Source: a virus. From it: DNA of 49,588 nt. Shown in pieces: positions 1 to 49,588 of the stretch. Both the position numbers and the translations under genes were made by a program. The notes below the pieces were generated by a model. The model ran no database searches and had not been told where the DNA came from. It saw nothing but the letters and a program-made list of their open reading frames with translations. Each line of letters opens with the position of its first letter. Positions within the stretch are counted from its first letter, which is position 1. Where the stretch lies: positions 1-49,588 of IMG/VR virus record IMGVR_UViG_3300038688_000001, one strand, 5' to 3'.

Positions 1-19
1 CCCCCCCACCCCCCCAAAG
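1..19 (+). repeat. C8A tandem repeat at the genome closing point
   Basis: Joining the window end to its start gives three consecutive units of eight (finally seven) C residues followed by A, starting at 49579. The tract lies in frame inside the initiator gene and encodes Thr-Pro-Pro repeats. It is a likely site of polymerase slippage and a natural place for an assembler to open a circular contig. Confidence 0.75.
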
Positions 20-316
20 GGGGAATATACAGAATCTTTTGAAAAGTTCTGGGCACAATATCCAAAAAAAGTTGGAAAGGATGCAGCTTTTACTAAATGG
101 AAACAGATAGGAAAATCGAAAAAGGCGAAACCAGGGGAATTGATTCAGGCCATAATTTTGCAAGTCCAAGCGAAACACTTTAAAGGCAATAATGGTGAAG
201 GCGACTTTATACCCAACCCGTCAACATGGCTAAACCAGGGAAGGTGGAAGGACGAGGTAAAAAAGCCACCGGAACAAGAACCGCCAATTAATGAGGGTCC
301 GCGCTATGCAGACTAA
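1..316 (+). CDS. Replication initiation protein, C-terminal part (continues from the right end of the window)
   Basis: This is the second half of the gene that starts at 49074. The last two bases of the window plus base 1 form a Thr codon, and the frame then stays open to the TAA at 314-316, giving a joined protein of 276 residues. The first codons encode Pro-Pro-Thr repeats, the end of a long Pro/Ala/Thr/Ser linker. After the linker comes a compact domain (ESFEKFW, YPKKVGK, FIPNPSTWL) of the kind seen at the C-terminus of phage DnaD/O-like initiators, which usually contacts the helicase or its loader. The stop overlaps the start of the helicase gene. Family assignment is by motif only. Confidence 0.8.
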   Translation, partial: PPTPPKGEYTESFEKFWAQYPKKVGKDAAFTKWKQIGKSKKAKPGELIQAIILQVQAKHFKGNNGEGDFIPNPSTWLNQGRWKDEVKKPPEQEPPINEGPRYAD

Positions 317-1625
317 CGATTGCACATTACAAAAGCTCCCTCCCCAGTGCATAGAGGCAGAGGAATCCGTATTGTCTGCCGCGATGCTTGGATCAGCTGA
401 GGACATAATCGAACTTTTAAACCCCGAGGACTTTTACCGTACAGGACACCAGAAAATATTTGCAGCCATAACCAGATTACAATCATCAGGAACCAACGTT
501 GACCTGACCACTGTTGTCGGTGCAATCCGTGACGCCGGCCAACTAGAAGAATGCGGCGGCGCTGCTTACATTGCCAGAATAATAGACACGGTTCCCGGTG
601 TTGGTATTAAAGACCATTGCGATATGATAAAGTCTGCGTCTCAAAAGCGTATGATAATCAAGATGTGCTCGTCCACGATCCAGGCTTGCTATAACGGTGA
701 TAAAGTTGATAAAATTTTGGAAAGGATCGATATGGAATCTGCAAAAATACCAGTCCACTCAGGATCGTTTTATCGGATTGGCGACCTTCTGCCCGAGATG
801 CTTGAAAAATGGGAGGCCATGAAAAACAACCCGAACCCTCCGGGGATACCGTGTGGGCTATCCGAAATTGATAGGCGCTTTGGCGGTTTTCAGGGATCAA
901 CACTTTATGTTGTCGCTGGCCGCCCAGGCATGGGAAAGACCGCCTGGGGCATGAGGGTTGCTCGCGGTGCTGCTAAAAGCGGGTTCCCCTCGTTGCAGAT
1001 CAGCCTTGAGATGAGCAAGGAACAGCTAACAACCCGTGAAGTATCGTGCGAATCCGGAGTTGACGGTGAGCGGTTCACGACTGGCGAGATACAAGCCGAC
1101 CAGTGGGTTAAAATTGCGGAGGCGTCTGAAAATATACACGACAAGCCCCTATGGACAGATGACACGCCGACCTCGACGGTTAAAGAGATTCAGTCAAAAA
1201 TTCGGAATTTCAAAAAGATGCATGGGCGTTGCATAATCCTGGTTGATTATCTGGACTACATCGAGGGCGAGGCATCCGAACGTAAAGATTTGGAGATTGG
1301 CACCATTACCAAGGGCCTTAAGGCTGCCGCAAAGACAAACGATGTGCCGGTCATCCTATTTTCCCAACTTAACCGTAAATGCGAAGAGCGCGACAACAAA
1401 CGTCCTGTGATTAGCGACCTAAGAAATTCCGGAGCTATCGAACAAGATGCCGATGTTGTGGCATTTCTTTATCGGGATGAGCACTATTATCCCGACACAG
1501 ACCGACCAGGAGTCGGGGAATTTATAATCAGAAAGTACCGACAGGGTAAAATTGGGACAATATACCTCACATGGATAGGACACAGGACAACCTACGAGAA
1601 CCAGGAAAGGAACCACACATCATGA
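306..1625 (+). CDS. dnaB: Replicative DNA helicase, DnaB family
   Basis: A 439-residue hexameric replicative helicase that would unwind the phage replication fork. The N-terminal part matches the DnaB primase-interacting domain (EAEESVLSAAML, IIDTVPG). The RecA-like motor follows, with Walker A GRPGMGKT (Lys 211) and Walker B ILVDYLDY (Asp 314), then the H3/H4 region (FSQLNRKCEER, SGAIEQDADVV) and the arginine-finger region near the end. I prefer the ATG at 306, which has a GAGGGT ribosome site 8 bases upstream, over an earlier in-frame ATG at 291 that has none. The gene overlaps the initiator stop at its start and the next gene by four bases at its end, so the three are probably co-translated. 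Confidence 0.95.
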   Translation: MQTNDCTLQKLPPQCIEAEESVLSAAMLGSAEDIIELLNPEDFYRTGHQKIFAAITRLQSSGTNVDLTTVVGAIRDAGQLEECGGAAYIARIIDTVPGVGIKDHCDMIKSASQKRMIIKMCSSTIQACYNGDKVDKILERIDMESAKIPVHSGSFYRIGDLLPEMLEKWEAMKNNPNPPGIPCGLSEIDRRFGGFQGSTLYVVAGRPGMGKTAWGMRVARGAAKSGFPSLQISLEMSKEQLTTREVSCESGVDGERFTTGEIQADQWVKIAEASENIHDKPLWTDDTPTSTVKEIQSKIRNFKKMHGRCIILVDYLDYIEGEASERKDLEIGTITKGLKAAAKTNDVPVILFSQLNRKCEERDNKRPVISDLRNSGAIEQDADVVAFLYRDEHYYPDTDRPGVGEFIIRKYRQGKIGTIYLTWIGHRTTYENQERNHTS

Positions 1626-1867
1626 AGGGCGCAAAATCATTCAACCGGGGACAGCTTATCGACCGATCGATCCGGGCCGTAACATTCGTTAACCATAGGA
1701 AAACATTCACGGTTGACCAGCTTGCGGAACACCTCGGAGTCCATCGCAAGAACGCTGAGATATGGTTCCGGTCATTGAGTTTGCATTGCCCCATTGTCGA
1801 GTTGAAACCCAAGCGGCCTGCGGACGGTGTTGGATTTAAGCCGGCTGTTTACGGGGTTATGGAATAA
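1622..1867 (+). CDS. Small winged-helix/HTH-like protein
   Basis: An 81-residue basic protein whose start overlaps the helicase stop (ATGA), with an AAAGGA ribosome site 10 bases upstream. Residues 28-50 (FTVDQLAEHLGVHRKNAEIW) have the shape of a helix-turn-helix recognition unit, suggesting DNA binding. Its place between helicase and resolvase suggests a replication accessory or regulatory role, but the partner is unknown. I do not recognise a named family. Confidence 0.7.
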   Translation: MKGAKSFNRGQLIDRSIRAVTFVNHRKTFTVDQLAEHLGVHRKNAEIWFRSLSLHCPIVELKPKRPADGVGFKPAVYGVME

Positions 1868-1899
1868 ACGAGAACCAGGCGCGGTAAGGAGGCGAAAGG

Positions 1900-2313
1900 G
1901 TGAAAAACAAAATCATAATAGGGATAGACCCTGGAAAACAAACTGGGTTGGCGTTCGCCATAGATGGTAAAATCACAGAACTTTGCACGGTAGATTTCTG
2001 GACGGCATACGACAGGGTGAGGATGTGGGCGCCAGAATGCGTTGAGATCCATATCGAGGATACCAGCGACCTACCTGTAATCGGTAGGCCGCATACCAAC
2101 CGACATGCCCACGGAAAGATTGGACGTAATGTGGGCGGTGTCTGTAGAGAGGCAGAGTTGCTAATATCTGGGTTCCGGCGCCTGGGTTACACCGTTATTC
2201 CACACCGCAACAAAAAATCAAGCAAGATGGACGCTAAGACGTTCAACCGCATTACCGGATGGGAAGGGCGTACAAACCAGCACCAACGGGATGCGGCCGT
2301 GCTTGTGATATAG
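1900..2313 (+). CDS. RuvC-like Holliday junction resolvase, apparently cut short by an in-frame TAG
   Basis: GTG start with an ideal AAGGAGG site 7 bases upstream. The 137 residues show an RNase H-like resolvase layout: IGIDPGK with Asp 10, HIEDT with Glu 53 and Asp 54, and HQRDAAVL with Asp 131 near the end. It would cut branched DNA before packaging or during recombination. The TAG stop falls six codons after the last catalytic Asp, in the middle of the expected final helix. The same frame then stays open for 50 more sense codons of protein-like sequence, to another TAG at 2464-2466. The protein may be truncated, or read through at some level. Confidence 0.8.
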   Translation: MKNKIIIGIDPGKQTGLAFAIDGKITELCTVDFWTAYDRVRMWAPECVEIHIEDTSDLPVIGRPHTNRHAHGKIGRNVGGVCREAELLISGFRRLGYTVIPHRNKKSSKMDAKTFNRITGWEGRTNQHQRDAAVLVI

Positions 2314-2466
2314 GCGATTAATGATGAAATCAATTTTGCCCCTCGATCCCTGCGGTATGACAGCCCACCCGGGGGACGTTTCGGGAACAATACCGGACCA
2401 CCAGCATACACAGAATTCATATGGAAACAATTAATTGAACACTTAAACCGGGGCCGTCTGGAATAG
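2314..2466 (+). other. In-frame extension of the resolvase reading frame beyond TAG
   Basis: Reading on from the resolvase stop gives 50 codons (AINDEINFAPRSLRYDSPP and onward, ending NRGRLE) before the next TAG. The composition looks like real coding sequence and would complete the C-terminal helix of a resolvase. No good start codon with a ribosome site is present, so this is not an independent gene. It is either a remnant left by a CAG-to-TAG mutation or a readthrough extension. Confidence 0.4.
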
Positions 2467-2504
2467 GCCAGAGCCGATCATGGGTGATGCGGCAAGGCCC
2501 CGGT
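2447..2504 (+). ncRNA. Three-way-junction RNA (or cruciform DNA) ahead of the 2526 gene
   Basis: Three helices close on each other almost without gaps. P1 pairs 2447-2455 with 2496-2504 (ACCGGGGCC with GGCCCCGGT, 9 perfect pairs). P2 pairs 2457-2461 with 2468-2472. P3 pairs 2473-2480 with 2485-2493 with one bulged G. It ends 11 bases before the AAGGGAGG ribosome site of the next gene, so it may be a cis-regulatory leader. As DNA it would extrude a branched structure next to a resolvase gene. The fold was built by eye. Confidence 0.5.
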
Positions 2505-2525
2505 ACAATTTTAAGGGAGGATACT

Positions 2526-2735
2526 ATGCGAATCGATCTAACGAAAGACCAACAGGAAAAAATGACGCCACTGTGCCACGAGGTCGAGATGTTGAGATCG
2601 GCCGGCGAACAGGGCATATTGCTGGCGACCATCGACACAACCAGGGGGCAAATGACGGTGCGTGTTATTCAGGAGAGCCACGCGAATCAGATCATGGAGG
2701 TAATTTCGGAGGGCTCGCCATGGGCAACGATGTAA
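2526..2735 (+). CDS. Hypothetical protein, 69 aa
   Basis: Starts at an ATG 6 bases after a GGGAGG site and overlaps the next gene by 16 bases. The sequence (MRIDLTKDQQEKMTPL, RGQMTVRVIQES) suggests a small alpha/beta protein with charged helices. I recognise no family. It follows the three-way-junction leader and precedes a zinc-ribbon gene, so it is probably part of the replication transcript. Confidence 0.65.
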   Translation: MRIDLTKDQQEKMTPLCHEVEMLRSAGEQGILLATIDTTRGQMTVRVIQESHANQIMEVISEGSPWATM

Positions 2736-3151
2736 AAAGCAAGTATTCACTGGAGGACCAGGCAATCATGTCACTGCACGGGATACGCCAAATCCAGTAC
2801 TACCAGGACAAAATAGATAGGGCCCGTGCTGCGGGGTACAACTCATATCTAACGTATATGATTGATCTATATGATAAACTCAAATCGTCATACAAGGTCG
2901 GTGTTGTCCTCGGGATATGTCAAAGATCTGTCATAATGAACCTCAATAAAATGGGCGTTAAAATAATGCCGAGAGGTGGTAGTCACCATCCACCAGCTAA
3001 ACTGTATGATGGGAGGCCGTGCCTGCACTGCGGCGATACCCTGAGGTATATATCGAATTCGTGTTGCGTAAAATGTAGCCGTAGACGATTTGAAGAATGG
3101 TCGCGCAAAAAGAGGTCCCGGCCACAAAACAGTCAGCCGGGCGTGGGGTAG
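2720..3151 (+). CDS. Zinc-ribbon DNA-binding-like protein, 143 aa
   Basis: The start at 2720 is preceded by CGGAGGG; a longer upstream reading in the same frame has no ribosome site and shadows the previous gene. The middle (SYKVGVVLGICQRSVIMNLNKMGV) looks like a helix-turn-helix for sequence recognition. The C-terminal part has a Cys4 zinc ribbon (CLHCG and CVKC, about 15 residues apart), followed by a basic tail (RRRFEEWSRKKR). It is the last gene of the rightward early transcript and faces the leftward operon. Function is unknown beyond probable nucleic-acid binding. Confidence 0.7.
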   Translation: MGNDVKSKYSLEDQAIMSLHGIRQIQYYQDKIDRARAAGYNSYLTYMIDLYDKLKSSYKVGVVLGICQRSVIMNLNKMGVKIMPRGGSHHPPAKLYDGRPCLHCGDTLRYISNSCCVKCSRRRFEEWSRKKRSRPQNSQPGVG

Positions 3152-3156
3152 GAAAA

Positions 3157-3175
3157 GCGGGGGCTTCAATCCCGC
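3157..3175 (+). other. Short hairpin between convergent operons
   Basis: GCGGG (3157-3161) pairs with CCCGC (3171-3175) around a 9-base loop, in the 31-base gap between the convergent genes ending at 3151 and 3183. There is no U-tract, so evidence for termination is weak. Confidence 0.25.
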
Positions 3176-3182
3176 AGGTGGG

Positions 3183-3275
3183 TTAATATGGTTTGTGTCC
3201 GCAGCGTTCGCAAACATGGCAGAATCCAGTCCAGACCATAAATCCTCCACATACTGGGCATTTTCTGTCTTTCAT
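3183..3275 (-). CDS. Tiny zinc-ribbon protein, 30 aa
   Basis: This very short gene has an excellent GGAGGTAAAGG ribosome site just before its ATG. Its 30 residues carry CPVCGG and CHVCERCG, two Cys pairs spaced for one structural zinc. It is the last gene of the leftward small-protein operon. Such miniature ribbons usually bind nucleic acid or another protein; no specific role can be assigned. Confidence 0.65.
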   Translation of the reverse strand: MKDRKCPVCGGFMVWTGFCHVCERCGHKPY

Positions 3276-3329
3276 CCTTTACCTCCAATAAAATCAATGT
3301 TATAGGTTACTGTGTTCTTTGACAATCAG

Positions 3330-3692
3330 CTATGAATTATTCCTAACAACGATTGATTCAAGAAGTGTCGCGTCGTCAACCCATAGGCCGCCGTGCGGTT
3401 CTGTGGCAGGCATCAGGCGATCTTTTATTTGGCATGGGCAAGCCCAAAGCTCGCCGACGATAGCAAACCGGCTGTTAATGAGGTTGTAGTGCTCTAACTC
3501 GCACGGGCCATCGTGTTTCTTGGTGCGCTTATCATCTGGCAATCCAAACTTCGGGGCCCCAGTTTTACAGTTACATGATAGCCCTTGGTTCTTACGCTCC
3601 TCATGGTTGAGCGCCATCAGGCTGTCGAGAAATTGGCGGCTGTTAAGCCCACGATCCAAATCTTTGTATTGTTGGTAAAATGTTTTATCCAT
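3330..3692 (-). CDS. Hypothetical protein with Cys motif, 120 aa
   Basis: The ATG at 3692 follows GGAGGTGCGTG and overlaps the end of the upstream gene, so the two are coupled. The N-terminal half is helical and charged (MDKTFYQQYKDLDRG); the middle holds CNCK, then a CELEHYNL segment and ACPC, which could together bind a metal. It ends with TAG. No family recognised. Confidence 0.7.
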   Translation of the reverse strand: MDKTFYQQYKDLDRGLNSRQFLDSLMALNHEERKNQGLSCNCKTGAPKFGLPDDKRTKKHDGPCELEHYNLINSRFAIVGELWACPCQIKDRLMPATEPHGGLWVDDATLLESIVVRNNS

Positions 3693-3867
3693 CACGCACC
3701 TCCAAATATAGTTTAATTGCCTCGTGTATATCCGTACCTGCCGCGAACACACCAAACATTCCCGGCGGCATTTCGGTTGTGTGGATCAGGGCGTACAGGT
3801 CAGGACGCTCTGACAGTGCTTTAAACCGGTCCCGGTCGGACTTTCTTGTCGCGCTAATCAGTTCCAT
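3685..3867 (-). CDS. Hypothetical protein, 60 aa
   Basis: Starts MELISATRKSDRDRF at 3867, overlapping by one base the stop of the lipoprotein gene upstream, and overlaps the next gene at its own end. It is a small soluble alpha/beta-looking protein. Tight overlaps on both sides support real translation; function is unknown. Confidence 0.65.
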   Translation of the reverse strand: MELISATRKSDRDRFKALSERPDLYALIHTTEMPPGMFGVFAAGTDIHEAIKLYLEVRDG

Positions 3868-4133
3868 TATTTCATCTCCACATAACCACGGGACTCCATG
3901 GTAGTAACGCAATGATGATGCGCAATGATAGCCGCCGGAGTGCCTACCCACCCCCAGCCCCAGGCAGAGCATGTATAGGTCTGGCCTGTTTGGGCGTTTT
4001 TCATTGGTGTAGACATTGATGCGCAGCCCGACAGAACGGCCAGCAATACAGCGATGGCCAGCGCCAATACCAGTCTTTGCAGGCGCACGATCGCCGATGT
4101 GTTTTTGTCTATGATGTTGCCGAATCCTGTCAT
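3867..4133 (-). CDS. Small phage lipoprotein, 88 aa
   Basis: A strong GGGAGGT site precedes the ATG. Residues 17-38 form a hydrophobic export segment (VLALAIAVLLAVLSGC) with a lipobox ending LSGC, so the mature protein would be acylated on Cys 37 and anchored in the cell envelope. The mature part is short, with TYTCSAWGWGWVG and a conserved-looking CVTT motif. Possible roles are superinfection exclusion or a spanin-like function; neither is shown by the sequence. Confidence 0.75.
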   Translation of the reverse strand: MTGFGNIIDKNTSAIVRLQRLVLALAIAVLLAVLSGCASMSTPMKNAQTGQTYTCSAWGWGWVGTPAAIIAHHHCVTTMESRGYVEMK

Positions 4134-4146
4134 GATTTTTACCTCC

Positions 4147-4311
4147 CTACCTCATTGAGGCTATTTTAGCCATGGCACACGCCATTGCCACAGCAGATTT
4201 AATGATCCTGCGCCTATGGTCCTGGTCAGCGCAGTTGTCCGCCTGTGCCAGCAGGCCAGCCTGGTTAGCCTGTAGGCGGGTAATGATATTGAATTTGGTG
4301 GTGTAGTCCAT
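4147..4311 (-). CDS. Hypothetical helical protein, 54 aa
   Basis: Reads MDYTTKFNIITRLQANQAG, with many Ala and Arg in the second half (HRRRIIKSAVAMACAMAK), suggesting two helices. An upstream GTG at 4329 overlapping the previous gene is an alternative start. The TAG stop is followed directly by the ribosome site of the lipoprotein gene. No family recognised. Confidence 0.6.
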   Translation of the reverse strand: MDYTTKFNIITRLQANQAGLLAQADNCADQDHRRRIIKSAVAMACAMAKIASMR

Positions 4312-4315
4312 ATCG

Positions 4316-4591
4316 TCACCCGTTTTCACGGTTCAAAATTAAATCCAGCGGCATTTCTTCGCCCCTGAGTAAAATATGTGGGTACAGGCGGTGGCCTGCG
4401 GCCTCTTTTTTGGTGAGCCCCAGGGCGTACCAAAGAGGCGCCCCGAACGGAACCCGCTCAACGTGCAGAACCTCGGCGATGCGCCGGAGTGCTGCTATTG
4501 CGCTGTGTGGTAATTCTCCGATGGTCTGTGCTGGCCTCCAATATGGATCCCCGTTTTTGTTTAGGGCCTCGTACTTCGGTGGTTTTTCCAT
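4316..4591 (-). CDS. Hypothetical protein, 91 aa
   Basis: Begins MEKPPKYEALNKNGDPYW after a GGAGGG site. The middle contains a helix-rich stretch (HSAIAALRRIAEVLHVERV) and a GLTKKEAAGHRLYPH segment. It lies between the ribbon-helix-helix gene and the 54-residue protein in one operon. Function is unknown. Confidence 0.65.
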   Translation of the reverse strand: MEKPPKYEALNKNGDPYWRPAQTIGELPHSAIAALRRIAEVLHVERVPFGAPLWYALGLTKKEAAGHRLYPHILLRGEEMPLDLILNRENG

Positions 4592-4617
4592 ACTGCCCTC
4601 CCTGTTTAATGGTTTAT

Positions 4618-4770
4618 TCAGCCGTTATTTTCCTCGGCCTCAATATGCAGCGCAAGCACTCGCCGGATGTATCCGGAGAGTGGCCGGTCGTCCTTTTTAG
4701 CCAGCTTTTTCAGTTTTTCGGCCATTTCTTTGGGCGCTCTCGCGAATAGCATTACCGATTTGTTACTCAT
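4618..4770 (-). CDS. Ribbon-helix-helix (Arc/CopG-type) DNA-binding protein, 50 aa
   Basis: A short gene with an AGGAGGACAAA site before the ATG. The layout fits Arc/CopG repressors: a short beta strand (KSVMLFARAP), helix A (KEMAEKLKKLAKK), a turn (RPLSGY) and helix B (IRRVLALHIEAEE). Such proteins bind operators as dimers through the paired strands. Its position near the divergent promoters at 5097-5183 makes it a candidate regulator of this operon or of the late genes. Confidence 0.7.
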   Translation of the reverse strand: MSNKSVMLFARAPKEMAEKLKKLAKKDDRPLSGYIRRVLALHIEAEENNG

Positions 4771-4791
4771 TTTGTCCTCCTGTTTGATTGT

Positions 4792-5067
4792 TTAGTCCGT
4801 CCGCCGATTGTTACGATATTCAGGTTTTACCACAGCCCAAACCTGATAGGCATACCGGCTGCCACGGTTGCGACCTCCACCGCCTATTTTTACGGCGTAT
4901 CCGCGCCTACATGCGGCCCTACCAAACCGATGGCCTGTTTTTTCGTCCTGGCATTCCTCGATATCAAACGCCTCGGCTGGAATGCCGAATTCGCGCATGG
5001 CATCGCTTAGGTTTCTAATGCGTCCGTCTGTAGCCCCGCCAGTGATTCCTGTAAATAAGTTTTCCAT
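4792..5067 (-). CDS. Hypothetical protein, first gene of the leftward operon, 91 aa
   Basis: Starts 5 bases after AAGGAGG and about 25 bases downstream of the predicted leftward transcript start. It has an acidic N-terminal half (MREFGIPAEAFDIEECQDEK) and a basic, Gly-rich C-terminal half (GGGGRNRGSRYAYQVW). As the promoter-proximal gene it may be expressed early. No family recognised. Confidence 0.7.
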   Translation of the reverse strand: MENLFTGITGGATDGRIRNLSDAMREFGIPAEAFDIEECQDEKTGHRFGRAACRRGYAVKIGGGGRNRGSRYAYQVWAVVKPEYRNNRRTD

Positions 5068-5096
5068 GACGACCTCCTTGTTTGATTGTTTAATTC

Positions 5097-5125
5097 ACCA
5101 TACACCACGCGCTATACAATGTCAA
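5097..5125 (-). promoter_or_regulatory. Leftward promoter for the 5067-3183 operon
   Basis: On the minus strand TTGACA (5125-5120), a 17-base spacer, then TATGGT (5102-5097). The match to a housekeeping sigma-70 promoter is strong, and the first gene starts about 25 bases after the predicted transcript start. Confidence 0.75.
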
Positions 5126-5154
5126 GCACAAAATTAAACAAAAACTAAAAAACA

Positions 5155-5183
5155 TTGACACCGCCCCAGATTTATACTAAATA
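5155..5183 (+). promoter_or_regulatory. Rightward promoter for the late region
   Basis: TTGACA (5155-5160), 17 bases, then TAAATA (5178-5183). It is divergent from the leftward promoter, with 29 bases between the two -35 boxes. The predicted transcript start near 5190 opens the structured RNA region that precedes the first small genes of the late block. Confidence 0.55.
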
Positions 5184-5189
5184 GAAAGC

Positions 5190-5370
5190 AGCATGTCAGC
5201 ACAGGCGGTGGATGATTGAATGGCACTGCAATGCCAATGACATCTAACTTCACCGCGCCGGTTGCAGCCGGTCTGGCCACTATTCCGGACCCAAAGTCTG
5301 GAGCTGGGGGAATCGCGCCCCAGTCAAACCCAAGGTCCGTCCGCCTCGCCAGAAGCTGGGCGGGCGGGCC
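5190..5370 (+). ncRNA. Structured non-coding leader of the late transcript
   Basis: About 180 bases with no convincing gene but several helices. ATGTCA (5193-5198) pairs with TGACAT (5238-5243) and GCGGTG (5205-5210) with CACCGC (5251-5256), an interleaved pseudoknot order, with an inner hairpin TGGCA/TGCCA. Further on are GGTCTGG/CCGGACC, CTGGGG/CCCCAG and a 12-pair stem joining 5334-5345 with 5359-5370 (two G-U pairs). Candidate roles are an antitermination or attenuation leader or a free small RNA. The fold was made by eye. Confidence 0.5.
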
Positions 5371-5405
5371 TCGGTAAACAAGCAACCGCAAAAGGAGATT
5401 GATCC

Positions 5406-5456
5406 ATGAGAGAGATTAATAGCGGCAATCCATCAAACTCACCACCAGGCGCATAG
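5406..5456 (+). CDS. Tiny upstream reading frame, 16 aa
   Basis: A good AAAAGGAG site precedes an ATG that opens only 16 codons (MREINSGNPSNSPPGA) before TAG. The next gene begins 15 bases later in the same frame, so readthrough of this TAG would join them. It may be a leader peptide or the broken 5' end of the next gene. Confidence 0.35.
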   Translation: MREINSGNPSNSPPGA

Positions 5457-5471
5457 CGGGGGGGGATATTG

Positions 5472-5621
5472 ATGGGCGAATATTATGTGTTAATGCGAGA
5501 CAACCATGGCTCTTGGCATTTAATCCGAGATGGAAAGGCGGCAGAGTTTCTCTGCTGGCGCGACATGAACCCGGACGATCCACACCCATGCGAGCCTCCG
5601 TACCGAGCTAAGAGCGGATGA
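5472..5621 (+). CDS. Hypothetical protein, 49 aa
   Basis: Reads MGEYYVLMRDNHGSWHL and ends in a Pro-rich tail (NPDDPHPCEPPYRAKSG). Its ribosome site is only a G-run. It overlaps a second frame encoding a zinc ribbon; a single +1 shift near 5605 would fuse the two into one protein of about 95 residues. It may therefore be the N-terminal half of a split gene. Confidence 0.5.
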   Translation: MGEYYVLMRDNHGSWHLIRDGKAAEFLCWRDMNPDDPHPCEPPYRAKSG

Positions 5622-5760
5622 CCGCGAAACCATCCGCCGAATTTTCGGTGAAGAACAATACAAGGATAGGACCGGCCCTGTCCGGTTCGCGCGGTGCGCA
5701 CGCTGCGGATCAATCATGCAGCGCGGCGAATGCATTGAATGCGGCAACAAGGTACGCTGA
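5569..5760 (+). pseudogene. Zinc-ribbon reading frame without a usual start codon
   Basis: The frame is open from 5569 to the TGA at 5758-5760 and looks coding (ELRADDRETIRRIFGEEQY), ending in a Cys4 ribbon (CARCGSIMQRGECIECG). It has no ATG, GTG or TTG, but its stop overlaps the next start (TGATG), as expected for a coupled gene. It is probably the C-terminal part of the 5472 gene reached by a frameshift, natural or caused by sequence error. Confidence 0.45.
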
Positions 5761-6017
5761 TGACTACAAAACCAACCGATAAAGAAACCCTAAAATCAAT
5801 CCTAAGCCCAGACCCGGAGACAGTCAAATCCTACGGAATTTGGATCGAGGTAGACAGCTCAATCCCCAGGGCAGAGGCCAGGGACCACGCCCAGGTGTAC
5901 GCTGATGCTTGCAATATCCCGATAATGCTGGTACAATCGGGCCATCTGGTGCGGCCCGATCCGGTTATGGTCAGAGAGTTGGACGGTCCAAAGGGGCCCA
6001 ATGACGGGAGGGGATGA
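5760..6017 (+). CDS. Hypothetical protein, 85 aa
   Basis: The start overlaps the stop of the preceding frame. It reads MTTKPTDKETLKSILSPD, then an alpha/beta-like stretch (YGIWIEVDSSIPRAEARDHAQVYADAC). It overlaps the next gene by a base or two, so the cluster 5406-6172 appears translationally coupled. No family recognised. Confidence 0.65.
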   Translation: MTTKPTDKETLKSILSPDPETVKSYGIWIEVDSSIPRAEARDHAQVYADACNIPIMLVQSGHLVRPDPVMVRELDGPKGPNDGRG

Positions 6018-6172
6018 TGGAAATTATCATTGTTATGGGAATGATTTATGGGTTCACGCTAATCGCTATCGCCATTGCAGTATCGGCAGACCGCAGCGAC
6101 AAAAGGCGCGTAGAAAAAATACTGAAAGAGGCAATGGACCACGAATGCGACCAAACTACGGAGCCCACATAG
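6017..6172 (+). CDS. Single-pass membrane miniprotein, 51 aa
   Basis: The second of two adjacent ATGs is chosen because GGGAGGGG lies at a proper distance. Residues 2-22 (EIIIVMGMIYGFTLIAIAIAV) form a transmembrane helix, followed by a charged cytoplasmic-looking tail (DRSDKRRVEKILKEAMDHE). It could be a small membrane-active or anchoring protein. Confidence 0.6.
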   Translation: MEIIIVMGMIYGFTLIAIAIAVSADRSDKRRVEKILKEAMDHECDQTTEPT

Positions 6173-6231
6173 ACTATTCACAAGGCCCAGTGCATCCGTT
6201 TATGTGCTGGTATCTGCTATTGAGGTGAGAT

Positions 6232-6441
6232 ATGGATAAAGCAGACAAACAATTTGAGATCTGGTGGGATAAAAACTACCACCTATGCAACGGGGACGGT
6301 ATCTATGCCACCCTGGGTAGACAGAAAGAGGTTGCCCGGATAGCGTGGTCCGCTGGTCGCTATAAAGACGGTGAGCCGTGTTCGCAACGAGGTGGGTTAG
6401 GCGAGACTTATGACGACACACCAAGCAGGCAGGCGGTTTAA
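6232..6441 (+). CDS. Hypothetical protein, 69 aa
   Basis: Starts after GAGGTGAGAT and overlaps the terminase small subunit start by one base (TAATG). It has an aromatic N-terminal part (KQFEIWWDKNYHL) and a middle helix (RQKEVARIAWSAGRYKDG). This type of short protein is frequent before phage terminase genes, but I cannot assign a function. Confidence 0.65.
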   Translation: MDKADKQFEIWWDKNYHLCNGDGIYATLGRQKEVARIAWSAGRYKDGEPCSQRGGLGETYDDTPSRQAV

Positions 6442-6872
6442 TGGCGGTAAACAAAACAAAGAAGGGTAAGCACCCAGGTGGAGCTCCGACCAAGTACCGG
6501 CCAGAGTATTGCCAAAAACTCATAGACCACTACGATGTCGAACCATACGAGGATAAAGACGGGAAAAGACTCGCTTGTAAACTACCAACGCTCCGCAATT
6601 TCGCCAAATCCAACGGGTTGGGGATATCGACGGTGTACGATTGGATTAACCCAGAGCATGCCTCCTACCATGCAGAGTTCTCGGACGCTTTTAGGAAGGC
6701 AAAGCGATTGCTCAAGTGGTTTTTGGTCGAGAACGGCCTAAACGGCTGTCATAACGCACTATATGCAAAGTTTGTCGCTATCAACATGACCGACATGAGC
6801 GACAAACAGGAGCATGACCACACGATAACAATAGAGGACAAGTTGAGGGATTTAGCCAATGGCAAGGATTAA
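6441..6872 (+). CDS. terS: Terminase small subunit
   Basis: A 143-residue protein directly upstream of the large terminase. It would recognise the packaging site and stimulate the motor ATPase. The N-terminal part is basic and Gly/Pro-rich (KHPGGAPTKYRPEY), followed by a helix-turn-helix (LPTLRNFAKSNGLGISTVYDWI) and an oligomerisation-type region (FSDAFRKAKRLLKWFLVENGL, then YAKFVAINMTDM). This matches the small terminase type that has an HTH ahead of a helical ring domain. Its end overlaps a tiny membrane protein gene. Confidence 0.85.
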   Translation: MAVNKTKKGKHPGGAPTKYRPEYCQKLIDHYDVEPYEDKDGKRLACKLPTLRNFAKSNGLGISTVYDWINPEHASYHAEFSDAFRKAKRLLKWFLVENGLNGCHNALYAKFVAINMTDMSDKQEHDHTITIEDKLRDLANGKD

Positions 6873-6948
6873 AGTTAACATATTATCGTATCTGGTGGCG
6901 GTTATGGTATTCTATGCCGTATTTATCGCAAACAGCGTTGTAATGTGA
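6859..6948 (+). CDS. Membrane miniprotein overlapping terS, 29 aa
   Basis: An ATG inside the end of the terminase small subunit gene, with GAGGGA 8 bases upstream, opens a 29-codon frame. Nearly all of it is one hydrophobic helix (ILSYLVAVMVFYAVFIA). The location between the terminase genes is unusual; it might be a small membrane-active peptide, or a chance frame. Confidence 0.45.
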   Translation: MARIKVNILSYLVAVMVFYAVFIANSVVM

Positions 6949-7046
6949 GACACTTTCGCAAAAAAGCATACGTTGAAATCATTACAAAAAATGCCAACTC
7001 CCCACGGGGGATATAAACCCGGAAACCCAAGCAAACATGAGACACA

Positions 7047-8858
7047 TTGGGTAAAGACCTCGAACTCCTAAAATCATACACAACAGACTGCGAACGCCAC
7101 GCAGCAGACTGTATTTTTATACGCGACCACAACACCAGCCAGATATTGCCGCTAAACTACAACCCGCCCCAAAAGATTCTGCACACCGTATCCGAGAAGC
7201 AGCTCGCTGATATGGGCATTGTTCGGGTGCTCCTGCTCAAATCCCGTCGCTTTGGTGGGTCAACATACGTTCAAGGACGGTTCTACAGCAAGACCAGCCT
7301 GGACTTTAACCGCAACACATTTATTGTCGGCCACGAGCGCGAGTCCACCAGGACGCTGTTCGAGATGGCAAAACTGATGCAGGAACGCAACCCCATCGCC
7401 CCGGCTACCCGAGCCAGCAATGAGCAGGCCCTAAAATTCGACAATAAACAGGGGACCGGGCTCAAATCGGAATATAGATTAGCCAGCGCCGAGAATGTGG
7501 ACGCCGGCCGATCACAGGGCGTCCATTTCCTACATGATAGCGAGGAGGCGTTCTGGCGCGATCCTCGCACACTGCTAACAGGCCTCATGCAATGCCTGCC
7601 AGATCCGCCGGCGTATAGCGAGGCATTTAGGGAGAGCACCGCCAACGGATACGGCAACCCGTTCCAGGAGGATGTGTTCAAGTCCTACGGCGAGGGCGAG
7701 CACATCTATTATGAGGCCCGCCTATCAGATGTTTTGCCGCACATGCCGGATTCAGATGTCATGTTTCCGTTCGCATGGAGGCAACCCGGCACCGACTGGG
7801 TGTTGGTTTTCGTTCCGTGGTTTGCCCATGATCGATACATACGAGCATTCGATTCGGACAACCAACGCGATGAGTTCGAGACAAAAACAAACGAGCAGGT
7901 GTTTGACCCCGACGAAATGGAGTGGATAGACTCGGAGGCCAAGAAGCTACAAGACAAGTATTGCCTAACATTAGAGCAATTACACTGGAGGGAGTGGGCA
8001 ATTGAAAACAAGTGCAACGGTGACATCCGAAAGTTTAGGCAGGAGTATCCCGCCACTGTTGAGGAAGCGTTTTTATCCACAGGTACAAATGTATATCCTA
8101 AGGAGCTATGCGACACACTGGAGGCGAATTGTGAAACCCCGATTATCGTGGGAGACGTGGTACTGCGAAACGGTCAGCCACGAATCAGGCGAAACAAGCA
8201 CGGCAAATTCAGAATGTGGGAAAAGCCCGACAATTACGAGCAATATTTTGTAACCTGTGACTCGGGAGGGGGCCAAAACCAACGGCAAAAGGACGACAAG
8301 ACAGACCCAGACCCCACCTGTATTGATGTATGGAACCACAGGACCGGAAAGCAGGTCGCGCAATGGCACGGGCATATCGAATACGACATGATCGCTGACA
8401 TAGTGGAAATGGCCGGCACGATGTATAACCACGCAATGGCATGTGTTGAGATCAGAAACCACGGCTATACGGTCGTGGCCGGTCTGAAGCGCAAGAAATA
8501 TCCTCAGTTTGAGCGCAGACCCCAGGAGCCCGGGTGGGACACCAATCTTAAAACCAAGCCGATTATGGTTGACGATCTTTACAAGATGTGCAGAGACGCT
8601 CAGATCCATATCAAGAGCAAGCAGACAGTGAGCGAGATGCGAACTTTTATCGAGGAAAACGGCAAATACGGTGCGGCATCCGGTTGTCATGACGACCGAG
8701 TTGACAGCGCGGGAATGGCAACTCAAATGTTTCGCTTGATTCCCAGGAGATTATTTGATAAGGATACCAAAGGAGATCCGCAAACGTTCGGTTTTTCCAA
8801 CATTTCGAGGCGGTACCAACAGAAAGACGAAGGGTACCAGGAGTATTACACAAAATGA
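7047..8858 (+). CDS. terL: Terminase large subunit
   Basis: A 603-residue DNA packaging motor with an N-terminal ATPase and a C-terminal RNase H-fold nuclease. The Walker A region reads LLLKSRRFGGST (Lys 65), with Gly at the place of the usual Lys; the Lys near the start of the loop may substitute, as in some viral terminases. Walker B is VHFLHDSEE (Asp 164, Glu 166/167). Nuclease acidic residues are Asp 405 (FVTCDSGGG), Glu 468 (CVEIRNHGY) and Asp 549/550/553 (HDDRVDSAG). A TGA at 7038-7040 forces a start at or after 7041, and the TTG at 7047 is the best candidate. The stop overlaps the next start. Confidence 0.93.
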   Translation: MGKDLELLKSYTTDCERHAADCIFIRDHNTSQILPLNYNPPQKILHTVSEKQLADMGIVRVLLLKSRRFGGSTYVQGRFYSKTSLDFNRNTFIVGHERESTRTLFEMAKLMQERNPIAPATRASNEQALKFDNKQGTGLKSEYRLASAENVDAGRSQGVHFLHDSEEAFWRDPRTLLTGLMQCLPDPPAYSEAFRESTANGYGNPFQEDVFKSYGEGEHIYYEARLSDVLPHMPDSDVMFPFAWRQPGTDWVLVFVPWFAHDRYIRAFDSDNQRDEFETKTNEQVFDPDEMEWIDSEAKKLQDKYCLTLEQLHWREWAIENKCNGDIRKFRQEYPATVEEAFLSTGTNVYPKELCDTLEANCETPIIVGDVVLRNGQPRIRRNKHGKFRMWEKPDNYEQYFVTCDSGGGQNQRQKDDKTDPDPTCIDVWNHRTGKQVAQWHGHIEYDMIADIVEMAGTMYNHAMACVEIRNHGYTVVAGLKRKKYPQFERRPQEPGWDTNLKTKPIMVDDLYKMCRDAQIHIKSKQTVSEMRTFIEENGKYGAASGCHDDRVDSAGMATQMFRLIPRRLFDKDTKGDPQTFGFSNISRRYQQKDEGYQEYYTK

Positions 8859-9067
8859 CAGAGCCCATCTACACAATGCCCCAGCTAAAAGACGCCTGGG
8901 ACGATTACCGGACCGCTATGTGTTGGGTCGTAACCAAGGCCGGCGGCAATAAGTCCGTTCGCATGACTGCCCCCGATCCCAACGTTGAAAAACTCATTGC
9001 TTGCAACATGCGCAAGGTTAAGGATTCAATCGGATTCCCAAAATACTTGGAGATTGTAAGTGGCTGA
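8855..9067 (+). CDS. Hypothetical protein between terL and portal, 70 aa
   Basis: Overlaps terL by four bases and the portal gene by eight. It reads MTEPIYTMPQLKDAWDDYRTAMCWVVTKAGG. The tight coupling suggests a packaging or connector accessory role, but no family is recognisable. Confidence 0.65.
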   Translation: MTEPIYTMPQLKDAWDDYRTAMCWVVTKAGGNKSVRMTAPDPNVEKLIACNMRKVKDSIGFPKYLEIVSG

Positions 9068-11135
9068 CAAATTCGACGCACCGGAAGCCGACGAGTCAAA
9101 CGGTAAGTGGAAACACCTGGTTAAGCATTGCCTCGACCTATACGAGCAGTTCTCCGGGTCCGAATACCGCCAAAAAAAGATCGATGAGATCAAGGAGAGC
9201 TATGAAGCTTACGATCAGGTAGAAAAGCCCACAGAAGATCCGTGGGAGGGCGCATCGGCCTTTAACCTCCCCCTGACCACAATCAGCTCTGATAACATAG
9301 AGCCCCGCATGGTAGCCGGTCTGGTCGGCAAAAAGCCCTACATCAAGCTGGAGATGGAAAACGAGCAACCCCAGGACCAGCAAACCGAGATGACCCAGAC
9401 ATGGTTTAATCAGGAGTTGGAGGACCACGTTAAAATCGAGGGCATCGCTTCCGGCGTAATTAATTGCCTACTCCAAGAGGGCACGATCTATGCAATGCCA
9501 TATTACGATCTGGACGAGGAAACGCAGAAGGATTTTGTGTACTTCGATGAGGTCATGCAGGCGGTAGCCCCGCTTATTCAAAAGGCACAGCAGGCCGTAG
9601 CGCAGGGGCAGGCCATGGCGCAGCAATCCCAGATGGTAGAGGGGCCGGACGGTGCGCCAACGATAGACCCCAACATGTCCATACCCGAGGAAGCGCAACA
9701 GATGATGCTCGGCGGGCAGCAAGCCATCCAAGAGATACAAGCCAATATTCCGCCGCAAATAGGAGGAATAGTAGTTGACCCTCAGACCGGAGCGCCGAAG
9801 ACCAAGGACGTTACCCGCAAGGTATTCGAGGGCGGAAAGGTCAAGCTGGTCCCGTTCAAGGATGTCTATGTAGCCGACAACGTGGACGAATGGGAAAAGG
9901 CGCCCGTATTCCGGAAGATCCGCAAGAAATATTCTGAGCTGATGGAGGATGTTAAGACAAAGCCCGGGTTCAAAATCAACGGCAAGACCGTTATTGGCCC
10001 ATGGGTGTGTGATTTTAAGGGCGACGAAACCGCCGACAAGGATGAGATGTCTCCCGATCAGGAGATGGACAACGTAAAAGAGACTGGCAACGAAACAATC
10101 GAATTGATTGAAGCATCTATCGATTACGTTATGCGCGACGACGACAAGGAGGAAAAGGAACATAAGAACTACCAGTCCGAACGACTTATCGCATGGATCG
10201 AGCCAGAAAACAGACTGCTTGTGCGACTTCTCCCGCTCAGGGAGCTGAACTTCAGAAACCGCCACCTATTGAGGCGCATACGCCTGTTTCCTCGGAAAGG
10301 CAAGAGTTACGGAACCAGCCTTTACGGCAAGCTTAAGAGTATCCAGAAGGGCTTAAATAAGGTTTTCAACATTTCGTTGGACATAGCAGAACTGATAATG
10401 ATCCCGTATGGATTTTTTGACCAAACATCAGGTTTTGAGCGCTACGCGAAGGGCAAGGACTCTAAGCTGGCTCTGTCACCTGGCGGATGGTATCCTCTGG
10501 ACAACGTGAAAGGCATTTACACACCCAACTTCAACGTGCGCCCCGACCAAATGATACCCTGGCTTGAGCTGTTCATGATGTTTTGGGAGCGCATACTGTC
10601 AATAGGAGATCTACAGGTCGGCCGGCAGGGCGAAAAGGGAACGACCGCCACCGAAACAATGGCAGTTATTCAAGAGGGTAATGTCAAGCACAATTACCAG
10701 GTCAACACCATCAAAGAGGATTTTTTAGAGGTTATCAGGACGCTTTATGACCTGTATTACCAATACATGCCCCTGGATAAGACATTCCTGTGGAACGGAC
10801 AACAAGTCCCCATTGATCGTAAGATGATGTCGCGTGGATACAAATTTAGGTTGACCGGATCGACAGACCTTAGTAATAAGTTGATAGAAAGACGGGAAAA
10901 AGAGTCCTTTTACCAGCTTACGGCGCAAGACCCATCGATAAACCCCGTCAAGAAGTCTGAGGAGCTTATCAAGGCGTATGGGCATACAGACACAACCGAG
11001 TGGTTGGCACCCGGCATCGGCCCCATTGTGGAAAAACTAATGACCATTCCTAACGCCATGCAGCTTGTTACCAAGGCGCTGCAAGAGGCCGAATCCATCG
11101 CCAAGGACATGCAAGATCAGGAAGGCGGGCAATGA
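9060..11135 (+). CDS. Portal protein
   Basis: A 691-residue protein right after the terminase, in the usual portal position; it would form the dodecameric DNA gate at one capsid vertex. Start is GTG after a GGAGA site. Supporting features are the N-terminal YRQKKIDEIKESYEAYDQ region, the WEGASAFNLPL segment with aromatic and acidic residues typical of long portals, a Gln/Ala-rich insertion at about residues 175-225 (QAVAQGQAMAQQSQMV), and a C-terminal helical region that could form a barrel. The length is close to the P22 portal (about 725), in line with the P22-type tail genes downstream. Confidence 0.85.
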   Translation: MADKFDAPEADESNGKWKHLVKHCLDLYEQFSGSEYRQKKIDEIKESYEAYDQVEKPTEDPWEGASAFNLPLTTISSDNIEPRMVAGLVGKKPYIKLEMENEQPQDQQTEMTQTWFNQELEDHVKIEGIASGVINCLLQEGTIYAMPYYDLDEETQKDFVYFDEVMQAVAPLIQKAQQAVAQGQAMAQQSQMVEGPDGAPTIDPNMSIPEEAQQMMLGGQQAIQEIQANIPPQIGGIVVDPQTGAPKTKDVTRKVFEGGKVKLVPFKDVYVADNVDEWEKAPVFRKIRKKYSELMEDVKTKPGFKINGKTVIGPWVCDFKGDETADKDEMSPDQEMDNVKETGNETIELIEASIDYVMRDDDKEEKEHKNYQSERLIAWIEPENRLLVRLLPLRELNFRNRHLLRRIRLFPRKGKSYGTSLYGKLKSIQKGLNKVFNISLDIAELIMIPYGFFDQTSGFERYAKGKDSKLALSPGGWYPLDNVKGIYTPNFNVRPDQMIPWLELFMMFWERILSIGDLQVGRQGEKGTTATETMAVIQEGNVKHNYQVNTIKEDFLEVIRTLYDLYYQYMPLDKTFLWNGQQVPIDRKMMSRGYKFRLTGSTDLSNKLIERREKESFYQLTAQDPSINPVKKSEELIKAYGHTDTTEWLAPGIGPIVEKLMTIPNAMQLVTKALQEAESIAKDMQDQEGGQ

Positions 11136-11320
11136 CAGAAAAGATATGCTCAAAATGTGGGTGTGATATGGATTTTAATACAACTATTGCCGCTTGCAGG
11201 TGCCCTATGTGCGCCTACGAATCGCCACTGTTCGAGGCTTGCGGGCTTATCTTTGGGAAAAATAAATATCATGATGCGAAACGAATCATCCGTGACGTAA
11301 GAGTGTCGGAAAGCAGCTAA
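11132..11320 (+). CDS. Zinc-ribbon miniprotein, 62 aa
   Basis: Overlaps the portal stop (ATGA). It has two CxxC-type pairs (CSKCGC and CRCPMC) that could hold one zinc, followed by a short basic C-terminal part. Such ribbons in the head module may bind DNA or the portal; function unknown. Confidence 0.6.
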   Translation: MTEKICSKCGCDMDFNTTIAACRCPMCAYESPLFEACGLIFGKNKYHDAKRIIRDVRVSESS

Positions 11321-11607
11321 TGAACTGGGACGAATTCTTTAAATCTGACGAATTCCGCTCCTATCGCAAGCACCAGATAGAGCAGGTTGGCATGTATGTT
11401 GAGCAGCAAAGCAAAGCCATGATTACCGGCTCAGACCCTACCGGCGCAAGGGACAAGTTGAGGGGCGCAATGGATATGTCAAGACTTTATATAAACATGC
11501 CCGAGAACATGACGGATTCGGAAGAACTCAAGGACGTTCTTAGCATACAGAAGCAGGAGGACTATGCAGCATTGGCTAAGTTTTTGGTTATGAGGCACAT
11601 GATATAA
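11320..11607 (+). CDS. Hypothetical head-module protein, 95 aa
   Basis: Starts one base into the previous stop and reads MNWDEFFKSDEFRSYRKHQIEQVG, a charged helical protein throughout. It lies between portal and scaffold and may be a connector or assembly accessory factor. No family recognised. Confidence 0.65.
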   Translation: MNWDEFFKSDEFRSYRKHQIEQVGMYVEQQSKAMITGSDPTGARDKLRGAMDMSRLYINMPENMTDSEELKDVLSIQKQEDYAALAKFLVMRHMI

Positions 11608-11660
11608 TTTCGGGCTAACCTATTCGAGGTCCGGCCAGACCTGATTTAGGGACAGCAATT

Positions 11661-11716
11661 AAGGGGAGAGTGTGGACTCCACACCGCGAGCAGCGGTCCA
11701 CGCTTTTCCCTTTTTT
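11661..11716 (+). terminator. Hairpin with U-tract before the scaffold gene
   Basis: Positions 11661-11677 pair with 11696-11712 in a 17-pair stem that uses a few G-U pairs, followed by a run of T (11711-11716), the form of an intrinsic terminator. The 5' arm also contains GTGTGG, which can pair instead with CCACAC at 11680-11685, so a competing small hairpin is possible. It may set the ratio of packaging to capsid gene expression. Confidence 0.6.
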
Positions 11717-11747
11717 GTGGCCCCACAAACTCCGAAAGGACGAAACG

Positions 11748-12596
11748 ATGGCAGAGGAAGCATTGCTCGAAACACCCGATATCGAAGAAGACGTCGAAGA
11801 CGGGTCTATGAGCGCGGACATTGATGTCCCGACGATGGATGAAGAAGAGGAAGAGCCGGAAAAAGAGTCCGAGGTTAAGGAAGAGCCAGAGAAAGAGCCA
11901 GACGATGAAATGAAGTCTCGGTTCGACAAGCTTGAGGAAAATTACAAGCTGGCGTCTAAACACATTGACGATCTCAACCGGTCCATGAGCGGGTTGCGCA
12001 AGGAAAACAAAAAACTGCGCGAAACAACAAAGCAAGAGGACAAGGACGCATCTTTCACGGATGCGCAACTTATCCAAATCATGGAGGAAAACAAGGACGA
12101 TCCGGGCGTTATGCTCCACGCGATGAAGGAGCTTGTCAAACAAAGCAACGCCGACCTAAAGGACGTCACCGAAAAGAACATAGAAATATCTCGGAAAAAA
12201 TCCGAGGTAGACGGATTTATGGCCCCATGGAAGGAATACGTTGAAAAAAACAGCGAAGGGGTGGACAAGGTTGTTGATTACCTTGGGATTCAGGATCACT
12301 TCGCAAAAGAACACCTTGCAGTAGGGTCTATGATACTAAACAATTGGCAAAAACTGGTCGAGCAGTTCAAGGAGGAAGGGAGAAAGGAGGCCTTGAGCGG
12401 CATATCCGAAGAGACACGGAAGGGCCAGATCAAGAACAATAAGCCCGATACAAACACGGATGATATTCCAGGCACGGACGGTGGGGCGCCGTCTAACTGG
12501 AGGGAAACTGCCAAATTGCTTGGCATGAACAAAAAGCAGCAAGAAAAATACTATAGCTGGATGAAAAACAAAACATCCACGAAAAAGGGCGAATAA
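11748..12596 (+). CDS. Scaffolding protein
   Basis: A 282-residue, highly charged, probably mostly helical protein placed just before the capsid genes. The N-terminal 60 residues are very acidic (EEEEEPEKESEVKEEPEKE), followed by a long heptad-like region (KLEENYKLASKHIDDLNRS, then KENKKLRETTKQED) and a basic C-terminal end (KKQQEKYYSWMKNKTSTKKGE) like the coat-binding end of P22-type scaffolds. It would guide procapsid assembly and then leave. The start at 11748 has AAAGGA upstream; the longer frame above it runs through the terminator hairpin. Confidence 0.75.
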   Translation: MAEEALLETPDIEEDVEDGSMSADIDVPTMDEEEEEPEKESEVKEEPEKEPDDEMKSRFDKLEENYKLASKHIDDLNRSMSGLRKENKKLRETTKQEDKDASFTDAQLIQIMEENKDDPGVMLHAMKELVKQSNADLKDVTEKNIEISRKKSEVDGFMAPWKEYVEKNSEGVDKVVDYLGIQDHFAKEHLAVGSMILNNWQKLVEQFKEEGRKEALSGISEETRKGQIKNNKPDTNTDDIPGTDGGAPSNWRETAKLLGMNKKQQEKYYSWMKNKTSTKKGE

Positions 12597-13282
12597 TGGA
12601 AACCTGCAAAAAATGTGGCAGAGAATGCAAGGACAGCCGGGGCCTTAGACTGCACAAATGCAAACCCGAGAAAAAGGCAGAGGAAATGACAACTAAAACC
12701 GATACCACCAACCCGATCACACTTTCGACCGAGGAGCGTGGGATAGCGGACAGAGCACAGGCGCAAGATACCGATTGGTTTACGATACGCGAGGACGAGC
12801 TTAACGACTTCAGCCTTATGGCTGATCCGTTGTTTATCAAAAACACCATGCCGGAAGCATGGAAGCTGCAGGAAGAAAAAAAGTACGCATTCCGGTGGTG
12901 TGAGCGAAAGACCCAGCGCATTGACGAACTGACAAAGAGTGTATCTCCCCCATTGAGATGGGCGCTTGTAACGCGGACAACGCTACCCGAACTCGAAAAG
13001 TATATTGACCCCGTACTTGGGTGCATTGCCAATCTTGACCAAGCTTTATTGTTTAAGCCGTGGTCACATCACCAAATCGTTAAAGAGGCCAAGCAACGCA
13101 TGGCCGACGACCGAGCAAACGCATCCGGCATGGACGCAGTTGCCAAGACTCGATCAGACGATAAGGTAAAGATGTTTACGGACGACAAAGCCAAGATCGG
13201 CGGCACTGATGATGTTCAATACGAGGACGGCAGGTCATACGAAGGCGAACACGATTTAGGGGAATTGGTGGTTGATGAATAG
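12596..13282 (+). CDS. Head-module protein with N-terminal zinc finger, 228 aa
   Basis: Overlaps the scaffold stop by one base. Residues 1-25 hold a finger-like set (CKKCGRECKDSRGLRLHKC). The rest (residues 40-228) has aromatic and acidic features (WFTIREDELNDF, KYAFRWCERKTQRI) and an acidic tail. Ends with TAG, and the next gene is in the same frame. Probably a minor head protein, or a regulator of assembly; no family recognised. Confidence 0.65.
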   Translation: METCKKCGRECKDSRGLRLHKCKPEKKAEEMTTKTDTTNPITLSTEERGIADRAQAQDTDWFTIREDELNDFSLMADPLFIKNTMPEAWKLQEEKKYAFRWCERKTQRIDELTKSVSPPLRWALVTRTTLPELEKYIDPVLGCIANLDQALLFKPWSHHQIVKEAKQRMADDRANASGMDAVAKTRSDDKVKMFTDDKAKIGGTDDVQYEDGRSYEGEHDLGELVVDE

Positions 13283-13297
13283 GAAAGGAAAACCATC

Positions 13298-13915
13298 ATG
13301 GGCGTCGATTATTCGAGCACTGATGCTGCCTTTGGGTTTCAACCCTATGGGCAGTTATTGCGGGCACAACTGTACGCAATCATCACGGCTCCGACGATCA
13401 ATGTTTCAATCAACGATATCGTGGTGCATGGTAGCACCATGGCTAGTACCCCGGTAGGGTACCTGGCTGCAATCGAGGACGGAAGTGTCCCCGATAGCGA
13501 TCCACAAATTCTCGGCAGCGTTATTGCTGTGTTCGATTCGGACATGAAGCATGTTCAGAACATCGCTGCCGCCGCAACCGGAAACGGCACCATCGCAGGT
13601 TATGTAATGGTAGCCGATCACCCGGACCAACTATTTATCGCACAAGAAGACGGAGACTCCAACGCAATCGATGTTGCCGAGGCCGGCATGAACTGCGATC
13701 TGATTTCCGTCGCACTATGCGCTCCGGACTCCAACACCGGGCTTTCAACCCAAGAGCTGGATAGCGACAGCGCCGCCAATACCGAGGGGCTTCAGTTCAG
13801 GCTGTTGTGGCCGCACCAGGACGACACTCCCGCAGACGACACCAATGCAAACGCGCGTTGGGTCGTGCGGGTTAACGAACACTTCTACTCCGCCACTCAG
13901 GCTGGGTTAGCATAG
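13298..13915 (+). CDS. Head structural or decoration protein, 205 aa
   Basis: Starts after AGGAAAGG and lies immediately upstream of the major capsid gene, in the same frame and separated from it by a single TAG and four codons. The sequence is rich in Gly, Ala, Ser and Asp, with beta-strand patterns (PTINVSINDIVVHG, LGSVIAVFDSDMKHV), as expected for a capsid decoration protein or head fibre. The assignment rests on position and composition. Confidence 0.6.
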   Translation: MGVDYSSTDAAFGFQPYGQLLRAQLYAIITAPTINVSINDIVVHGSTMASTPVGYLAAIEDGSVPDSDPQILGSVIAVFDSDMKHVQNIAAAATGNGTIAGYVMVADHPDQLFIAQEDGDSNAIDVAEAGMNCDLISVALCAPDSNTGLSTQELDSDSAANTEGLQFRLLWPHQDDTPADDTNANARWVVRVNEHFYSATQAGLA

Positions 13916-13927
13916 AAAGGGGGCGTT

Positions 13928-14851
13928 ATGTGGACAAGAGGACGTTTTAATAACGAATACATCCCCGGTCTTTTCATGCTGACAATTGACAGCTATGAGA
14001 AAATGCGGGCGATGAGCATGTGGAAGGATCTTTGCACCGTCAAGACATCAAAAAAGTCGTATGAAGAAGATACGCTTCGTTCCGGTCTTGGGACCCTGAT
14101 TGTTAAGGGTGAAGGTGCGCCAGTTACTTACGACACCCAGATCGGCGGACCAAAGCAAACCTGGGTGCATATTGTCCGGGCGCTCGGTGTTGACATTACC
14201 GAGGAAGCCATCGAGGACAATCTGTACGAACTCCGCGGGGGCGGTGAGGGCAGCTTGAAAGAGTTGTTCCACGATCTTGGGGAGTCTGCCGAGGAAACCA
14301 TTGAAACAGAAATTGCGCGGTTTTTCAATTCTGGAACGGCGACCACCTACCACCAGACCCGGTTTAGCAAGGCACTGTTTTCCACCAGCCATCCGCGCCT
14401 GGACGGTTCGACCTATTCAAACTACGGCACCCAAAGCGATCTGACGTACTCCACTTTTTGGACTGCGCTGATTGCCGCCGAGAACCAGTACAACCATCGG
14501 CAGCAGAGGATCGTTCAGAAAGTTAAAACCCTGTGGGTACCGCCTCAGTTGGAGCAAAAGGCAACCGAGATCCTCAAGAGCACCGACCGTCCGGACACTC
14601 CAAACCGTGCTGTTTCCGCCTATGCCAAATCAGGCCGGAATATTATGATGAAGGTGTGGCGGCAAATGACTGACAACGATATGTGGGTCATGCAAAAAGA
14701 AGGTCGAGGGATTTGCTTTTTCTGGCGCCGAAAAACCCGTTTTGCGCGGGACAAGGATTTCCAGAGCGGCAATATGATGGTCAAGGTCGATCAAAGATGG
14801 TCGGCGGAGATCGCAGACGAGCAAACCTTTTACGGCAATGTGCCGGCATAA
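13928..14851 (+). CDS. Major capsid protein
   Basis: A 307-residue protein after the scaffold and decoration genes, with a strong AAAGGGGG ribosome site. It would form the icosahedral shell, probably with an HK97 fold. Supporting features are a helical N-terminal part (GLFMLTIDSYEKMRAMSMW), a long helix with acidic residues (LKELFHDLGESAEETIETEIA), a beta-rich axial region, and a C-terminal strand (WSAEIADEQTFYGNVPA). The residue pattern around HPRLDGSTYSN resembles Mu-type head proteins. Confidence 0.8.
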   Translation: MWTRGRFNNEYIPGLFMLTIDSYEKMRAMSMWKDLCTVKTSKKSYEEDTLRSGLGTLIVKGEGAPVTYDTQIGGPKQTWVHIVRALGVDITEEAIEDNLYELRGGGEGSLKELFHDLGESAEETIETEIARFFNSGTATTYHQTRFSKALFSTSHPRLDGSTYSNYGTQSDLTYSTFWTALIAAENQYNHRQQRIVQKVKTLWVPPQLEQKATEILKSTDRPDTPNRAVSAYAKSGRNIMMKVWRQMTDNDMWVMQKEGRGICFFWRRKTRFARDKDFQSGNMMVKVDQRWSAEIADEQTFYGNVPA

Positions 14852-14891
14852 ACCATGGGGGGCCATAGCGCCCCCTTGAAAGGATAGGACC

Positions 14892-15590
14892 ATGAAGAAA
14901 TTGTTTTTCGCGGTTGCGTTTGTCCTGGTTGCCGGTACGGTAATTGCCGCTACAACTTGGGATATGTCGTGGCCGAGGTTTGACCGTCTTTGGATTGGGG
15001 ATACATCTGATACCCCTACCGCAACCTTGGGGGCTAATTCGGCGTACATTAAGGGCGACCTTGAGGTTGACGGGTCGATCTATGCCGACGGGGGAGTTGA
15101 TAGCGTCACGCGGACTATATATTTTGATATAGGCGCGGCTGTTGTTGACAGCGGCAACGATGTTGACGACGCCTCGGCACCCAATATTACGACCAAGGAC
15201 AATGTACCGGCTATCGTTTGGGATGACAGCGGAGAAACTGTCGGGGTTCAATGGTCGTTCCCCGCGCCCGCTGATTATTCAACGGGAATGGTGTTCTACG
15301 CCATGGTAAGCTCTGACGATGCCTCCGGAGCGGCTACCGCTCTCGATTGGGCGCTAATTAAAAACGCCGACGATACTGGATTCGGGTCCGTTACTGCCCA
15401 GTCCACTGTCACCTGTACGAGTGCCACGCTGGATGCATCTAACGAGATACTCACCTTGACACCGGACGCACCCGGTGCGGCGCTATTTGTCGATGGAGCG
15501 GCCATCACCATTGAAGTGTTCAACGCATCGACCAATGACGACGATTTGGAGCTGAAGGCACTCTGGGGTGAATACACCGCAACTAAATAA
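14892..15590 (+). CDS. Exported protein in the head block, 232 aa
   Basis: Starts with a clear Sec signal (MKKLFFAVAFVLVAGTVIAA, cleavage predicted near residue 20). The mature part is beta-rich, with Asp, Ala and Thr (TATLGANSAYIKGDLEVDGS, then long strands to LKALWGEYTATK). The phrase 'GDLEVDGSIYADGG' resembles repeats from phage fibres. A phage head-tail gene coding for an exported protein is unusual. It overlaps the O-antigen polymerase-like gene, so the two may act together at the host surface. Confidence 0.65.
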   Translation: MKKLFFAVAFVLVAGTVIAATTWDMSWPRFDRLWIGDTSDTPTATLGANSAYIKGDLEVDGSIYADGGVDSVTRTIYFDIGAAVVDSGNDVDDASAPNITTKDNVPAIVWDDSGETVGVQWSFPAPADYSTGMVFYAMVSSDDASGAATALDWALIKNADDTGFGSVTAQSTVTCTSATLDASNEILTLTPDAPGAALFVDGAAITIEVFNASTNDDDLELKALWGEYTATK

Positions 15591-16599
15591 AAGCAACCTG
15601 GCCTTTGCCGTCTTGGTAGGGGCCAGCTTGCTGCGTCTTCCCGGAGAGGGGGAGATGCGGGCCATGACTCGCGTTACCACTGAGATGGTTATGGTGTTCG
15701 GCCTTGCTGCGTGGATCGCTTACTATATCAACCCATGGGTAGGTCTGTTCTTGGCGTTGGCATCGGTGACGGCGGCTTTTCCAATATTTGACAGGTTCGC
15801 TTATTGGAGGCGTGAGGCCATCGTGTTCGGTGCCGTGTGGTATGCATTCGTAAATGGTTTAGACAGGGATCATCTTCTTGACGCTGTTTGTATTGTTGTC
15901 GTTGTCAACCTATTCGCTGTTTTAATGCAGTATTTTGGGATAGACCCGTATGCGTTCTTTTCTTTTGGACTGATGGATTCACACTCAGACGGGCGCATCA
16001 TTGGACTTTTATTTAATGAGAACGAGCTTTCAGCATTGTTCGGCATTTCATTTTGGGCGTTTTCAAGGGGGCCTCTATTTGTGTTTATGCCATTTATAGT
16101 GATTGGTATTTTTTTAACAAAATCATCGGTGGGTCTTGCTGCTGCCGGCGTTTCGGTCGGTGTTTGGCTTTTGGCGACCAGACGCTACAAATCGATAGCG
16201 ATTTTACTGGCCCTGGTATTCGTCGCTGTATTTTTTTATGATAAAAATATCGCAGAAAGCTTTGCATGGAGAATGAACTATAACGCTATAGCCGCGCAGA
16301 TAATTATAGACCATCCCTTGGGGATAGGTCTTGGGCATTGGCACAAGGCAACTAACCAACTACACGCTCATAATGACATCATTCAAATGACGGTAGAAAT
16401 GGGCGCGGTTGTTTTGGCGATATTCTCCGGGTTTGTGGTTTCATTTATTCGCAAAACAGATCTCACCGGAATTATATTTTTGTCGGCGATCATGGCGGCA
16501 TCCCTGGTGTCTTTCGCCTGGTTTATTCCAACCACAGGGTTGATTATGGTAACACTAATCGCGGCAAGTGACGGGAAAAAGAATGCCAACTGCAACTAA
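15568..16599 (+). CDS. O-antigen polymerase/ligase-like integral membrane protein
   Basis: A 343-residue, very hydrophobic protein with about nine or ten membrane segments. Near residues 250-285 it has a large loop with GIGLGHWHKATNQLHAHND, which fits the His-containing loop of the Wzy/WaaL family that joins O-antigen or other surface polysaccharide chains. A phage enzyme of this kind could change the host surface sugar and block other phages from binding. Start is a GTG overlapping the previous gene; an ATG at 15655 with GAGAGGGGGA is an alternative but would cut off the first membrane segment. It is wedged between capsid and tail genes. Confidence 0.7.
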   Translation: MNTPQLNKSNLAFAVLVGASLLRLPGEGEMRAMTRVTTEMVMVFGLAAWIAYYINPWVGLFLALASVTAAFPIFDRFAYWRREAIVFGAVWYAFVNGLDRDHLLDAVCIVVVVNLFAVLMQYFGIDPYAFFSFGLMDSHSDGRIIGLLFNENELSALFGISFWAFSRGPLFVFMPFIVIGIFLTKSSVGLAAAGVSVGVWLLATRRYKSIAILLALVFVAVFFYDKNIAESFAWRMNYNAIAAQIIIDHPLGIGLGHWHKATNQLHAHNDIIQMTVEMGAVVLAIFSGFVVSFIRKTDLTGIIFLSAIMAASLVSFAWFIPTTGLIMVTLIAASDGKKNANCN

Positions 16600-17050
16600 A
16601 GAAATCTTTAGGGATGACCAGCCATTGTTTCAAGGGACCCACAAGGGCGACGACGGAGCGACAACGCTAAGAGATCCAGGTGCTAATTTCCGTAATCTTG
16701 GTGTTGATCCGCAGTTGGATCTTTATATCGAAAACGTGACGCAAGCCACCAACGCACTGGTAGCGTATGCCGATGCTGACACCGTTGTTGCTACGGGGAA
16801 CGGAAGCGGGTTCCCGTTTACGTTCCCCGTGACTCTCGGAACCACGATATCGTGGGACAATGGGGACACGTATAAAATCTATAGAACGTCATCTAAAAAT
16901 TCATACATATCAGGAAATTGGGTTGATATCTCAAGGGGTTGGAGAATAAAAAAGGGTGATGATGTGACCTCCTACGGGTGGCGGCGAGAGGACGTGGATT
17001 TGGACGAACCCAACAGACGGGACGTATTTGGTCCCGGACAGCCGGAGTAA
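16583..17050 (+). CDS. Head-tail structural protein, 155 aa
   Basis: The ATG at 16583 is preceded by GGGAAAAAGA. The protein (MPTATKEIFRDDQPLFQG) is beta-rich with Gly, Thr and Asp, with a central hydrophobic segment (TNALVAYADADTVVATGNGSG) and a basic C-terminal end. Its place between capsid and gp4-like genes suggests a connector or minor structural protein. No family recognised. Confidence 0.6.
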   Translation: MPTATKEIFRDDQPLFQGTHKGDDGATTLRDPGANFRNLGVDPQLDLYIENVTQATNALVAYADADTVVATGNGSGFPFTFPVTLGTTISWDNGDTYKIYRTSSKNSYISGNWVDISRGWRIKKGDDVTSYGWRREDVDLDEPNRRDVFGPGQPE

Positions 17051-17054
17051 TTTA

Positions 17055-17345
17055 ATGATACATATCATTTCAGAAGGCCAAGAAAAAAGATACGGGGTCA
17101 ATATCGTAAAGGGAAGCATTTTCAACATCAGTATTTTGTTGCCATACTGGGTCAGCGGATATTCGTTGGAGGACCACGCGTTCAATCTTTATTGGGCAAG
17201 GAGGGTCCGGTTTTTCTATTTTAGGTTAAGGCTGACGAAAAGATTTAGGGTTTTTTATGGAGTAGGATTTAAAACGTGCATGAGCAAAAAATGGTCGGAA
17301 TTATTTGCTACTCATGAACAGATAGAGGACATAAGAAGGGCTTAA
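17055..17345 (+). CDS. Basic hypothetical protein, 96 aa
   Basis: The ATG at 17055 has GGAG seven bases upstream. It is rich in aromatic and Arg residues (WARRVRFFYFRLRLTKRFRVFYG), suggesting a small protein that packs against DNA or another structural protein. It is adjacent to the gp4-like gene. No family recognised. Confidence 0.6.
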   Translation: MIHIISEGQEKRYGVNIVKGSIFNISILLPYWVSGYSLEDHAFNLYWARRVRFFYFRLRLTKRFRVFYGVGFKTCMSKKWSELFATHEQIEDIRRA

Positions 17346-17346
17346 A

Positions 17347-18303
17347 ATGGCGACATCGGGAAGCACAGATTGGACACTAAACAGGGACGGCATAATAAAC
17401 TCTGCCTTGCGTAAGCTGCGGGCTGTCGATCCCAGGCTGACGACAGAATCCACGCACATTACCAACGGGACCGCCCAGTTGAATGCCATGGTAAAATCCT
17501 GGGCCATGGACGGCATTGAGTTGTTTCTTGAGCAAGAGGTGGTTTTATTCCAGCAGTACAACACCCAAAGATACACGTTGGGGCCGTCTGGCGATAACTG
17601 CGCGTTGCTTACCGATTCATTTAAAACCCAGCTTGCAGCAGCCGCAGCGAGCGGGGCGGGAACAATTACCGTTGACGATGACGACGACATAGGCGACGGA
17701 GATTACATCGGCATAGAGCTTGAAGGTGGGACAATTCAGTGGACAACCGTCAACGGATCTCCTGCCGCTAATGTCGTAACGCTGACCGCCAACACCACCG
17801 GAGCGGCAGCGGTTGATAACTACGTTTTCACCTACACCAACAAAGTCAGCCGGCCGCTAAAAATTATCGAGGCGCGGGTCAGGGATACAAGCGGAGACGA
17901 TGACCCGATTATCGTGCATAATTTTGAGACTGAATTCATAGCGCAGACCGACAAGGATTCTACCGGAAGAGCGCGAGAGATCGTCTACACGCCCCTTAAA
18001 ACCAACGGGCTGCTAAGGGTGTGGCCCATATGCGGTACTGCTGATATAACCGATCGCCTGGTTATGACGATCCAGAGAACAATTGAGGACTTCGACGCCC
18101 AGGCCAACAACTTTGACGGACCCGTGGACGTTTTGAATTGTTTAATCTGGAACCTTGCCCTTGAGTTGGCTCCTGAATTTGGAGTTAACACATCATCCGG
18201 CAAGGGGATGATAATCGAAAAGATGGCAGTCAGGTATTACAGCATGATGAAAAAACACTATGGAAACCGCGAACCAGTTTATATGCGACCGATGAGGCGA
18301 TAA
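17347..18303 (+). CDS. P22 gp4-like tail accessory factor (head completion)
   Basis: 318 residues. The N-terminal part (RDGIINSALRKLRAVDP, then GTAQLNAMVKSWAMDGIELF) matches the P22 gp4 family, which binds below the portal and starts the tail tube. Residues 105-180 form an inserted Asp/Ala/Thr-rich beta domain (TITVDDDDDIGDGDYIG). The C-terminal part resumes helices (LIWNLALELAPEFGV) and ends in the basic YMRPMRR. It overlaps the fibre gene by one base. Confidence 0.75.
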   Translation: MATSGSTDWTLNRDGIINSALRKLRAVDPRLTTESTHITNGTAQLNAMVKSWAMDGIELFLEQEVVLFQQYNTQRYTLGPSGDNCALLTDSFKTQLAAAAASGAGTITVDDDDDIGDGDYIGIELEGGTIQWTTVNGSPAANVVTLTANTTGAAAVDNYVFTYTNKVSRPLKIIEARVRDTSGDDDPIIVHNFETEFIAQTDKDSTGRAREIVYTPLKTNGLLRVWPICGTADITDRLVMTIQRTIEDFDAQANNFDGPVDVLNCLIWNLALELAPEFGVNTSSGKGMIIEKMAVRYYSMMKKHYGNREPVYMRPMRR

Positions 18304-20171
18304 TGACCACAAGAGCGCTTCAAATAACTGAGCTTTTAACGCCGGTAATAGATCACCGCACGAACTCCGTGGCGTCTGCTTATACGGCCTATTTTTATTC
18401 TGCCGGCACATCTTCCGCCAAAAACGTGTGGACCGAAAAGGAGAAGACCAATCCCTACACGTCAAGGACATTGGGGAGTGATGGAACAGCACAGGTTTAT
18501 GGGGATGGTGTTTATCGGATAATTATCAAGGACACGGACTCCACCACGGTACATGATTGGGACAACATAAAGGTTCAGGCCAATACTTTCACGGTCCAAA
18601 CTAAATCAGGTACCTATACAGCAACCGCAGATGACGACCTAATATTGTGCAGCGGGACATTTACGGTAAACCTTGCAACTGTCGCCGGATTTACACACCC
18701 CTTAATTATCAAGCGTGTAAGCGGCACAATAACGGTAGACCCGTATTCATCCGAAACCGTTGACGGCAGTTCAACGATAACCCTCACCTCCGCCGATGAT
18801 AGCGCGGTTTTATACCCAGACGTTGCGTCTAGTATCTGGAGAAGGGCGGACAGTTTATCAGGGTTGACGGCGACTGTTGACGAGATAAACAATAAATGTG
18901 ACGACGATGACGGCAATCCGTTGTGGACCTCATCGACATCGCAAAAGCCTGCCATGGGGTTGAAGAACACCAACGCCGACGCCAGCGGGGCGATATTCAA
19001 GGGTATCAAGGATTCGGCCAGCCCGGCGGATGACGATGAATTGCTGTCCATCGAGGGCCATGGCGACGACGGCGGCGGCACCGAAACCACATTCGCGAAA
19101 ATCCAGCTTATCAGCTCGGACGTCACCGACACGGACGAGGCCGGGGAAATAACGGTGTCCGTCTTGATGGATGGAACATCCCGCAGCCTGCTCAACCTGA
19201 ACGGATACAACGGATCGGTGAACCAGGGGGAGGTGGTAATAAACGAGGACGGGCAGGACGTCGACTTCCGGGTTGAGGCCGCGACAACGCCAACCGCTCT
19301 TCAGGTCCTAGGAAGCGATGGGTCCATCACCATTAACGGCGCGGGAATATCCGGATCGGTCGTTAAAGACGAGGACAATATGGCCAGCGATTCGGCGACG
19401 AGCTTGGTCACACAGCAGTCGGTTGTCGCGTTCGTGGAAACCACGCTTGGGTATAAAAGCACGATTGAACGATCCATATTTGCGTACAACGGCGGGGCCA
19501 CGGCCTATACCGTTTTGGTCGGCGGGGGGGCTTACCGGGTAGCCGATAAAATAGCGTTCTGGAATTCTCAACTTACTACCTCGGCCATACCAACTCCCGC
19601 AGCGGCTACGAGGTATTATCTCTATCTTGATTATTCCGCCATCACATCAGGCACGGCAATCACGAATTCGGAAATGATTTGGTCCTCTACGGCGCCCACC
19701 TACAACCACCAGTACAAGGGGTGGTATAATGGGAGCGATCTGTGCATATTCTCGGCCATTACGGATGGCACACCGAACAACATCATCAACTTTCATCATG
19801 ACGGGGGGCGCTATGTCGAATGGGACACCAGGATCGGTCCGTCATCGAACCAGATCCAGGGTATAACGACATTTCAAGACCTGTCTCTTGCCGAGGGAGT
19901 TCCAGCTTTCAGCACAATTGCCGAGGTTACTTTTGAAACGATCCCTTATGCTGGGGGTGGTACGCCCTCTTATGTGATGGTTCGTCAAAATGGATCGTCT
20001 GGAAGCGGAAAGAGATTCGGGTCGGGATATGACGGCGGATCTCCAAGCTACGATACCGCGAGGGGCAAGGTCTACCTGGACGCATCACAGATAATGGAAT
20101 GGAGGCATAGCGCAGCAAATGGGGACACGCAGGCGTACACCGATGGGTTTTATTTACCAGGGGGTATGTAG
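18303..20171 (+). CDS. Tail fibre or tailspike-like protein, 622 aa
   Basis: The first 100 residues (ITELLTPVIDHRTNSVASAYTAYFY, DGTAQVYGDGVYRIIIKD) look like a head-binding domain of a podovirus fibre or spike. The body has beta-repeat features with Asp, Gly and Thr (TFTVNLATVAGFTHPL), and the C-terminal third has YYLYLDYSAIT and a final aromatic-rich region. It would recognise the host. It ends with TAG one codon before the gp10-like start. It has no signal peptide, unlike the fibre-like gene at 28470. Confidence 0.7.
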   Translation: MTTRALQITELLTPVIDHRTNSVASAYTAYFYSAGTSSAKNVWTEKEKTNPYTSRTLGSDGTAQVYGDGVYRIIIKDTDSTTVHDWDNIKVQANTFTVQTKSGTYTATADDDLILCSGTFTVNLATVAGFTHPLIIKRVSGTITVDPYSSETVDGSSTITLTSADDSAVLYPDVASSIWRRADSLSGLTATVDEINNKCDDDDGNPLWTSSTSQKPAMGLKNTNADASGAIFKGIKDSASPADDDELLSIEGHGDDGGGTETTFAKIQLISSDVTDTDEAGEITVSVLMDGTSRSLLNLNGYNGSVNQGEVVINEDGQDVDFRVEAATTPTALQVLGSDGSITINGAGISGSVVKDEDNMASDSATSLVTQQSVVAFVETTLGYKSTIERSIFAYNGGATAYTVLVGGGAYRVADKIAFWNSQLTTSAIPTPAAATRYYLYLDYSAITSGTAITNSEMIWSSTAPTYNHQYKGWYNGSDLCIFSAITDGTPNNIINFHHDGGRYVEWDTRIGPSSNQIQGITTFQDLSLAEGVPAFSTIAEVTFETIPYAGGGTPSYVMVRQNGSSGSGKRFGSGYDGGSPSYDTARGKVYLDASQIMEWRHSAANGDTQAYTDGFYLPGGM

Positions 20172-20174
20172 AAT

Positions 20175-21590
20175 ATGATAATAAGGCTACCAATACATGA
20201 AGGCATCAACAAGGCGACGGACGAGGTGGGGCTTGTAACCCATGGCGCCGACATGATTAACGTCTATGTTGATGATCTATTGGGTATCAACCGGTGGCCG
20301 GGTTATTCTGAATTTGCCGATACGGGTGAAGCGGCAGCTGTGGACGGAGGATACTGGTGGAATAGCCAGTCGAGATCAATTGTCGTGTGCAACGGCAAAA
20401 CTTTTCAAATCACCGATAGTCTCGGAACAATTGCGGAGATCTCCGGGGATACTTTCCAAACTGCCACCCGGGTAAAGTTTGCAGACTTTGGGGCTAATCT
20501 GTTCGGGGCGAACGGGGCAAATATTAATCAGATTACCACATCTGCCGTTACTCAAATTGCAGACGGTGACGCACCGACCACGGTGAGTCATGTGGCAATT
20601 CTGGATAGGTACCTTATAGGAAACGAAACGGGGTCGGGGAACTTTCACTGGGCAGATGTCAATACTCCGCTAACATGGACAGCAAACTATGCAGAGATGG
20701 AGTCCAACCCCGACAACCTTGTTGCGCTTGATGTTCAAAACCTTAACATCCACGGACTCGGAAAAGCTACCCTTGAAAAATGGTACGATGACGGGTCAAC
20801 GCCATTTGTGCGGCTGTACCAGGGTCTTATACAGTCGGGAACGGTTGCCCCATACAGTTTCACATGGTGTCAGGCCGTCAACTCTTTCTGTTGGCTCGAT
20901 GAATACCGCAGGGTTGTTATGCTTTCAGGTGGGTCTCATGTGCCGATCAGCATATCTTTAAATAAATATATCCATGAGTTCACCACTGTTTCAGATGCTA
21001 TCGGCGATTATGTGGAGCTTGTCGGCCGGCCGTATTATGTGCTGACGTTTCCATCCGAAACAAAGACCATAGTTTACGATTTTATTTCTAAAAATTGGTA
21101 CAGGTTGGGGAGTTGGAATGAGGGCACAGCAACATATGACCGATATAGGGCAAACTGTTATTGGTTCGCCCCGGAGTGGAACCTCACCTTAATCGGTGAC
21201 AGGGCCAACGGCAAAATATATTCCTTGTCCCCCACCACCTATGATGAAGATGGATCTATACTGAGAAGTCTTGTAAGGACGGCGCACTACAACCACGGAA
21301 CCGAGCGCCTTAAAAAGTTTTGCAACGGGATATACGTCCGATTAAAGCGGACGCAAACCGTATCAGAGGATGGCACACCGGATCTTATGGTCAGGTACAG
21401 AGATGATGGAAATACCTCATGGAATGACGCATTTACCTTGACCATGCACAGCTCGTCCAACACCGAATTTGTGGCTTACGCGACTGCTCTCGGATCATAT
21501 GAGTCCAGGCAGTGGGAATTTTACATGACAGACTCTTACCCGCTTGTTTTAGTAAGCGTGGAGGAAGACGTGGATTTCGAGGAAGCATGA
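20175..21590 (+). CDS. P22 gp10-like packaged DNA stabilisation protein
   Basis: A 471-residue protein, mostly beta strands, with repeated WYRLGSWN and propeller-blade-like motifs (DYVELVGRPYYVLTFPSE). The N-terminal motif RLPIHEGINKATDEVG is typical of gp10-type tail accessory factors, which sit between gp4 and the tail needle and seal the virion after packaging. Its position after gp4 and the fibre fits that role. It overlaps the next gene (ATGA). Confidence 0.8.
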   Translation: MIIRLPIHEGINKATDEVGLVTHGADMINVYVDDLLGINRWPGYSEFADTGEAAAVDGGYWWNSQSRSIVVCNGKTFQITDSLGTIAEISGDTFQTATRVKFADFGANLFGANGANINQITTSAVTQIADGDAPTTVSHVAILDRYLIGNETGSGNFHWADVNTPLTWTANYAEMESNPDNLVALDVQNLNIHGLGKATLEKWYDDGSTPFVRLYQGLIQSGTVAPYSFTWCQAVNSFCWLDEYRRVVMLSGGSHVPISISLNKYIHEFTTVSDAIGDYVELVGRPYYVLTFPSETKTIVYDFISKNWYRLGSWNEGTATYDRYRANCYWFAPEWNLTLIGDRANGKIYSLSPTTYDEDGSILRSLVRTAHYNHGTERLKKFCNGIYVRLKRTQTVSEDGTPDLMVRYRDDGNTSWNDAFTLTMHSSSNTEFVAYATALGSYESRQWEFYMTDSYPLVLVSVEEDVDFEEA

Positions 21591-21769
21591 GCGATTTTGT
21601 AAAACCACCGGACAACGAAATGGAAACAGAACGATATCGCCACGAGATATGCCGTGTTTTAAACAAGAAGACACCGGTCATTCCGATCGATAGCACCGCC
21701 GCTGACGTGGCAACCATTGTGTCAGACTTCAATGCCCTTTTGGCGGCGTTAAGGACAGCCTTCGAATGA
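21587..21769 (+). CDS. Hypothetical protein, 60 aa
   Basis: Starts at an ATG overlapping the gp10-like stop, with GAGGAA upstream. The sequence (MSDFVKPPDNEMETERYRHE, then a terminal helix VSDFNALLAALRTAFE) suggests a small helical tail protein. It overlaps the radical SAM gene by four bases. Confidence 0.6.
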   Translation: MSDFVKPPDNEMETERYRHEICRVLNKKTPVIPIDSTAADVATIVSDFNALLAALRTAFE

Positions 21770-22830
21770 AAGTATGTTTAGTTCTATATAAGTATGACAT
21801 ATCTTTGCATGATCCATGCTGCTATCCGCTGGGGTTTATGTACGTTTCGTCCCACCTTAAAGCTCTGGGTCACGAAGTTAAGGTTCTGAACTACAACCTG
21901 TGGGGCTACGACTTTAAAGAGGAAATTAAAGACTGCCAGTTTGTATTATTTACTGGATTCGAAGATTTTAAGCCCATGATCTTGAGGGACTCGGCGATAT
22001 GCCACGAAATGGGCATAGAAACCATGGTTGGGGGCGCCCTGGCGACCTTCGGTGGCATTGACGAGTTTGAAGGATATCACCATAGGGGCGAGATAGAAAC
22101 GGGCCATATAGACGCTGTCCCGTGGCCTGATTATGAGGGATTTGGGATTAACGAATACCATCTGCGACACAACATGAAATACATGGGCGTTCTCACATCG
22201 AGAGGATGTCCTTACTCATGCACATTTTGCGCTCAGACGTGCAAGTTCAGAATGAGAGATATCGATAAGGTTTTCTATGAGGTTGATTACTATGCTCTGA
22301 AGTACGGGATAGAAATGATAGTTTTCAACGACAACACCCTGAACATAAATAAACCACGGTTTATGAAAATATGCGAAAAACTAAAGGGGAGAAACATAAA
22401 ATGGAGTGCTGCAATAAGGGTGGGGCCGATGGACGAGGAGATGGTGATTGCTGCCAAGGAAAGCAACTGCCACAGTCTGGTTGTCGGTGTGGAAACGCTG
22501 AACCAGGAAAAGCTGAAAAGGGTGAACAAAAAAATCAGCGTTGAAAAAATACGGCGATCCATCGACCTATTGAACAAGCACAAAATCCCATACCACGGCA
22601 ACATTCTGGTCGGATTTGAGTGGGAAACACGACAGGATATTGTGAACGAGATACTTTCCATACCGGACGAATATAACCTATTTCCAGCGCTTGTGAGGCC
22701 GTTCATCGGAACACAAAATGGCCGCCATAGGTCAATAACGGAACAAGAAGAAAAGGCTTTTGACACGGCATTTGCTGAATATGCGAACATGAAAGGTAAG
22801 ACCTACGACAGTGCATATAAAACACGCTGA
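21766..22830 (+). CDS. Radical SAM protein with an N-terminal B12-binding-like domain
   Basis: 354 residues. The catalytic motif is CPYSCTFC (Cys 148, 152, 155), which would hold a 4Fe-4S cluster and cleave S-adenosylmethionine to start a radical reaction. The N-terminal Rossmann-like part (YPLGFMYVSSHLKALGHEVKVLN) matches the cobalamin-binding domain of the B12-radical SAM group, but the DxHxxG cobalamin ligand is not visible. A GEIETGHIDAVPWPDYEGF linker precedes the motor. The C-terminal part (VVGVETLNQEKLKRVNK) is typical of the family. The substrate is unknown. It is unusual among phage tail genes and overlaps a GNAT gene. Confidence 0.88.
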   Translation: MKVCLVLYKYDISLHDPCCYPLGFMYVSSHLKALGHEVKVLNYNLWGYDFKEEIKDCQFVLFTGFEDFKPMILRDSAICHEMGIETMVGGALATFGGIDEFEGYHHRGEIETGHIDAVPWPDYEGFGINEYHLRHNMKYMGVLTSRGCPYSCTFCAQTCKFRMRDIDKVFYEVDYYALKYGIEMIVFNDNTLNINKPRFMKICEKLKGRNIKWSAAIRVGPMDEEMVIAAKESNCHSLVVGVETLNQEKLKRVNKKISVEKIRRSIDLLNKHKIPYHGNILVGFEWETRQDIVNEILSIPDEYNLFPALVRPFIGTQNGRHRSITEQEEKAFDTAFAEYANMKGKTYDSAYKTR

Positions 22831-23272
22831 AATAGAAGACCTTGACGGTCTGACGGAATGTGCCAAGCGGTTTTTTGAATACGCCGGATACGCGGAACAA
22901 GGAACCCCGCTCGATCCGCAGTCTTTTAAGGATCTTGTTCAGGGGTATATCGAAAGCGACAACGGCATTGTGCTGGTTCTAATGGACGGCGACAAAGTGG
23001 TCGGATCGATAGCTGGTCACGTCAATGAGTGGGGATTTAATCGCAATATCAAAATGGCAGTTGAATTGCACTATTGGGTTGATGAAGGATACCGTGGGAA
23101 AAACAGCGTAAAAATGCTGATATTATACGAAAAATACGCCCAGGCACTTGGGGCGTCAAAAAGCATGATGGTGTCAATTGACACCCACCTGAAGGATAAG
23201 GTGGGGAATTTATATAAAAGGATGGGTTACAGGGAATACGAAAAATTCTATTCCAAAGATATAGGGGTTTAA
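22811..23272 (+). CDS. GNAT family acetyltransferase
   Basis: 153 residues starting with GTG inside the end of the radical SAM gene. Features of the GNAT fold: IKHAEIEDLDGLTECAKRFF at the start, GIVLVLMDGDKVVGSIAGHV strands, YWVDEGYRGKNSVKML (the R/Q-x-x-G-type acetyl-CoA loop) and LYKRMGYREYEKFY near the end. It would transfer an acetyl group to an amine on a protein or small molecule. The overlap with the radical SAM gene suggests that both act on one target. Confidence 0.8.
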   Translation: MHIKHAEIEDLDGLTECAKRFFEYAGYAEQGTPLDPQSFKDLVQGYIESDNGIVLVLMDGDKVVGSIAGHVNEWGFNRNIKMAVELHYWVDEGYRGKNSVKMLILYEKYAQALGASKSMMVSIDTHLKDKVGNLYKRMGYREYEKFYSKDIGV

Positions 23273-23273
23273 A

Positions 23274-24137
23274 ATGAGCGTTATAAGCGGGATAGCAGGG
23301 GCGCAGGCAAGCGACAGGGCGAGCAAAAAATCGGCAAATGCTTCAACCCAAGCGGCACAAATAAGCGCCGATGCTCTTTTGGAGATGTTTAACAAAAACC
23401 TATCGTTGCAGCAACCCTATCACAAAGCTGGAGTTGGGGCGCTTGGCGAGCTTCAAGGGGGCAGTGTTGATCCTACCGGGGGCGCCGGACAGTATCAGTC
23501 TCAGCTTGAGGGGCTTGACCTCAACCTGCCGGAGTTTGACTATTCGTTTGATCCCGAAGACCCCGCGTACAAGTTCAAACTTGAAGAGTCTCAAAAGGCC
23601 ATCGATAAGGCTGCGGCAGCTCGCGGAAATTACAATTCAAGGGCCGCGATTAATCAGATCTCAGAATCCCAGAGAGCCATAACGGCAGATGAGGTAAACA
23701 GCCAATTCAACCGGGCCAAGGATATTTATGGGATAGACACATCCCGCATGATTCAGGACTATAACACGGACTATGGCCGGACCATGGACTTGTATAACAT
23801 GGCATCGAAGCTTGGGGGGACCGATTACCAATCATTGATCGACCTTGTTAAAATAGGTCAAGGTTCAGCAGCCGCCGCCGGAAGTGGAGCCACGGCCACA
23901 GGACAGGGGCTAGCGTCAACTTATTCAAATATGGGCAACGCCCTCGCAGCCAATTATGCCAATATGGGGAGAACCCAGGCAGACCTTTACAGCGGCATAG
24001 GTGCATCAGCTATCAACGCCGGAACGGCATACGCTCTTAGCAATAACTCATCAAACCAGGGCGTACTTGGTGGTATATTAGGATCAGGGGCAGGAAGCAA
24101 AGCCCTTCCGGCTGACTGGGCTAACTACGTTATATAG
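23274..24137 (+). CDS. P22 gp7-like DNA ejection protein
   Basis: 287 residues rich in Ala, Gly, Ser and Gln. It opens SVISGIAGAQASDRASKKSANAS, then a helical region (RAAINQISESQRAITADEV, NSQFNRAKDIYG) and a Gly/Ala-rich C-terminal part (GLASTYSNMGNALAANYANM). This composition matches internal ejection proteins of podoviruses such as P22 gp7, which leave the virion before the DNA and form a channel across the envelope. Ends with TAG. Confidence 0.72.
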   Translation: MSVISGIAGAQASDRASKKSANASTQAAQISADALLEMFNKNLSLQQPYHKAGVGALGELQGGSVDPTGGAGQYQSQLEGLDLNLPEFDYSFDPEDPAYKFKLEESQKAIDKAAAARGNYNSRAAINQISESQRAITADEVNSQFNRAKDIYGIDTSRMIQDYNTDYGRTMDLYNMASKLGGTDYQSLIDLVKIGQGSAAAAGSGATATGQGLASTYSNMGNALAANYANMGRTQADLYSGIGASAINAGTAYALSNNSSNQGVLGGILGSGAGSKALPADWANYVI

Positions 24138-24145
24138 GTGATATT

Positions 24146-25150
24146 ATGGCAAACAGTGTAATGCAACCACAGCTTGATGCGATGCAAAACGCAATATCTG
24201 TTTTAATGCAAAAGAAGCAGCTCGATGCCGCGAACAACAAGTGGAACCAGCGCATGGCGCAGATGCAGGTAGACCGTCAGCAGGACACCGCTGCAAAAAT
24301 GGCGAAAATAAAATCAGAATCGACCGCCGCGAGGATAAAGTATCTTCAAGGCATGATGAAGACAGCTTACGAGAAGGGCGACCAGAAGGGTCTTCGGGCT
24401 TTTGGGGAGAAACTCTCCAACCTTGGATTCACCGTACCGGGTCAAGCCCTTCCACAAAAACAGGGTATGTCAGAAGCAGAGTTAACGCAGAGGGCGCTAA
24501 AGGGTGACAAGCTTGCACAGTCCGTACTTGCCAGAATGTCTGAAAGAAAAAGATCTACCGCTGCGGCCGGCGCTGACAAGATAGATGTAAATGTCGGCGA
24601 TAAATCAATGACCGAACTCGGCAAGGAGATGTCCAAAGCGTTGGTGTCCGAAAGGAAGGACGTGCAGGGGGCGGTAACAAGCCTTGAAAACCTGAAAGAG
24701 GCAAAATCCATGCTGGACTCGGGTATGATTACCGGGACTGGAGCTGAATTTCTGACCAATGCCGGCAACTTACTTGCTTCTCGTCTTGGGTTTGAGGCAG
24801 CAGAAGATCCTGTCGCGAATACGCAAGCATTCGCCGCGACAATGGGAACCCAAGTAGGTCAGATTATTAAGCAGTTTGGTTCCGGTACTGGCTTGTCCGA
24901 CGCTGACCGAGAATATGCTGAAAAGATCGTTGGTGGGAAAATTACGCTAAACGAAAAGGCCATAAGAAAGCTTATTCGTATCAATGAAAAAGCTTTTAAG
25001 AACGTCATAAGGAGATTTAATAAAAAGGCATCACAGGCCATGTCTCGGCCTGGGGCGGATTCCTTGCCGTATGACTTGAGGGTAGATTATGAATTTGACG
25101 AAAAACAAAAAAAAGAAAAACCACGCTTTAAAATAACTAAGGTGAAATAA
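24146..25150 (+). CDS. Internal virion (ejection) protein, 334 aa
   Basis: Begins MANSVMQPQLDAMQNAISVLMQKKQLD, a strongly helical Gln/Lys/Met-rich protein. The middle has a coiled-coil-like segment (VQGAVTSLENLKEAKSMLDSG) and the end a lysine-rich tail. It sits between gp7-like and the next ejection protein, matching the order of P22 gp7, gp20, gp16. Overlaps the next gene by one base. Confidence 0.65.
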   Translation: MANSVMQPQLDAMQNAISVLMQKKQLDAANNKWNQRMAQMQVDRQQDTAAKMAKIKSESTAARIKYLQGMMKTAYEKGDQKGLRAFGEKLSNLGFTVPGQALPQKQGMSEAELTQRALKGDKLAQSVLARMSERKRSTAAAGADKIDVNVGDKSMTELGKEMSKALVSERKDVQGAVTSLENLKEAKSMLDSGMITGTGAEFLTNAGNLLASRLGFEAAEDPVANTQAFAATMGTQVGQIIKQFGSGTGLSDADREYAEKIVGGKITLNEKAIRKLIRINEKAFKNVIRRFNKKASQAMSRPGADSLPYDLRVDYEFDEKQKKEKPRFKITKVK

Positions 25151-26700
25151 TGCCCACATACACAGCCAAAGACGAAGAAACCGGACGAGAAGTGACATTC
25201 GAGTGGAACGGAGACGGCGAGCCGACAGAGGCCGACATGGCGGACGTTTTTGCAGCAGCAGAAAAGCAGGGCACACCCCCCGAACAGGATGCCGTCAAGG
25301 GCAAGATGCAAGCTTATGCTAGCGTAGGGACGAGGCTCGGGAACACGATGAGAAACTTTCCCGGCAGTTACAAAAACCTATTAAAGGGCGCGGCCCAAAC
25401 TGCATACCAGGTCGGGCGTCACCCATCAGAGTCCTTTGATAACTTTCTTATTGGCACCGCTAAAGATGTAGTTTCGCCAGCTATCGGGATGATTCAAAAG
25501 ATAGCCCCTGGGGTTGGTAACGAGCAAGATGCTCAAAACCTTGAGCGCGTAAAAAATGATTTTATGTCACGATATGGTAGCGCTGAGAACATAGCAAAAT
25601 ACATTGAGAAAGATCCAGCTAGGGCACTGGCTGATTTTGCTATGCTTCTCACTGGCGGGGGAAAGTTACTCCAATCCGGCGGACGCTTAGCGGAAATAGG
25701 CGCAATGGAGAAAGCTGGATCTGGAATGATGAAGGCCGGCGCAATGGTAGAGCCGATAACCGCTCCTTTTAAAATCGCAGGGACCGCAGCGCGTCCTTTT
25801 ATTCCCTCAAGAACAGCGCAGAAAATGTATGCAAGCTCTGCCAAAATGTCTACCATAATGGACCCGGATGTTAGGCAACGCTTGTCCCAAAGACTTCTTG
25901 ATGCCGAGGTGAAACTCAACAACAAGGGATTTAAGAAGCTCGCCGACGATTTCGAGTCAATGTGGCGTGGAGTGGACGGCCTTATAGACGATTATGTGTC
26001 GAAAGGCCCCAACGAAAAAAGAACCGTGCTTGACCTGATGAAGGGTGTTGACAAATGGGAAAAACGAGCGGCTCTCACTGGTAACAGTAAGGTTGTGCGG
26101 AACATTAAGAAAAAATTTATAGAAGACCTAACCGACATCAATTACGTCGGCGGTAAGCCGTTTAGAACATTAACTGAGCTTGACGCCAAGCAAGTAAATA
26201 GGATTAAGCGGGATCTATACAAAGAGCTCCATTCAAAGTACGGCAAGGATATGAAGCCGCTAACGGCTGAAATAAAAATGCACATAGCCCATAACGCTAT
26301 GAAAACGATAGAGGATTTAATACCTGGGGTTATACCAAACAACAAAACAGCGGCGGCCTACAAGGAGATGATGGATGCGATACAGCGAGGCGTTAACCGT
26401 ATAGAAAACAGGGATCTATTTAGCATTGGAATGCCTGTCCGGGCAGGCGGTACGGCTGTTTTAAGTGAGGCGCTTGGTGTTGACACGAGGGTTGGAGGAC
26501 TTGGTGGTCTTGTTCTTGGGACGATAGATCTTCCATCGGTAAAAAGCAAGCTCGCCATAAGAATAAACAAGTTAAAAAAACAGGGTGTTAAATTAAGTCC
26601 GACAGCAACTGCTTTAAAGATTGGATTGGTAAAGGCGGAAGACTTAAAGGAAGAAAAGCGCAACCCAATATATCCGAAGGATTGGACAATTAGGAAATAA
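25150..26700 (+). CDS. Large internal virion (ejection) protein, 516 aa
   Basis: N-terminal part YTAKDEETGREVTFEWNGDGE followed by EADMADVFAAAEKQG, a pattern seen at the start of several podovirus internal proteins. The body is helical, with hydrophobic segments (LADFAMLLTGGGKLLQSGG, then ETRVGGLGGLVLGTIDL-like stretch near residues 440-455) that could insert into the host membrane. It would be ejected with the DNA. No catalytic motif is visible; a lytic transglycosylase domain is not apparent. Confidence 0.6.
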   Translation: MPTYTAKDEETGREVTFEWNGDGEPTEADMADVFAAAEKQGTPPEQDAVKGKMQAYASVGTRLGNTMRNFPGSYKNLLKGAAQTAYQVGRHPSESFDNFLIGTAKDVVSPAIGMIQKIAPGVGNEQDAQNLERVKNDFMSRYGSAENIAKYIEKDPARALADFAMLLTGGGKLLQSGGRLAEIGAMEKAGSGMMKAGAMVEPITAPFKIAGTAARPFIPSRTAQKMYASSAKMSTIMDPDVRQRLSQRLLDAEVKLNNKGFKKLADDFESMWRGVDGLIDDYVSKGPNEKRTVLDLMKGVDKWEKRAALTGNSKVVRNIKKKFIEDLTDINYVGGKPFRTLTELDAKQVNRIKRDLYKELHSKYGKDMKPLTAEIKMHIAHNAMKTIEDLIPGVIPNNKTAAAYKEMMDAIQRGVNRIENRDLFSIGMPVRAGGTAVLSEALGVDTRVGGLGGLVLGTIDLPSVKSKLAIRINKLKKQGVKLSPTATALKIGLVKAEDLKEEKRNPIYPKDWTIRK

Positions 26701-26711
26701 GGAGCTCTATC

Positions 26712-27044
26712 ATGGCAAACACGACAACACATGCCCCCGGTAAAATCCATATAGTACCGGACGGGTCTACAGATTGGAGTTACATCACAGACGGCGGGTT
26801 TACTGATGGGGTGGGCCTTAAAGTGGCGAGTATCCAGTTCAATCCGTCAGCGGCAAGCGATATTTTGAAAATCAGAAGCAAGACCGTTACGGGGACCATT
26901 ATCCACAAGCTCGGACCTTCCGCAGGAACGGAGAACCTTTATGATGCCAACGATCCTCCGCAGTGGGAGTTTCCAGTGATTGAAGCCGATGACCTAACAT
27001 TGAGCGTTGCGGCCAACGCAGAGATAATTATTAGCTATGTATAA
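26712..27044 (+). CDS. Hypothetical structural protein, 110 aa
   Basis: Starts after AAGGAGC. It reads MANTTTHAPGKIHIVPDGST, a Thr/Ser/Asp-rich beta protein ending in strands (EADDLTLSVAANAEIIISYV). It overlaps the next gene, which is exported. Probably a tail-associated or fibre-base protein. Confidence 0.55.
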   Translation: MANTTTHAPGKIHIVPDGSTDWSYITDGGFTDGVGLKVASIQFNPSAASDILKIRSKTVTGTIIHKLGPSAGTENLYDANDPPQWEFPVIEADDLTLSVAANAEIIISYV

Positions 27045-27900
27045 AAAAATAATCATAGGCGTACTGATAATAGCGCTGTCATTCGCCGCCTACGCTTTTG
27101 CCCGTGGCATGGGGACCGGTATGGACATGGGCATGGGGACCGGAGGTGGAGCCACGGAAATCACATTAACAAAAGACGCCGATGCCGACCAGTCTGTTAC
27201 GTTTAATGTGTCCTTGCCAGACGGGTATGAGGTCGTGATCGACTGGGGAGATACCAATAGTTCTACTGTAACCGGGCCCCAGACGTCTCAAGACTACACC
27301 AATGCTTATGCCGATACAAATTCATATACCATAACGATATCTGGAGATTATGATAAGCTAACTAGATGGGCATGTCCGAGCGAGCCGTTGTCAGGTAATG
27401 GTGGCCAGTATGCGTATATGACCAATTTAACTCTTCTTAATTTTAATGGCAACTCCATGACAGGAGACGCCTCCGGGTACTCGGCGCTAACCAATTTAAC
27501 TCTTCTTGGTTTTAATGGCAACTCCATGACAGGAGACGCCTCCGGGTACTCGGCGCTAACCAATTTAACTTATCTTAATTTTAATGGCAACTCCATGACA
27601 GGAGACGCCTCTGGTTTCGCTGCGCTAACCAATTTAACCTATTTGATTTTTTCAAATAACAGCATTACTTACACGTCCACTACCCTGCCGGACTGGGACT
27701 CTGCCAATATAGATGCATACAGCAATGGATGGACAGAGACAATGGTAGATGCGTTTTTGTGTGACCTTGACACCTCCAGCACGGCGTCTACTAAAGCGCT
27801 TAACATAGCTGGGGACCACGCCGCACCGTCCGCAACCGGACTTGCATGTGAATCCAGCCTGGAGGGCAAGGGCTGGACGGTAACTGTAACTGGGGAGTAG
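27037..27900 (+). CDS. Exported leucine-rich-repeat protein, 287 aa
   Basis: An N-terminal Sec signal (KKIIIGVLIIALSFAAYAFA) is followed by a Gly/Met stretch, a beta domain with PKD-like features (VVIDWGDTNSSTV), then four leucine-rich repeats of 23 residues (LTLLNFNGNSMTGDASGYSA type), three of them almost identical at the DNA level. The C-terminal part has two Cys pairs. It would be on the cell surface or in the periplasm and could bind a protein or sugar partner. It overlaps the upstream gene. Confidence 0.7.
   Translation: MYKKIIIGVLIIALSFAAYAFARGMGTGMDMGMGTGGGATEITLTKDADADQSVTFNVSLPDGYEVVIDWGDTNSSTVTGPQTSQDYTNAYADTNSYTITISGDYDKLTRWACPSEPLSGNGGQYAYMTNLTLLNFNGNSMTGDASGYSALTNLTLLGFNGNSMTGDASGYSALTNLTYLNFNGNSMTGDASGFAALTNLTYLIFSNNSITYTSTTLPDWDSANIDAYSNGWTETMVDAFLCDLDTSSTASTKALNIAGDHAAPSATGLACESSLEGKGWTVTVTGE
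27421..27696 (+). repeat. Tandem 69-bp repeats encoding leucine-rich repeats
   Basis: Units begin at 27421, 27490 and 27559, each 69 bp and in frame, with only a few base differences. A fourth, more diverged unit begins at 27628. The near-identity of the first three indicates recent duplication or gene conversion and a likely change in repeat number between relatives. Confidence 0.85.
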
Positions 27901-27904
27901 GGTT

Positions 27905-28327
27905 ATGAAAAAACTAATAGTCATTCTGGCAATTCTGGCCCTGGCGATCTATGCTTACGCTGAACCGCCTGAAAAAAGAATAAAATCTCAGAGTATTAAA
28001 AATACTACTGTGGAAAAATACCCGAAGATAAAAGCGCCTGTTTACAACCCCACAACAAAGACGCTTACCTTTGACGTAAACGAGGCCGTGGGCGCGTCCC
28101 ATCGCCTTGTTTACGACGGCACAACCTTCATCACCGTATTTGACGCGGAAGACGGCAGCGTGACGCGAACGCTTGCGGATATATTCATCGGCACAAAAGC
28201 GGCTTGCATAGCGCAAATAAACGCGCTTAATCTGGTGCTTCCGAAAGACTTTGATGAGCGATACCCGGATTATAAAGGGGCGGTAGGCGGCCCTGCTGTG
28301 GTAAAAAATAACCCTATTACAAGGTGA
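27905..28327 (+). CDS. Exported protein, 140 aa
   Basis: Starts with a Sec signal (KKLIVILAILALAIYAYA, cleavage after Ala-Tyr-Ala). The mature part has beta strands (KAPVYNPTTKTLTFDVNEAVG), one Cys and a charged C-terminal end. It lies in a run of exported proteins. No family recognised. Confidence 0.6.
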   Translation: MKKLIVILAILALAIYAYAEPPEKRIKSQSIKNTTVEKYPKIKAPVYNPTTKTLTFDVNEAVGASHRLVYDGTTFITVFDAEDGSVTRTLADIFIGTKAACIAQINALNLVLPKDFDERYPDYKGAVGGPAVVKNNPITR

Positions 28328-28331
28328 AACC

Positions 28332-28454
28332 ATGAAAATAATATGCGCAATAATTTTTATAGCTATCCTGACGGTTTGCGCCATAGCCTATGCCCAGTCT
28401 GGTTGGACGGGCAGCGGGGTGTCGATGGGAATTCCAACGGAAACCATTTTATAA
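28332..28454 (+). CDS. Exported miniprotein, 40 aa
   Basis: The ATG follows AGGTGA. The sequence is a signal peptide (KIICAIIFIAILTVCAIAYA, cleavage before Gln-Ser) and only about 20 mature residues (QSGWTGSGVSMGIPTE). Such a short exported protein between two larger ones may be a remnant or a small structural adaptor. Confidence 0.5.
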   Translation: MKIICAIIFIAILTVCAIAYAQSGWTGSGVSMGIPTETIL

Positions 28455-28469
28455 AAAAGGTGTTTCGCG

Positions 28470-30875
28470 ATGAAAAAATTACTTTGGGTTGCGCTTATAT
28501 TTCTTTATGTATCTATCAACCATATTGAAGCCATTGGCAGTGACACCGGCCTCGGCACCGATCCGTTTTCGACTGGTGGCTCTCTTACCGCTGGAGATGC
28601 CAATGCGATCAACAACGCGGTGAACACCAAGGTTGATAGGGCCGGTGATACGCTAACCGGAGAGCTGGTCTTGGACGAGCTTGGGGTGGAATTCCAGCCG
28701 ACTGACGGCATATCAGACTGCTCGTCTTATGCCGCAACAGGCGGTGGAATTTTTTTTGATGATTCGGAAGGGAAGCTAAAAAAGTGCGAAGACAATGTAC
28801 TTTCCGACTTAGATACCGGAGGATCAACCGCTTACGATAATATAGGCAACCCAACAGGCGCAGGGTCAATTTCTTTTGACGACGGAGAAACAGCAACCTA
28901 TGATGGTGCTTGGGATACCGAGGTTGCTGTTACTCTCAGCCTAAACGCCGCCGATCTTATTGGTGACACCACGGGCTTGTTGATTACCGCAGTCGATAAC
29001 GACGATGCGAACTATATCCCATTTTTAATACAAGACGACCAGGATGGAACCCCCGATGATCTATTTAAAGTTGACTACACTGGCCTTGTTACTGCCGCTG
29101 GAGGTTTTTCAGGGGACGGTTCGGCGCTTACTGCGGTAGATGCGGCGACTGGAGACAGCGCCACGGCCTTTTTCGATGCTGGGGCCATCGAGCTACCACG
29201 CGGGGGGCTTGGAATCGATTTGTCGGCTTATAATGGTCTTATCAGAATCAGTGGTGGCAGCACTTCTAATGTCACAGATGCTGCTGGTCTTGAGACTGCA
29301 CTATCTCTTGGGGCATATGCGTCTGATTTACTTGGTACGACAAACGAAGCGAATTTTAAAGCGATTGTAAATCTTGAAGCCGGTACGGATTTTGAGGCGG
29401 TTGACGCCGAGATCATGCGAGCCGACACCAATGATTCTATTTCTGCCGATATGACATGGAACGGCACCAATGCATTTAATGGTCTTGTGACAATGGGTAA
29501 TAATATTGCACTGAACGCTAATAAAATTACCAGTATTGAAGACGTAGTAATTAAACTCGGAGATAATGCTGGTTTATATTCGTTTATTATCCAAGATAGC
29601 GATAATGTAGAACAGTTTGCTGTTGATTCCAATGGCGTCATTTCTCAACCCGCGATAGATAATCCATATATTGCTTTGCTCGAAGATACGGGTATCAGCG
29701 CTTATGTTCAGGTGAATGACACAACTGCTGATCTTTTGGAATTTAGCACAGATTCAACAGCTGGCAGTAATGTTTTGGCTTATTTGCAGCTTGAAGGCGC
29801 CGGTATAGGAGATTATTATGTTACTGGCGATATACATACCGGGAGCAGTTATTATTTTGTAGACGCAGATGCATCACCGTCTGTTGTCGGTGAATTACAA
29901 TATGATAACACTATTACCGGATTAGATGATGGAGGCCTTGTTTGGTATGATGATGATGAGATTAGAATTATAATTGATTTGGATGCAAGCGAAGGCACTT
30001 TGGCGTCTGGTGACGATGGCAAATATGTAAAGTATAACTGGAATGCTGGCAGCGGTTATTTCACTCTTGATGCTCCTTCTGGTGGCTCTCTTGGTTCTAA
30101 TCTGTCTTCTTCAACAAATGATATTACAACGGATAACAGCGTTATTCAATTAATTGGAAATAGCGAAGATATTGATATTGAATTTGGAGCCAATTCTGCT
30201 GACGTGACAACTGATACTGGAGTTACAGAGATTGATTTTATAAGCATAGCGTTAAAAGAAGATGGCAATGACATTTATAATTCTGGAGATACTCCCGGTG
30301 GAGAGCTTGGTGGGACATGGGCAAGCCCGACTCTTGATGAAACGGGCATTGCTTTAACATCTATCACCATCGGGGCCCTGCTTGGCGTTGACTCTATTGA
30401 CGCCACCGGAGCCGTTGATATGGATTACGGGTCTGCGGACGTTACAGATCACACTTTTACCTCAGACGGCGGAACGGTCGTCATTGACGGCGGCATAACC
30501 ACGGCAGGAGTGATAAAGGGGCGAGCTGAATACGGGGCGGACGTTACGGTCAGCACGGCTCACGATACGACAGAAACCCATGGCGTATTTTACCATTTTA
30601 CCGCAGCTGCTACCGTTACCCTGGACGCTGCCGCAGACTCCGGGTACGGCGCTCAAGCCTGCTATCGGCTGAGGGACGCAGCTGAGGCGGCAGTTATCGA
30701 CATACAGGCCGCTGAAAAAATTAACTTTGAAGGTACTGCGCTCGCTGCCGGAACAGCAATTACGGCGACCGGCGCCGGGGAAGCCGTTTGCATGGTTTCC
30801 ACAACTGATACAGACGGAAGCGGCACCGACGGATGGGAGGCATGGGGCGCAACGTCTGGATGGGCCTCTGAATAG
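28470..30875 (+). CDS. Exported fibre-like protein, 801 aa
   Basis: A signal peptide (KKLLWVALIFLYVSINHIEA) is followed by a phage fibre-type segment (NNAVNTKVDRAGDTLTGELV), a repeat common in tail fibres. The body is beta-rich, with many Asp, Gly and Thr, and several fibre-like repeats such as LLITAVDNDDANYIPFL. The C-terminal domain holds two Cys residues. A tail-fibre sequence with a Sec signal is unexpected, since virion fibres assemble in the cytoplasm. It could be a decoy or an adhesin placed on the host surface. Confidence 0.65.
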   Translation: MKKLLWVALIFLYVSINHIEAIGSDTGLGTDPFSTGGSLTAGDANAINNAVNTKVDRAGDTLTGELVLDELGVEFQPTDGISDCSSYAATGGGIFFDDSEGKLKKCEDNVLSDLDTGGSTAYDNIGNPTGAGSISFDDGETATYDGAWDTEVAVTLSLNAADLIGDTTGLLITAVDNDDANYIPFLIQDDQDGTPDDLFKVDYTGLVTAAGGFSGDGSALTAVDAATGDSATAFFDAGAIELPRGGLGIDLSAYNGLIRISGGSTSNVTDAAGLETALSLGAYASDLLGTTNEANFKAIVNLEAGTDFEAVDAEIMRADTNDSISADMTWNGTNAFNGLVTMGNNIALNANKITSIEDVVIKLGDNAGLYSFIIQDSDNVEQFAVDSNGVISQPAIDNPYIALLEDTGISAYVQVNDTTADLLEFSTDSTAGSNVLAYLQLEGAGIGDYYVTGDIHTGSSYYFVDADASPSVVGELQYDNTITGLDDGGLVWYDDDEIRIIIDLDASEGTLASGDDGKYVKYNWNAGSGYFTLDAPSGGSLGSNLSSSTNDITTDNSVIQLIGNSEDIDIEFGANSADVTTDTGVTEIDFISIALKEDGNDIYNSGDTPGGELGGTWASPTLDETGIALTSITIGALLGVDSIDATGAVDMDYGSADVTDHTFTSDGGTVVIDGGITTAGVIKGRAEYGADVTVSTAHDTTETHGVFYHFTAAATVTLDAAADSGYGAQACYRLRDAAEAAVIDIQAAEKINFEGTALAAGTAITATGAGEAVCMVSTTDTDGSGTDGWEAWGATSGWASE

Positions 30876-30883
30876 GTGACGAT

Positions 30884-31603
30884 ATGAGAAAAATAATCTC
30901 GATAGCCATAATCGCATTGATAGTCCCGCTGTTTTCCGCATCGTGGATAATGGCGCCCGTCAACAGCGGTGCTCCTGTGCAAAGCGCTCCGTCGTCTACC
31001 TGTACGCAAAGGTTCACAGACGATTTTGACCGATCAAACCGGGATATTGACGGTGATAACGGATGGACAACGCTGGCCGGATCAGCAGCAATATCGAGCA
31101 ATGCCCTGGTGGCCGGCGCATCTGGAACCTATGTGGGGAGCGGGACCGACTTTACAGCCGCAACCCAATATTGGAAGGTGGAGATGACGACGTTTGTGTC
31201 CACCAACGTCATGGGGGCGCTGTTCCGGTCAGACGTGGACGGGGCCCCCGCATATTCCGTCTATGCCAATACCACGGATACCACATGGGATGACGGGGCG
31301 ACGGTCCAGTCCGCGAGCATAGGACTATCAAACGGAAACACGGTAGGCCGCATGGTCACTGGAACCGGTAATGATACCGTGATCGGCCTGTGGGTAAACC
31401 CAACCAATGACAAGCCGTTTTCGGGAGGACCGGCGTGTACGGTCACGTCCACTCCATGCTGGGACGATGCGGACGACGCGCCCGATACCACGTTTACGAA
31501 TAACCCGGCAACAGCAGCGGACGCCTACACTAGTTTTGCGCTGTTTTTGGATGCATCCGGCATGACCATGGACAATTTATTTTACGGAGATTGCAGTGAT
31601 TAA
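30884..31603 (+). CDS. Exported beta-sandwich-like protein, 239 aa
   Basis: Signal peptide (RKIISIAIIALIVPLFSASW), then a jelly-roll-like mature domain (FTDDFDRSNRDIDGDNGWTT, YWKVEMTTFVSTNVMGALFR) similar to carbohydrate-binding or LamG-type sandwiches, with a few Cys near the end. Overlaps the next gene by 8 bases. It could bind a surface sugar. Confidence 0.6.
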   Translation: MRKIISIAIIALIVPLFSASWIMAPVNSGAPVQSAPSSTCTQRFTDDFDRSNRDIDGDNGWTTLAGSAAISSNALVAGASGTYVGSGTDFTAATQYWKVEMTTFVSTNVMGALFRSDVDGAPAYSVYANTTDTTWDDGATVQSASIGLSNGNTVGRMVTGTGNDTVIGLWVNPTNDKPFSGGPACTVTSTPCWDDADDAPDTTFTNNPATAADAYTSFALFLDASGMTMDNLFYGDCSD

Positions 31604-34600
31604 ACGACTGTCCGTTCTATTGTCAATCGTTTTTCTTTATGGTGTGGCGACCGCCGCTCCGATTATCACAAATGTTACCGGGACCACCACCAGAACCATT
31701 ACTGGATCTGCTCTGATGAATCAGAACACGGCAGGATGGCAAGTCACCCAGTCCCAGGGATCATTTGAAGGGGCAAGCGTTGAAAGTGATGGGTACACCT
31801 GCATCTATGGTCCGTGTAACTTGGTCACAGGTGAAAAGTTAATGGGGAATAAATCCCTACAGCAAAAATCAACGTCAGGTGGCGGCGCCTCTTGTTTCGG
31901 TGGTACTCAACCTTGGCATATGTACGGCGACGTTTATAAAACGAGTACCGGCAATGATGTATATTGGAGATTTTATGTAAAATACACCTCAAGCATGTCG
32001 GACTATTTTTCTAAGGTGAGTTATTTTAAGATCGGGTATATGTTCGACGGGACGCAATATTGGGATTATGCAGGGCCAAGCGGCAGTCCGCCGACCCAAA
32101 TAAATTTAAAGCCCTATGCGATTAGTCACTATCACAATCTGCCCGTAGCCCTCGAATTTGATGAGTATCACTGCTTTGAAGGTCGAGCAACCAAGAGCGG
32201 CGGCACAAGCACTGTGACAATGTGGATCGACGGTGTGTTCGTGGCGACTGACAGCGAATCCAGCGGCGACCCGGATAACCCCGGCATTTTTATTTTTCCA
32301 TTCACCAACTCTTGCGTCACGTCTTCTGTGACAACGCAAGGGACATCTTATGTGGACGGATTTGCAATAGGATCACAACGAATCAATCCAGCAGCAACTA
32401 TCGTGCTGGCAAATGGATCAAACTATTCCACCGCCACGAAGGTTTTACAGCACCCGACAACATTATCCGACACCTCGATATCATTTACTTATTCGGAAAG
32501 CGGTTATGCTCCCGAAACTGGTGCCACGGTAGCATCAATGAGCGGAACCGCAAGATACGTTTTTGTAATCGACAACCGAGGGCAGATATCGGCCGCGTTC
32601 CCATTATCAGGGGGCGGAGAAGACACCACGGACCCCACAGTCACGGGGTTCACCATTCCCTCAACTTCTGACAGCCTCACGGTTTCGGTGTCCACGTTCA
32701 CGGCCTCTGACAACGTGGGTGTTACCGGGTACCTACTAACTGAGTCAGCTACAACTCCAAGCCCAAGCAATCCAGGCTGGCAAGGGACGGCACAGACTTC
32801 TTATACATTTGCTTCTGAGGGATCGAAAACACTCTATGCGTGGGCAATAGATGCTGCCGGGAATATTAGCTCATCTCTTAATGATTCCGTCACCATAACA
32901 TTACCTACCCCTGATACTTGTGTTGAAGACGCTGGTCTTTGTACGACCGAGGGAGATTGTACGACTAACTGGCCTGCATATAATTGGTGTTCTGAAACAA
33001 GCACTTGTCAGGTCGCGGCTTGTGGTACACCGATACTTGTAGAAGATTTTGACGACGAGACTTATGCGGGTTGGTATGATGATACAACTCATAGTGATTC
33101 GGTCGCAGGGGGTGTTTCGGGAAACAGATTAGAATGGCAATGGCAGGCAGGAGATTTGCGGCCACATAATAACCTTGATTATGCTATGCGCTACAAATTT
33201 ACCAATCCAACTGACGAGATGCATATACAGTTTTATGTCAATTTTGATTCTGCATGGATTGGGAGCGGGGTTGAATTCCATCCACACATGTTTTTGATTT
33301 CAACGCAATATGATTCAGACTACCAGGGACCGAATGCCAGCAGTAAACAGTTATACATTGAGTTTGTTTCGGACGTATCCTCTCCCTATAGGGTTAGGCC
33401 AGTATTCGGTTTTCAGGACGCTTATAACGTATCGAAGGCAATTACATATAATTCAGGCGGTACCACAACGCCGACCATAGGTGAAACGCTGACAGAGAGC
33501 GGTGGGGATGCAATAGGAATACTTGCAGATTATACTATCGCCTCCGGATCTTTCGCAGGTGGTGATGCAGCCGGTGTATTTTATGTCCGAATGCCATATA
33601 ACGTAGAATCTGGATCATGGACAGACGGCGTTCAAATCGATGGCACCGCGTCTGGTTCCAATCTTGCTACGATTAATGGCACGACCGACGGCATGACGAG
33701 CGCCGGTATAGATTTATCTTCGATCACCGAAGCCCGATCAACATTTAAATGTAATCAAGGCACAGTCACCCCCACACCAACATTTAGTGAATGCTATTCT
33801 CTTGGAGCGGGCCATTGGTATTCGGCGGCTCTTTATAAAAATTCAGATTATGAGATTACAAAGGGCGTTGATCATAAGGTCGATGCTTATATAAAAATGA
33901 ATACTATTGCAGGAGGGGTAGGGCAGGCCGACGGAATTTTTAAGATGTGGATCGATGACAATTTAGTCTTCGACTACAGCAATCTGATTATTATTACAGA
34001 TGCTTACTCAGATATGAAATGGGAGCATTTTATTCTGGGTCCATATATTGGAAACCCACCTGGTGGATCACCGATTACCCAAACAATGTGGGTCGATGAA
34101 TTGCAAGTCAACGATACGGCACAAGCTCCGGTCGAGGACACCCCCGTGATGACCGCCGCAACCGTTGACGGAACGGACGTATCCATCACCACGGACGTTA
34201 ATACGGCCTGGGCCGGGTACGACGACAACGATTGCCAGATCACATGCTCCGTGGCCGGAACGGTTAATTTATCCTCTGCCACCGGAAGCGGTACCGATTG
34301 GTCGTTGACTGGAGACACCTCAATTGGATACGGTGACACCTGCACCATGGACTGCACCCTGGGGGCGGACGACATTGAAACCACGCCAGGCGGAACCGAC
34401 ATGGACAGCATTGCAGACTTCGGTGTGCAGGTTTTGACGGAGGACACATCGACCCCAAGCGTGACCCCGCCCAGCGAGGTAATAAACCTCGGCGCTGATT
34501 TTGTGACCATAACCGGAACATGCTCAGACGATCAGCTGGTTTCGGGCGCTAAATGGGGGGCGAACGTTCAGCCGGATGCCACGACCGGCACCGCCTGCAC

Positions 34601-34775
34601 CGGGACCACCTCCTGGTCGTGTGATGTAACGGGGCTGTCCAGGGGGGCGAACGATGTTTATGTCGGGTGCTACGATGCAGCCGATAATTATGGCCTCGGT
34701 CTGGTAAAAATTAATTCCGGCTTTGCGCAGCGCTATAACGGAGGCAGCGGGGGCCGGGGAATATCTCGGCATTAA
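31596..34775 (+). CDS. Very large exported multidomain adhesin or fibre-like protein, 1059 aa
   Basis: GTG start, then signal peptide (KRLSVLLSIVFLYGVATAA). The first domain (residues about 30-260) looks like a beta-sandwich with Cys residues (GGASCFGGTQPWHMYGD). An Ig-like domain follows near residues 345-430 (PTVTGFTIPSTSDSLTVSVS), then a Cys-rich linker (CVEDAGLCTTEGDC), a second beta-sandwich with DFDDETYAGWYDD, and C-terminal Ig-like domains with paired Cys. It resembles secreted adhesins or polysaccharide-binding proteins. Disulfides would fit a periplasmic or surface location. No catalytic residues are recognisable. Confidence 0.6.
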   Translation: MIKRLSVLLSIVFLYGVATAAPIITNVTGTTTRTITGSALMNQNTAGWQVTQSQGSFEGASVESDGYTCIYGPCNLVTGEKLMGNKSLQQKSTSGGGASCFGGTQPWHMYGDVYKTSTGNDVYWRFYVKYTSSMSDYFSKVSYFKIGYMFDGTQYWDYAGPSGSPPTQINLKPYAISHYHNLPVALEFDEYHCFEGRATKSGGTSTVTMWIDGVFVATDSESSGDPDNPGIFIFPFTNSCVTSSVTTQGTSYVDGFAIGSQRINPAATIVLANGSNYSTATKVLQHPTTLSDTSISFTYSESGYAPETGATVASMSGTARYVFVIDNRGQISAAFPLSGGGEDTTDPTVTGFTIPSTSDSLTVSVSTFTASDNVGVTGYLLTESATTPSPSNPGWQGTAQTSYTFASEGSKTLYAWAIDAAGNISSSLNDSVTITLPTPDTCVEDAGLCTTEGDCTTNWPAYNWCSETSTCQVAACGTPILVEDFDDETYAGWYDDTTHSDSVAGGVSGNRLEWQWQAGDLRPHNNLDYAMRYKFTNPTDEMHIQFYVNFDSAWIGSGVEFHPHMFLISTQYDSDYQGPNASSKQLYIEFVSDVSSPYRVRPVFGFQDAYNVSKAITYNSGGTTTPTIGETLTESGGDAIGILADYTIASGSFAGGDAAGVFYVRMPYNVESGSWTDGVQIDGTASGSNLATINGTTDGMTSAGIDLSSITEARSTFKCNQGTVTPTPTFSECYSLGAGHWYSAALYKNSDYEITKGVDHKVDAYIKMNTIAGGVGQADGIFKMWIDDNLVFDYSNLIIITDAYSDMKWEHFILGPYIGNPPGGSPITQTMWVDELQVNDTAQAPVEDTPVMTAATVDGTDVSITTDVNTAWAGYDDNDCQITCSVAGTVNLSSATGSGTDWSLTGDTSIGYGDTCTMDCTLGADDIETTPGGTDMDSIADFGVQVLTEDTSTPSVTPPSEVINLGADFVTITGTCSDDQLVSGAKWGANVQPDATTGTACTGTTSWSCDVTGLSRGANDVYVGCYDAADNYGLGLVKINSGFAQRYNGGSGGRGISRH

Positions 34776-34784
34776 GGAGAGACC

Positions 34785-35207
34785 ATGAAACGATTTTTCA
34801 TCGCAATACTGTCCATCGCGTTGTTTTCTGGTGCGGCTACCGCCGACATCAATTGGATTACGACCAACCAAATCACCGTCCACTGGGATGCCGTGACAAC
34901 CCTGGAAAATGGTGATGCGTTGCCGGCAGGTGACGTGATCCGATATCTGGTTTACGCGGTCGAATACCCGGACGGTGACCGGAGCGCCCCGGTTGTGATT
35001 AACGATGTGGACACCACCGATGCGGTAATTACATTATCATCGGAAGGCAAGTATATATGGGGGGTGCGGCCCGTCCGGTTCATCGAAGGCGAGTTGGTTT
35101 CTCAGGGCGGAATATCATGGTCGGATGATACGACCAAAACACAGGACGGCGGGCAGATAGGCATTCAACATTACATCGCGCCAATGTCTGTTGGCGGATT
35201 GCGATAG
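34785..35207 (+). CDS. Exported fibronectin-type-III-like protein, 140 aa
   Basis: Signal peptide (KRFFIAILSIALFSGAATAD), then one beta-sandwich with features of an FN3 module (ITVHWDAVTTLENGD, YLVYAVEYPDGDRS, YIWGVRPVRFI). It is the last of the seven consecutive exported proteins and stops just before the lysis genes. Confidence 0.6.
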   Translation: MKRFFIAILSIALFSGAATADINWITTNQITVHWDAVTTLENGDALPAGDVIRYLVYAVEYPDGDRSAPVVINDVDTTDAVITLSSEGKYIWGVRPVRFIEGELVSQGGISWSDDTTKTQDGGQIGIQHYIAPMSVGGLR

Positions 35208-35215
35208 GGGGCAAG

Positions 35216-35488
35216 GTGAGCAACGGACTAAGCATCGAGGTCAAAACCCAGGAGGATGCCATAGAGCTGGCCCGCAAATATCCGCAGGAGGCTCTTGGAT
35301 ATACCATGTTTAACTTGGTACAGCTCAAGAAGAGATGCGATTGCCAACAGGCGGCTTGCGATAACCGGTATGTGTTGAGACAGTGGATCAAAGAGCGGAA
35401 ATATTTGGTTGCAGGTATTTTTATTGGGGTGTCCATCGTCCAGGGAGGGGCCATTTTAGGCGTAGCAAAGTTGCTATCATTTTTATGA
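35216..35488 (+). CDS. Membrane protein, possible holin, 90 aa
   Basis: GTG start. A soluble N-terminal half (EVKTQEDAIELARKYPQ) with CDCQ and a Cys, then one C-terminal membrane segment (YLVAGIFIGVSIVQGGAILGVA). Placed just before the endolysin, this layout fits a class III or hemolysin XhlA-type holin accessory. Its exact role is not certain. Confidence 0.55.
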   Translation: MSNGLSIEVKTQEDAIELARKYPQEALGYTMFNLVQLKKRCDCQQAACDNRYVLRQWIKERKYLVAGIFIGVSIVQGGAILGVAKLLSFL

Positions 35489-35497
35489 AAGGTCGTT

Positions 35498-35833
35498 ATG
35501 GATATTAAGCCAGGAGCAGACATCAGGGGCCTTCGAAATGTAATGCGGTATCCACTAAGCGTTGCGGAGAGAATATGGGAAGAGAACGGACGTAGCGAGG
35601 GGATCACAATAACATGCGGCCTAAACGGGGTTCACTCGGCAGGATCTCTTCACCCATGCGGACTGGCAGTTGATCTTAGGACAAGGTATTTCACATCGGA
35701 GATCGCAAGTGACGTGGCTCGCAGACTGCGCAGCACACTAAAGGTGGTTGACACAAACTATGGGGTCAAGTTAGAATCAGACCATATACACGTACAGTGG
35801 CGACCACCCAAACACCTGGAGCACCACTATTAA
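35498..35833 (+). CDS. Endolysin, M15-type peptidase
   Basis: A 111-residue protein with HPCGLAVDL (His 52, Asp 59) and ESDHIHV (Glu 93, His 96, His 98), the metal-binding set of M15/VanY-type D,D- or L,D-peptidases. It would cleave peptide bonds in the host cell wall. There is no signal peptide, so it relies on a holin for release. The stop overlaps the next start (TAATG). Confidence 0.8.
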   Translation: MDIKPGADIRGLRNVMRYPLSVAERIWEENGRSEGITITCGLNGVHSAGSLHPCGLAVDLRTRYFTSEIASDVARRLRSTLKVVDTNYGVKLESDHIHVQWRPPKHLEHHY

Positions 35834-36027
35834 TGAAGGCCCTTGTTATGAAATGCGATAATTGCGGATGCGAAACCAACAGTATTTTTATAACTGGCGG
35901 GAACCCTAACAGGTTGTGTCCAAAATGCAAACAAAAAATGAGAAAGTCCCAGAAGAATGGGAACGCAAGCCAATCGGATGCTATAGTGAAGAGCACTGGA
36001 AGGAATGCAGGCGCAATGGGCGTGTAG
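35833..36027 (+). CDS. Zinc-ribbon miniprotein, 64 aa
   Basis: Starts one base into the endolysin stop. CDNCGC and CPKC could hold one zinc, followed by a basic Lys/Asn/Ser tail. Its last 100 bases overlap the next frame by an unusually large amount, so one of the two may be longer or shorter than written. Confidence 0.5.
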   Translation: MKALVMKCDNCGCETNSIFITGGNPNRLCPKCKQKMRKSQKNGNASQSDAIVKSTGRNAGAMGV

Positions 36028-36149
36028 ACTCAAACGGCCGGTGCAGCCATCCGAGCGACGATGTTAATAGCGAGGATGGTATTCCCATCTGCCCTCACAA
36101 GCCAAACGCCATCTCTATAAAAAATTACAACCAAAGGAAAGAAAAATGA
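35925..36149 (+). CDS. Hypothetical Cys-containing protein, 74 aa
   Basis: Starts inside the previous gene in another frame (MQTKNEKVPEEWERKPIGC), with CYSEEHWKEC, RCSHPSDD and ICPHKPN, so it may also bind zinc. It ends with TGA overlapping the holin-like gene. Its start is uncertain because there is no clear ribosome site. Confidence 0.5.
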   Translation: MQTKNEKVPEEWERKPIGCYSEEHWKECRRNGRVDSNGRCSHPSDDVNSEDGIPICPHKPNAISIKNYNQRKEK

Positions 36150-36334
36150 TTGACCAGATTCTAACAGACCAAACAGTCCAGTCTATTGCGTTGATTGCCG
36201 CCTCCATTGCCGGCGTCGTGGTAGATGCAGTATTGGGATCGATCAAGAACTCCAAGATTAAGTACAAGGGGGTTGTTTTGCGGGTACTTTCCGCTATCGG
36301 ATCATCCTTGGCTCAAAAACTGAAAGACAGGTAA
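36146..36334 (+). CDS. Holin-like membrane protein, 62 aa
   Basis: Starts after AAAGGAAAG. One hydrophobic segment (QSIALIAASIAGVVVDAVLG) and an amphipathic, basic C-terminal part (KIKYKGVVLRVLSAIGSSLAQK). This matches a small holin-like or pinholin-like protein. Its place in the lysis region supports the role. Confidence 0.55.
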   Translation: MIDQILTDQTVQSIALIAASIAGVVVDAVLGSIKNSKIKYKGVVLRVLSAIGSSLAQKLKDR

Positions 36335-36341
36335 TAATATT

Positions 36342-36785
36342 ATGAAAACACTGATTATGTGGTCAATGTTAATCGCTGGTATTTTTTTAATCGGCACTTT
36401 GAACGGATGCCAATCAGTTACGGGCGCCATATACGGACCCGGCATGACGCCAGACCAACTCAGAGACGCAGTGTATGAGGATGCATATGCAATCGGATCG
36501 ATCAGGGCGTCAGGGGCCTCTAAGGATCAGATCGACAAGTATTTAATAGAGGCGGAGATGGTAATGGGCATCGACGACCCGCGCAGCTATTTTACTGTTC
36601 AGTTCCTTAAAGCCCTGAAAAACGGAGATCAGAAAAACGCATTTATTTTCTATACCGCCCGGCGCCTATATGATCGCACAGGAGCGACACTTTTAAGCGA
36701 TGGAATGATAAACACAGATGCGCTTGACATGGATCTTTTCCATCACGCCGTTGACGCATACATCGCTGGTCTAAAGGGTCAATAG
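36342..36785 (+). CDS. Lipoprotein in the lysis region, 147 aa
   Basis: Signal and lipobox (LIMWSMLIAGIFLIGTLNGC), so the mature protein begins at Cys 23 and is anchored to a membrane. The mature part is helical (TPDQLRDAVYEDAYAIGSIRA). It may be an outer-membrane lipoprotein such as a spanin partner, but the length is greater than usual for an o-spanin. Confidence 0.6.
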   Translation: MKTLIMWSMLIAGIFLIGTLNGCQSVTGAIYGPGMTPDQLRDAVYEDAYAIGSIRASGASKDQIDKYLIEAEMVMGIDDPRSYFTVQFLKALKNGDQKNAFIFYTARRLYDRTGATLLSDGMINTDALDMDLFHHAVDAYIAGLKGQ

Positions 36786-36806
36786 ACCCCGCAAGCCTGT
36801 ACTGGT

Positions 36807-36911
36807 TCACTTTGAATCAATTAATTTTACAATGTCCTCAAGATCCCAAATAGGATCCAGTTGACATAGGATTGCGCAAAGCATATACTTTGCGTGTGTC
36901 TAGTTTCCCAT
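36807..36911 (-). pseudogene. Small reading frame interrupted by TAG
   Basis: From the ATG at 36911 the frame reads Met-Gly-Asn, then a TAG at 36902-36900, then 30 protein-like codons (HAKYMLCAILCQLDPIWDL and onward) to a TGA at 36807. The ATG at 36884 would give a 25-residue product. The LCQLDPIWDLEDIVKLID stretch looks like a real protein end. It may be a decayed gene at the end of the leftward transcript. Confidence 0.35.
36861..36889 (+). promoter_or_regulatory. Strong sigma-70-like promoter pointing rightward, with a dyad
   Basis: TTGACA (36861-36866), 17 bases, TATACT (36884-36889). A perfect dyad, CGCAAAG (36875-36881) and CTTTGCG (36888-36894), overlaps the -10 box, as an operator might. 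A transcript from here would be antisense to the tRNA and the leftward genes. It may also be a chance match inside the short reading frame. Confidence 0.4.
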
Positions 36912-36950
36912 GCTGCCCCAGGATCTTCCTTTTTTATATTGGGGCAAATA

Positions 36951-37044
36951 TGGTGGCGGGGATTGGATTCGGACCCACGGACGGTGCTGCAACACCGCCA
37001 ACCGATTATAAGTCGGCCGCTTTAATCCACTCAGCCACCCCGCC
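36951..37044 (-). tRNA. tRNA with long variable arm and apparent UAU anticodon
   Basis: The RNA reads from 37044 to 36951, with CCA encoded. The acceptor stem is perfect (GGCGGGG with CCCCGCC), discriminator A. The D arm is GCT/AGC. The anticodon stem GCCGA/TCGGT closes a 7-base loop CTTATAA, so positions 34-36 read UAU (codon AUA, Ile). The variable arm is a 7-pair stem with a 6-base loop, as in Ser, Leu or Tyr tRNAs. The T stem has one mismatch (G-A) and a TCCGAAT loop. A long variable arm with an Ile-type anticodon is odd. Confidence 0.85.
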
Positions 37045-37076
37045 AAAATGATTTAGCGGAGATTGATCTTAGCCCA

Positions 37077-37463
37077 TCAATCTCCGCTTTCATTTTTAAA
37101 CTCACCCATTAAATCCCGAAAGGCATCAAACCATCTTGATATAACATCATCGGGCCAACTTGGGTCAAACGCTGGAAATTTTGACAGTAGCAACTTTTGC
37201 CATCCGATCTTTTCAACATGAGCATCGTTACGAGCCTTATCGTATTCGGGCGGTATCGTTTTTAACGCCGTAATGTCCATCCCTGATTTGCGAATACATT
37301 TCGATCTTCCGACAGCATGTTCCTTTACCAGCCGCCTCGCATCTTCCAGCTTTGGTGTGGGCTGCAAATAGCTCGGAACTTCCAGATTTTGTTTTAATCT
37401 TTTTTCAAAATCCCTGGCCTCATTACCCCTCAAAACCGGCGTTGGCTCAATGGGGCGTGCCAT
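37077..37463 (-). CDS. Hypothetical protein, 128 aa
   Basis: Begins MARPIEPTPVLRGNEARDFEKRL after a strong AGGAGGTGG site. An in-frame ATG at 37529, also with a good GAGGAGT site, could add 22 residues. The opening Met-Ala-Arg-Pro-Ile with PTPVL is often seen in small host-type proteins such as antitoxins. The rest is a helical, charged protein with one Cys. No catalytic motif visible. Confidence 0.6.
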   Translation of the reverse strand: MARPIEPTPVLRGNEARDFEKRLKQNLEVPSYLQPTPKLEDARRLVKEHAVGRSKCIRKSGMDITALKTIPPEYDKARNDAHVEKIGWQKLLLSKFPAFDPSWPDDVISRWFDAFRDLMGEFKNESGD

Positions 37464-37600
37464 AGTACCACCTCCTGTTTTTTTGGTAACCGTCCTAAAT
37501 ATAAGGTCAAACAACTTTTTTCTTGCCATTTTCTTACTCCTCAGTAAACCCCAGGCAAGCCGTTTCCACAAATATAGGGTTAGATGCCACCCTCCACCAT

Positions 37601-37654
37601 TCCTAACATTTTAGTCAACGCGGACGCTTCGTGACGGTTACGCCAGCGTTATGT
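37601..37654 (-). repeat. attC-like site at the end of the 37649 gene
   Basis: On the minus strand the gene stop lies inside ACATAACGCTGGCG, then a partial inverted arm (AACGCTGGCG with the complement of CGTCCGCGTT), ending in GTTAGGA. This matches the layout of an integron attC site: a core YAAC at the gene end and a matching GTTRRRY about 50 bases on. Confidence 0.45.
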
Positions 37655-37924
37655 GTCTTTAAGTGCTTCGTCTATCGCTTCGTTAAAGCCGCAACCACCA
37701 TTGTAATATTTAACCTCGAAATCAATCGTTCCATCTTCGTTTTTAGTTGAATTGAATATGTCGCAATCTGGTTCAATATCCGTTTTCTCTACTGTGTAAA
37801 TCATCCCGTCAATTTCTACAGCATCGTAATAATAGTCGTAAATATCATCAGCTTTAGGGTCAAATTCTGCTAATGTTTTTCCGGTAGGGGTTAACTTACC
37901 TTTGTAATACACTGTTTCGCTCAT
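37649..37924 (-). CDS. Acidic hypothetical protein on a cassette-like unit, 91 aa
   Basis: Starts after GAAGGTGATTT and reads MSETVYYKGKLTPTGKTLAEFD. It is very acidic (DPKADDIYDYYYDAVEIDG) with two Cys. Its stop codon is part of the ACATAAC core, and GTTATGT lies just before its ribosome site, so the gene is framed exactly like a single-gene integron cassette. No family recognised. Confidence 0.6.
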   Translation of the reverse strand: MSETVYYKGKLTPTGKTLAEFDPKADDIYDYYYDAVEIDGMIYTVEKTDIEPDCDIFNSTKNEDGTIDFEVKYYNGGCGFNEAIDEALKDT

Positions 37925-37948
37925 AAATCACCTTCTTAATTAATAATC

Positions 37949-38040
37949 ACATAACAAAGCATTGCACGGGACAAGCCCGTGAATAGAGTCTTTGGGCTGC
38001 TACCTTCGTTCCTCTGTCGCTCCACTTTGCATTTCAAAAC
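37949..38040 (-). repeat. attC-like site between the barrel gene and the 37649 gene
   Basis: Ends in GTTATGT (37955-37949), preceded by GCAATGCTTT and a perfect hairpin CACGGG/CCCGTG. The central motif GAGGAACGAA with TGGAGC before it also occurs in the site at 40446-40532. The opposite core is degenerate, since the preceding gene ends with TGA instead of a YAAC-type stop. Confidence 0.45.
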
Positions 38041-38783
38041 GCACCCGATAACATAAATCCAGTCCTAAAGCCTCCACGGTCCAGTTCTTTCTTGACCTGC
38101 CAGTACCCGCCTGTCGGGTTCTCGCATGGTTTGATTTCAGCGGTAACTCCAATCGATCCGAACGCATAGGCGGTATTTAAAGCTATAGACCAATTGCAAA
38201 GATTGAGTGGATCAACGCCGATATTGTGGTACCAGTTGGCGCCTATCTCACCCATGAGGATGATGTCATCCGTTTCCAGTGTTTTGATGGGCCAATCATA
38301 TGGGTTGAAAGTTTTGCTCCCCATATCTCTGGCCTTTTCCCCCAAATTGTCCATCATGATATAGTTGATGGCCTCGCGGGAACTGGTTCCATTTGTTGTT
38401 ATGGATGGGAAGCCAGCGCCTATATCCCCATAAATCGACAGTCCTTTTACGACGTTCCTTTCCAGGCCAACTTTCACATATGGAGTTGTTATACCGCCCG
38501 CGTTTTGACCGCCCCATGTAAACCCCACGTTCTCTTGCCCTACAGTCAATGCCGCCCCGGTCCTGATATGCTTCCATCTCACAGAGAGATCATACCCCTG
38601 AGTAAGATGCTCATCAGACGGGAAATTGGCCCGGGCCATTAAACTCATCTCAACGGTATCGTCCGGCTTCGTGTCGTACTCAGACAGGGATCCATATGCA
38701 ACCCTGTCGAAAACACCAGCACTTGCTTCGATGGAAAACAGGGAAATCATAACTACGACAGCCATAATGGCGTATGTTTTCAT
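38034..38783 (-). CDS. Putative outer-membrane beta-barrel protein, 249 aa
   Basis: A signal peptide (KTYAIMAVVVMISLFSIEASA) is followed by alternating strands (YDLSVRWKHIRTGAALTVGQ, TTPYVKVGLERNVVKGLSIYG) and ends GGFRTGFMLSGAF, with a terminal Phe as in the sorting signal of outer membrane barrels. Two Cys lie near the C-terminal end. A phage-encoded barrel could change the host surface, for instance to block superinfection. It stands in a cluster of envelope proteins. Confidence 0.65.
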   Translation of the reverse strand: MKTYAIMAVVVMISLFSIEASAGVFDRVAYGSLSEYDTKPDDTVEMSLMARANFPSDEHLTQGYDLSVRWKHIRTGAALTVGQENVGFTWGGQNAGGITTPYVKVGLERNVVKGLSIYGDIGAGFPSITTNGTSSREAINYIMMDNLGEKARDMGSKTFNPYDWPIKTLETDDIILMGEIGANWYHNIGVDPLNLCNWSIALNTAYAFGSIGVTAEIKPCENPTGGYWQVKKELDRGGFRTGFMLSGAF

Positions 38784-38792
38784 GGGTACCTC

Positions 38793-39164
38793 CTATTCTT
38801 GTTTTTCCATTAAAGATTTCAACGCCTCTTGCCGGTTGAGAAGCTTCTGGAGATGTTGGCTTTCAGGGGTTTTGCTGATCTTAATCAAGTAGCCCTTGCG
38901 AGTTGATTGCCACTCTCTGAACACCGGCATCTTTTTAAACTCGGCGTTAGCTGCGGACGTATACGCCTTTTGCGCCTCAAGGTACTCTTTGAAAACATCC
39001 GTTGCCTGGACAGCCTCCTTGGCCGATGTGATTTCTGCGGATAGGGTGCTAAGCTCCGTCTGTGCCATGCCGGTTATCGTTTGGTCACTCTTTACCTCTG
39101 CTGATTTTACGCATGATACGCAGAGCATGATTGCCAGAATTGCAATTGCTGTTACGAATTTCAT
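38793..39164 (-). CDS. Small lipoprotein with coiled coil, 123 aa
   Basis: The ATG at 39164 has AAGGAGAT before it. The export segment MKFVTAIAILAIMLCVSC ends with a lipobox-like VSC. The mature part is a long charged helix (ELSTLSAEITSAKEAVQATDV and SQHLQKLLNRQEALKSLMEKQ), resembling small outer-membrane lipoproteins with a coiled coil. It could interact with the neighbouring barrel. Confidence 0.6.
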   Translation of the reverse strand: MKFVTAIAILAIMLCVSCVKSAEVKSDQTITGMAQTELSTLSAEITSAKEAVQATDVFKEYLEAQKAYTSAANAEFKKMPVFREWQSTRKGYLIKISKTPESQHLQKLLNRQEALKSLMEKQE

Positions 39165-39174
39165 TTTATCTCCT

Positions 39175-39483
39175 TTATTCTGCGCAAATACCATGTTCCT
39201 TTGCGCGATTTAATAGTTGCCTTTGATTCTGGAAGTATTCTTCTTGTTTCTTGGCCTCATTTGCGAGGCATTCAAAATAATCATAAGAACCTATCGACCC
39301 GCTATACCAACAGGCGCAATTATCGCATACAGCATTTGTTACGCCAGAGTTGTCCGGCTCTGCCATATTTAATATGGATTCCCAAGAATCAATAACCGCT
39401 GATTTTTTTACGCATTCTTTGTCGGACGCCGAACAAGTGACGGCCATTGCCAAAATCATTGCTATAAAAAACAGTTTCTTCAT
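39175..39483 (-). CDS. Exported Cys-rich protein, 102 aa
   Basis: Starts after GGGAGGCG. Signal peptide (KKLFFIAMILAMAVTCSAS), then a mature part with six Cys (CVKK, CDNCACW, CLAN, and a terminal CAE), pointing to disulfides in the periplasm. No family recognised. Confidence 0.6.
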   Translation of the reverse strand: MKKLFFIAMILAMAVTCSASDKECVKKSAVIDSWESILNMAEPDNSGVTNAVCDNCACWYSGSIGSYDYFECLANEAKKQEEYFQNQRQLLNRAKEHGICAE

Positions 39484-39492
39484 GACGCCTCC

Positions 39493-39630
39493 CTAAATAT
39501 GTTTAATTTTGCCAATAGTAAGAATCGCCCCCAAAATAAACGCCGCTATTGACACAACCACGGCTATCAAAAACCCGAACGCGAGATCCCTCATAAACGA
39601 TTTGAAACCGTGCCACCGTGATCTATACAT
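39493..39630 (-). CDS. Single-pass membrane miniprotein, 45 aa
   Basis: Reads MYRSRWHGFKSFMRDL and then one membrane helix (AFGFLIAVVVSIAAFILGAI), ending KIKHI and TAG directly before the ribosome site of the next gene. The N-terminal positive charges suggest that this end stays in the cytoplasm. Confidence 0.55.
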   Translation of the reverse strand: MYRSRWHGFKSFMRDLAFGFLIAVVVSIAAFILGAILTIGKIKHI

Positions 39631-39701
39631 AACCTATGTCCTTATTTTGTCCACTATGGACTGCTTTTTGGGGGAAAACTCAGTTTTTAATATTGCCCAT
39701 C

Positions 39702-39998
39702 TTACCGCCTCCCGTATCTTTGGATTAAAATAGAGTCGAGCTTTTTTAACAGGTCCAACTGGCACCCGAACAAAGCTTCCCATGTACGCTCACCGTCATG
39801 CAAAGAAATACCATACCCATGATTTTGATGATGAGCTGGGCAAACGGGCAACCGCGGAGCGTCCTTGCGCTTCTTACTGGTAGATAGCTTTCTGACGTGG
39901 TGTATGCAGGGAGGCGACCCGCAAACGATGCAGCCGATCCTTGCGATCTCGTCGTTGGTGTATTTGAACTGCTCTAATCCGTATGGGTATTCTGGCAT
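39702..39998 (-). CDS. Ref-like HNH nuclease, 98 aa
   Basis: Has the pattern of the Ref family (RecA-dependent nuclease of phage P1 and relatives): CIVCG, then HHVRKLS, DAPRLPVCPAHH and HGYGISLHDGERTWEALFG. The Cys and His residues would bind zinc and the HHV-type His is catalytic. It would enhance recombination. It is the first gene after the attC-like half-site and 43-bp repeat at 40012. Confidence 0.75.
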   Translation of the reverse strand: MPEYPYGLEQFKYTNDEIARIGCIVCGSPPCIHHVRKLSTSKKRKDAPRLPVCPAHHQNHGYGISLHDGERTWEALFGCQLDLLKKLDSILIQRYGRR

Positions 39999-40011
39999 TT
40001 TTTATATTTCC

Positions 40012-40054
40012 TGTCCCCGGCGTGTTGTGTTCCGTCCAGATAACGCCTTGTTAT
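40012..40054 (-). repeat. 43-bp direct repeat, copy 1 (attC-like half)
   Basis: This 43-bp sequence occurs again, identical, at 41294-41336. On the minus strand each copy starts in the TAA stop of the gene before it (TATAACAAGGCG here, CATAACAAGGCG there). It has the core YAAC and a following L-box-like stretch (GCGTTATCTGGACG), as in the first half of an attC site; here the second half is absent. Confidence 0.85.
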
Positions 40055-40425
40055 ACGTGCTCTTGAATTATGTGGTAAACCTCACGCGCTTCTTCAACGC
40101 TCCGTATGTTGGCCGTGTGATATTTCCAGCCAAGTCTATCGCTCAAGATTTTGTATAACTCCTTTCTCTTCATCTTTCCCGATTGCCAAATAGGATCTAG
40201 CAGTTTATGGATGTGTTGTCTTGCATTCTTAATCTCAGGCGTTGGTATACATCCAAGTGGCTGTGTTCTGTTTTTAGTTTTGTGGTGGCAGCCCACGTAA
40301 TTTCCGCAAGCGTCACACTTCCAAAACGGCAATGATTTTAAATCAGGCCGGCGTGGGTATATTTCGCCACCATCGGTAAGTCTGGCCTCAACTTTCTTTT
40401 CACATCCACAACAACGTATTAGCAT
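40051..40425 (-). CDS. DUF3268-like zinc-finger protein, 124 aa
   Basis: Cys motifs CCGC and CDACGNYVGCH, followed by KNARQHIHKLLDPIWQ and a helical C-terminal part (RKELYKILSDRLGW). This matches the phage zinc-finger family known as DUF3268, of unknown function, often near recombination genes. Its stop is part of the GTATAAC core, so it lies on a cassette-like unit. Confidence 0.7.
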   Translation of the reverse strand: MLIRCCGCEKKVEARLTDGGEIYPRRPDLKSLPFWKCDACGNYVGCHHKTKNRTQPLGCIPTPEIKNARQHIHKLLDPIWQSGKMKRKELYKILSDRLGWKYHTANIRSVEEAREVYHIIQEHV

Positions 40426-40445
40426 TTAACCTCTCCATAAGGCAC

Positions 40446-40532
40446 GTATAACAATTGCTTACACACGGACAGTCTTCCGCGCCGTTCGTTCCTCACTATG
40501 CTCCAGCCTGCCGGTGAAGCAAAGCGTTATAG
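40446..40532 (-). repeat. attC-like site between the methyltransferase-like and DUF3268 genes
   Basis: The best attC match. The outer cores are CTATAAC (40532-40526, containing the stop of the methyltransferase-like gene) and GTTATAC (40452-40446). Inner arms pair GCTTTGCTTCACCGGCAG with the complement of CTGTCCGTGTGTAAGCAATT, with the extra bases expected for an L'' box. The centre holds TGGAGCATAGTGAGGAACGAA, shared in part with the site at 37949. About 87 bases long, inside the normal attC range. Confidence 0.55.
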
Positions 40533-41156
40533 TGCAAGGCCAGCCCATTGCAAGGCCATTGCTTTTGCTATGCCAGGGAAGGTTTTGCTCCTTAGTTTTG
40601 CTCTTTCTTTCGGAGTCTTTGCCTTTGCCGCATCCATAAACCACTTAGCCTTGGTCTTCCCGCTCTTGTACGTCACCATATCACCCTTTCCCACAATATC
40701 AGTAGGCACCAAATATGGTAGCCCCTTAGTCCAAAGCAATGTTTTCTTTTGGGCTTCGTCTCCAAACTCGTATGGCTGTACAACTTGGCTATGTGGTGGT
40801 AAGCCGTACACCTTGCTTGGTGTTGGGTTTTCGATCGCTATCTTTTCAATCGGTGCTTCAAGCAACTTCACAAATAATTCTTTTGCTTCCATACCTTTTG
40901 CAAGCCTGTCTTTGTTTAACACCCCTTTCGGGTATAGCCACCTCGCACCGGCATGGCTCAGGTATGTGCAAGGCGGGTGGGCTATCATCATTTCGTATTT
41001 CCCGCTGTACGCCTCTTTCAGAGCATCACACTGTAAGTGCCACTCAGGATGCCCCCCAGAACACGGCTCAAGGTCGCAAGAAAAAGCCTCATGCCCCAAC
41101 GCCCTTAGTTCTTTTGTCACAGTCTGGCTTTCTTCACAAGCTACTAAAATCTTCAA
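40527..41156 (-). CDS. Short cytosine-C5 methyltransferase-like protein, 209 aa
   Basis: TTG start with AGGAGGT seven bases upstream. SAM-binding motif ACEESQTVTKELRALGH with Asp 28 of motif II, and catalytic HPPCTYLS (Pro 61, Pro 62, Cys 63). The C-terminal part (SKTFPGIAKAMALQW) matches the end of the family. The protein is shorter than a normal C5 methylase (about 330 or more), with little room for a target-recognition domain. It may modify phage DNA to protect it or act on a non-DNA substrate. Confidence 0.7.
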   Translation of the reverse strand: MKILVACEESQTVTKELRALGHEAFSCDLEPCSGGHPEWHLQCDALKEAYSGKYEMMIAHPPCTYLSHAGARWLYPKGVLNKDRLAKGMEAKELFVKLLEAPIEKIAIENPTPSKVYGLPPHSQVVQPYEFGDEAQKKTLLWTKGLPYLVPTDIVGKGDMVTYKSGKTKAKWFMDAAKAKTPKERAKLRSKTFPGIAKAMALQWAGLAL

Positions 41157-41178
41157 GATCGAACCTCCTATAAGTGCA

Positions 41179-41229
41179 TTATAACAATCGCATCAACGTG
41201 GGCGCGGAAACGGCCCGCGCCAGTTATGC
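41179..41229 (-). repeat. attC-like site upstream of the methyltransferase-like gene
   Basis: Outer cores GCATAAC (41229-41223) and GTTATAA (41185-41179) on the minus strand enclose a GC-rich imperfect hairpin (GCGCGGGCC around GTTTCC and GCGCCCA). At 51 bases it is a little shorter than a usual attC. It lies between the second 43-bp repeat and the methyltransferase start. Confidence 0.4.
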
Positions 41230-41293
41230 GAAGCGGTATGGTACTGCCCTCAATTAAGCGCACCCTACACCCCTTACCCAGGCCAATCCCGGG

Positions 41294-41336
41294 TGTCCCC
41301 GGCGTGTTGTGTTCCGTCCAGATAACGCCTTGTTAT
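41294..41336 (-). repeat. 43-bp direct repeat, copy 2
   Basis: Identical to 40012-40054. Its minus-strand start overlaps the TAA stop of the gene at 41333. Together the two copies bracket 1.28 kb carrying the DUF3268-like and methyltransferase-like genes. Confidence 0.9.
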
Positions 41337-41659
41337 GCGCCAAAAATAGCCCTTTTGAATAAGCGTAGTTGTTCAGCGTCAATATCAGGAAAGCTCCAAT
41401 GCACAATAGGTTTTTTAAATCTACGATTTTCTATTTTCCAGGCATACATAAGCTGATCGCCCACCATTCTAACTTCTTTCTCTTTTACATTTTTCTCAAT
41501 GCTACTCAACACAGTGCCAAAACCCCCCTCCCATTGATACTCAACATCCCCAATAGTGGCCTTTAAATTTGAAGAATTAATTCGCATAACAAGCCGCTTC
41601 ATTGGAATTTTTGCACTCCCGCGTTCTTCCTCAACCTCTTGCTTTTCAGTAGTTTCCAT
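41333..41659 (-). CDS. Hypothetical protein, 108 aa
   Basis: The ATG at 41659 has TAGGAGAT upstream; an earlier TTG at 41689 is less likely. The acidic N-terminal part (METTEKQEVEEERGSAKI) is followed by a beta-like domain (MRINSSNLKATIGDVEYQWEGG, RMVGDQLMYAWKIENRRF). The stop lies in the GCATAAC core of the second repeat. No family recognised. Confidence 0.6.
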   Translation of the reverse strand: METTEKQEVEEERGSAKIPMKRLVMRINSSNLKATIGDVEYQWEGGFGTVLSSIEKNVKEKEVRMVGDQLMYAWKIENRRFKKPIVHWSFPDIDAEQLRLFKRAIFGA

Positions 41660-41716
41660 TTTGGAAATATCTCCTATTTTGTTTTGCAAAAATCAACTGA
41701 GCTAAAACGTTATATT

Positions 41717-42130
41717 TTACCACGGGGGCTCATCCTTAGGATCTGACCACTGAACAGGATGGTCAGGATCAGCGCCGAAAGCATAAGCAAACTCAATAAC
41801 GTCTATCATTTCCTTGATGCTCATCCGTGACGTGCTCTGCCCGAGGACAACAAACCCGCCTTCAAGTCCAGGCACTACCTTCTGGCCCTTTAACGCTGCG
41901 GTTATCATGTCCTTCCAGTTCTCCTTGGTAAGCTTCATGCCGTGCCACTCTACCTGCTTGGAAATGTCACCCAACATCGACCACATTTTCTTGTTTTGCT
42001 CAAGTGACCGTATTGACTTAACCTCCACAATAGACAACCTAAGCAACGGTTCGATGGGTAACGATCTAAGCATAGCGATGGCGTTGCCCTTGATCTGTTC
42101 CTCCCTGAGTATGTAGGTTTTTGCTTTCAT
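41717..42130 (-). CDS. ninB: NinB-like recombination protein
   Basis: A 137-residue protein with the NinB family pattern: LEQNKKMWSMLGDISKQVEWHG, TKENWKDMITAALKGQ, then VPGLEGGFVVLGQSTSRMS and EFAYAFGAD. NinB (Orf) of lambda binds single-stranded DNA and can replace RecFOR in recombination. It belongs to the recombination operon. The gene ends TAA and is followed by an AATATAAC sequence. Confidence 0.88.
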   Translation of the reverse strand: MKAKTYILREEQIKGNAIAMLRSLPIEPLLRLSIVEVKSIRSLEQNKKMWSMLGDISKQVEWHGMKLTKENWKDMITAALKGQKVVPGLEGGFVVLGQSTSRMSIKEMIDVIEFAYAFGADPDHPVQWSDPKDEPPW

Positions 42131-42133
42131 CTC

Positions 42134-42448
42134 TCATCCCGTAGTGTGTGGGGACTGGATTTCATCCTGCCCGGTTAACGAACACTTACCGCAGACAGAA
42201 CAGAAATATGCACCTGTCCTTTTTATGACTTCGTATTGGTAGTCGTGATTTGTCCCATTAATGGTGCAGTCCGGTCGCGTTATATGCTCAACGTAAATCT
42301 CTTCATTCAAACGATACTTCATTCCGCACTCGTCGCAATCCACTATGCGATCATCCTCGCTGTAGTCCTCCGCCTCTACTTGGAATTTGTCACCGCAATA
42401 TGGGCATATTGAGTCGTTATCATCATACTGAACTTCGTATTTACTCAT
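42134..42448 (-). CDS. Zinc-ribbon protein, 104 aa
   Basis: Three Cys pairs: CPYCG (residues 15-19), CDECG and CSVCGKC, in a strongly acidic protein with EVEHITRPDCTINGTNH-type beta segments. It lies between NinB and the annealing protein. It probably binds nucleic acid or a recombination partner. No family recognised. Confidence 0.65.
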   Translation of the reverse strand: MSKYEVQYDDNDSICPYCGDKFQVEAEDYSEDDRIVDCDECGMKYRLNEEIYVEHITRPDCTINGTNHDYQYEVIKRTGAYFCSVCGKCSLTGQDEIQSPHTTG

Positions 42449-42486
42449 TTCATTCCTCCCTCAACCCCAACGAAGGGGGCTATCGG

Positions 42487-43158
42487 TTAATACGGTATGT
42501 CTGGATTTCCTGGCGGGTTGTTGGCTGCCCTCCAGTCCGCAATATGTGTTTCGATATCGGGAATGATTTTTTCCATGTCGTCATCGGACAACTTGTCCTT
42601 GCCGGCCTTCATAAAATCAACAAAGTCTGTCATCCCCTCACCTTTTACCCCTTTTGACACAAGAGCATTAAACAGCCTACGCTTAACGGGTTCTTTCTGG
42701 CTTGAGTTTTTATTTACCGGGACGCCAGCGTATTTTTTGCCATCCCATCGTCCGGCATAAATATCAGCGGCAACCCCGATCATTTTGCAGGCTACGCTCA
42801 AGGCATCCGTAATAGCCATCTTGTATCCTTCGTCAGACGCATGAAGTCCGGCCTTTTCCTTGACGATAAGCATTGACCCGCCGATTCCAGGTATTGGATC
42901 GCTCCACTTGTCGTCCTCTTTAAAATACAGATGAACTTCTGCAAAGGCGAATATCTGACCGTCAGATACAGGCTCGTTCCAAACTTTTTTGACTTCGTAT
43001 TTCCAACCCGTACCGCAGGGGCCGAACTGTTCGGTTAGCGCCTGGTAGCGCCATTGTGGGTTGATGTCGGTCTTACCCTTCAGCCGGCCAGCATTTATTT
43101 GCTTTAGCGCATGGGGCGGCGGCTGCTTTACATTTTCCCAGATCCTTGTGTTCGACAT
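42487..43158 (-). CDS. Rad52-like single-strand annealing protein
   Basis: 223 residues with the typical Rad52-superfamily core: INPQWRYQALTEQFGPCGTGW at the start, then the strand-helix region KAGLHASDEGYKMAITDALSV and KMIGVAADIYAGRWDGKKY. It would anneal complementary single strands, together with the exonuclease encoded just upstream. The C-terminal part is flexible and acidic (DKLSDDDMEKIIPDIETH), as in SSAPs that recruit SSB. Confidence 0.82.
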   Translation of the reverse strand: MSNTRIWENVKQPPPHALKQINAGRLKGKTDINPQWRYQALTEQFGPCGTGWKYEVKKVWNEPVSDGQIFAFAEVHLYFKEDDKWSDPIPGIGGSMLIVKEKAGLHASDEGYKMAITDALSVACKMIGVAADIYAGRWDGKKYAGVPVNKNSSQKEPVKRRLFNALVSKGVKGEGMTDFVDFMKAGKDKLSDDDMEKIIPDIETHIADWRAANNPPGNPDIPY

Positions 43159-43159
43159 G

Positions 43160-43969
43160 CTATACCTCCCGTTTTGCCCAATAAGGCAGGTCTATTGTTT
43201 CAAGCCCGGGCCAGTCTCCAGTGAATTTGCATTCCGCTATGGTGTCCAGGTCTTCATTGCGTTCTGCCATTCCTTGAGTTTTCGCCTCAAGGTCCAATTC
43301 GAACATGCGCACAGGGTATTTGCCCCCACTTGCGGACGATGAGACAGCCAGGAACAGGAATTGAGGTCGATCCCCATAGTATGAGGTGGCTCCAGCGGAA
43401 TAATGGGCGTCCTGGACATGATATCGATACTCAGCCACGGATTTATTGAACCGCTCAATGTCGGATGTGGTCTTGATATCCACAATAACGGGGTGATCCT
43501 TCATGCTGAAATCGGGGCGGCACTTGCAAAGTATTTCGGTAGTGGGATCTGTCCAGAATATCGATTGCTCTGCGATAAACCCGGACTCGTACATTTTTTT
43601 AAAGTCTGGGTATGCGAGGGCTGATTCTCGCATATATTTGACACGCGAAAAGTCTTCAGGCGACAGAACGCACATGCCAATTGATGCCTCTATGAATTCG
43701 GCGTACTCCTGCTTTCCGGCCTTCGTCCTCCGGTCAACCTTGGGCGCCTCGATGTATTCCTTGTCGAACCGATCGGGTTCAAGTATGGCGCAATGTACAG
43801 CGGTTCCAAGGTTGAACGCTTCGATTTTGGATGGATCGGTCGGCGCGTTCATACTCCACTCAATAAGTGCCGGGGATTTGTGCACAAGATCGAGGGTGCT
43901 TTTGGATATTCCCTCTTTTTTGTGATAGTCCTCGTTGCTCATGTCAGAAATTATTTTTTGCTCTGCCAT
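43160..43969 (-). CDS. RecE-like PD-(D/E)XK exonuclease
   Basis: A 269-residue nuclease. It opens NEDYHKKEGISKSTLDLVHKSP, with GTAVHCAILEP (His 59), Glu 134 (FIAEQSIFW), CRPDF (Asp 153) and VDIKTT (Asp 164, Lys 166), the PD-(D/E)XK catalytic pattern of the RecE/DUF3799 group. It digests one strand from double-stranded ends and makes the substrate for the annealing protein encoded directly downstream. Confidence 0.85.
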   Translation of the reverse strand: MAEQKIISDMSNEDYHKKEGISKSTLDLVHKSPALIEWSMNAPTDPSKIEAFNLGTAVHCAILEPDRFDKEYIEAPKVDRRTKAGKQEYAEFIEASIGMCVLSPEDFSRVKYMRESALAYPDFKKMYESGFIAEQSIFWTDPTTEILCKCRPDFSMKDHPVIVDIKTTSDIERFNKSVAEYRYHVQDAHYSAGATSYYGDRPQFLFLAVSSSASGGKYPVRMFELDLEAKTQGMAERNEDLDTIAECKFTGDWPGLETIDLPYWAKREV

Positions 43970-43989
43970 GCCATACCTCCTATTCCATG

Positions 43990-44277
43990 TTATGACGGCA
44001 ACCGATCGGCGCCGAACTTTTTAATGAATCCTGGTATCGGATACAAACAGATCACAACATTGCCATCCAACCCGGATTCCAAGTTGACATACGGGCCGTT
44101 CAAGCGGATGGCTTTGAAATCAGGGAAAATCTCAACGAATGCATCATGTTGAATATGTATTCTGATGTTATAGCTTGTTGACGGCAATGAAACAATGTCT
44201 TCCATGAACTCGTCTGGCAATGACTTTACAAACTCAAAAACTTTTCTCATTTCTTTTAGGAATTGGTCTTTTTCCAT
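43990..44277 (-). CDS. Hypothetical protein, 95 aa
   Basis: Starts MEKDQFLKEMRKVFEFVKSLP after a weak site, a helical N-terminal part followed by strands (SYNIRIHIQHDAFVEIFPDF). It is in the recombination operon. No family recognised. Confidence 0.6.
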   Translation of the reverse strand: MEKDQFLKEMRKVFEFVKSLPDEFMEDIVSLPSTSYNIRIHIQHDAFVEIFPDFKAIRLNGPYVNLESGLDGNVVICLYPIPGFIKKFGADRLPS

Positions 44278-44278
44278 T

Positions 44279-44641
44279 TTAGTCCTCCAAATTAATGGTT
44301 AAATCATCCTGTCCGTCCATGTCCGCCAGGTATTGCTTAAGGGCGGCGAGGGACGGGAATTCTCTGGTGTGGGTTATGTCCGCGATGTAAAGCTTAAACA
44401 CCGGTTCAGCCTCGTTTCTGTTTGCGAAGTTTCTAACCTCAACGCCTATTGATACAGCCGCCCCGTCGTGCATATGGCTGGCCGACAGAACCAGATCCTT
44501 AAGCTCGCTGATCGATGTGGAGTTCTTTGTCGGTTCCTGCAACCCCTCTATGTACTTTAGGGCATGGTCAAATGAGCTGTCTTCAGCATAAAATCCAGCG
44601 CCCCGCTTTATCGTTTTTATGGCTTCGTTTTTGTCCATCAT
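44279..44641 (-). CDS. Hypothetical protein, 120 aa
   Basis: Overlaps the previous gene (ATGA) with GGAGGATGG before it. The sequence (EAIKTIKRGAGFYAEDSS, then strands SIGVEVRNFANRNEAEPVF) ends with an acidic tail (DGQDDLTINLED). No family recognised. Confidence 0.6.
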   Translation of the reverse strand: MMDKNEAIKTIKRGAGFYAEDSSFDHALKYIEGLQEPTKNSTSISELKDLVLSASHMHDGAAVSIGVEVRNFANRNEAEPVFKLYIADITHTREFPSLAALKQYLADMDGQDDLTINLED

Positions 44642-44967
44642 CCATCCTCCTTCAGGCTTTTAATGAATCTGTACTCTGCGAATGAGAGTTCTGCGCATTG
44701 CTTGCATCCGGTGTGCACCCTGTATCCTACTTTTCTGGTAACGACAGTGTTATGAATGTCAGCGTTGTGGTCATCCCACTCCGCATATGGAGTATCGACG
44801 CAAAATGTTGCTTGTGCGCGTTCGGCGACCGGGCATCCATCGCATCGTTGGTTGTCCCAAAACATTTGGCACAACGCGCAATTATTTATCCCACGATCCA
44901 CCCCTCCACTCCCCCATACCGTTCGCCACTTCTCAATGCTTTTCTCAAGAGCCTCTGATTTTGTCAT
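44638..44967 (-). CDS. Cys-rich hypothetical protein, 109 aa
   Basis: CALCQMFWDNQRCDGCP and CKQC could bind zinc; between them lies a segment with TFCVDTPYAEWDDHNAD. It overlaps both neighbours. Proteins of this Cys pattern are common in phage recombination modules but have no known function. Confidence 0.6.
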   Translation of the reverse strand: MTKSEALEKSIEKWRTVWGSGGVDRGINNCALCQMFWDNQRCDGCPVAERAQATFCVDTPYAEWDDHNADIHNTVVTRKVGYRVHTGCKQCAELSFAEYRFIKSLKEDG

Positions 44968-45194
44968 TTGGGTGCCTCCCTATCGTCAAGGCTGTTGAGC
45001 CATTCCCGCAATTCATCCTCGACAGCCTTTCTGGCATCGTTGTAGCAATACCCTCCAATCTCCACCTCTCCGACTATCTCGTCTGACATTATGGCGATTC
45101 TAAGCCCCATTTTTTCATTTCCCGCAGACATCCAATTGACGGTAAATAGGCGGGTGGTTATCGATTCTGCACAGTCTTGTATTGATAGTGGCAT
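44964..45194 (-). CDS. Hypothetical protein, 76 aa
   Basis: The ATG at 45194 has GGAGGACGCC before it. It reads MPLSIQDCAESITTRLFTVNW, then strands and a final helix (YNDARKAVEDELREWLNSLD). It overlaps the next gene. No family recognised. Confidence 0.6.
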   Translation of the reverse strand: MPLSIQDCAESITTRLFTVNWMSAGNEKMGLRIAIMSDEIVGEVEIGGYCYNDARKAVEDELREWLNSLDDREAPK

Positions 45195-45216
45195 GGCGTC
45201 CTCCGTGTGTGGTTGG

Positions 45217-45765
45217 TTACTTGGTCCCGAGAATTGCATGCAGGGCTGTGCCAACTTCATTTTTGATTGATTCTTCTTTATGGCGCTCAAGCTCTGCCTT
45301 GATTTCCTTTTTAACAGCGCTGGTGACAACATCCTTGGCCTGTTCAAGATCTCGTTTTTTTGCATCGGACACCCCTTTTTTGATGAACCATTCCGCAAAA
45401 GTCATAGAAGAAGATGTGCAGCCCTGTAGCCTTTTGCCAGTGCTATCGACAGGGCCAAATATGGTTTCGTCGAAATGTTTTTTCATGAGGTCTTCGATGG
45501 TCCCAACAAAGTTGGGTTCGCCCCATCTCCCGGTAAGGGCTATTTCCTCCGACATGAAGGACTCGACACGCTCACGCATCAGGTCCGATATCTGCTTGGA
45601 CACCATTCTTGACATATCCTCCGCAAGTTTTTTTAGAGTTGGCCCGGCTATGGTTTTGGCCGCCTGCCTCACGACAGAGTTGCGAAGCTCCTCAGTAATA
45701 AGGTCGCCGGCCGACATTTCTTCATCCCAAAGGTCGCCAAGATCAATCGTTACGTTGAGTTGCAT
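45217..45765 (-). CDS. Hypothetical coiled-coil protein, first gene of the recombination operon, 182 aa
   Basis: The ATG at 45765 has a near-ideal TTGGAGGT site. N-terminal MQLNVTIDLGDLWDEEM, then long charged helices (RQAAKTIAGPTLKKLAEDMSRMVS, KKEIKAELERHKEESIKNE). It follows the pseudoknotted leader RNA and so is the gene most directly exposed to its control. No family recognised. Confidence 0.65.
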   Translation of the reverse strand: MQLNVTIDLGDLWDEEMSAGDLITEELRNSVVRQAAKTIAGPTLKKLAEDMSRMVSKQISDLMRERVESFMSEEIALTGRWGEPNFVGTIEDLMKKHFDETIFGPVDSTGKRLQGCTSSSMTFAEWFIKKGVSDAKKRDLEQAKDVVTSAVKKEIKAELERHKEESIKNEVGTALHAILGTK

Positions 45766-45774
45766 ATCATACCT

Positions 45775-45884
45775 CCAAAAATAGAAATCCCGGCGCACAT
45801 CAGCTCGTGATGAGGACAATCAGGCGGGATTGGCTCACTGATGGCGCCGGGAAATATGTATGGTTTAATTTTATCCTCATCACG
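45775..45884 (-). ncRNA. Pseudoknotted leader RNA of the leftward operon (P-L leader)
   Basis: The predicted transcript start falls on the first base of stem 1. Stem 1 pairs 45884-45874 with 45816-45806 (11 perfect pairs). Stem 2 pairs 45852-45838 with 45803-45788 (15 pairs, one bulge). Their order is interleaved, so together they make an H-type pseudoknot. A 5-pair inner hairpin (45832-45828 with 45821-45817) stacks directly on stem 1. A U-rich stretch follows stem 2 and precedes the GGAGGT ribosome site. Found by eye. Confidence 0.6.
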
Positions 45885-45890
45885 ATTTAT

Positions 45891-45919
45891 ACTCTACTTC
45901 TTTGGTGTTGATGTGTCAA
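45891..45919 (-). promoter_or_regulatory. Leftward promoter (P-L) of the recombination operon
   Basis: Minus strand TTGACA (45919-45914), 17-base spacer, TAGAGT (45896-45891). The predicted start is near 45884, at the first base of the pseudoknotted leader. Confidence 0.65.
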
Positions 45920-45961
45920 CGGCTAAATTAACTACGCCATAAACCGCCAACCGCGCCGCAA

Positions 45962-46228
45962 CTAATCCGATACGGTCGGGCTGTTTTGAACAACGTCGTC
46001 GTGGTCCGCCTGGTCCTCTTTGAGTTGCTTGAGCGTGGCCTCCATTTTGTCGATCTGGTCGGCTATGTTTTCCAGTTCCATCTCGAAGAACACAATTGCC
46101 GACTTTTGGAATGGCTCCATTTCGTCCCGTTCTTTGCTCGAATACGAGTCTGTCAAATCAAGGAAATCCTTGTGGATCATGCCCATGGCATTTATGCAGC
46201 GTGGCGATTTTTCTATTAGGTCGTGCAT
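45962..46228 (-). CDS. Hypothetical coiled-coil protein, 88 aa
   Basis: Starts after AAAGGAGTAACCC. The C-terminal half is a coiled coil (FFEMELENIADQIDKMEATLKQLKED) followed by an acidic tail. It stands between the P-L promoter and the membrane miniproteins. No family recognised. Confidence 0.65.
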   Translation of the reverse strand: MHDLIEKSPRCINAMGMIHKDFLDLTDSYSSKERDEMEPFQKSAIVFFEMELENIADQIDKMEATLKQLKEDQADHDDVVQNSPTVSD

Positions 46229-46244
46229 GGGTTACTCCTTTAAT

Positions 46245-46340
46245 CTACGAAAACAGGATGTGAAATGTCGCAGCAAAAGCTGCGGTCCCCGCCGAGAAAA
46301 CGGCAACATCGCGCACCATAGTTTTAATCGTCCTTACCAT
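46245..46340 (-). CDS. Membrane miniprotein, 31 aa
   Basis: A good GGAGGGCGC site precedes the ATG. It reads MVRTIKTMVRD and then one Ala-rich membrane segment (VAVFSAGTAAFAATFHILF). It follows another membrane miniprotein directly. Confidence 0.5.
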   Translation of the reverse strand: MVRTIKTMVRDVAVFSAGTAAFAATFHILFS

Positions 46341-46349
46341 TGCGCCCTC

Positions 46350-46499
46350 CTACCACCGCAAATAAATGTAATACCCGATGAATCCGAACCATGCAAAAAC
46401 AATGATCGCCATTATGACGTCGAGCGGCCCAATCCGTTTTTCTTTTATCTGCGCACAAGACACCTTGTCCCACCATAACCTCATTCGTTCGTAGTCCAT
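46350..46499 (-). CDS. Membrane miniprotein, 49 aa
   Basis: The ATG follows GGGGAGTAATT. It has a basic and Trp-rich N-terminal half (ERMRLWWDKVSCAQIKEKR) and one C-terminal membrane helix (DVIMAIIVFAWFGFIGYYIYL). It stands in the operon between two other small genes. Confidence 0.55.
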   Translation of the reverse strand: MDYERMRLWWDKVSCAQIKEKRIGPLDVIMAIIVFAWFGFIGYYIYLRW

Positions 46500-46501
46500 A
46501 A

Positions 46502-46702
46502 TTACTCCCCAAAATAACCAGTTAAAGCCGGAACTCCATCATAGGGGCACAACTCGCCGCGCCTAAAAAACTCAGGTATCCTCGGGTCGTCGTCCGAAAG
46601 GTCCACGCCGAGCACAGCGCGCTTGCGGGATGCCTCGAACCTGCGAAGGGTGTCTTTAATTGCCTGGGCCTTTATCTCTGTTGGGGTTTTGATGTTCGTC
46701 AT
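46502..46702 (-). CDS. Hypothetical protein, first gene left of the regulatory region, 66 aa
   Basis: Starts after AAAGGAGGCCGCCC. The sequence (TPTEIKAQAIKDTLRRFEASRKRAV, then DLSDDDPRIPEFFRRGELCPYDGV) suggests a small helical protein. As the first gene after the switch region it may be an early regulator. No family recognised. Confidence 0.65.
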   Translation of the reverse strand: MTNIKTPTEIKAQAIKDTLRRFEASRKRAVLGVDLSDDDPRIPEFFRRGELCPYDGVPALTGYFGE

Positions 46703-46748
46703 TGGGCGGCCTCCTTTGGTTTACATGAAATCGTCAGGGTTGAGTTAC

Positions 46749-46776
46749 ATTATGCACAGTCTTAAATTAATTGCAA
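46749..46776 (-). promoter_or_regulatory. Leftward promoter of the 46702 operon
   Basis: Minus strand TTGCAA (46776-46771), 16-base spacer, CATAAT (46754-46749). A moderate match to a sigma-70 promoter, in the region divergent from the HTH gene. Confidence 0.5.
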
Positions 46777-46783
46777 GGATTAT

Positions 46784-46794
46784 TTCACCGTGAA
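46784..46794. promoter_or_regulatory. Possible operator dyad
   Basis: TTCAC-C-GTGAA, an 11-bp perfect palindrome upstream of the leftward -35 box and between the two divergent promoters. A natural binding site for the neighbouring HTH protein, though no second copy was noted. Confidence 0.35.
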
Positions 46795-46823
46795 CTAAAA
46801 TAAATTTCATAGCGAAAAACAGC

Positions 46824-46853
46824 TTGACACGCCCCACGGAATGTGCCTATTGT
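46824..46853 (+). promoter_or_regulatory. Rightward promoter of the HTH regulator, apparently leaderless
   Basis: TTGACA (46824-46829), 18-base spacer, TATTGT (46848-46853). Only 7 bases separate the -10 box from the ATG at 46861, so the transcript should start at or within a base or two of the start codon, as for lambda cI from PRM. Confidence 0.6.
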
Positions 46854-46860
46854 GGAACTC

Positions 46861-47058
46861 ATGAAGATTACACATATCACACGGACGATAGAGGCGGAGT
46901 TGAAGCGGATGTACGGGTCAAACCGGAAGGCTGCGGCAGCTCTTGGGATAACCTATAGAAGGTATTGCCAGATCAGACAAGGGCGCGTTGCGGACAGGCA
47001 GCTTAAGCCCAAGATGATTGATCGCGTTAAGTTAGCCCTGGGGGTTGAATCTACTTAA
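46861..47058 (+). CDS. Small HTH regulator (Cro/XRE-like)
   Basis: 65 residues. The centre (NRKAAAALGITYRRYCQIRQG) has a helix-turn-helix, with a basic flank; the rest is short and helical (MKITHITRTIEAELKRMYG, then KPKMIDRVKLALGV). It probably controls the divergent promoters on either side. There is no ribosome site because the transcript appears to begin at the ATG. It could be a Cro-like repressor or an activator; no separate CI-type gene was seen. Confidence 0.7.
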   Translation: MKITHITRTIEAELKRMYGSNRKAAAALGITYRRYCQIRQGRVADRQLKPKMIDRVKLALGVEST

Positions 47059-47109
47059 TGACCTCCCCCAAGATCCCCATACGACAACCAACAGTATGAG
47101 AGGAAATAA

Positions 47110-47223
47110 ATGTATACACCGCCATTCGGAGAAGTTTTAAGGCTTCAAGCCTTTTGGATAGCAGTTTCATCGAGAGAGCCATGGCCATGGGCCGTTGAGT
47201 ATTTCCGTCATATGTGGGAATAG
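47110..47223 (+). CDS. Small Trp-rich protein, 37 aa
   Basis: The ATG follows GAGAGGAAAT. It reads MYTPPFGEVLRLQAFWIAVSS and then EPWPWAVEYFRHMWE before TAG. Reading through the TAG would add ten codons up to a TAA just before the next ribosome site. Function unknown. Confidence 0.5.
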   Translation: MYTPPFGEVLRLQAFWIAVSSREPWPWAVEYFRHMWE

Positions 47224-47269
47224 CTACCGCGTTGCGGGAGCGGGAAACAAGATTAACCAAGGAGAAAAA

Positions 47270-47518
47270 ATGTTCGCTAATATAGAACAGGCAATAATAC
47301 TAATATGCAGTGGGTCTTCTATATTCCTATTCGCTTCTAACAAAAAGCGCCTACGGTTTTTTGGATTTTGCATCGCCATTTGCGGGCAACCGTTTTGGTG
47401 GCACACTTCCTGGAATGCAGGTCAGTGGGGAATATTCGTACTTTCTATATGGTTCACGATTAACCATGTAAGGGGAATTATAAACAACCGAAAGGGAGGA
47501 ACCAATGTGCGAAAATGA
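47270..47518 (+). CDS. Membrane protein, 82 aa
   Basis: A strong AAGGAG site. Two or three membrane segments (EQAIILICSGSSIFLFAS, FFGFCIAICGQPFWW, GIFVLSIWFTINHVRG). It overlaps the next gene. No family recognised; small membrane proteins of this kind are common among early phage genes. Confidence 0.65.
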   Translation: MFANIEQAIILICSGSSIFLFASNKKRLRFFGFCIAICGQPFWWHTSWNAGQWGIFVLSIWFTINHVRGIINNRKGGTNVRK

Positions 47519-47885
47519 TCAGCCGTTTGAGTATGGGGAGGAAGTCCAATGGGGGAATGAACGTGTCGATGGTGAGGTCGTGTGGCAAAATGAAATTTTC
47601 ACATATTTTGCGTTCCAGCCTCTTAATACCGGTTGGCCCCATGCAATAAAAACTCTTAGCGGTGCATTGGTAGCCGTTAAGCACGTCCGCCGCCGCCGCC
47701 CGGACCTGAAGTCGGGGCATCCGGTGTTGGTGAGCGATGGACCCTACAAGCCTGTTCACCTAAGACCATTCCAAGCCTGGTGTCCTACAGGCAGAGTGGT
47801 GACCGGTTCTGGGATGACCAAGTGGGACAACTACGCCCTTCTAAAAAATTACGACTACACGGCCGATATCAGCGAGGGGATTTGA
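47505..47885 (+). CDS. Hypothetical protein, 126 aa
   Basis: Starts after GGGAGGAACC. It opens MCENDQPFEYGEEVQWGNER, a beta-rich region resembling small OB- or SH3-like domains, then HVRRRRPDLKSG. It is located in the early block. No family recognised. Confidence 0.65.
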   Translation: MCENDQPFEYGEEVQWGNERVDGEVVWQNEIFTYFAFQPLNTGWPHAIKTLSGALVAVKHVRRRRPDLKSGHPVLVSDGPYKPVHLRPFQAWCPTGRVVTGSGMTKWDNYALLKNYDYTADISEGI

Positions 47886-47927
47886 CCCACCCGCGACTAC
47901 CAAGTGATTAACCATAAAGGAGGAGGG

Positions 47928-48092
47928 ATGAATTATCTGATACACCGAATAAACGAATCTAATGGGTTTGTGGCCCAAAGGGTCGTTCACGAGTGCTATT
48001 ATATAATCCTTTCGCTGTATGGTTGTGCTGCCATGATCCCCATCGGAAAAACAAAATATAGGGTTATAACGCCGCATCAGCTTTACGATTAA
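47928..48092 (+). CDS. Hypothetical protein, 54 aa
   Basis: The ATG at 47928 is preceded by an ideal AAAGGAGGAGGG. It reads MNYLIHRINESNGFVAQRV, then strands and a short basic end. Possibly a small beta protein. Function unknown. Confidence 0.6.
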   Translation: MNYLIHRINESNGFVAQRVVHECYYIILSLYGCAAMIPIGKTKYRVITPHQLYD

Positions 48093-48118
48093 CCCCCCCC
48101 ACCCAAGGAGGTAATGGG

Positions 48119-48424
48119 ATGAAAAATTTTAACGAATTGTCACCATCCGAAACGGAGAGACTTTCATTATTGATTGAAGAGCTTGGAGAGTCGCAACAGA
48201 CTATCGGTAAAATATTACGGCATGGCTATGAAAACTATAACCCGGACATGCCATCGAAACATAGGGTTTCAAATCGGTTTGATCTGGCTCGTGAACTTGG
48301 TCATGTTTTTAGAGCCATTAAAATAATGCTCAGGTGTGACGATTTAAAAATGTCTTGGATAAAAGAAAGCGCAAACAAAAAAGGGCCGTCTCTTCAGAAA
48401 TATTTACATCACAACAAAGTTTAA
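48119..48424 (+). CDS. MazG-like protein, 101 aa
   Basis: Starts after AAGGAGGTAATGGG. The sequence (LSLLIEELGESQQTIGKILRHGYENYNP, then NRFDLARELGHVFRAIKIML) matches the all-alpha NTP pyrophosphohydrolase (MazG) pattern, though the second metal motif has His (ELGH) where Asp is usual. It may alter nucleotide or ppGpp levels. The residue change could reduce activity. Confidence 0.65.
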   Translation: MKNFNELSPSETERLSLLIEELGESQQTIGKILRHGYENYNPDMPSKHRVSNRFDLARELGHVFRAIKIMLRCDDLKMSWIKESANKKGPSLQKYLHHNKV

Positions 48425-48458
48425 CTTTAACGCCAAGCCAAGGAGGAAGCAACTAAAA

Positions 48459-48638
48459 ATGAAAGGCATAAATGAATTCACAGCGGAAGAGGTAAAGTGG
48501 TGGCCAAACCAAATAGAAACGATTGATGGGTGGACGCCAGCCAGACCAATCGGCATGGGCGGGTTTAAACTAAGGGTAAAAAAGGCGTGGAAAGTCTTTA
48601 CCGGTAAAGCCGACGTGCTCGTATGGCACAGACAATAA
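48459..48638 (+). CDS. Hypothetical protein, 59 aa
   Basis: The AAGGAGGAAG site is 9-11 bases upstream. It reads MKGINEFTAEEVKWWPNQIE, then GFKLRVKKAWKVFTGKADVLV, a small basic protein. It overlaps the next possible start. No family recognised. Confidence 0.55.
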   Translation: MKGINEFTAEEVKWWPNQIETIDGWTPARPIGMGGFKLRVKKAWKVFTGKADVLVWHRQ

Positions 48639-48655
48639 CCCAAGTAGGTAACGGG

Positions 48656-48877
48656 ATGAAGATACAAATACCAGTTGAATGCCACAATGGCCACAAGGCG
48701 AATTGGTACTTTGAAATAAATGGCCTTGTCGTTACAACCATTGGTGTTCCATACGATGAAAAATGCGACTGCCCGAAAGGAGATTTTGGATTTGGATACC
48801 AGGCGGTTGGGCCTCCGTTGATGGTACCGGGTGGTTTAGGAGTGAGCGCCAAAAAAAAGATATTATCGAATTTATAA
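48656..48877 (+). CDS. Hypothetical protein with Cys motif, 73 aa
   Basis: The ATG at 48656 follows TAGGTAACGGG; an earlier ATG at 48623 has no visible ribosome site. It is a beta-rich protein (KIQIPVECHNGHKANWYFEI) with CDC and a Gly/Pro-rich C-terminal part. Last small gene before the pseudoknotted leader of the initiator gene. Confidence 0.55.
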   Translation: MKIQIPVECHNGHKANWYFEINGLVVTTIGVPYDEKCDCPKGDFGFGYQAVGPPLMVPGGLGVSAKKKILSNL

Positions 48878-48905
48878 CAGGGGCCGGTCAGAGGCGTCTA
48901 TTTGA

Positions 48906-48934
48906 TTGACACCCCCTCCCGATTATGGTTTAGT
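48906..48934 (+). promoter_or_regulatory. Rightward promoter (P-R) of the replication genes
   Basis: TTGACA (48906-48911), 17-base spacer, TTTAGT (48929-48934). The -10 match is only moderate. The predicted start near 48941 is the first base of stem 1 of the leader RNA. Confidence 0.5.
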
Positions 48935-48940
48935 GGTAAA

Positions 48941-49058
48941 TGACATGCTGGTAAAATACAAAAAATACTTCGATAATTTAGATAGTCCGTTACGGGCTTC
49001 GGTGCTTCCTACCATTAGGCCAGCATGTCAGCCGGGGTCTGTAACGGGCTATCTTTTT
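48941..49058 (+). ncRNA. Pseudoknotted leader RNA with terminator before the initiator gene (P-R leader)
   Basis: Stem 1 pairs 48941-48951 with 49020-49030 (11 perfect pairs). Stem 2 pairs 48981-48993 with 49041-49053 (13 pairs, one G-U) and is followed by TTTTTT, an intrinsic terminator shape. The order is interleaved (H-type pseudoknot). A small inner hairpin (CCTA/TAGG) ends right at stem 1, as in the P-L leader. After stem 1 both leaders have an A-rich linker beginning TAAAAT or ATAAAAT. Confidence 0.6.
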
Positions 49059-49073
49059 TATTGAGGATTGCCA

Positions 49074-49588
49074 ATGAACACTGACTTCAGAGTACTTGTC
49101 TCTCTGCCGACACATCCAAAAGCCCTGAAATTAATGAGGCGTTGCGGTGATATCGCATTTTATAATCTAATACGGTTCTGGGCATACGTGGCTCAAAACA
49201 AGCCGGACGGGGTATTAACAGGATTAGATTTAGAGGATATAGAAATTGCCGCAGGTTGGTCTGGGCAATGCTCAGAGTATGCTCAAGCATTGCTCGATTT
49301 AAGGTTTATAGATGAGCGCGACGGAACATATTATGTCCACGACTGGGAAGAGAGTAATGGGTATGCCTGTCACGCAAAAAAAAGGTCAGAAAGAGCAAGA
49401 AAGGCCGCTGAAGCCCGATGGAATTCACGAAATAGCAAAGACGGCATGCCAAATAATGCTACAAGCAATGCCGTAGCAATGCCGGATGATGCTACAAGCA
49501 ATGCCCCTGCTCCTGCTCCTACTCCTGCCCCTTCTCCTTCTCCTTCTCCTACTCCTGTTCCTTCTCCAGATAGAGATACCCCCCCCAC
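49074..49588 (+). CDS. Replication initiation protein, N-terminal part (continues at base 1)
   Basis: ATG at 49074, GAGG upstream. The N-terminal domain (FRVLVSLPTHPKALKLMRRCG, AFYNLIRFWAYVAQNKPDG, VLTGLDLEDIEIAAGW) is a winged-helix DNA-binding domain typical of phage DnaD/O-like initiators. Then comes a basic region (KKRSERARKAAEARWNSR), repeated Asn-Ala-Thr-Ser-Asn-Ala units, and a long Pro/Ala/Ser/Thr linker that crosses the window end. It would bind the origin, which is often inside this kind of gene, and load the helicase encoded next. Confidence 0.82.
   Translation, partial: MNTDFRVLVSLPTHPKALKLMRRCGDIAFYNLIRFWAYVAQNKPDGVLTGLDLEDIEIAAGWSGQCSEYAQALLDLRFIDERDGTYYVHDWEESNGYACHAKKRSERARKAAEARWNSRNSKDGMPNNATSNAVAMPDDATSNAPAPAPTPAPSPSPSPTPVPSPDRDTPP

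Follow-up and report, generated by a model that had tools for sequence, protein, structure and literature searches.

What kind of RNA opens the early transcripts of this phage, and how could it act on the genes behind it? To our knowledge, very few RNAs are known to control phage transcription without a protein, put being the chief example. The locus lies in a 49.6-kb IMG/VR virus record, the whole of which was analysed and is called the window here. A preliminary description had proposed that its leftward transcript begins on a pseudoknotted leader, that a similar leader stands at the rightward replication promoter, and that the two represent a new RNA antitermination or attenuation element comparable to put.

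The leftward promoter, TTGACA-17-TAGAGT, is the top leftward sigma70-like site in a scan of 36.9-49.6 kb, with a score of 10/12 (Table 1). The leader behind it has its elements in the order S1a-S2a-P3 hairpin-S1b-G-S2b, an interleaved arrangement in which 1 nt separates S1b from S2b. The pseudoknot spans 45885-45788 on the minus strand and is followed by a U-rich run, a Shine-Dalgarno sequence and the ATG. An S2 of 15 pairs with one bulge (a U), its interleaving with S1, the inner hairpin and the U-rich end were all found as first described. The S1 helix is there as well, although 12 perfect pairs were counted in place of the 11 claimed. The label "P-L promoter" needs amending: a leftward promoter is present, but it is internal, standing behind two small leftward genes (46702-46502 and 46228-45962) and not beside a repressor gene.

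An identical stem order recurs at the rightward replication promoter, just as had been stated: an 11-bp S1 and a 23-bp S2 are interleaved, with an inner hairpin and a U-rich tail. Here too a single G separates S1b from S2b, and GAGGA lies between the tail and the ATG at 49074. The distance from TTGACA to S1 is 28 nt in the leftward leader and 29 nt in the rightward one. Since S1 starts 5-6 nt past the -10 hexamer in both, the RNA should begin on S1; both promoters are consensus matches, from which we infer the transcript starts. The stems of the two leaders have no sequence in common, and both leaders carry TAAAAT straight after S1a, a candidate site that could induce sigma-dependent pausing.

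Table 1. Positions of promoter, leader and gene features at the two pseudoknot leaders of the window
Feature	Position	Strand	Basis
Leftward promoter, -35 hexamer TTGACA	45914-45919	-	Consensus match; 17-nt spacer to -10
Leftward promoter, -10 hexamer TAGAGT	45891-45896	-	Consensus match; S1 starts 5 nt downstream
Leftward S1 5' strand (S1a) TCGTGATGAGGA	45874-45885	-	Expected RNA 5' end; 12 perfect pairs with 45816-45805
TAAAAT, -10-like hexamer directly 3' of leftward S1a	45868-45873	-	Sequence
Leftward S2 5' strand (S2a) TCCCGGCGCCATCAG	45838-45852	-	15 pairs with 45803-45788, one bulged U
Leftward P3 inner hairpin CAATC-CCGCCT-GATTG	45817-45832	-	Between S2a and S1b
Leftward S1 3' strand (S1b) TCCTCATCACGA	45805-45816	-	Perfect complement of TCGTGATGAGGA
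Leftward S2 3' strand (S2b) CTGATGtGCGCCGGGA	45788-45803	-	Pairs with TCCCGGCGCCATCAG
Leftward U-rich tail UUUCUAUUUUU	45777-45787	-	Sequence; directly 3' of S2
First leftward-operon gene, 182 aa, ATG 45765	45217-45765	-	Shine-Dalgarno GGAGG 45776-45772
Rightward promoter TTGACA (48906-48911), 17 nt, TTTAGT (48929-48934)	48906-48934	+	Consensus match
Rightward S1 5' strand TGACATGCTGG	48941-48951	+	11 perfect pairs with 49020-49030
TAAAAT, -10-like hexamer directly 3' of rightward S1a	48952-48957	+	Sequence
Rightward S2 5' strand	48980-49002	+	23 uninterrupted pairs with 49032-49054, 5 of them G-U
Rightward inner hairpin CCTA-CCAT-TAGG	49008-49019	+	Sequence
Rightward S1 3' strand CCAGCATGTCA	49020-49030	+	Complement of TGACATGCTGG
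Rightward S2 3' strand (49032-49054), then U-rich tail UUUUUAUU	49032-49062	+	Paired with 48980-49002
Replication initiation gene, ATG 49074, running past window end	49074-49588	+	PHROGs replication initiation protein, E 2.4e-15

The expectation that stems of this length would not arise by chance was borne out. A scanner for interleaved stems followed by a U-rich tail scored the two leaders at 73.2 and 79.2, against a maximum of 56.0 in 400 dinucleotide shuffles of the window and of 61.2 in 32.7 Mb of shuffled phage DNA. The window pseudoknot leaders are thus confirmed as real, and at each promoter the degree of structure greatly exceeds that expected by chance. RNAfold does not allow pseudoknots; in the leftward leader it retains S2 and loses S1. 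When the nascent RNA reaches only to S1b, the best nested fold is S1 (-24 and -28 kcal/mol for the two leaders); once S2b emerges, S2 wins (-29 and -38 kcal/mol). No leader gave a gathering-score match among 4227 Rfam families, in which the window matches nothing besides a tRNA, and blastn of both leaders against phages returned no match.

The operon behind the leftward leader encodes a DUF3799 nuclease, a recombination/exonuclease-family protein and NinB, while the rightward leader precedes the replication initiation gene, with DnaB next. Between the leftward and rightward arms is a DUF7267-like HTH gene at 46861. Because a few small genes of the respective arm precede each promoter, both are internal early promoters and not the repressor-flanking pair. 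The earlier remark that no N-like gene was seen agrees with the searches: no tested protein matched an N- or Q-type antiterminator family, with most small genes matchless altogether. The 182-aa product of the first leftward gene has only a weak match to phrog_26090, and no relative of it turned up in viral contigs, among phages or in 395 Desulfobacterota genomes; neither the DnaB nor the recombination protein has relatives among the viral contigs searched. A third leader was looked for near the late genes of the window and not found. The nearest relatives of the replication gene (56%) sit in Desulfobacula MAGs, where they are without such a leader; from this placement the host group is likely Desulfobacterota. 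Several other features of the window deserve mention. At 46824-46861 (+), 7 nt separate the end of TTGACA-18-TATTGT from the ATG of the small HTH gene, a probable leaderless repressor-type transcript. A tRNA-Ile(TAT) at 36951-37088 has an unusual length of 94 nt by ARAGORN, and beside it, where leftward and rightward operons meet, lies a 13-bp bidirectional terminator. C-rich runs occupy 1-20 and 49575-49588, and the replication gene seems to cross both, which makes a circular or end-overlapping record probable.

Among 88 replication-gene loci, a pseudoknot abutting the gene beat 200 of 200 shuffles only in the window and in a Desulfobacterota prophage (L212). The prophage leader has TTGACA, 28 nt, an 11-bp S1 (TGCGGCCACAC/GTGTGGCCGCA, extendable by AGACAGGAG/CTCCTGTCT) and a 15-bp S2 (CAGCGCCCCCGAGGT/GCCTCGCGGGGCGTTG) with no gap between S1b and S2b; its -10 hexamer is poor, and downstream of S2 come GGAGG and the GTG start of a replication-gene homologue. 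Covariation in homologous leaders had been named as a test of the proposal, and here both helices are kept with different sequence: S1a matches the window at only 2 of 11 positions, so that nearly all S1 pairs have changed on both sides with pairing retained. Defined by an S1 near +1, an S1b inside the S2 loop at most 3 nt from S2b, a U-rich run, a Shine-Dalgarno sequence and a start codon, the layout class comprises the two window leaders and that of the prophage. Another phage (L095) has the window-type order, with TTGACA-17-TAGAAT, a 15-bp S1, a 23-bp S2, UUAUAUUU and a primase gene, and a score of 89 against a null maximum of 63.6 in 56 Mb, but about 40 nt of transcript precede its S1.

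A second kind of leader, type A, is a sequence-conserved RNA family with about 50 distinct loci in at least 70 IMG/VR contigs and no match to any Rfam family. Two weaker matches (L059 and L066) led to MW202544, and one pattern search from there led to 70 viral contigs. Its position is that of the window leaders, namely promoter, pseudoknot, U-tract and start codon, usually upstream of replication genes, and in most loci the RNA begins about 4-9 nt past a TANNNT hexamer. The fold comprises a hairpin at about +1 with the loop UUGGCG (P0), the pairing of that loop with CGCCAA (P1), a long stem of 18 pairs with one internal mismatch (P2), the element P3, a CC-GAAA-GG hairpin (P4) and a contact of the P3 loop with the stretch immediately 5' of P2 (P5). 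In the plasmid ColIb-P9, CGCCAA, the complement of UUGGCG, forms a pseudoknot. The 3' end is a run of U5-9, with the start codon 8-11 nt further on in 60 of 69 loci. Twenty records carry one copy per phage, and among 300 Burkholderiales genomes there was one match. In MW202544.1, a replication-initiator-like ORF behind the leader (L113:6078-6779) is unannotated in GenBank, and the record places a small ORF on the opposite strand, overlapping the leader. Another contig with a type-A leader also holds a Betaproteobacteria-1 RNA (L126:10563-10680; RF02932, 100.8 bits).

Covariation extends over all type-A helices, in which G-U pairs also occur. In 33 distinct sequences, standard pairs fill 97.7% of pair cells versus 82.4% when shuffled, and two-sided changes affect 34 of 43 pairs versus 18; two-sided cells number 196 versus 47, a count reached in 0 of 500 shuffles. 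Sliding the partners lowers pairing to 36-44%. The search pattern kept constant the 3' strand of P1 as well as parts of P3 and P4, and only sequences with UUGGCG were extracted, so constancy in P1, P3 and P4 is partly by construction; P0, P2 and P5 were unconstrained by the pattern. The complementarity between L1 and the P3 loop is kept in every sequence though the letters differ, and four members found without the pattern (L059, L045, L052 and L236) show compensatory P1 changes (TTGATCG/CGATCAA and TTGGTCG/CGACCAA). One of these, L059, had been misread by the initial scan, which demanded unbroken stems: the apparent S1 (CATCCTTT/AAAGGATG) is actually P0 plus P4, and the true contact is TTGATCG/CGATCAA. 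Like the window leaders, type A combines a promoter, a 5' element that base-pairs with the loop of a long stem, an inner hairpin, a U-run and a start codon; unlike them, it has the P0 hairpin loop, the P4 GAAA hairpin, the P5 loop contact and conserved sequence. Neither the UUGGCG hairpin loop nor the CGCCAA pairing occurs in either window leader, and the window gives no match at E<=1 to the type-A covariance model R1, to which true members score 83-122 bits. The link is therefore one of architecture only, between leaders that are alike in layout and belong to different families.

A further pseudoknot, type C, occurs in a contig (L236) where a type-A leader also stands upstream of a DUF1376 gene. 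Located 3.5 kb further on (16266-16400), between the NinB and terminase genes, it has a 13-bp S1, no gap, an S2 of about 22 bp and the inner hairpin CCCTTTAATGGG. The interval from NinB to terminase is where Q and the late promoter are found in lambdoid phages. A second example (L064:9002-9120), 1.1 kb before Terminase_2, shares the inner hairpin, CCCTTYAATGGG being common to both; a search for type C beyond these two gave no further case. The promoter of L059 (about 60 nt, 93-98% identical) precedes a different structured leader at seven loci (L043:5156, L044, L046, L060, L064:3906, L065 and L087), with a terminator, complementary loops GAATCA/TGATTC and a KilA/Rha-like gene downstream; leaders behind this promoter look exchangeable. 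Next to a CI-like repressor gene, L089:1191-1330 holds a possible pseudoknot leader right behind a promoter, which was set aside as a member and kept as a lead only (its score of 55 is about the null rate). An HDV-like ribozyme fold was also rejected, as the strand order differs and there is no catalytic core.

These observations make the pseudoknot leader more general than first claimed, and leave the function then proposed a possible one. Our preferred reading, held tentatively and at somewhat less than even chance, is that the leaders are cis-acting pseudoknot RNAs that gate access to early operons, perhaps as attenuators in which the 5' end of the RNA ties up a terminator-like stem. What we infer, from the transcript start and folding in vivo to termination, the gating step and its trigger, would run as follows. 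The transcript's first 12 nt (S1a) would pair with S1b inside the loop of the later, terminator-like S2, which with its U-rich run stands just 5' of the Shine-Dalgarno site that serves the operon's first gene. As S1b emerges before S2b, S1 would form first, after which S2 would have to thread through the S1 loop to zip, closing as a pseudoknot and so more slowly. With S1 formed, S2 would be delayed and the polymerase, and the ribosome, would read on; were S1 blocked or opened by some factor, S2 would form freely and transcription would stop at the U-run. The anatomy, the duplication at two promoters, the same layout with changed stems in the Desulfobacterota prophage and the covarying type-A family argue for such a gate. 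Against it, S2 exceeds S1 in both length and stability, and S1 may thus be unable to hold it off. The U-run after S2 is good in type A and in the rightward leader, interrupted in the leftward one (UUUCUAUUUUU) and poor in the prophage (UUGUGUCU), so leaders of the window type do not share a conserved terminator. A role in translation would fit the close placement of the start codon equally well.

Processive antitermination, in which the folded leader would bind the elongating polymerase and let it read through distant terminators in place of N (in some phages, of Q), is a possible reading to which we give rather low odds. The leaders open both early transcripts, as putL does at PL, and TAAAAT at about +12 to +18 in both recalls the -10-like sequence at +23 to +28 of putL, which is thought to cause sigma-dependent pausing (PMC9378689). 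The type-C leaders (L236:16266 and L064:9002) occupy the lambdoid Q/late-promoter place, and the lack of antiterminator matches would suit an RNA substitute, many proteins being without any match. Nevertheless, the U-run behind S2 resembles a terminator, no strong intrinsic terminator was seen inside the leftward operon before 37088, and antitermination does not need leaders that abut start codons. A leader for translation or mRNA stability, its pseudoknot shielding the 5' end and offering the U-run and Shine-Dalgarno sequence to ribosomes like that of ColIb-P9 repZ, is also on the doubtful side. Every window-type leader leads directly into a GGAGG-like site, and type A adds both the short, regular distance from U-run to AUG and the UUGGCG/CGCCAA pairing upstream of, mostly, replication genes; yet a strong stem with U7-8 behind it has the signature of a terminator, the window leaders are without UUGGCG, and the plasmid system requires an antisense RNA, for which none of 50 type-A loci and neither of the window leaders showed a sigma70-like promoter. 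Stand-alone small RNAs, with downstream expression as readthrough of their terminators, would account for compact units of promoter, about 100 nt of pseudoknot and U-run, but are improbable: the near-fixed, short distance to the start codon, in sense orientation before many different genes, points to a role in cis, and the two copies in one phage have no common sequence. Inverted repeats acting as DNA, at operators or a replication origin, are very improbable; both sites lie by promoters and one adjoins a replication gene, but 5 of the 23 pairs in the rightward S2 are G-U, as are some in type-A helices, and the strands are placed on the sense strand from +1 in an interleaved, not palindromic, order. 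Chance complementarity, of which any long window holds some in the form of inverted repeats, is negligible beside the shuffle controls and the recurrence in the prophage and in type A.

Gating by pseudoknot leaders may have a wider reach. We consider it conceivable, if rather doubtful, that in phages of several bacterial groups each major transcript opens with its own fast-diverging pseudoknot RNA, which, with no protein antiterminator involved, gates or reprograms the polymerase at early, replication and, through type C, late promoters, replacing N and Q. If true, RNA-only control of early and perhaps late phage genes would be a common device, a reach that rests on a covarying, unlisted family in at least 70 phage contigs and on a layout recurring with unrelated stems in Desulfobacterota phages. 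Knotted RNAs at the promoters of dozens of phages would then mark an overlooked route of early-gene control, and the leaders, at about 120 nt, are compact, testable parts.

Of the known systems, fluoride-type riboswitches with an intrinsic terminator likewise set a 5' pseudoknot and a terminator-like stem before a gene, but they differ in genes and architecture, and no Rfam aptamer matched here. The putL and putR RNAs of HK022 resemble the window leaders as cis RNAs at the start of early transcripts, in two copies per phage, with no protein partner seen. They differ in being about 70 nt long, with two tandem, non-interleaved stem-loops and sequence common to both copies, and no U-run abutting a start codon is described (PMC9378689). 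The put analogy therefore stands for position, at the start of early transcripts behind consensus promoters, and the put label fails on structure, with interleaved stems, unshared stem sequence and U-rich tails close to the start codon. No window-type structure was found in HK022 at 22.0-40.75 kb (18.8 kb including the early region), where the short sequence matches to the window leaders are likewise at chance level (best 13 nt, E 0.027, within an unrelated gene). What is supported of the first proposal is a structured RNA at the transcript start, repeated at the replication promoter; the antitermination fold of put is not what these leaders form. The IncI-alpha plasmid ColIb-P9 offers a different comparison: its repZ leader, controlled by the antisense Inc RNA plus FopA, sets a pseudoknot before a replication initiator gene, and its UUGGCG loop is that of type A (PMC9977716, PMC10724649). 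Its need for antisense RNA sets it apart, as does the absence of the hexamer from the window leaders. Recurring before phage replication genes, this plasmid-leader loop would join two fields.
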